The notes under the pieces: generated by a model
Database searches by the model: none
What the model saw: only the letters and a program-made list of their open reading frames with translations
Told to the model about the DNA's origin: nothing
Position numbers and translations under genes: made by a program
Virus record (IMG/VR): IMGVR_UViG_3300010885_051011
Location: 1 to 22,961 of that record
From: a virus
DNA length: 22,961 nt
Direction: 5' to 3' (one strand)
Shown here: piece by piece, positions 1-22,961 of the stretch
How the letters are laid out: the number at the start of each line of letters is the position of its first letter
Numbering within the stretch: position 1 is the stretch's first letter

Positions 1-26
1 ATCCTCAAGAAAACTATAAATTTTTA

Positions 27-242
27 ATGACAAACTATGTAAACAAGGTAGATGATGTTTTGCATTCGTTAGGGCATGAGCTGCCAGAATACATTAAAGA
101 AAATCACGCAAACAAGACGGGCAAGATTCCGCAAATAATAATTAAAGTAGCGCATTACCAAGCGCAACGTATACATGTAATAGATCCAGCTATCTCAATG
201 ATTGCAGCTGCTTACGAAATTCAAATGATCTTAAACTCTTAA
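27..242 (+). CDS. Hypothetical protein, possibly 5'-truncated by the window edge
   Basis: I do not recognise this 71-residue protein. It looks soluble, with no signal peptide or membrane segment; the C-terminal half is hydrophobic and probably helical. The ATG at 27 overlaps a TAA (25-27) in another frame, a TAATG junction typical of coupled phage genes. That other frame is open from base 1 for eight codons, so it may be the end of an upstream gene. However, the frame of this gene is also open to the left edge, so the true start may lie outside the window and the ATG may be internal. The KTSC-domain gene follows after 14 bases, so the two are probably cotranscribed. The function is unknown. 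Confidence 0.6.
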   Translation: MTNYVNKVDDVLHSLGHELPEYIKENHANKTGKIPQIIIKVAHYQAQRIHVIDPAISMIAAAYEIQMILNS

Positions 243-256
243 TATTAAAAACAAAC

Positions 257-550
257 ATGGAACTATACACATCAGAAATTTTAGAATGGAAGTCTTCTCT
301 TATTAAAGAAACAGAATACACACCAGACACGCTTGAGTTTGTTATTACTTTTAATAACGGCGAGCAATATTTGTATAAAGGGCTCAGCGAAGAAACTTAT
401 CATGCATTTTGTAATGCAGAGTCGCAAGGCAAATTTTTCTTAACCGAAATACGCAATAAATACAACAAAAAAACAGAAAACCAGGATAAAGAAAATGGCC
501 GTTACGCGCTGGACTTAAAACCTGAAACACAAGAAGCTAACGCAGCATAG
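257..550 (+). CDS. KTSC-domain small protein
   Basis: This is a 97-residue protein. Residues about 25-69 match the KTSC domain pattern: a strand ending in FNNGEQYLYKG, then a segment with Y, F and A-S-G residues (TYHAFCNAESQGKFF), then an Ile-Arg-x-x-Tyr end (EIRNKY). KTSC is a small domain related to the C-terminus of some lysyl-tRNA synthetases and common in phages; a role in nucleic-acid binding has been suggested but its function is not settled. The tail from residue 70 is polar and probably disordered. The start is preceded by an A-rich leader (aaaaacaaac) with no Shine-Dalgarno. It ends with TAG before a 99-base gap that carries a promoter. Confidence 0.75.
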   Translation: MELYTSEILEWKSSLIKETEYTPDTLEFVITFNNGEQYLYKGLSEETYHAFCNAESQGKFFLTEIRNKYNKKTENQDKENGRYALDLKPETQEANAA

Positions 551-582
551 GCTAAGCTATTTTGTTAATAACTTTTCAGCTA

Positions 583-605
583 AAAATTTGCATAATGCAA
601 ATTTT
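583..605. promoter_or_regulatory. Perfect 23-bp palindrome, candidate operator
   Basis: The arms AAAATTTGCAT (583-593) and ATGCAAATTTT (595-605) are exact reverse complements around a single central A at 594. The palindrome covers the TTTG (-33-like) element and part of the spacer of the adjacent host-type promoter, so a dimeric regulator bound here would compete with or contact RNA polymerase. The matching region of the second host-type promoter (18378-18400) keeps 8 of the 11 base pairs. No T-tract follows, so it is not a terminator. The binding protein is unknown. Confidence 0.5.
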
Positions 606-618
606 ATAGTTATATTTA
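587..618 (+). promoter_or_regulatory. Bacteroidota-type promoter for the nuclease/clamp-loader genes
   Basis: TTTG at 587-590, a 20-base spacer and TATATTTA at 611-618 fit the Bacteroidota primary-sigma consensus (TTTG at -33, TAnnTTTG at -7), with only the final base of the -7 element differing. The stretch 564-618 aligns without gaps to 18359-18413 at 43 of 55 positions, with identical blocks of 13, 11 and 12 bases. One shared block (GTTAATAACTTTT, 564-576) lies upstream of -33 and could be an activator or UP-type site. The leader to the ATG at 650 is about 25 bases and A-rich. Confidence 0.7.
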
Positions 619-649
619 TATAAAGCTAAACCAAAAACAAAACATACAG

Positions 650-1759
650 ATGGGATTATCATTAATCATTGACGGAAACTACTTATTCTACAAGACTCTT
701 TACATATTTAGCGGCTACTCATCAGGTAAACGTTTATTGGATAGCGAAAAGGATCAAGCAATGTTTATGCGAAAAATTGCAACGGATATGTCTCACGTTA
801 TACGTACGTTTGGCAACCCTAGCAAAATAATTTTTACAATTGACTCAAAATCCTGGAGAAAGGATATTCAAATTGAAGACGGGGCATACAAAGGAACCCG
901 GGTTAAGGATGAAACTGCTGTTGACTGGGATATGTTTTATAGCCTACTGCATGAATTTGGCGAAATATTACAAAAGAAAGGTATTATAGTATCTAAAGAA
1001 GACCGTGCAGAGGGTGATGACTTAATGCATCTTTGGGCGGCTACCTTATTTAATAATGGAGAAGACGCAGTAATAGTCACAGGTGATAAAGATTTAACGC
1101 AATGCGTTAAGTTTAACGGGGATAACTTTGTGGTGGTGTATAATCCCAACTCAAAAACGCGTAAAATTGTGGCACCAATGGGATTTACAAAATGGGTAAA
1201 CACTAATGAGTACAATTTATTTGACGCGTCAACCTTTATGAATAGAGGAAAGGACTTAATTGCTGAGGCTTTAAAATCAATAGATATTCAAGAGATTGAT
1301 CCAGCGTATCTTATATTTGAAAAGGTAATTATCGGTGATGCAGGTGATGCAGTTCCTCCTATATGGACATGGGAAAACAAAGGTAAAACGTTTAAGTTAT
1401 CCCCATCAAAAGCCAGCAGGATTTACGAAATACTTAATCTTAAAAACCGGTTAACAGATGTATATGATTTACCAAGCAGAGCCGCTGAGGTTGTAGACTG
1501 CATGTTAACGGTATGCAATAAAAAAGCACCTTACGAAATAATTAAAGAAAGGCTAGATAGAAATTTGCTTTTAGTTTATTTAGACGAAAGAATAATACCA
1601 GCTGACATACAAGACAAATTTAAGGCATCTTTTCAACGAGACGCTAATACAAATTTATCAGCCAATACTTATGACATGGCATTTTTTATAGGAGAGACTA
1701 GATTTTTTGAGAGTAGCAAATCATTTGAGTCAGATATTTTTAAATCCTTTAGTTTTTAA
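650..1759 (+). CDS. FEN/RNase H-type 5' nuclease (T4 RNase H-like)
   Basis: This 369-residue protein belongs to the flap endonuclease/5'-3' exonuclease superfamily, which in T4-like phages removes RNA primers and flaps during lagging-strand replication. The acidic metal-binding positions occur in the expected order: D8 in IIDGNY, D65 in FTIDS, E121/D123/D124 in RAEGDDL, D146 and D148 in VTGDKDLTQ, and D230/D233 in IIGDAGDAVPP. The last motif is the usual entry to the helix-hairpin-helix DNA-binding region. At 369 residues it is longer than T4 RNase H (about 305), with extra sequence near 170-225 and at the C-terminus. The start follows an A-rich leader downstream of a host-type promoter. The next gene, a probable clamp-loader subunit, supports a replication role. 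The family is clear; the exact substrate is inferred. Confidence 0.88.
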   Translation: MGLSLIIDGNYLFYKTLYIFSGYSSGKRLLDSEKDQAMFMRKIATDMSHVIRTFGNPSKIIFTIDSKSWRKDIQIEDGAYKGTRVKDETAVDWDMFYSLLHEFGEILQKKGIIVSKEDRAEGDDLMHLWAATLFNNGEDAVIVTGDKDLTQCVKFNGDNFVVVYNPNSKTRKIVAPMGFTKWVNTNEYNLFDASTFMNRGKDLIAEALKSIDIQEIDPAYLIFEKVIIGDAGDAVPPIWTWENKGKTFKLSPSKASRIYEILNLKNRLTDVYDLPSRAAEVVDCMLTVCNKKAPYEIIKERLDRNLLLVYLDERIIPADIQDKFKASFQRDANTNLSANTYDMAFFIGETRFFESSKSFESDIFKSFSF

Positions 1760-1823
1760 TTAAGCAAAAGGGAAAACTATTTGTTTACGCTGAATAATAT
1801 AATAAACCAAAAAAGATAAAAAT

Positions 1824-2234
1824 ATGGAGCTCTTTGAATTTATTGACAGCATGTTTAAAAAACCTGATGTTTTTCATAAAATTAAAATGCACGAGCGAAG
1901 TAAACATTTTTTTATGCTGAACAGATTTTGCAGCATACAGTTTCCAGTGCAAGCTTCATATTTTAATCATATTAAAATTAATCCAGCGCAAGCAGTAACT
2001 TTTTGGCATTATCTGCTAAGTAATAAGTATAGCAGAACCCCTGGCTGGATGTATGTAAAAACTGCAAAGGGAAAGGCTGACAAAAAAGCAAAAGATATTT
2101 TTTCTGATACCACTATTAATTTGTATTGCTCTAAATTTCAAATCTCAAGAAGAGAATTTACAGAGTCTCTTAGACTGCTAGGTGATGATTTTATCAATGA
2201 GGTTAAGCAGTTTGAGGTTTTAGTATTGCAATAG
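1824..2234 (+). CDS. Probable clamp-loader small subunit (T4 gp62-like)
   Basis: This is a 136-residue protein. It has the layout of the short clamp-loader A subunits of T4-like phages: an N-terminal helix, an invariant-looking asparagine-arginine stretch (FFMLNRFCS, 29-37), an FW pair before a Leu-Leu (TFWHYLL, 59-65), a basic linker (80-93), and a C-terminal helical part (about 96-128) ending in LGDDFINEVK. In T4, gp62 partners with the ATPase gp44 to load the sliding clamp gp45; no gp44 or gp45 gene is present here. It follows the nuclease gene after 64 bases and probably shares its promoter. The assignment is from memory of family patterns and needs a profile search. If wrong, it is an unknown helical replication-cluster protein. 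Confidence 0.45.
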   Translation: MELFEFIDSMFKKPDVFHKIKMHERSKHFFMLNRFCSIQFPVQASYFNHIKINPAQAVTFWHYLLSNKYSRTPGWMYVKTAKGKADKKAKDIFSDTTINLYCSKFQISRREFTESLRLLGDDFINEVKQFEVLVLQ

Positions 2235-2267
2235 AGGGGTTCAGCATATATACCATATTGTCTATAA

Positions 2268-2277
2268 GATATATAAA
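2268..2277 (+). promoter_or_regulatory. Late-type promoter motif GATATATAAA, upstream of the neck gene
   Basis: The exact 10-mer GATATATAAA lies 18 bases before the ATG of the neck gene at 2296. The same 10-mer precedes the sheath gene (6785) and the UVR-motif gene (22424), and a close variant precedes the gp26-like gene (11349). No shared -35 element can be found upstream, as in T4 late promoters (TATAAATA). A transcript starting 7-10 bases downstream would have a leader of only about ten bases. Confidence 0.6.
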
Positions 2278-2295
2278 AAAACTCATAGACATAAT

Positions 2296-4284
2296 ATGCT
2301 GGCAATATTATCGCAGTCTGGCGACTTTGTTAAGATAACACAAGATAAGCCATTTTACTTTGTGACCGGCCTAACCGGGTGGGTTCAAGACATTACGGGT
2401 ACTGGCGTATATAAGAAAGAATTTAGATGGGGCACAACAAATAGGGTTAGGGCATCATGGGTTCTTTTAACAGATGAAAATTTGCAAAATGTAATTCTTA
2501 ATGCAGAAAATGATTTGTTTGTTGATTTTAGAATTACGCTAATATCAGGCAGCCCAATTACAATCAATAGCATTAATATAAAGTATACGCAGTCAGCTGA
2601 CGCAAAGGATCCGTATTTAGGGTTTACGCCAGCTATGCTAGTTTCCGAAAATGGAAACGTAAGTAATCTAACCAAAATTGAAAATTTTACTTTTAGGCCG
2701 TATGCAGTTAACCCTGCTATTGTTTTATATAAAAATTTAGCATACACCGTTAACCAAATGTTTGGGCACGACGTTATGTATGCAAGAGCTGTTCCTATGG
2801 CAGTTGGAAGAGACGTTACTCTACATGAATGGACGTTATATGATGTTGACGATCCTAAGTGTATTAAGGTGATGGTGCCAAAAAATGAATTCCCTGATAA
2901 CCAAATTTCTTTTAACCCAATGGGTCTTGACTTTGAAATGCCATTTGAATGTCATATTGTCAAGGAGTATTATGAAGAGCTATTTGGTATAGGTACTGGG
3001 CCGCAAAAAAGAGACATCATCTATTTCCCATTAACCAATAGGATATATGAAATAGAGAGCTCATATTTATTTAAAGGCATAATGCAAAAAGAGGTTTACT
3101 GGAAAATAAACCTGCAAAAATATGCACCTAAGTCTAACAGATATGAGCCTCAAGATTTACGAGAGCAGCTTGACATTATGTCATTTGATGCAGAAGAGCA
3201 GTTTGGAGAGGAAGTGGAATTAAACTCTATTAATTTAACAGACCCACAGCAATTTGATCCAAAGATTGGTTCAAATAAGTATGACCCTATTCGTTTAAAT
3301 ATTAATGATAGCCTAATAATATCAAACACAAAGGTTGAAAATTATTCAATTATTTTATCAGAGACGCAATACGATTTACGTTCTATCTATAACGCAAAAC
3401 TTCCAACGCAATTAACTGCAATTGAATATAAGTCTGCTGTTAATTTCCCAGCGAGCGATGACAAATCATTGTGCATGTGGTTTAAAGAATTAAAACCAAT
3501 TAACACAGTATATAAAGATAATCTTATTTCTTTATCAAGGGGTGCAGCAGGTGCACAAACTACTCCAATAACATTTAGAATAACATTAAAGAGAAATTAT
3601 GCTGTTGGGCAACTTATTAAAATTACAAGGTTTAACGGATTAGCTCTATTTGGCACAATTGCATCAAGGACGCTTACTAATAATTATGAAGAATACGTAA
3701 TAAATGTAAGTAACGAAATAATTGCGTATTTAGATGTATATTACAGCGGCTGGGTAAACTTATTAACTGGGTGCGCTGCTGAATTAATTAATGAACAAAT
3801 CTTATTTGATGGTTACAGAGAAAATAAGGGTTGGAGACTATCAATATTTGCCAGCCGATATATTGTTTTTAAAGACGCGCAAAAGGAAACTATTAATATT
3901 CTCCCAACCAATTTAGTGGAAGATTATTGGTATGCTATATTTGTAAACATATCAAATTTTTATCGTCAATTAACAGTTGATTTATGGGTTAGGAAGTGGA
4001 ATGAGCTAACGCCTCAGCCAATTGCGACAACTGAATTGGAGAATATATATTCAAATACTGCAAGCATTACACAAATTGACAGGTCAAACACAACGTATAA
4101 TTACGCGTTAGTTGCATCAAATTTAGCAATAACAAATCTTCGTTTATTTGATAAAATAGAAACAGAGCAGAGCAAGCAATCTATAATTTTAAATCAAACT
4201 ATTTCTCAAGATGCTGAATTTGCAACTATTATTGACAATGCAACGCAAAGACTAGTATTACCGTGGATTGGACAAACTAAATAA
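2296..4284 (+). CDS. Neck protein (T4 gp14-like) with C-terminal LamG-like domain
   Basis: This is a 662-residue structural protein. The middle of the N-terminal half matches gp14-type neck proteins, which close the head and connect it to the tail: FGHDVMYARAVP (156-167), EYYEELFG (224-231) and DIIYFPLTNRIYEIES (240-255), followed by a strand ending in W and a KINLQKYAPKS segment (270-280). T4 gp14 is about 256 residues, so this protein is far longer. Residues about 378-655 look like a concanavalin/LamG jelly-roll: SLCMWFKEL (391-399), GWRLSIFASRYIVF (512-525), DYWYAIFVNIS (543-553), and the typical ending ITNLRLFDK (612-620) then DNATQRLVLPWIG. A segment around 424-500 seems inserted in the jelly-roll. 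The next gene starts 3 bases after the stop. The neck assignment is good; the lectin role is inferred. Confidence 0.72.
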   Translation: MLAILSQSGDFVKITQDKPFYFVTGLTGWVQDITGTGVYKKEFRWGTTNRVRASWVLLTDENLQNVILNAENDLFVDFRITLISGSPITINSINIKYTQSADAKDPYLGFTPAMLVSENGNVSNLTKIENFTFRPYAVNPAIVLYKNLAYTVNQMFGHDVMYARAVPMAVGRDVTLHEWTLYDVDDPKCIKVMVPKNEFPDNQISFNPMGLDFEMPFECHIVKEYYEELFGIGTGPQKRDIIYFPLTNRIYEIESSYLFKGIMQKEVYWKINLQKYAPKSNRYEPQDLREQLDIMSFDAEEQFGEEVELNSINLTDPQQFDPKIGSNKYDPIRLNINDSLIISNTKVENYSIILSETQYDLRSIYNAKLPTQLTAIEYKSAVNFPASDDKSLCMWFKELKPINTVYKDNLISLSRGAAGAQTTPITFRITLKRNYAVGQLIKITRFNGLALFGTIASRTLTNNYEEYVINVSNEIIAYLDVYYSGWVNLLTGCAAELINEQILFDGYRENKGWRLSIFASRYIVFKDAQKETINILPTNLVEDYWYAIFVNISNFYRQLTVDLWVRKWNELTPQPIATTELENIYSNTASITQIDRSNTTYNYALVASNLAITNLRLFDKIETEQSKQSIILNQTISQDAEFATIIDNATQRLVLPWIGQTK

Positions 4285-4287
4285 CTT

Positions 4288-4950
4288 ATGAGAAAAATAC
4301 CAGAAGAGAAAAAAAGGGAGATGGCAATCAAGGACGAACTTGAAACAATGCTATCCGATGGGATTGATGACAATTTAATATTTGATATTGAAAGCATAAA
4401 AAATATACCTGCGCCCAATACAACTTTTATGGACTACGTAAAAGTTAAGGCGTATTCTGATAACAACGCTGACCATATTGTTAATTCAATATCAGTGTTT
4501 TATCTGACTGCTGATATTGTTGATGAGATTGAATATATTAAGCAAAAGATTACCGTAGACAAAATAACATTGTCTAATTTGCTGTTTCAAATGAAAACTG
4601 CAGAACATGCAATTATTAAAATACTTGAAGATATTGACAACGGAAATTTAAGCCCAAGAACTTTTGAAGTTTTGTCTGCATTACAAAGATCTAAAATGGA
4701 TATTGTAAAACAGTTTCAGCATTTTATGGTTGTTATGGAAAACAACTACAAAAGTTTAAAAGAAGACTATAGGGTTAAAAAATCAGATGAGCCTAAACAA
4801 ATTGAAGAATCTGATTATGGCAACGATCCAAACGCTAATTATCAAATGAGAGGCACCCGCCAACTAATTGAAACTTTAAGAGAAGCTGTTGCTGAAAAGC
4901 GTGCTAGTGCAAATCCAAACGAAATAAAGATAAACCAAGATGTCAAGTAG
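4288..4950 (+). CDS. Probable small terminase subunit (gp16 position)
   Basis: This is a 220-residue, largely helical protein. The N-terminus is charged, the centre (about 70-155) is a long helical stretch suited to the oligomerising core of small terminases, and the C-terminus is polar and probably disordered. T4 gp16 (164 residues) forms a ring that recognises DNA and stimulates the packaging ATPase. I see no diagnostic motif; the call rests mainly on position, since it lies directly before the large terminase and overlaps its start by 11 bases, in the T4 order neck-16-17-18-19. It starts 3 bases after the neck gene stop, with no Shine-Dalgarno, so translational coupling is likely. It could instead be an unrelated head-completion protein. 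Confidence 0.5.
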   Translation: MRKIPEEKKREMAIKDELETMLSDGIDDNLIFDIESIKNIPAPNTTFMDYVKVKAYSDNNADHIVNSISVFYLTADIVDEIEYIKQKITVDKITLSNLLFQMKTAEHAIIKILEDIDNGNLSPRTFEVLSALQRSKMDIVKQFQHFMVVMENNYKSLKEDYRVKKSDEPKQIEESDYGNDPNANYQMRGTRQLIETLREAVAEKRASANPNEIKINQDVK

Positions 4951-6751
4951 AGGGAAAATTTGGAATAGCAAAAAGATCACAGAAGAGATTGATAAAATAG
5001 AGCGTGGACTAATTGCTGACTATTCTCCATTTTTTGACGGCAAAATTGACATGAAGGCGCCTGATATTGTGTATGAATACACAAAGGAAGAGCTTGAAGA
5101 ATTGGCTAGATGCGCATCGGATGTGGTTTATTTTGGTAATAACTATTGTTTTTCAATGACAGACGAAGGTATTCGTAAAATTGAACTGCGGCCGTACCAA
5201 GAAGAAATGCTATCTGCTTTCCAAGATAACCGATTCGTTGTTATGCTTGCCAGCCGGCAAATTGGTAAGACGGTGACTTCTTCCATCTTCATTGCTTGGT
5301 ATCTTTGTTTTCACAGCGATAGAAATATCATGGTTGTGGCAAATAAGCTGCAAACAACCAGCGAAATTGTAGATAAAATTAGAACGGTTCTAAAGAACCT
5401 TCCGTTTTTTATGAAGCCTGGTATCTCAGCAGGCGGCGTAACTGGTATGAGATTTGATAACGGCTGCCGTCTATTTTCTCAAGCAACAACAAAAACAGCT
5501 GCTATTGGTTTTACAATACATTTATTGTTTGCTGATGAGTTTGCGCATATTCACCCTAACTTCTTATTGCCGTTCTACCGATCAATATATCCAACGTTAT
5601 CTTCATCACAAGTATCAAGAATGATTATTTGTTCCACACCAAATGGAATGAATCTCTTTTATGAAATATATAGTGGTGCAATAGAAAAGAGAAACAATTA
5701 TGCTCCTATCCGTGTTGACTGGTGGCAGGTTCCTGGCAGAGATGAGGATTGGAAACAGAGAGAAATTGCAAATTTAGGTTCAGAAGAATTATTTAACCAA
5801 GAATACGGAAACCAATTCTTAGCGTCTTCAAGACTTTTATTTGATTCAAATACTCTAATGCTGATGAAAAGAGTGTGCAAAGAATTTGTATGTAAAGAAA
5901 CCGATACATTTTTAGATTATCCAAATGAAAATAATTGCCTAAAGTGGCTGCCTTCTTTTGACCCAGGTGATACACAAAAGACAGATCATTTTGTATTTGC
6001 TGTAGACATTGGAGACGGAGTTGGCCGGGATTATTCAATTATTAATATATTTAATGTAATACCGCAATCTGTAGCATCTATAAGAAGCATTAAAAATTAT
6101 GAAGACGAATCAAGTTTCTTTAGGCTAAACCAAGTAGGGCTATTTAGATCTAACACTCATTCAGTTGAAGAATTATCAAAAGTACTTGAGTTACTTGTAT
6201 TTGATCTTTTTTTGCCTGAGCAATGTAAGATCGTTCTTGAGATAAATTACAAAGGAAATTTAGTGTATGAAAAGCTGTCAAAGAACCGCGACTTTTATCC
6301 GGAAATTTTCTTGCATACAAAACATTCAATTGCAAATGATAGTCTAAAGTTAGGAGTTAAGATCCAAAAAGATAACCGAGAAATATATTGCCGTGAATTA
6401 AGAAACCTGGTTCGTAACAAAAAACTAATAGTAAATGAGTCTAGGACATTTGATGAATTGGCTTCTTTTGGTATTAATTCAGTTGGACGATACGAATCTC
6501 AATTGGCAAATGACGATATTGCAATGTCTTGTGTTAATTTAGTTGCTCTATATAATAATGAAGACTTTAACTATATAATTGAGGAAATATACGATGACAT
6601 ACCGCAAAAATATAAAACTGCAATAGAAAACCAAATGTTGGTTGGTGAAGAAAGCGATTCTGACTATACTGAAATTTTTAAAGTTATAGGAAACATGGAA
6701 AAAGAAGGATTTCCACAAAATTCAAATTTTAAGTCAAGCTATAATAGATAA
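4940..6751 (+). CDS. terL: Terminase large subunit (T4 gp17-like)
   Basis: This is the DNA-packaging motor ATPase and headful nuclease, 603 residues, close to T4 gp17 (610). ATPase motifs: an adenine-binding Q in RPYQEEM (84-90), Walker A ASRQIGKT (104-111), Walker B LLFADE with the catalytic E200 (195-200), and motif III CSTPNG (231-236). The nuclease is an RNase H fold with acidic residues D356 (FAVDIGDG), E434 (VLEINYKG) and D525/D526 (ANDDIAMS). It docks on the portal and pumps DNA into the prohead using ATP. The ATG at 4940 overlaps the upstream gene by 11 bases. The C-terminal tail after residue 565 is acidic then polar. A small hairpin and a late-type promoter motif follow. All key residues are present, so it should be functional. 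Confidence 0.96.
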   Translation: MSSRGKIWNSKKITEEIDKIERGLIADYSPFFDGKIDMKAPDIVYEYTKEELEELARCASDVVYFGNNYCFSMTDEGIRKIELRPYQEEMLSAFQDNRFVVMLASRQIGKTVTSSIFIAWYLCFHSDRNIMVVANKLQTTSEIVDKIRTVLKNLPFFMKPGISAGGVTGMRFDNGCRLFSQATTKTAAIGFTIHLLFADEFAHIHPNFLLPFYRSIYPTLSSSQVSRMIICSTPNGMNLFYEIYSGAIEKRNNYAPIRVDWWQVPGRDEDWKQREIANLGSEELFNQEYGNQFLASSRLLFDSNTLMLMKRVCKEFVCKETDTFLDYPNENNCLKWLPSFDPGDTQKTDHFVFAVDIGDGVGRDYSIINIFNVIPQSVASIRSIKNYEDESSFFRLNQVGLFRSNTHSVEELSKVLELLVFDLFLPEQCKIVLEINYKGNLVYEKLSKNRDFYPEIFLHTKHSIANDSLKLGVKIQKDNREIYCRELRNLVRNKKLIVNESRTFDELASFGINSVGRYESQLANDDIAMSCVNLVALYNNEDFNYIIEEIYDDIPQKYKTAIENQMLVGEESDSDYTEIFKVIGNMEKEGFPQNSNFKSSYNR

Positions 6752-6767
6752 CACATTATTGCAAAAA

Positions 6768-6785
6768 CTATGATTATTTTCATAG
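6768..6785 (+). other. Small hairpin abutting the sheath promoter motif
   Basis: CTATGA (6768-6773) and TCATAG (6780-6785) form a 6-bp stem with a TTATTT loop. The last G is also the first base of the GATATATAAA motif. It is too short and AT-rich for a convincing terminator. It might modulate the promoter or be chance. Confidence 0.3.
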
Positions 6786-6794
6786 ATATATAAA
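6785..6794 (+). promoter_or_regulatory. Late-type promoter motif GATATATAAA, upstream of the sheath gene
   Basis: This is an exact copy of the 10-mer seen at 2268 and 22424, in the 82-base gap between the terminase and sheath genes. It lies 39 bases before the ATG, the longest leader of the set; the leader is almost pure A with scattered G, suited to strong non-Shine-Dalgarno initiation. The unit it would drive (sheath, tube) ends at the terminator at 11290-11318. Confidence 0.6.
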
Positions 6795-6833
6795 GTAAAT
6801 AAAATATAAAAAGAAAAATAACTAAAAAGCAGA

Positions 6834-9800
6834 ATGGCTAAAATCACACTTGATCTTAACAGGTTTAAAGCCTCTGGTGTCTACACTATTGAGTTTGATG
6901 CTTCAGAAAGAATTGTTGTATCTACGCAGACCATACGTCTAGTTGTAGGTTTTTCTAGAAAAGGACCTTTCAACGCTCCTGTATTTTTACGCGATGTATC
7001 AACTTCACGTAAAGTATTTGGCGGAGTTGATAATTTTCTTGAAACCCGTGGATCATTTTTTCACAGAGCATTAGAAACATGTTTACAAACAGCACCGGTA
7101 TTTGGTTTAAATTTATTACCACTAAATAATGCACCAGTAAATGAAGGGGGCGATGCAGTAGATTATCGTTCATTTGGACTGGCGGCAAACGAATCTAACG
7201 GTTTAGTTAGCAAAGCATTGCTTTCATCATTCTACAATAAAGAACGTTTTTGGTTCCCAGATGAAGCTTATTTACAAGCAACTGTAGATAATAAGCCAGT
7301 TGATGCCGGCCGTTTATTTAACTTTGTTAATCTTGGTCAAGAAGTACAAAGTATAATTATTCGCAAGTCAGAAAACGCTTCATTATATAATGTTACAGCT
7401 AACGATTATTATGGTAGAGGCAATGTTCCTGCTTACATTAATCCAACTGATTATGTGTCAGATTATTTTGTAGACATTTATGTAGTAAAAGGCGATTGGA
7501 CAAATCTTAGAGCGCTTTCACAGGACCCTCTATATTCAAAATATTTTGATTTAAGAGGAGTTATTAAAAGTAAGTTCTTTGAATTCTTAGGTCTTAATGA
7601 TGTAACATTAACCGCTTCATTCACTGGAGCAATTATACCTGATTTTATTGATAACAACGGGTCAAACCAATCTATCGATGTAATTGTAAACTCAGCAGTT
7701 GCAATAACTGGTATTTTCTGTAATCTAAACAAAGAAAAGTTTGACGATTACGTAAATTCTAAGTATAAAGTTGATATGCTTGGAAACAGCTTAATTGATA
7801 CAACTGATGATATTATTGATTTTTTATCATACAATACACCAATCAAGGCTACATTAACTGCAACCGGTTTAAAGACCTTAACTGCAACAACGCAAACAAC
7901 TTCAGCTACTTCACCAATAGTTTATTTTAAATCGTATCCGTACGGTGGAGACTCTGGCAAATTTAATAACGTTTTAGTAATACCTAAACCGTATCCGTCT
8001 GACACTACTTTTACAGTAGCAATGTATAATGCATTAGTTACATCGCTTACAACAAATTCTTTAATCAAAACTGAAGGTACTAGTACATTTTTAAATTCAA
8101 TGATGCCTACTGATTTTGTTAAAGTTGACAATATAGTAGACACAGGAAGTTCTTTAGAAATAAAATTAAGTAACCCTTTACAAAGTAATGTGAGCTATAC
8201 CTCTGCAACGGGATATTGGAATGGAACTATTAATACAACAGCGGCTAATTCAGTCCCAAGCACAGCTAACGTAATTGCAGTAACAGATTTCCCTACTGGC
8301 GGGGCAACTGCTGTTGCTGCTGGCGATATTATTTTAATTGAGGCGCCTGGCTATGCTAAGTATTTTGGCGTTAGCGGTGCAGCAAGTGCTGGCGGAGTTA
8401 CTACAATCACAGTTAAAGGCACAGGAAACATAGCTGGCGCAAATCCTGCATCTAAATTCCTTGACAAATATGGTGCTGTTGGATTTAGTGCTACTGAATT
8501 CTCTTCGTATCAGCAGCCTTCTGATATTAACATTACATTGCTTAAAACTGCAGGGGCAACCGCAAGTTCTCTAGTTCCTAGAGTAGGCGTAGGAGCAACT
8601 GGGTTTAGTTATGTATTAACTCCAAACTTATTGTATTCAAAAGTTAAAGGCTTAGGCCAAACAACAGCATACGAAGCAACTGCCAACCAAGTACAATTGT
8701 ACAATGGAGCTGATTATTCAACAGCTATTGCTGGTACATGGTATTTATTCTCAGGTTCTACTGGCGCTTACGCTTTGTCTGGCGCTGCATTAGGATCTTG
8801 TAGAATTTCTAATACTGGAACAGTTAACCCGTTTAATGGAATAACAGGAAATGTTAAAGTTACTTTACCAGGCGGCCAGAATTTTTATGGATTAATTGGT
8901 AATACAGCTTCAACTATTAACGCAACTACATACAATCTTACAGCGGCTGCCGGATTAGCTAGTATTGCTTCTCTTGCTACATTTGAAGCTTATCCAGGAA
9001 ACAAACTTGCAACTAACATATCTTCAAACCTTGTAATTGATGGCGATAGAATTAAATATGGTTCAGGTTCTTCTCAATTTAATTACATTAATGTCACTCC
9101 TGGTATTAGTCGTGGTACAGATCCTTATAGTTTAATTGCTTATGGCTTAAATGGCGTTAGCGTTGAGCAATATACATCTGACACACTAATAACTCCAGCT
9201 GATACTACTTTTGCTGATGTAAATAATACATACATAGATAGCACAGTATACACCGATGGTAATAATGCAACGACAAACGATGTTGCAGTATATTCTTCTC
9301 TTGCTAAAAATATCAGTGAGCAGATTGATATAGAGTCTCCTGGTATTTATGGAGGAGGAAAGAAATTTAAACTTAATTTAACTAATTCAGCAAAATTAAA
9401 TGTTGGCGACTATGTTAAAAATGATAATGTTTCTAACCCTACACTTACTAGAATAATAACCAAGGTTAAAAAATTAGATACATTAACTGGCCTACCATTT
9501 TATGAATACACGGTTCTTGTAACTCCTGGAGTTGATAACTCTACAGGCACTCCAAGAATTACTAAGTTTTCTCCAATTGAATTGTTCTGTGATCGTTACC
9601 AATTTACTAACCTATCAGGGTTTAAGTTAACCGATTATCATTTGCCTGGAACTCCAGCGCAGCTTGAAAAAATCTATGGCGTTCTTGAAAACACTAATTT
9701 ATCAACTACATTAGCTGATAAGGATGTAATTCAATTTAGATATATTGTAGATACATTTAACGGTGGTCTTTTACCTGGTATGGGTCCTAAGCAATACTTA

Positions 9801-10664
9801 AGCCGATTAGCAATGAATCGTCAGAAATGCCTGGCGTTGCTAAATGCTCCGTCTATTGCAGAATTTACTAACTCAACAGATCCAAGATTTACTGAGCAAC
9901 CTGATGCAGCAGCTGGAAATCCAAAACCTGTATTAAACACTGCTTATATCGCAGAAGGTGGCAATCTTTCTCTAGGACCATCATATACTTGGGGTTTACC
10001 TAGCGAAGATCAAGGCGCTAAATTTATTGGGGTATTTTCACCAAATGTTATTGTTCGTGAAAACAACAAAAATATTAGTATTCCACCTGCAGCTGACGTA
10101 TCAAATAATTTTATTCGTAAGTTTGTAAACGGTGAACCTTTTGCAATTGTTGCAGGACCTAGACGTGGTGTTATATCAAATCCAAAGTTTGTAAAAATGG
10201 AATATGATTTCCTACTTAGAGACAGAGAATCATTAGAACCAGCTGGTATTAATCCAATTGTTACTGTTAAGAACGTAGGGCCAATGATTTTTGCAAACCA
10301 AACTGCATATCAAAGAACCTTATCAGCGTTTAACAATCTTCACGTTAGAGACCTTCTTATTACAGTTGAAGATGCTGTTGAGGAAATATTAGGTAACTAT
10401 CTATTTGAATTTAACGATGCATCAACTCGTCTTGAGATTCGCTCAATTGTAGAAACTTATCTTGATACTGTTAGAAACGCAGGTGGTGTATACAATTACG
10501 CTGTTATCATGGATGATACAAATAATACAGATGCTATTATTGACCAAAACTTTGGTATCCTAGATATTGCAATTGAACCATCTCGTGGTATACAGAAATT
10601 TATTAATCGTATTACAATCTTAAAGACTGGTACAATTAGTTCAGGCGGTTTCACAGCAGCTTAA
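6834..10664 (+). CDS. Contractile tail sheath protein (T4 gp18-like) with a giant insertion
   Basis: This is the subunit of the contractile sheath around the tail tube, 1276 residues against about 659 in T4 gp18. The N-terminal part has sheath features: TIRLVVGFSRKGPFN near residue 38 and a D-x-F-V-D-I-Y-V-V-K-G-D-W-x-N stretch near 210-224. The conserved C-terminal sheath domain runs from about 918 to 1276, with SEDQGAKFIGVF, FVNGEPFAIVAGPRRG, VGPMIFANQTAYQRTLSA and HVRDLLITVEDAVEEI in order, and a final region on residues that join neighbouring subunits. Between about 345 and 915 lies a beta-rich segment dominated by Thr, Ser, Gly, Ala and Asn, unlike the core, which likely projects from the sheath surface. 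The tube gene follows after 39 bases with no promoter between. The identity is firm; the role of the insertion is unknown. Confidence 0.93.
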   Translation: MAKITLDLNRFKASGVYTIEFDASERIVVSTQTIRLVVGFSRKGPFNAPVFLRDVSTSRKVFGGVDNFLETRGSFFHRALETCLQTAPVFGLNLLPLNNAPVNEGGDAVDYRSFGLAANESNGLVSKALLSSFYNKERFWFPDEAYLQATVDNKPVDAGRLFNFVNLGQEVQSIIIRKSENASLYNVTANDYYGRGNVPAYINPTDYVSDYFVDIYVVKGDWTNLRALSQDPLYSKYFDLRGVIKSKFFEFLGLNDVTLTASFTGAIIPDFIDNNGSNQSIDVIVNSAVAITGIFCNLNKEKFDDYVNSKYKVDMLGNSLIDTTDDIIDFLSYNTPIKATLTATGLKTLTATTQTTSATSPIVYFKSYPYGGDSGKFNNVLVIPKPYPSDTTFTVAMYNALVTSLTTNSLIKTEGTSTFLNSMMPTDFVKVDNIVDTGSSLEIKLSNPLQSNVSYTSATGYWNGTINTTAANSVPSTANVIAVTDFPTGGATAVAAGDIILIEAPGYAKYFGVSGAASAGGVTTITVKGTGNIAGANPASKFLDKYGAVGFSATEFSSYQQPSDINITLLKTAGATASSLVPRVGVGATGFSYVLTPNLLYSKVKGLGQTTAYEATANQVQLYNGADYSTAIAGTWYLFSGSTGAYALSGAALGSCRISNTGTVNPFNGITGNVKVTLPGGQNFYGLIGNTASTINATTYNLTAAAGLASIASLATFEAYPGNKLATNISSNLVIDGDRIKYGSGSSQFNYINVTPGISRGTDPYSLIAYGLNGVSVEQYTSDTLITPADTTFADVNNTYIDSTVYTDGNNATTNDVAVYSSLAKNISEQIDIESPGIYGGGKKFKLNLTNSAKLNVGDYVKNDNVSNPTLTRIITKVKKLDTLTGLPFYEYTVLVTPGVDNSTGTPRITKFSPIELFCDRYQFTNLSGFKLTDYHLPGTPAQLEKIYGVLENTNLSTTLADKDVIQFRYIVDTFNGGLLPGMGPKQYLSRLAMNRQKCLALLNAPSIAEFTNSTDPRFTEQPDAAAGNPKPVLNTAYIAEGGNLSLGPSYTWGLPSEDQGAKFIGVFSPNVIVRENNKNISIPPAADVSNNFIRKFVNGEPFAIVAGPRRGVISNPKFVKMEYDFLLRDRESLEPAGINPIVTVKNVGPMIFANQTAYQRTLSAFNNLHVRDLLITVEDAVEEILGNYLFEFNDASTRLEIRSIVETYLDTVRNAGGVYNYAVIMDDTNNTDAIIDQNFGILDIAIEPSRGIQKFINRITILKTGTISSGGFTAA

Positions 10665-10703
10665 TCTAAAAATAATACAGAAAAATAAAAATAAATAATA
10701 ACA

Positions 10704-11261
10704 ATGGCAGGACTTCCACATTATAGAAATTCAAAGGCGGCAATGCAAAAATTTGAACCTGTGTACTTATCACAGTTTGAAATTCTTCTTACGCCGCCGC
10801 CGGCTGTTACTGGATGGACTCTAGTAATGGAAAACGTCACAAAGGTTTCCGGTGTCGACACTAACAAAGTACCAGCGCCAGTTATCCAAAAATATAAGTC
10901 AGCAACACGTTCATTTTCTGGCGGTGTTGTAGATGATACCACTATGAATGTTGTTATAGACTTTGAGGTTAACTTGGACGACAGCAACTCAATGTATGTA
11001 TACAAGGCATTGCGTAAATGGTGTGACTTAATATATGATCCGTTAAATGGACGTATGGGTCTTAAGAAGGATTACGCAGGTGGACCTTTAATTATTAATT
11101 ATTTTAATAAGCAAGGCGATATCTTCCGTCAAGTTAAAGCGCCGGTTGTATTCCCTACAACGCCACTTACCGCAATTGAATCAGATTTTGCAAGTAACGA
11201 TATCTACAGAATAACTGGATTTACATTACGTGCTGACTACTGGGAAGAAACTATTCTTTAA
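10704..11261 (+). CDS. Tail tube protein (T4 gp19-like)
   Basis: This is a 185-residue protein that polymerises into the inner tail tube through which DNA passes. It has the gp19-family pattern: an N-terminal PVYLSQFEILLTPP strand, a central loop and strand pair (ENVTKVSGVD; ATRSFSGGVVDDTT), MNVVIDFEVNLDDSNSMYVY, the KALRKWCDLIYDP helix (about 103-115), and a C-terminal RITGFTLRADYWEE. The length is near T4 gp19 (163). It lies just after the sheath, as in T4, and is followed by a strong intrinsic terminator 28 bases past the stop, so sheath and tube form one transcription unit. The start follows an A-rich leader (aataataacaATG). Confidence 0.92.
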   Translation: MAGLPHYRNSKAAMQKFEPVYLSQFEILLTPPPAVTGWTLVMENVTKVSGVDTNKVPAPVIQKYKSATRSFSGGVVDDTTMNVVIDFEVNLDDSNSMYVYKALRKWCDLIYDPLNGRMGLKKDYAGGPLIINYFNKQGDIFRQVKAPVVFPTTPLTAIESDFASNDIYRITGFTLRADYWEETIL

Positions 11262-11289
11262 TATTTTGTTACAGTTTATTAGTAATTTA

Positions 11290-11318
11290 AAAACAGGACT
11301 TATGTCCTGTTTTTTTTC
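11290..11318 (+). terminator. Intrinsic terminator after the tail tube gene
   Basis: A 10-bp perfect stem, AAAACAGGAC (11290-11299) and GTCCTGTTTT (11304-11313), with a TTAT loop, is followed by an unbroken T run to 11317. It separates the sheath-tube unit from the next promoter motif 31 bases downstream. Confidence 0.93.
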
Positions 11319-11348
11319 TTAAAATATCAAGAACTAATATAGGTGTGA

Positions 11349-11358
11349 GATATATATT
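11349..11358 (+). promoter_or_regulatory. Late-type promoter motif variant GATATATATT, upstream of the gp26-like gene
   Basis: It shares GATATATA with the exact copies and continues TTAAA. It lies between the terminator and the ATG at 11376, with 17 bases from the motif to the start codon, so the leader must be very short. Since the upstream terminator should block readthrough, a promoter is needed here. Confidence 0.55.
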
Positions 11359-11375
11359 AAAATAAATAAATTCTC

Positions 11376-12341
11376 ATGGAAGAAAATAAAAATCTTATAC
11401 AAGATCTAGAAAAAGAAGCGCAACTATTGGTGCAATCCCAAGAAAACGCTGCACAGACTCCAGTAAGTAATCCTGTGTCAATTGGCAGGGCTCAAAAATT
11501 TCAAGAATACGAAGATAGCAATGATATTCTTGCTGCAGAAGTTGGTTGGAAAAATTTGCCTTTAGACTCTTTGCCTTCACAAGGAATGTTTTATGCAAGT
11601 GATACACAAATAGCAATAAGAGCAGCTACTGTTTCTGAAATTCGTCATTGGTCAACTATAGATGAAAATGATTTATTAAGTCTAGACGATATGCTTAATT
11701 TTATTATTGAGAAATGTTGCAGAATTAAAATACCTGGTAAGCCAGGCAGCTATAAAGATATTAAAGAAATTGATCGTTTCTATCTAATTTTTGCGATTAG
11801 GGATTATACATTTAAGAACGGCGAAAATCGTTTATATGTATCTGCGTTTGACGAAGACGGTTCAGAGCAAAAAGTAGAAGTAACAAAGGACTCTTTGGAT
11901 TATTTTAATCCAGATCCAAAGTTAATGAATTACTATAAGCAAGATGAGCAATGCTTTGATATAGTAATGAAAAACGGTGAAAAATTTAAAATATTTTTGC
12001 CTTCATTAGGGGTTATGTCGTTTATTAAAAACTACATCAAACAAAAGCAGCAGGCAAACCAAAACTTTGATAAAACCTTTATTAAGTACGCGCCGTATTG
12101 TTTTGGTGATTGGAAAACCCTAAACCAAAACTCATACGATAAGGCAGTACAAGATTCATTTACCTGGAGCCTAACAAAAATATCAGTAATTGATAAATTA
12201 GTTGAGCTGTTAGCATCTAGCATTAATCCAACTATTAAGTATCAAACTTCTGGTGGGGGAGAAGCTACAACATCGCTAAACTTTCAAGGGGGAATCAAAA
12301 CTATTTTCCTTATTTCAGATATCTTTGACGAATTGGTTTGA
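11376..12341 (+). CDS. T4 gp26-like baseplate/tail assembly protein
   Basis: This is a 321-residue protein. Residues about 63-118 carry the signature of T4 baseplate gp26-type proteins: LPLDSLPSQGMFY, then IRAATVSEIRHWSTID, then DDMLNFIIEKCCRIK. In T4, gp26 (208 residues) acts in baseplate hub assembly. The first 50 residues are Gln- and Glu-rich and probably flexible. The C-terminal part (about 180-321) is mixed, with a Gly-rich stretch TSGGGEATTS (291-300). Its position just before a small overlapping ORF and the tape measure gene also matches the tail assembly chaperone slot (lambda G/GT), so the two roles may be combined. It stops with TGA at 12339-12341 and overlaps the next frame by up to 62 bases. 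Confidence 0.72.
   Translation: MEENKNLIQDLEKEAQLLVQSQENAAQTPVSNPVSIGRAQKFQEYEDSNDILAAEVGWKNLPLDSLPSQGMFYASDTQIAIRAATVSEIRHWSTIDENDLLSLDDMLNFIIEKCCRIKIPGKPGSYKDIKEIDRFYLIFAIRDYTFKNGENRLYVSAFDEDGSEQKVEVTKDSLDYFNPDPKLMNYYKQDEQCFDIVMKNGEKFKIFLPSLGVMSFIKNYIKQKQQANQNFDKTFIKYAPYCFGDWKTLNQNSYDKAVQDSFTWSLTKISVIDKLVELLASSINPTIKYQTSGGGEATTSLNFQGGIKTIFLISDIFDELV
12288..12292 (+). other. Candidate programmed frameshift site (G5 run)
   Basis: The zero frame reads CAA GGG GGA ATC over a run of five G. A +1 slip (GGG re-pairing one base on), or an equivalent -2 slip, enters the frame of the downstream ORF, which is open from 12280 after its TAA at 12277-12279. A second possible site is GTT TGA at 12336-12341, where a +1 shift at the stop codon reads on as TTT GAT. 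No clear stimulatory stem-loop was seen. Confidence 0.35.
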
Positions 12342-12600
12342 TGCTGAGTTTATACTTCTTAAAGTTTTACGTTTACAACCTTCTGAGCTGGAAAAAATGG
12401 AATTTTATCGCGCAGAATATTTAATGGAAAATCTAAAGAAGTATAATGAAGAAGAAGAAAATAGAAGGTCAGCCCAAGAAAAAGAACATAATGCTGATGA
12501 CCAATTAGGATCTGCCAAAAACATGATGAAATCAATGCAAAGCAGTATGCCTAATTTCAATATGCCAGCAATGAATATCCCAAAAATACCTGGCTTTTAA
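12325..12600 (+). CDS. Small helical ORF overlapping the gp26-like gene; possible frameshift extension
   Basis: This ORF gives 91 residues if read from a TTG at 12325, but there is no in-frame ATG until 12397 and no Shine-Dalgarno at either site. The frame is open back to 12280, inside the upstream gene. Residues up to about 50 form a strong amphipathic helix (WFDAEFILLKVLRLQ, then MEFYRAEYLMENLKKY); the rest is charged, then Met- and Pro-rich (MPNFNMPAMNIPKIPGF). Many tailed phages make, just upstream of the tape measure gene, a tail chaperone and a longer frameshifted form; the position, overlap and lack of a good start fit that. The alternative is independent TTG initiation. The coding nature is likely; the mode of expression is uncertain. 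Confidence 0.6.
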   Translation: MTNWFDAEFILLKVLRLQPSELEKMEFYRAEYLMENLKKYNEEEENRRSAQEKEHNADDQLGSAKNMMKSMQSSMPNFNMPAMNIPKIPGF

Positions 12601-12639
12601 GACAATCGTATGCAGGGACTAAAAAAGTATTTATGATAA

Positions 12640-15600
12640 ATGTCATTAGCAAACCAGTCAAATGAAAGACTTGGGCAATTAGTTTCCCTAACAGCAAGGA
12701 TAGAATCTTATTTAGCAGCTGGCTCTGCCTCTAATAAAAAAGGTTCAAGCCTAAGTACATCAAATAACGGCAGCAACTCTACACTAAGTAAAGATGCTGC
12801 CGTTATTGGTGGTTTATCAAGTTCCTTAAGTAATCTTATTGTTAATGTTAATAAAATTGATCCTAACGCAGGCGATAAACTTTCAATGTTTATTCTTAAA
12901 ATGTCTACTGCAGTTAAGGAGGCAAGTGCAGGGTTAAACCAGTCTGATGTTGAAGATCTAAATAAAAATTTAGGAAGCTTAGTTAGCGGTGCAGCAGGAT
13001 TTATGAAAGAGATGGCTAAATCAGCCCTGTATGGTATACCTGCCTTGTTAGGAGCTGCTTTGTTTGGAGCAACTGTAAGAACCTTATTATTTACACTAAA
13101 AGGTATGCCTACTTTATCTGATGATGCCAAAGAAACCTTAAAAACTATTAATGATATTGCAAAGGGATCTCTTATATTTGGCCTAGCAATGGCTGCATAT
13201 AGCATGATAGGAGTATTAGCATTATCAGGCGCAGTATTTTTTGGTTTAACAGTTGCACTAACTTTTAAAGTGCTGAAGTCTTTAGACAATGTTAAAAATA
13301 GTAAACAAAGCATTAAAACTATAACAGCTATCGGAATAGCAGCAGCTATTTTTGGAACTGCTATGGCCGGAATTGGGTTTATGTCAGAAAAAGTTGCAAA
13401 AGGCACTTTAGTTTTTATATTAGCAGCGTCAGCTACATTACTTGTTTTTAGTTTATTAGGTGCAGCTTTACCTGCGGTAAAATTAGGAGACCTTGCACTG
13501 GGATCTATCGTAAGAGGTGCTGCAGTTTTTGCAATTGCAATGATAGGCATTGGATTCTTTGCACAGCAGTTTGCATTTGGTGCTCTAGTTTTTATATTAG
13601 CAGCTACTGCTCTTCTAGGTTTATATTCATTAGCTGCTGCTGGATTGCCTGCGGTAAAAGTAGGAGACTTTGCGTTAGGAACCATCATAAAGGGCGTGGC
13701 AATTTTTGCAATTGCAATGATAGGTATTGGGTTCTTTGCGGAAAAATTTGCGTTAGGTACATTAACTTTTATATTAGCAGCTGGAGCAACTCTGCTTGTT
13801 TTTGGTTTACTAGGCGGAGCTTTACCAGGCATACAAAGAGGAGCAAGAGGATTACAGGCAATATCTAAATCAATTATTCCGTTTACACTTGCAATGATAG
13901 TTGCAGGGTTTTTCCCTGAGAAGATTGTAACTGGGGCAATAGCATTATCAAAAGCTATGCTTCTGGTTGGCGGCGCTGCATTAATATTAGGATTGGGTAA
14001 AGATAAAGTAGAGCAAGGCGCTAAAGCAATTCTTAAACTATCTATAGCAGCAATAGCATTTTCTGCAGCTCTTCTTATTATAGGACTTATTCCTATAGAC
14101 TCACAAACTTTATTAGAAAAACTAAAGGTTGTTGCGTATGCAGTTATAGGACTAGGTCTAGCTGCAGCTATATTGGGAAGCATAAGTAAACAAGCTGAAA
14201 CTGGCGCAGGTATTTTAATTGCGTTAGGATTTTCATTTGCAATCTTTGCAGGAACTCTTGCTATATTAGCAGCAATTCCAGTAGACTCGCAAACTTTACT
14301 GGAAAAATTAGGAATTGTAGCACTTGTTATAGTAGGCTTAGGAATAGCCGCTGCTGTATTAGGTTCTCCAGCAGTTGCACCATTTGCTGCAATAGGCGCT
14401 GTTGTTTTAGGGGTATTAGCTATATCTTTAGCAATTTTTGCTGGCGCTATTTTTCTTCTATCAAAAACTGATCTTAAACCGGAAACTGTAGATCAGCTCA
14501 CATATGCAATAAAAGAACTTGGTAATACTCTAGCATTTGCAGCACTATTAGCAGTTCCTATGGCAATTGGCGCAGCTGGATTAATTGCTTCTTCAGTTTC
14601 TATAATTACCTTATCTATTGCACTTGCAGCTTTTAAAGCTGTAGAATTTACAGAAGCGGATGGTGACTCAATTGGCAAAGCAATATCTTCTGTTGTACAA
14701 GGATTTGTTCATGCTCTTGACGGCGTATCACCAATGCAATTATTTAAGGCAATGGCAGCAATCCCATTAATTGGACAAATGGGTAATGCTCTTGTTTCTC
14801 TTGCTGCTGGTGTTAAAGCAATGGCAACTCTTACATTCACTGAAATGGTATACGACAAGGCCGCTGGCAAACTTGTGCCAAAAGGAGTTGTTAAATTAAC
14901 TGATGCTGAAATTCAGCAAGTAGGTCCTAATGTTGCATCTATATTAAATGCTTTAGCTATGCCTCTTACTATGTTTGGAATGTGGTCAGATGCAGGTTCT
15001 GTTGGGTTTGGTCCATTTTCTATTGGCCCAGATTATATGAACAAAGGTATTGAAGCTGCAGCTAAGATAGGCAGTGCATTATCTTCTATTGCATTCGGTG
15101 TTGCTAATATGGCAAATCTTAATGTTGTAGAATATGAAGTGGTTAATCCTGGAACATCTAAGGCTAAATTGGTGCCAAAAAGTATAAGAAAGCTAACACC
15201 GCTTGATTTTGCAATGGCGGCAATCAATACAGATTTAATACTAACAGCTATTGCTCAGCCGCTAGTGGATTTTGGAAAGAAATACAGTGAAGGGAAATTA
15301 TTTTCGGACGGATTTCTCGCGCAGGGTATTGAAGGGATTGCTAAAATAGGAGATCCAATATCAAAAATTGCTGATGCAATACTAAAAATGGCCGGCGGGC
15401 AAGTATCAATAAATGAAGTTGTTTCTGACGGTAAAGGCGGAAAGAAATTGGCGCTTAAGGAGGTTTTATCATTTGCTGACGCAATGCCTATAGCATATAA
15501 AAATGCAACTGCTCTATTGCAAGGTCCAAACTCTTTAGCGCAAGTGTTAGTTAATTTTGCTGCTTATATCGAAGAAAACGAAGATGCTTTTGAAACATCT

Positions 15601-16281
15601 ACTGAGTTTATACCTGAGTTTGAAAAAACTATAACCAGCCTTGCTAAAATATCAACAGACTATAAAACTATAATCGAGCAATTAGATAAAACTCAAACAA
15701 TAAAGGTCGACATAGGAGCGGTTTTTACAAACCTTGCAACTAGCATTGTTAAATTAGGTGATTCTTTTAACACAATGAATAACGACAAGCTAAAGAAATA
15801 TTCCGGGTTCGTATCAACTACAATAAAATTAACAAATATTATTACACCGTTTGAAAAGTTTACTAAATTATTTGGTACTTTTACAAAAGACTTGGGTAGT
15901 TTTGTAAAGACCTGGGATTCTTTTGGCGCTGAGGATTCAAACCACTTTAAAACCTATGCAGACAGTCTTGATAAAATAGCAAAGATAGACGTTGGCAAAT
16001 TAAAAGAAACAACTCAAATAATTAAAGAGCAAACTTTAAAACAAAAAGATGCATCTTTTAATAATAGCAATAACTTTGCTAAGGCAAACCAAAATCAAAA
16101 TCCGCCTGCCGCGATGAATACAAATCCAGGCGGTGGACAAAATATGAATAACAGCGGAAACAATATGAAACCTGCTGCAGCCAACGAAAAGAAAATGAAT
16201 GGCGGCATAGGTGTTAATCCTGGCACAGTTATTGCAGAACTACACGTTACAAATTTGTATATAAATAATAAACTACAATAA
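12640..16281 (+). CDS. Tail tape measure protein
   Basis: This is a 1213-residue protein, the expected longest helical gene after tube and chaperone genes. The N-terminus (1-120) is Ser- and Asn-rich and polar. Residues about 125-610 are a long series of hydrophobic Ala/Gly/Leu/Ile helices containing three 59-residue tandem repeats (244-420) and a second repeated segment 62 residues apart (483-514 and 545-576). Residues about 610-1090 are amphipathic, and the last 100 are Asn- and Gln-rich linkers ending in a beta-like IAELHVTNLYINNKL. Tape measures set tail length; at the usual ~0.15 nm per residue this predicts a tail near 180 nm. No lysozyme or peptidase motif was seen. An in-frame TGA TAA lies immediately before the ATG, so the start is well defined on its upstream side. 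Confidence 0.88.
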   Translation: MSLANQSNERLGQLVSLTARIESYLAAGSASNKKGSSLSTSNNGSNSTLSKDAAVIGGLSSSLSNLIVNVNKIDPNAGDKLSMFILKMSTAVKEASAGLNQSDVEDLNKNLGSLVSGAAGFMKEMAKSALYGIPALLGAALFGATVRTLLFTLKGMPTLSDDAKETLKTINDIAKGSLIFGLAMAAYSMIGVLALSGAVFFGLTVALTFKVLKSLDNVKNSKQSIKTITAIGIAAAIFGTAMAGIGFMSEKVAKGTLVFILAASATLLVFSLLGAALPAVKLGDLALGSIVRGAAVFAIAMIGIGFFAQQFAFGALVFILAATALLGLYSLAAAGLPAVKVGDFALGTIIKGVAIFAIAMIGIGFFAEKFALGTLTFILAAGATLLVFGLLGGALPGIQRGARGLQAISKSIIPFTLAMIVAGFFPEKIVTGAIALSKAMLLVGGAALILGLGKDKVEQGAKAILKLSIAAIAFSAALLIIGLIPIDSQTLLEKLKVVAYAVIGLGLAAAILGSISKQAETGAGILIALGFSFAIFAGTLAILAAIPVDSQTLLEKLGIVALVIVGLGIAAAVLGSPAVAPFAAIGAVVLGVLAISLAIFAGAIFLLSKTDLKPETVDQLTYAIKELGNTLAFAALLAVPMAIGAAGLIASSVSIITLSIALAAFKAVEFTEADGDSIGKAISSVVQGFVHALDGVSPMQLFKAMAAIPLIGQMGNALVSLAAGVKAMATLTFTEMVYDKAAGKLVPKGVVKLTDAEIQQVGPNVASILNALAMPLTMFGMWSDAGSVGFGPFSIGPDYMNKGIEAAAKIGSALSSIAFGVANMANLNVVEYEVVNPGTSKAKLVPKSIRKLTPLDFAMAAINTDLILTAIAQPLVDFGKKYSEGKLFSDGFLAQGIEGIAKIGDPISKIADAILKMAGGQVSINEVVSDGKGGKKLALKEVLSFADAMPIAYKNATALLQGPNSLAQVLVNFAAYIEENEDAFETSTEFIPEFEKTITSLAKISTDYKTIIEQLDKTQTIKVDIGAVFTNLATSIVKLGDSFNTMNNDKLKKYSGFVSTTIKLTNIITPFEKFTKLFGTFTKDLGSFVKTWDSFGAEDSNHFKTYADSLDKIAKIDVGKLKETTQIIKEQTLKQKDASFNNSNNFAKANQNQNPPAAMNTNPGGGQNMNNSGNNMKPAAANEKKMNGGIGVNPGTVIAELHVTNLYINNKLQ
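13369..13899 (+). repeat. Three tandem 59-residue (177-bp) repeats in the tape measure gene
   Basis: The copies start at residues 244, 303 and 362, with GIGFMSEK, GIGFFAQQ and GIGFFAEK. Each has FILAA about 16 residues in and a Leu-Pro near position 34. Copies 1 and 2 end in VFAIAMI/IFAIAMI and share LPAVK followed by GD.ALG; copy 3 diverges after residue 395 but keeps the AMI ending. The period is exactly 59 residues in all three. Confidence 0.85.
14086..14367 (+). repeat. Second repeated segment in the tape measure gene (62-residue spacing)
   Basis: Residues 483-514 and 545-576 match closely. Both have a Pro-x-DSQTLLEKL core, then a hydrophobic run with GLG and an A-x-LGS ending. The spacing of 62 residues differs from the 59-residue period upstream, so this is a separate duplication or a diverged helix-hairpin unit. 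Confidence 0.75.
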
Positions 16282-16313
16282 AGAGTTACAACAAATTAAA
16301 AAAATATCAAGTA

Positions 16314-16664
16314 ATGGAAACAACAAGCTTTATTAAATTTAGGGATTGGGAAACCCAAAGACATAAGCAAATTGACGAAGAATCTGATGTAGAGACAGTT
16401 AGCAGCAGTCAAGATGCTAGCGATAAGAATACAGAAAATTCAGCGTTAATAGCTCAGCTTAATGATGTTATTATGCAGCGTAAGCAGGCAATCCGCGATA
16501 AGCACGATTACACTGCTCAAATATTAGAAATTGATGCTAAGCTTCTTAAACTTGCTATTGAAAAAAATGATCTTACAAAAAAGAAGAACGATTTAGAAGC
16601 AGCTAAAGAAATAGCAATGATAAATAGAAAAGAGGGAAAAACAAATGTCAAAGAAAACTACTAA
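16314..16664 (+). CDS. Coiled-coil hypothetical protein
   Basis: This is a 116-residue protein that I do not recognise. Residues 1-45 are polar and acidic; residues about 46-105 are a continuous heptad-like helix rich in Lys, Glu, Asp, Ala and Leu (for example LEIDAKLLKLAIEKNDL), predicted to be a coiled coil. The start lies 32 bases after the tape measure gene and follows an A-rich leader with AAAATATCA. It overlaps the next gene by 20 bases, so the pair is coupled. In this position a minor tail component, or an assembly factor made with the tape measure, is possible, but that is position-based inference only. Confidence 0.7.
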   Translation: METTSFIKFRDWETQRHKQIDEESDVETVSSSQDASDKNTENSALIAQLNDVIMQRKQAIRDKHDYTAQILEIDAKLLKLAIEKNDLTKKKNDLEAAKEIAMINRKEGKTNVKENY

Positions 16665-16875
16665 TAGAGCATTAAAATTTGCCGAATTTAATTCTGGCGA
16701 AACAGATGCATACGAACCACCAAAATACTTAGTAAAGCCTCAGCTGAATGATACTGGCTTCTTTATGTTTAAAAAAGAGTTTGACAATCAAAAGCCATAC
16801 TTCCAACCAAGAATTGCTAGTAATAATCAAGAAATTCCTACTAACAAGTCAGATGATGACTTAAATGATGATTAA
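16645..16875 (+). CDS. Small hypothetical protein after the tape measure cluster
   Basis: This is a 76-residue protein that I do not recognise. The N-terminus is basic (MSKKTTNRALKF), the middle is aromatic and Pro-rich with no clear secondary structure (PPKYLVKPQLNDTGFFMFKK), and the C-terminus is acidic (DDDLNDD). It overlaps the previous gene by 20 bases. A purine-rich stretch, AGAGGGAAAA, lies before the ATG, one of the few places resembling a Shine-Dalgarno here. It is followed by a 148-base gap with an inverted repeat. Confidence 0.6.
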   Translation: MSKKTTNRALKFAEFNSGETDAYEPPKYLVKPQLNDTGFFMFKKEFDNQKPYFQPRIASNNQEIPTNKSDDDLNDD

Positions 16876-16895
16876 AGCTTATTAAATGACGATAG

Positions 16896-16929
16896 ATGTA
16901 TTTTAATACTTTTATTAGTATTAATACAT
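16896..16929. repeat. Imperfect inverted repeat in the 16876-17023 gap
   Basis: ATGTATTTTAATAC (16896-16909) and GTATTAATACAT (16918-16929) pair with a 2-base bulge around an 8-base loop. It is AT-only in most positions and lacks a clean T-tract on the + strand, so it is a weak terminator candidate at best. Confidence 0.4.
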
Positions 16930-16957
16930 AAAATCGTATTTAATCTTCCAAACATCA

Positions 16958-16967
16958 TTTATATATC
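16958..16967 (-). promoter_or_regulatory. GATATATAAA on the minus strand
   Basis: The + strand reads TTTATATATC here, the exact complement of the late-type 10-mer. If active, it would transcribe leftward through the inverted repeat and antisense to the two small genes before it. No convincing minus-strand gene follows; a 28-codon ORF begins inside the motif itself and would not be in the transcript. It may be chance. Confidence 0.25.
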
Positions 16968-17023
16968 TAAAAGGGCAAGAACTACTTCCAATTACCTGAA
17001 TATAAAGTAAAACCTGTATATTT

Positions 17024-17287
17024 ATGCTAGAACCGCAGAAAAAAATAGAAATGCTAAAAAATAAGATGCAAGAGTCTAGAAAAACGCTAGATGATGACAA
17101 AACTTCTTCTAATCCTGTAGCCACTGCATTTGCTGCATTAATATTGTATGTATTAAGAATTTTCCTTTTTTATTATGCTATAAATGTTGTTTTAGATAAA
17201 TTTAAGTTTGAGAGCTTTTCATTCTTAGAATGCTTTTTAATTTTTGCTGCAATTGTTGGAATCTGTAGATCGGCAGCTAAACAATAA
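17024..17287 (+). CDS. Small two-helix membrane protein
   Basis: This is an 87-residue protein that I do not recognise. Residues 1-30 are a charged, cytoplasmic-looking helix (Lys- and Glu-rich). Membrane segment 1 is about 32-57 (ATAFAALILYVLRIFLFYY) and segment 2 about 64-82 (FLECFLIFAAIVGI), joined by a short LDKFKF loop, which suggests both ends in the cytoplasm. Two membrane helices in a small phage protein raise the idea of a holin or superinfection factor, but no endolysin gene is nearby, so this is only a possibility. The guanylate-kinase-like gene starts 4 bases after its stop. The upstream leader is AT-rich. Confidence 0.6.
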   Translation: MLEPQKKIEMLKNKMQESRKTLDDDKTSSNPVATAFAALILYVLRIFLFYYAINVVLDKFKFESFSFLECFLIFAAIVGICRSAAKQ

Positions 17288-17291
17288 ATTT

Positions 17292-17846
17292 ATGAAAACT
17301 AAACTTTTAATAACGGGTAAATCTTGCTCAGGTAAAACTACGTTTTCATTTAGGTTTAAGCAAATGGGAAAACGGGTAGGAGTGTTTCATACCACACGGC
17401 CGCAAAGACACAACGAGATTAACGGGGTACACTACAATTTCATAACAGACGAAGAGTATAATGCTATACTATTGCGTAACGACTTTGTTATTGCTGAATC
17501 TTTTAACAATTGGCATTATGTATTAACAAAAGATGAATATTTAAACTCAGATGTTATAGTGTTAACGCCTTCTTCTATTAGGCAGTTATTTGATACAATA
17601 GGTAAAAGTCTTGTCACATCCCCTTTGCGTGATAGCACCACTGCTGTTTTATACCTAGATGTAGCAGATGATGTTATTAGGGATAGAATGATGCATAGAA
17701 TGGACAAAGCAGAAGCAGAACGCAGATACCTAGCAGACAAGGAAGATTTTAGAGAGTTTATAGCAAACAAAGAATGGGATATATCAATAAACTACAATAT
17801 AGCTGATAATTTTGCAACCATTTTTAATATTTTTTTACCAGAATAG
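17292..17846 (+). CDS. Guanylate-kinase-like nucleotide kinase
   Basis: This is a 184-residue P-loop kinase. The Walker A loop is GKSCSGKT (9-16). TTRPQR (34-39), then E42, G45 and Y48 in NEINGVHYNF, match the GMP-binding signature of guanylate kinases (TTR-x-R-x-x-E-x-x-G-x-x-Y-x-F). A lid-like RRYLADKEDF region follows near 144-153. The reaction would be phosphorylation of a (d)NMP, probably dGMP/GMP, by ATP, feeding phage DNA synthesis. The ATG at 17292 is preferred over an upstream TTG at 17244 because it sits 4 bases after the previous stop and begins right at the beta-1 strand. The length is close to cellular Gmk (about 205). Substrate specificity is not proven. Confidence 0.78.
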   Translation: MKTKLLITGKSCSGKTTFSFRFKQMGKRVGVFHTTRPQRHNEINGVHYNFITDEEYNAILLRNDFVIAESFNNWHYVLTKDEYLNSDVIVLTPSSIRQLFDTIGKSLVTSPLRDSTTAVLYLDVADDVIRDRMMHRMDKAEAERRYLADKEDFREFIANKEWDISINYNIADNFATIFNIFLPE

Positions 17847-17899
17847 AAAACTAAATACAATTCCATTAATATAAATTAAAACAACAAAAACAATAAGAT

Positions 17900-18250
17900 A
17901 TGAAACAATACATGGTATCTCCTGAGTTTAAAACTCACGTTACTCGTATCCTCAACACAAACAAATACTCATTAGTATTTCCTTTTATGAACTTGGTAAA
18001 CCGTGATGGTTTTGCGTACACCGAGTTTGAGCTTAATGAGCTTATTCAATTTTTAGGTGAGTTTCCGTACAACGAGGTTGCCGAGTTCTTCTTATTGCTT
18101 CCAACACTAGTTGACGAAAGCGGCGAGACTGTAAGCAATAACGGACTAAGAAACGCTGATGCTCCAACACAGGAAACAAAAGCAGCTGAATCTGACGCAA
18201 TGCATCATAATGATGTAAGAGACGAAATCTTTGTTGAAAGCGAAGCCTAA
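17900..18250 (+). CDS. Hypothetical protein
   Basis: This is a 116-residue protein that I do not recognise. Residues 1-70 look like a small folded helical domain (SPEFKTHVTRILN, FPFMNLVNRDGFAYTEFELNELIQFLGEFPYNEVAEFFLLLP); the tail from about 72 is acidic, polar and probably disordered. There is no membrane segment. The leader is A- and C-rich (aacaacaaaaacaataagatATG). The codon use is slightly more GC-rich than in the structural genes. It is the last gene before the strong terminator at 18278, so it ends a transcription unit. Confidence 0.7.
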   Translation: MKQYMVSPEFKTHVTRILNTNKYSLVFPFMNLVNRDGFAYTEFELNELIQFLGEFPYNEVAEFFLLLPTLVDESGETVSNNGLRNADAPTQETKAAESDAMHHNDVRDEIFVESEA

Positions 18251-18277
18251 TTTTACCCAAGGTACTTAAGTTATTTT

Positions 18278-18309
18278 GAGAAATTGCCTAACGGCAATTT
18301 CTCTTTTTC
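18278..18309 (+). terminator. Intrinsic terminator before the sigma-factor promoter
   Basis: An 11-bp perfect stem, GAGAAATTGCC (18278-18288) and GGCAATTTCTC (18293-18303), with a TAAC loop, is followed by TTTTTCT. It insulates the sigma gene from transcription arriving from the left. Confidence 0.93.
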
Positions 18310-18381
18310 TAAATTTAGAGTGGACTAAGGCGCTGATTACCAGCTTATGAGTTAAGTTGTTAATAACTTTTTTCATAAAAA

Positions 18382-18413
18382 TTTGCTATTGTCAATTTTT
18401 CTAGTTATATTTA
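18382..18413 (+). promoter_or_regulatory. Bacteroidota-type promoter for the phage sigma gene
   Basis: TTTG (18382-18385), 20 bases, then TATATTTA (18406-18413): the same elements and spacing as at 587-618, with 43 of 55 positions identical over 18359-18413. It is placed just after a strong terminator and about 28 bases before the sigma ATG, so sigma expression should depend on it. The dyad overlapping -33 is only partly conserved. Confidence 0.72.
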
Positions 18414-18441
18414 CTATATACAAAATCCAAACATCCAAACA

Positions 18442-19083
18442 ATGGGACTAACTAAGGTAGAAGCAAAAACTAAAAAGACTAAAACAAGTTTACAAGAAAT
18501 TGGCCTTAACTTTTACAAGACCAGGTCTGAGAAAGACTTTACCACTCTATACTATAGGTTATTGCCAGGGATATCTTACGTAACCAGAAAAATAATACCC
18601 GATTACGATGACCGTAGTGAAGTTGTAGCCATTACGTTTGCCAAAGTATGGAGCAAGATTGACCAATATGATCCGTACTGGAATTTCAGCACCTGGGCAT
18701 ACAAAATTGCTCACAACGAATCTTTACTCTTTCTTAGGAAAAAGAAAAATACATATTCATACGAAGGTATGGAGGAAATGGGAATTAACATGGAGTCAAA
18801 ATCGCAGTCCGTTATGTCAGACGCCTTTTGCGATGAGCCTCATATAATAGATACCCTGCATGACGCAGCAGTCTCTACTATCAATATGTTGCCTGATGTA
18901 TACCGTGAAGTTTTATCTCTACGTGAAATTCAAAATAAAAAATACGAGGAGATTGCAGACTTGCTTGGCTGGAAACAAAATACAGTAAGAACCCGTATTC
19001 GCAAAGCGCGTGAATTAGTTCGTGAACACTTATTAAAGAATTCGCCTGAACTAATTAAAGAATATAATAATCAACTTGCATAA
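18442..19083 (+). CDS. Phage-encoded ECF-like sigma-70 family factor
   Basis: This is a 213-residue sigma factor with regions 2 and 4 and little between, the ECF layout. Region 2 (about 33-102) has ITFAKVWSKIDQYDP, then FSTWAYKIAHNESLLFLRKKK-type sequence, the core-binding and -10-recognising helices. Region 4 (about 143-197) has INMLPDVYREVLSLREI, then the helix-turn-helix YEEIADLLGWKQNTVRTRIR. It would replace the host sigma on RNA polymerase and recognise phage promoters, the role of gp55 in T4 late transcription, although this protein is ECF-like rather than gp55-like. It has its own host-type promoter and an insulating terminator upstream. The best candidate target is the GATATATAAA motif before virion genes; that link is inference. 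Confidence 0.88.
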   Translation: MGLTKVEAKTKKTKTSLQEIGLNFYKTRSEKDFTTLYYRLLPGISYVTRKIIPDYDDRSEVVAITFAKVWSKIDQYDPYWNFSTWAYKIAHNESLLFLRKKKNTYSYEGMEEMGINMESKSQSVMSDAFCDEPHIIDTLHDAAVSTINMLPDVYREVLSLREIQNKKYEEIADLLGWKQNTVRTRIRKARELVREHLLKNSPELIKEYNNQLA

Positions 19084-19084
19084 T

Positions 19085-19522
19085 ATGTTTAAATTTAAAA
19101 ACCTTAGAAACCTCTTTATCGATATTAGAAATTTCTTTTACATAAAGGGTGTAATACGTAAGAATAAAGGCACCGCTGACTGGGAACGATTTAATCTAAA
19201 GGTAGACTTTGTCAATCGCATATACACGGTTTTTAATCCATTACCAGCGGACAAAGGAGACTCACCTGATGTATTGGAAATTAAGCTGGGTGAAAGAATG
19301 ATACCGTGTCATAAATACATAACCGATATTGGGCTAAGCGAAGTCATTGCAGTGTCTGGCGAAAAAATACCAAACACAGACTCTTACCTTGTTGTCTACT
19401 ATCCAATATTTAGGTACATATCAACCTGGAAAGTTACGCTTAATTTATTCTATCTTATTCTGCTATTGATACTTTACCCAAGTATTTGGAAAGCTATTAA
19501 TTGGGTTATCAGCTTATTTTAA
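19085..19522 (+). CDS. Membrane-anchored hypothetical protein coupled to the sigma gene
   Basis: This is a 145-residue protein that I do not recognise. The ATG at 19085 is preferred over a TTG at 19076 because it lies one base after the sigma stop codon. Residues 1-112 are soluble and mixed alpha/beta, with a basic N-terminal helix (MFKFKNLRNLFIDIRNFF) and a region of strands (LEIKLGERMIPCHKYI, SYLVVYYPIF). Residues about 116-136 are a membrane helix (VTLNLFYLILLLILY), followed by an amphipathic end. Two Cys/His residues are adjacent (C75-H76). The tight sigma/membrane-protein pairing recalls ECF sigma/anti-sigma operons, though no anti-sigma motif (such as the zinc HxxxCxxC) is seen. Confidence 0.65.
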   Translation: MFKFKNLRNLFIDIRNFFYIKGVIRKNKGTADWERFNLKVDFVNRIYTVFNPLPADKGDSPDVLEIKLGERMIPCHKYITDIGLSEVIAVSGEKIPNTDSYLVVYYPIFRYISTWKVTLNLFYLILLLILYPSIWKAINWVISLF

Positions 19523-19529
19523 TTTCACT

Positions 19530-19542
19530 TATATATATTAAA
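19530..19542 (+). promoter_or_regulatory. Possible late-type promoter, TATATATATTAAA variant
   Basis: It resembles the 11349 motif (ATATATATTAAA) but lacks the leading G. It lies just after the preceding stop codon and 27 bases before the ATG at 19570. It would allow the 19570 gene group to be transcribed separately from sigma. Confidence 0.4.
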
Positions 19543-19569
19543 CACAAACATTACCAATACAACAAAACA

Positions 19570-20139
19570 ATGAAAGACTTAACAGTTACTAAAAACGAGC
19601 CAATCGATTTTGATGGCAAATTACAAAAACGCCAAGAACTTGTAAAATTTCTTGAAAACAAATTAAGCAATCTTGTAGCCGAGCTTGAGACAAAAGAATA
19701 CCCAGTTAACGGAGACGTTAGTTTTGCTGAAGGGATTCTTGAGTTTATTGAAACAAAAGCAGAATGGAAGTTTACTGAAGCAATGGGTATCATTGAGAGC
19801 AAAAATCAATTAAGCGATATTGTGAGCAAAATGCATGCTGACAAAGACGCACAATTTGCAGTAAACAATCTATTGCTTGAGGCAATTTATTACTTCTTAA
19901 CTAAGGCAACAGGTACTGGTGTGAAAGACGCTGAATCTTATTACAGGTTACTAAGACCAATTCTTGACGCATTAGGCCAAGCAAAGAACGACAGAGAGAT
20001 TAAGAATCAAATAGAAAAAGACTTAGGAACTCTACAAAGCGCTATTGATAACGGAGCTGCCTCAGAATTAGAGGACGAAATGATTGCAGAAATGGAATTA
20101 GAAATGGAAGCAGACTTAAACATTGTATCATTAAACTAA
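19570..20139 (+). CDS. Acidic helical hypothetical protein
   Basis: This is a 189-residue protein that I do not recognise. The ATG at 19570, after an A- and C-rich leader, is chosen over an upstream TTG-type start inside the previous gene because the extra residues would be encoded in that gene's overlap and in the promoter-like stretch. It is nearly all helical: a heptad-like N-terminal part (LVKFLENKLSNLVAELETKE), a central domain (about 50-140), and a very acidic C-terminus (ELEDEMIAEMELEMEADL). There is no membrane segment and no nuclease or ATPase motif. It is followed by two membrane protein genes 22 and 314 bases after its stop. Acidic helical phage proteins are often scaffolds, chaperones or DNA mimics; none of these can be chosen here. 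Confidence 0.65.
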   Translation: MKDLTVTKNEPIDFDGKLQKRQELVKFLENKLSNLVAELETKEYPVNGDVSFAEGILEFIETKAEWKFTEAMGIIESKNQLSDIVSKMHADKDAQFAVNNLLLEAIYYFLTKATGTGVKDAESYYRLLRPILDALGQAKNDREIKNQIEKDLGTLQSAIDNGAASELEDEMIAEMELEMEADLNIVSLN

Positions 20140-20161
20140 ACCTTTAACCAAAACTTAACAT

Positions 20162-20452
20162 ATGAAACTTGTAAAAAGATTTATTCAAACAAATATTAAT
20201 TTAATTATAGTTGGGTTTTTGGCATTATTACTGTTTAGATCTTGCAGTAGCGATTCTAAAACTCTTAATAAGAAAATAGATAGGCTATCAGCAAAAGTAG
20301 ACTCTATGCAAGGATCAGCAATTACAAAGACTGATTTAACAGTTGAAGGGCTACGAGTTGAAAAGAGAATGATACAGTCTACGGACCGTAAGATGATTGA
20401 TGTACAAAGACAAAGCGATATTGATAACGAAATAAAAAAACTAGAGAAATAG
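20162..20452 (+). CDS. Membrane-anchored coiled-coil protein
   Basis: This is a 96-residue protein that I do not recognise. A basic start (MKLVKRF) and a hydrophobic helix (about 12-26, NLIIVGFLALLLF) form a signal anchor. Then residues 35-96 are polar and helical with heptad spacing (LNKKIDRLSAKVDSMQ), so a coiled coil outside the membrane is likely. A Cys at 28 in LFRSC is near a lipobox position, but Phe at -3 and Arg at -2 make lipoprotein processing unlikely. An inner-membrane spanin is one idea given the layout. The next gene (four membrane helices) starts 1 base after its stop, suggesting the products form one complex. Confidence 0.62.
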   Translation: MKLVKRFIQTNINLIIVGFLALLLFRSCSSDSKTLNKKIDRLSAKVDSMQGSAITKTDLTVEGLRVEKRMIQSTDRKMIDVQRQSDIDNEIKKLEK

Positions 20453-20453
20453 G

Positions 20454-21215
20454 ATGAACAAAAAATATAGTAATATATTGCATTGGTTTATTATTTTAAC
20501 TTTTATTGGACTGTATGCAATAGTTAGCATTATATCTACCATCCACGTAATAGATTTCTTTAAGTTATCAAACCCAGAATGGTTAGCTATTTCCTTAGCA
20601 GTTGCTTTTGAAATTGGCGCCGCAGCTTCTTTAGCTTCGTTAATCATATTGGACAAAATGAATAAGCCTCTTGTATGGGGCTTATTCATTGTTTTAACAT
20701 TAATGCAAATGATGGGAAATATGTATTTTTCATTTACGCATTTGCAAGATTTTGCAGGCTGGGTTGAATTATTTGGTTTAGTGGACGAAGAGTTGGTTTA
20801 TCAAAAGAGGGTTCTATCTTTCGTTAGCGGGGGAATTTTGCCCCTGGTTGCATTAGGGTTTATTAAGTCGCTAGTTGATTACATTAAACCAAACGATGCT
20901 GAAAAGCAAATTGATAATTTAGAAGTAGGCAAAGAAGAGAATGTTAAATCATCTGCTCCTCTTAATACAGAATATTCTAAAATACCTGAGCCTAAGCAAA
21001 TTGAAGAAATGCCCGTGATTCCAATTGAAGAAGCTTTGGATATAGAAGAGATTAAAGAAAAACCAGCTAGCTGGTCGTTTACTCAAGAGCAAGCAGTTAA
21101 TTATGCAAAGAATAAATTAGATGAAGCGGAAGCTGCAAAAAATAGAGAAATTCTAGAAATAAATAAAAAAGTAAAGAACGCAGCTCCCTCTTCTAGGCAA
21201 CCGCCTGCAAGATAA
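20454..21215 (+). CDS. Four-helix membrane protein with a long polar tail
   Basis: This is a 253-residue protein that I do not recognise. Four membrane segments are visible: about 9-33, 43-66, 72-94 and 119-141. The second contains charged/small residues (AFEIGAAASLASLI) and the third is Met-rich (LTLMQMMGNMYF). The tail, about 145-253, is acidic and Pro-rich, then a Lys/Glu helix (YAKNKLDEAEAAKNREI), and ends in PSSRQPPAR. With an even number of helices both ends are probably cytoplasmic, so the tail could bind phage or host cytoplasmic proteins. The gene starts 1 base after the coiled-coil membrane gene. A role in membrane remodelling, superinfection exclusion or host takeover is speculation. 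Confidence 0.65.
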   Translation: MNKKYSNILHWFIILTFIGLYAIVSIISTIHVIDFFKLSNPEWLAISLAVAFEIGAAASLASLIILDKMNKPLVWGLFIVLTLMQMMGNMYFSFTHLQDFAGWVELFGLVDEELVYQKRVLSFVSGGILPLVALGFIKSLVDYIKPNDAEKQIDNLEVGKEENVKSSAPLNTEYSKIPEPKQIEEMPVIPIEEALDIEEIKEKPASWSFTQEQAVNYAKNKLDEAEAAKNREILEINKKVKNAAPSSRQPPAR

Positions 21216-21224
21216 AAGCTAAAT

Positions 21225-21242
21225 CCGCAGAACGTCCTGTGG
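21225..21242 (+). other. Small GC-rich hairpin before the beta-rich protein gene
   Basis: CCGCAG (21225-21230) and CTGTGG (21237-21242) form a 6-bp stem (one G-T pair) with an AACGTC loop, followed by TTAATTAAAA. The T-tract is poor, so termination would be weak; it could be a leader structure. Confidence 0.3.
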
Positions 21243-21265
21243 TTAATTAAAAAATATCATTCGAA

Positions 21266-22381
21266 ATGTCACTTAAGCCACCTTTAAAATGTCCACCAGA
21301 TTATTCTATTTTAGTATTCAGACTATCAGAATGCAAAAAAGCAAGTGTTGTAAAAGGAGTGACAACTCTGTCTTCTTTAGATCTTGAACCCTTAGCAATA
21401 CCAATTCAAGAACATAGCGAAGGAACCTTAATTTTAAAGGCTGGTGCTGAAAAGCTTTTAGATATTTCTGAAATTGCTGAATATGGTTTCGCATCTGAGA
21501 GCTATTCATTCAGTGTAAGTGATGTATCATACTTAGGCACTGGTACAACCGGTACATATAGTTTATCTGATGAAAACAATAATCCAATTGCTACAATGAA
21601 TTATGTAGTTTCAAGTACTGGCACTTTTACAGAAGCAATTACAGCTGCACTCACTGGGGCTACTGCAATAAATCAAACAGTTAGTTTTAACACAACAAGC
21701 TCGGGAAGCGGAACTTTTTCTGTTAGCGCTGTATCATCTGGTGTTAAATACAGACACCTATTTGCATTTAATAAGAATGGCGCTAGTACAATATATCACC
21801 CAGGAACGCTTGTTACGCCATCTGCTAAATATGAGAACGGCAGAATAAAGTATATTTTACTCTACCCAGAATTTGAAAAGGTAGACACAACAACTTGTGG
21901 ATGTAGTGATAGTTCGGGCGACATATACACAAATAAGAAATATCTGCAATATGCTGACCAGACTGCGTATAACGCAACAAGCAATGCAACTACCCGATTT
22001 ACTGTTGCTGGTACTGGCGCTTCTAATATTACTTGGTCTTACACAGGAACAAACATTGGGCATATCGCATATTCATTTAACACAGGAGATATTGTTGAAT
22101 TAAAGGACGCTAGCAATAACTTATTCCGCGCAAAAATATCTAGCATAGAAGGCTCTACTATAACATTAGACACTCCTCTTAACACCAGCAGCAATTATGT
22201 AGGATCTTTTATTAATCATACATATTCTTTGCCATCTCCTATTTGGAGCAATGGCGGAAGTTTCATATTCCTATCAGGTACTACTGAAATTAATAGCGGA
22301 GACGATTGCTTTATTGAAACTGTTGTTTTGAAAAACCCACATAGTTTCAACATACCTATTAAGTATATGATTGGGAAATAA
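21266..22381 (+). CDS. Beta-rich, probable virion surface protein
   Basis: This is a 371-residue protein that I do not recognise. It lacks a signal peptide or membrane helix and is rich in Thr, Ser, Gly and Asn in beta-type patterns, like phage decoration, fibre or baseplate-accessory proteins. The N-terminal part (1-75) has spaced Cys residues (C9, C23). A repeat-like insert at about 79-160 is Ser/Thr/Gly-rich. The segment KYRHLFAFNKNGASTIYHPG follows, then a CGC pair near 211-213. Residues about 273-305 form a small beta module (GDIVELKD, then RAKISSIEGSTITLDTP) resembling modules in the sheath insertion. The C-terminus (VVLKNPHSFNIPIKYMIGK) is compact. The leader has AAAATATCA before the ATG. 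The virion role is inferred from composition only. Confidence 0.62.
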   Translation: MSLKPPLKCPPDYSILVFRLSECKKASVVKGVTTLSSLDLEPLAIPIQEHSEGTLILKAGAEKLLDISEIAEYGFASESYSFSVSDVSYLGTGTTGTYSLSDENNNPIATMNYVVSSTGTFTEAITAALTGATAINQTVSFNTTSSGSGTFSVSAVSSGVKYRHLFAFNKNGASTIYHPGTLVTPSAKYENGRIKYILLYPEFEKVDTTTCGCSDSSGDIYTNKKYLQYADQTAYNATSNATTRFTVAGTGASNITWSYTGTNIGHIAYSFNTGDIVELKDASNNLFRAKISSIEGSTITLDTPLNTSSNYVGSFINHTYSLPSPIWSNGGSFIFLSGTTEINSGDDCFIETVVLKNPHSFNIPIKYMIGK

Positions 22382-22423
22382 TCTTCTATATTTTAAACAT
22401 GTACTATTTTAGATATTTTTGAT

Positions 22424-22433
22424 GATATATAAA
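22424..22433 (+). promoter_or_regulatory. Late-type promoter motif GATATATAAA, upstream of the UVR-motif gene
   Basis: This is an exact copy of the 10-mer at 2268 and 6785, in the 71-base gap before 22453, 19 bases from the ATG. The immediate leader (AAAAAATATCAGATCAGGAG) contains AGGAG, but it abuts the ATG too closely to act as a normal Shine-Dalgarno. Confidence 0.55.
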
Positions 22434-22452
22434 AAAAATATCAGATCAGGAG

Positions 22453-22860
22453 ATGGATCGTTATGAAGAAGCAATTGAAGCCGTAATCCAAAGCATAAGC
22501 TGGTCTAAGATTAAAGCATACCATAAAAAAATAAACCTATATTGGGAATTTGAAGAAAACAATTCTATCGTTAAACGAATTCCTAATATTAAAGAACTAC
22601 AAGAAGATATCCGTGGCATATTTAAACATATGTTAGCTAAAGATCTTGACTACATATCTTACGGAAATTGGATTATCTTTTGGGATAGAGAAGAAAGTAT
22701 CGGAGATATAAGAGTTATATTTAGATTAGCTGATTTTATGTTTGAAGAAGACACAGTTTCTCGCAAATCTTTGGAAGTTGCCCTGGATAAGGCTATAGAA
22801 AAAGAAGACTACGAAAAAGCTGCTGAAATAAGAGACGTATTAAATAGCAAAACAAATTAA
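22453..22860 (+). CDS. UVR-motif hypothetical protein
   Basis: This is a 135-residue protein. Residues about 106-133 match the UVR (UvrB/UvrC) motif: SLEVALDKAIEKEDYEKAAE then IRDVL, a helical hairpin that in UvrB and UvrC mediates their contact and is also found in Clp-related and other proteins. The N-terminal part (1-100) is mixed alpha/beta with an aromatic NLYWEFEEN and GNWIIFWDREES, and matches nothing I recognise. No nuclease or helicase domain is present, so it is not UvrB or UvrC; it could bind host UvrB/UvrC or another UVR partner. It has a late-type motif upstream, unlike most host-takeover genes. The next gene begins 12 bases later. Confidence 0.68.
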   Translation: MDRYEEAIEAVIQSISWSKIKAYHKKINLYWEFEENNSIVKRIPNIKELQEDIRGIFKHMLAKDLDYISYGNWIIFWDREESIGDIRVIFRLADFMFEEDTVSRKSLEVALDKAIEKEDYEKAAEIRDVLNSKTN

Positions 22861-22872
22861 ACTCTAATCAAT

Positions 22873-22961
22873 ATGAAAAGGTACGCGGTGCAAAATTGCG
22901 ATCTAAAAGATTGGCTACTTTTAAACAAGGACAATATACATTATGATGTCTTAAAAGAGTG
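22873..22961 (+). CDS. Start of an unidentified gene, cut by the window edge
   Basis: An ATG at 22873 opens a frame that stays open to the right edge (29 codons seen, starting MKRYAVQNCDLKDWLLLN). It follows the UVR-motif gene by 12 bases on the same strand and is probably cotranscribed. Too little is visible to identify it. Confidence 0.55.
   Translation, partial: MKRYAVQNCDLKDWLLLNKDNIHYDVLKE

Follow-up and report, generated by a model that had tools for sequence, protein, structure and literature searches.

The virus fragment analysed here (22,961 bases, hereafter the window) carries a gene for an ECF-like sigma factor, and the question that this locus raises is which class of phage promoters this sigma would read. 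The initial annotation had assigned it to late transcription, where it would replace a gp55 homologue, within a cascade leading from the host sigma to the phage sigma and on to the virion genes.

The sigma gene and its surroundings

The phage genes of the window include those of a T4-type large terminase, a tail sheath and an Hc2/neck-like protein (Table 1). The virus appears to be a large T4-related phage of Bacteroidota bacteria. We searched for the beta subunit of a phage-encoded multisubunit RNA polymerase and obtained no match to PF00562 in 10 contigs; the phage would use the RNA polymerase core of its host.

The sigma gene is indeed of the ECF type. Pfam placed Sigma70_r2 at residues 36–102 and Sigma70_r4_2 at residues 145–191 of the 213-residue protein, and the NCBIfam profile for sigma70-ECF proteins (TIGR02937) gave 76.1 bits against a cut-off of 42.9. 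The protein thus has regions 2 and 4 joined by a linker and neither region 1 nor region 3. Its closest solved structure in sequence is that of SigW (5wuq, E 1e-14). The presence of region 4 sets it outside the definition of gp55, in which region 2 stands alone. Homologues of this sigma were found in 12 of 20 related contigs.

The membrane-anchored protein encoded directly after the sigma gene is a conserved partner. A neighbour of this kind (about 112–152 aa) stood in the same place after seven of the eight ECF genes, and it was kept even where the sigma was only about 37% identical. A Pfam search with the 145-residue protein of the window returned no match. Possibly, this neighbour is a candidate anti-sigma factor.

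Table 1. Positions of the genes, promoters and terminator discussed in the text (window coordinates unless a contig is given)
Feature	Position	Strand	Remark
Middle promoter AAAAC-N14-GAATAATATAA before gene at 1824	1773..1802	+	Probable, weak match; orthologues middle in 23/29 distinct upstream regions
Second early promoter TGTTAATAACTTT-N35-TATATTTA before 5'-exonuclease gene at 650	563..618	+	Sequence; TGTTAATAACTTT at 563-575
Late promoter GATATATA before neck/Hc2-like gene at 2296	2268..2275	+	Exact motif
T4-type large terminase (Terminase_6N)	4940..6751	+	PF03237, E 1e-19
Late promoter GATATATA before tail sheath gene at 6834	6785..6792	+	Exact motif; sheath orthologues 8/13
Tail sheath gene	6834..10664	+	phrog_34521, E 6e-99
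Hybrid promoter GAAC-N14-GATATATA before gene at 11376	11331..11356	+	Best conserved hybrid
Middle promoter GAAC-N15-GAATATAA before gene at 17024	16979..17005	+	Sequence
Middle promoter AAAAC-N15-TAATATAA before gene at 17900	17847..17874	+	Orthologues middle in 13/14 distinct upstream regions
Intrinsic terminator 5' of sigma gene	18278..18308	+	Hairpin GAGAAATTGCC-taac-GGCAATTTCTC-TTTTT, T run
Early promoter upstream box TGTTAATAACTTT of sigma gene	18358..18370	+	Exactly 35 nt before -7 box
Host-type promoter TTTG-N20-TATATTTA of sigma gene	18382..18413	+	TTTG 18382-18385, TATATTTA 18406-18413
ECF sigma factor gene, 213 aa; proposed middle sigma	18442..19083	+	Profile matches
Membrane-anchored 145-aa protein directly 3' of sigma gene	19085..19522	+	Conserved partner
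Late promoter GATATATA before UVR-motif gene at 22453	22424..22431	+	Exact motif; 4/5 orthologues
gp55-type protein, 115 aa	L088:98-445		phrog_234 'late sigma transcription factor', E 8e-14

Host-type promoters precede the sigma gene and other presumed early genes

Both the terminator that precedes the sigma gene and the host-type promoter TTTG-N20-TATATTTA behind it were present as previously described. The earlier description of the promoter had, however, missed the TGTTAATAACTTT box located 35 nt upstream of the -7 box, which is common to the sigma gene and the gene at 650. This arrangement, TGTTAATAACTTT-N35-TAnnTTTR, forms a promoter class in its own right (referred to as early), the third besides the two described below, and it is carried by the sigma gene itself. 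Among 13 contigs, the offset from TGTTARTAACTTT to TAnnTTTR was exactly 35 nt for 44 of the 52 TAnnTTTR matches behind the box. The -7 box of flavobacterial sigma-A is TAnnTTTG (PMC9723704). The early motif preceded six of eight sigma gene orthologues and six of ten orthologues of the NAD-dependent ligase, and was also present before the 5'-exonuclease gene; in a wider set of loci, the sigma gene was early in 12 of 18 distinct upstream regions.

Bacterial genomes, mostly of Bacteroidota (loci L222-L301), show this arrangement too, with TGTTAATAACTTT at exactly 35 nt from TAnnTTTG, and 113 of 120 instances lay outside called genes. As this arrangement is found in Bacteroidota genomes and mostly outside genes, TGTTAATAACTTT looks like a host-type regulatory or promoter box used by the phage. 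Some of the proteins encoded behind it resemble, by eye, thymidine kinase and ribonucleotide reductase.

A motif without a -35 element precedes the virion genes

The GATATATAAA motif had been reported at four places in the window. We found it exact on the plus strand at 2268, 6785 and 22424; the site at 11349 reads GATATATATT, and a fourth exact copy, unlisted before, is on the minus strand at 16958-16967 with no minus-strand gene downstream. The latter is probably a chance occurrence, the alternative being an antisense promoter. In the window alone, with up to one mismatch allowed, the motif was found 6 times against 6.15 expected, which is the chance level, and therefore more sequence was needed. 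The classes were defined on the window and 12 related contigs (44–238 kb), in which simple gene calling gave 1,552 genes.

Among these 13 contigs, 126 copies of GATATATA were located within 80 nt upstream of a start, compared to 33 in the sense direction inside genes and 6 in antisense. This is the outcome of the motif search across fuller genomes that the initial annotation had named as a check, and it speaks for the motif. The class, referred to as late, was present upstream of 145 of the 1,552 genes, compared to 10.6 in shuffled sequences, 6 on the reverse strand and 2 in coding controls. In almost all contigs, G004 excepted, GATATATA was the top or a near-top enriched 8-mer upstream of genes. 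Judging from these counts, GATATATA is a real promoter element and more than a chance word.

In an alignment of 128 GATATATA sites, a non-T follows the motif and an A is favoured 12 nt from the G; upstream of the motif there is no information, and a -35 element is absent, as in a promoter that consists of a -10 element alone. The distance to the start codon was 20–25 nt at many sites. These sites thus share with the T4 late promoters an 8-bp TATA-like box and the lack of a -35 element. The motif preceded the sheath, neck/Hc2, gp15-like and portal genes and a long gene beside the sheath module, which bears out the earlier suggestion of a separate -35-less motif at virion genes. In the wider locus set, the sheath gene was late in 22 of 42 distinct upstream regions. 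At one locus (G001:C1:133074 and 133100), two late motifs lying between divergent genes point apart, in keeping with directional promoters, and the same layout recurs in G002 at 165632/165664. The late box of T4 itself, TATAAATA, was tried as a candidate and was not enriched upstream of genes (31 upstream, 73 antisense).

A gp55 homologue is encoded in the same phages

Every examined contig that holds the respective region encodes a gp55 homologue, a small protein with sigma region 2 only. The contig L088, 97–98% identical to the window over 7.7 kb, reaches 4.7 kb further upstream; there, this gene is located 4.3 kb ahead of window position 1, and a head-closure gene comes after it. The gp55 family profile scored 24–25 bits against T4 gp55. 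The protein at L088:98-445 therefore has what defines a gp55, namely region 2, no region 4 and homology to T4 gp55. In T4, gp55 reads late promoters that consist of an 8-bp box and lack a -35 element, and no equivalent of sigma region 4 is needed there (PMC2988020). Since GATATATA has no -35 element and gp55 has no region 4, GATATATA fits gp55 better than it fits the ECF sigma. No promoter was identified for the gp55 gene itself. A gp45-type clamp was also searched for, and PF09116 had no match in 10 contigs.

A bipartite promoter class precedes replication and nucleotide genes

The second 8-mer enriched upstream of genes was GAATATAA. In 41 of 47 upstream sites, an AAC triplet ended precisely 14 or 15 nt ahead of this 8-mer, and any other spacing occurred at 0–3 sites; for GAATATAA copies inside genes, the AAC spacing was flat and without a peak. 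AAC was counted at every distance, and its spacing played no part in choosing the GAATATAA sites. The resulting class, RRAACY-N14/15-GAATATAA (consensus RRAACYW-N-GAATATAA; referred to as middle), was found at 56 of the 1,552 genes; shuffling of the upstream regions gave 5.0, the reverse strand 3 and the coding controls 1. The -35 elements of ECF sigmas usually have AAC at their core, as in the promoters of SigW and RpoE.

The middle motif was located before the gene of a gp44-like clamp loader (9 of 12 orthologues), the large subunit of topoisomerase II (9 of 11) and the gp41 helicase (6 of 11), and also before those of the topoisomerase II medium subunit, the UvsW helicase, dUTPase and a MazG-like protein. 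The clamp loader gene was middle in 16 of 18 distinct upstream regions of the wider locus set. Orthologous genes retain the same promoter class, with agreement in 347 of 381 labelled pairs, compared to a mean of 152 and a maximum of 191 in 2000 shuffles.

We made two further observations in upstream regions. In the middle promoter of the clamp loader, the sequence of the spacer (AACTAAGTATACT; for example in L117, L101 and L056) is conserved beyond the needs of spacing, and is a possible extra regulatory site. In L088, an extra gene of 103 aa is present at 6541-6885; the window is without it at 1802-1824, and the region upstream of the gene at 1824 is replaced.

Related phages with a diverged sigma or without it

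Two contigs, G003 and G012, differ from the others in the middle class: its -10 becomes TAATATAA, and GATATATA is unchanged. The ECF sigma of G012 is 38% identical to that of the window, and G003 is a close relative of G012 that is cut before the sigma gene. This shift of the middle -10 alongside a diverged ECF sigma, with GATATATA constant, speaks for the ECF sigma as the one that would read the middle class.

Two phages, G004 (146 kb) and Tenacibaculum phage PTm1 (complete, 225 kb), encode gp55; in both, no ECF homologue was found and the middle class was not above background. In G004, GGAATARATA with no evident -35 element preceded the sheath, portal and gp15-like genes (10 upstream, 0 sense, 2 antisense). 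In PTm1, RATACATA was located before the capsid and sheath genes, with 20 of 56 copies upstream, a weaker and moderately enriched motif. The exact GATATATA was absent upstream of genes in both; it occurred only in the ECF-bearing lineage, or in contigs cut near the expected ECF position. As the late-type sequences of G004 and PTm1 differ from GATATATA, gp55 would be tied to the class of motif and not to its exact letters. Consistent with the presence of gp55 and of -35-less late-type motifs in these ECF-less phages, GATATATA is best read as a gp55 late promoter.

Among more distant phages, LR745206 (635 kb, very distant) has both sigmas. Its TAATATATA class counts 80 copies upstream, 10 in sense and 9 in antisense, and ATATAA stands at AAC+16/17, which corresponds to the AAC spacing of the middle class, in 15 cases against 4.4. 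No middle motif was found in the 51-kb contig G013, which holds few middle genes and whose sigma is about 37% identical, and no clear motif in 50 kb of the crAss phage cr109_1, in which an ECF homologue is present.

A three-wave model and its alternatives

We consider it probable that transcription in these phages runs in three waves, from the host sigma through the ECF sigma to gp55. Host sigma-A would start the early genes (ECF sigma, 5'-exonuclease and DNA ligase) from TGTTAATAACTTT-N35-TAnnTTTR. The ECF sigma, together with the core enzyme, would then start the replication and nucleotide genes from RRAACY-N14/15-GAATATAA, its region 4 reading the AAC of the -35 element, and a gp55-type sigma without region 4 would start the virion genes from the -35-less GATATATA, as in T4. 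The sigmas are assigned to the classes because the -35-bearing class pairs with the sigma that has region 4, and the -35-less class with the one that has none. The three motif classes, with their rigid spacing, their conservation between orthologues and the functions downstream, and both sigma genes are present in the contigs; to these the model would add the timing and the pairing of protein with motif. Its second step, the ECF sigma as the middle factor, is one that we infer, and among the three it is the best supported by promoter anatomy.

Of the cascade proposed earlier, the start at the host-type promoter of the sigma gene stands; the ECF step is more likely middle, and the late one gp55. 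The substitution of the ECF sigma for gp55 was not supported, with a gp55 homologue present and the bipartite AAC class at replication genes, and the role of the window sigma is most likely middle, not late. An ECF sigma that reads GATATATA as the late factor would account for the restriction of this motif to ECF-bearing genomes or contigs cut near the ECF locus, for the absence of its exact letters upstream of genes in G004 and PTm1, and for the AAC at 14 nt at some GATATATA sites. We nevertheless regard it as unlikely, given that gp55 is encoded throughout, including beside the window, that the 128 GATATATA sites carry no -35 information and the ECF-type AAC belongs to the other class, and that the corresponding genes of ECF-less phages retain -35-less late-type motifs, with a clear signal in G004.

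The middle class could also be MotA-like, with a phage activator on the AAC box, host sigma-A on the -10 and the ECF sigma employed elsewhere. T4 provides the precedent, since its middle transcription depends on MotA and AsiA with the host sigma70 (PMC6024815). Here, however, GAATATAA is unlike the flavobacterial sigma-A box TAnnTTTG (PMC9723704), the conserved upstream part covers only about 7 bases at a fixed spacing, as for an ECF region 4, and the -10 differs where the ECF sigma has diverged (G003 and G012), so that an activator of this kind seems improbable to us. Some phage sigmas may redirect host genes, for example the sporulation-like sigmas of Bacillota phages (PMC9429907), and the window sigma might likewise be an auxiliary gene that acts on host genes instead of phage genes. 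Its co-occurrence with a phage-wide promoter class of the ECF type and its conserved place near the virion module make this very unlikely.

Relation to known systems

The three-wave model has a parallel in the sigma cascade of SPO1 (gp28 and gp34; PMC9429907), where the host sigma is followed by a phage middle sigma (gp28) and then a phage late sigma (gp34). The difference is that here, in a Bacteroidota phage related to T4, an ECF-type middle sigma and a gp55-type late sigma are proposed. With T4 late transcription (gp55, gp33 and gp45), the phages share a gp55-family sigma without region 4 and an 8-bp TATA-like box without a -35 element at virion genes, but their box reads GATATATA, with TAATATATA or GGAATARATA in relatives, and the Pfam search revealed no gp45-type clamp. 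T4 also resembles these phages in having a separate promoter class for replication genes, although it employs MotA/AsiA, an activator on the host sigma, and a dedicated sigma with its own -35 and -10 is proposed here. The bacterial ECF sigmas SigW and RpoE have regions 2 and 4 only, as does the window sigma, and an AAC-type -35, as in the class proposed for it; the -10 of that class is the AT-rich GAATATAA and not a CGT-type box, and no known anti-sigma was identified.

The group 2 jumbo phages, which include PTm1 and the Lak phages, have been reported to carry two sigma types and a gp33 orthologue (PMC7824862). The present phages belong to the same broad group; the passages of that survey on sigma factors give neither promoter classes nor separate roles for the two types. 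In the open-access literature, we found nothing relevant on GATATATA as a phage promoter, on promoter motifs of Bacteroidota jumbo phages or on crAss-phage transcription, and no mapped phage promoters for large Bacteroidota phages of the present group. Within this scope, an ECF sigma as the proposed middle factor of a T4-related phage, and the promoter code itself, appear to be new.

The model offers a complete and testable three-phase promoter code for widespread large phages of Bacteroidota. If true, a dedicated ECF sigma would be a new route to the middle phase in T4-related phages, where T4 uses MotA/AsiA, and the roles of the two sigma types known from the survey of such phages would be separated. 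The promoter classes could be used to predict the timing of genes from sequence alone. PTm1 is a natural ECF-free control for which a cultured host exists.

Hybrid sites and a second ECF-like sigma

At some starts the two phage-type classes are combined. AAC was located 14 nt upstream at 10 of 129 late sites, and orthologues of the gene at 11376 carried the middle and late labels together in 16 of 34 distinct upstream regions. Such hybrid sites, which have the ECF -35 as well as the gp55 box, may be used by both sigmas, and the ECF sigma could act at these late sites too. Tentatively, and with somewhat more doubt than conviction, we propose that the ECF sigma replaced MotA/AsiA as the middle switch and that hybrid GAAC-N14-GATATATA sites can pass from the middle sigma to the late one. 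If this is true, the handover would take place at one start site.

One relative, G002, encodes a second, divergent ECF-like sigma (G002:C1:192179-192796; L160). A middle-type promoter, AAC-N-GAATATAA, precedes the gene of this second sigma, and this suggests a further step of the cascade.
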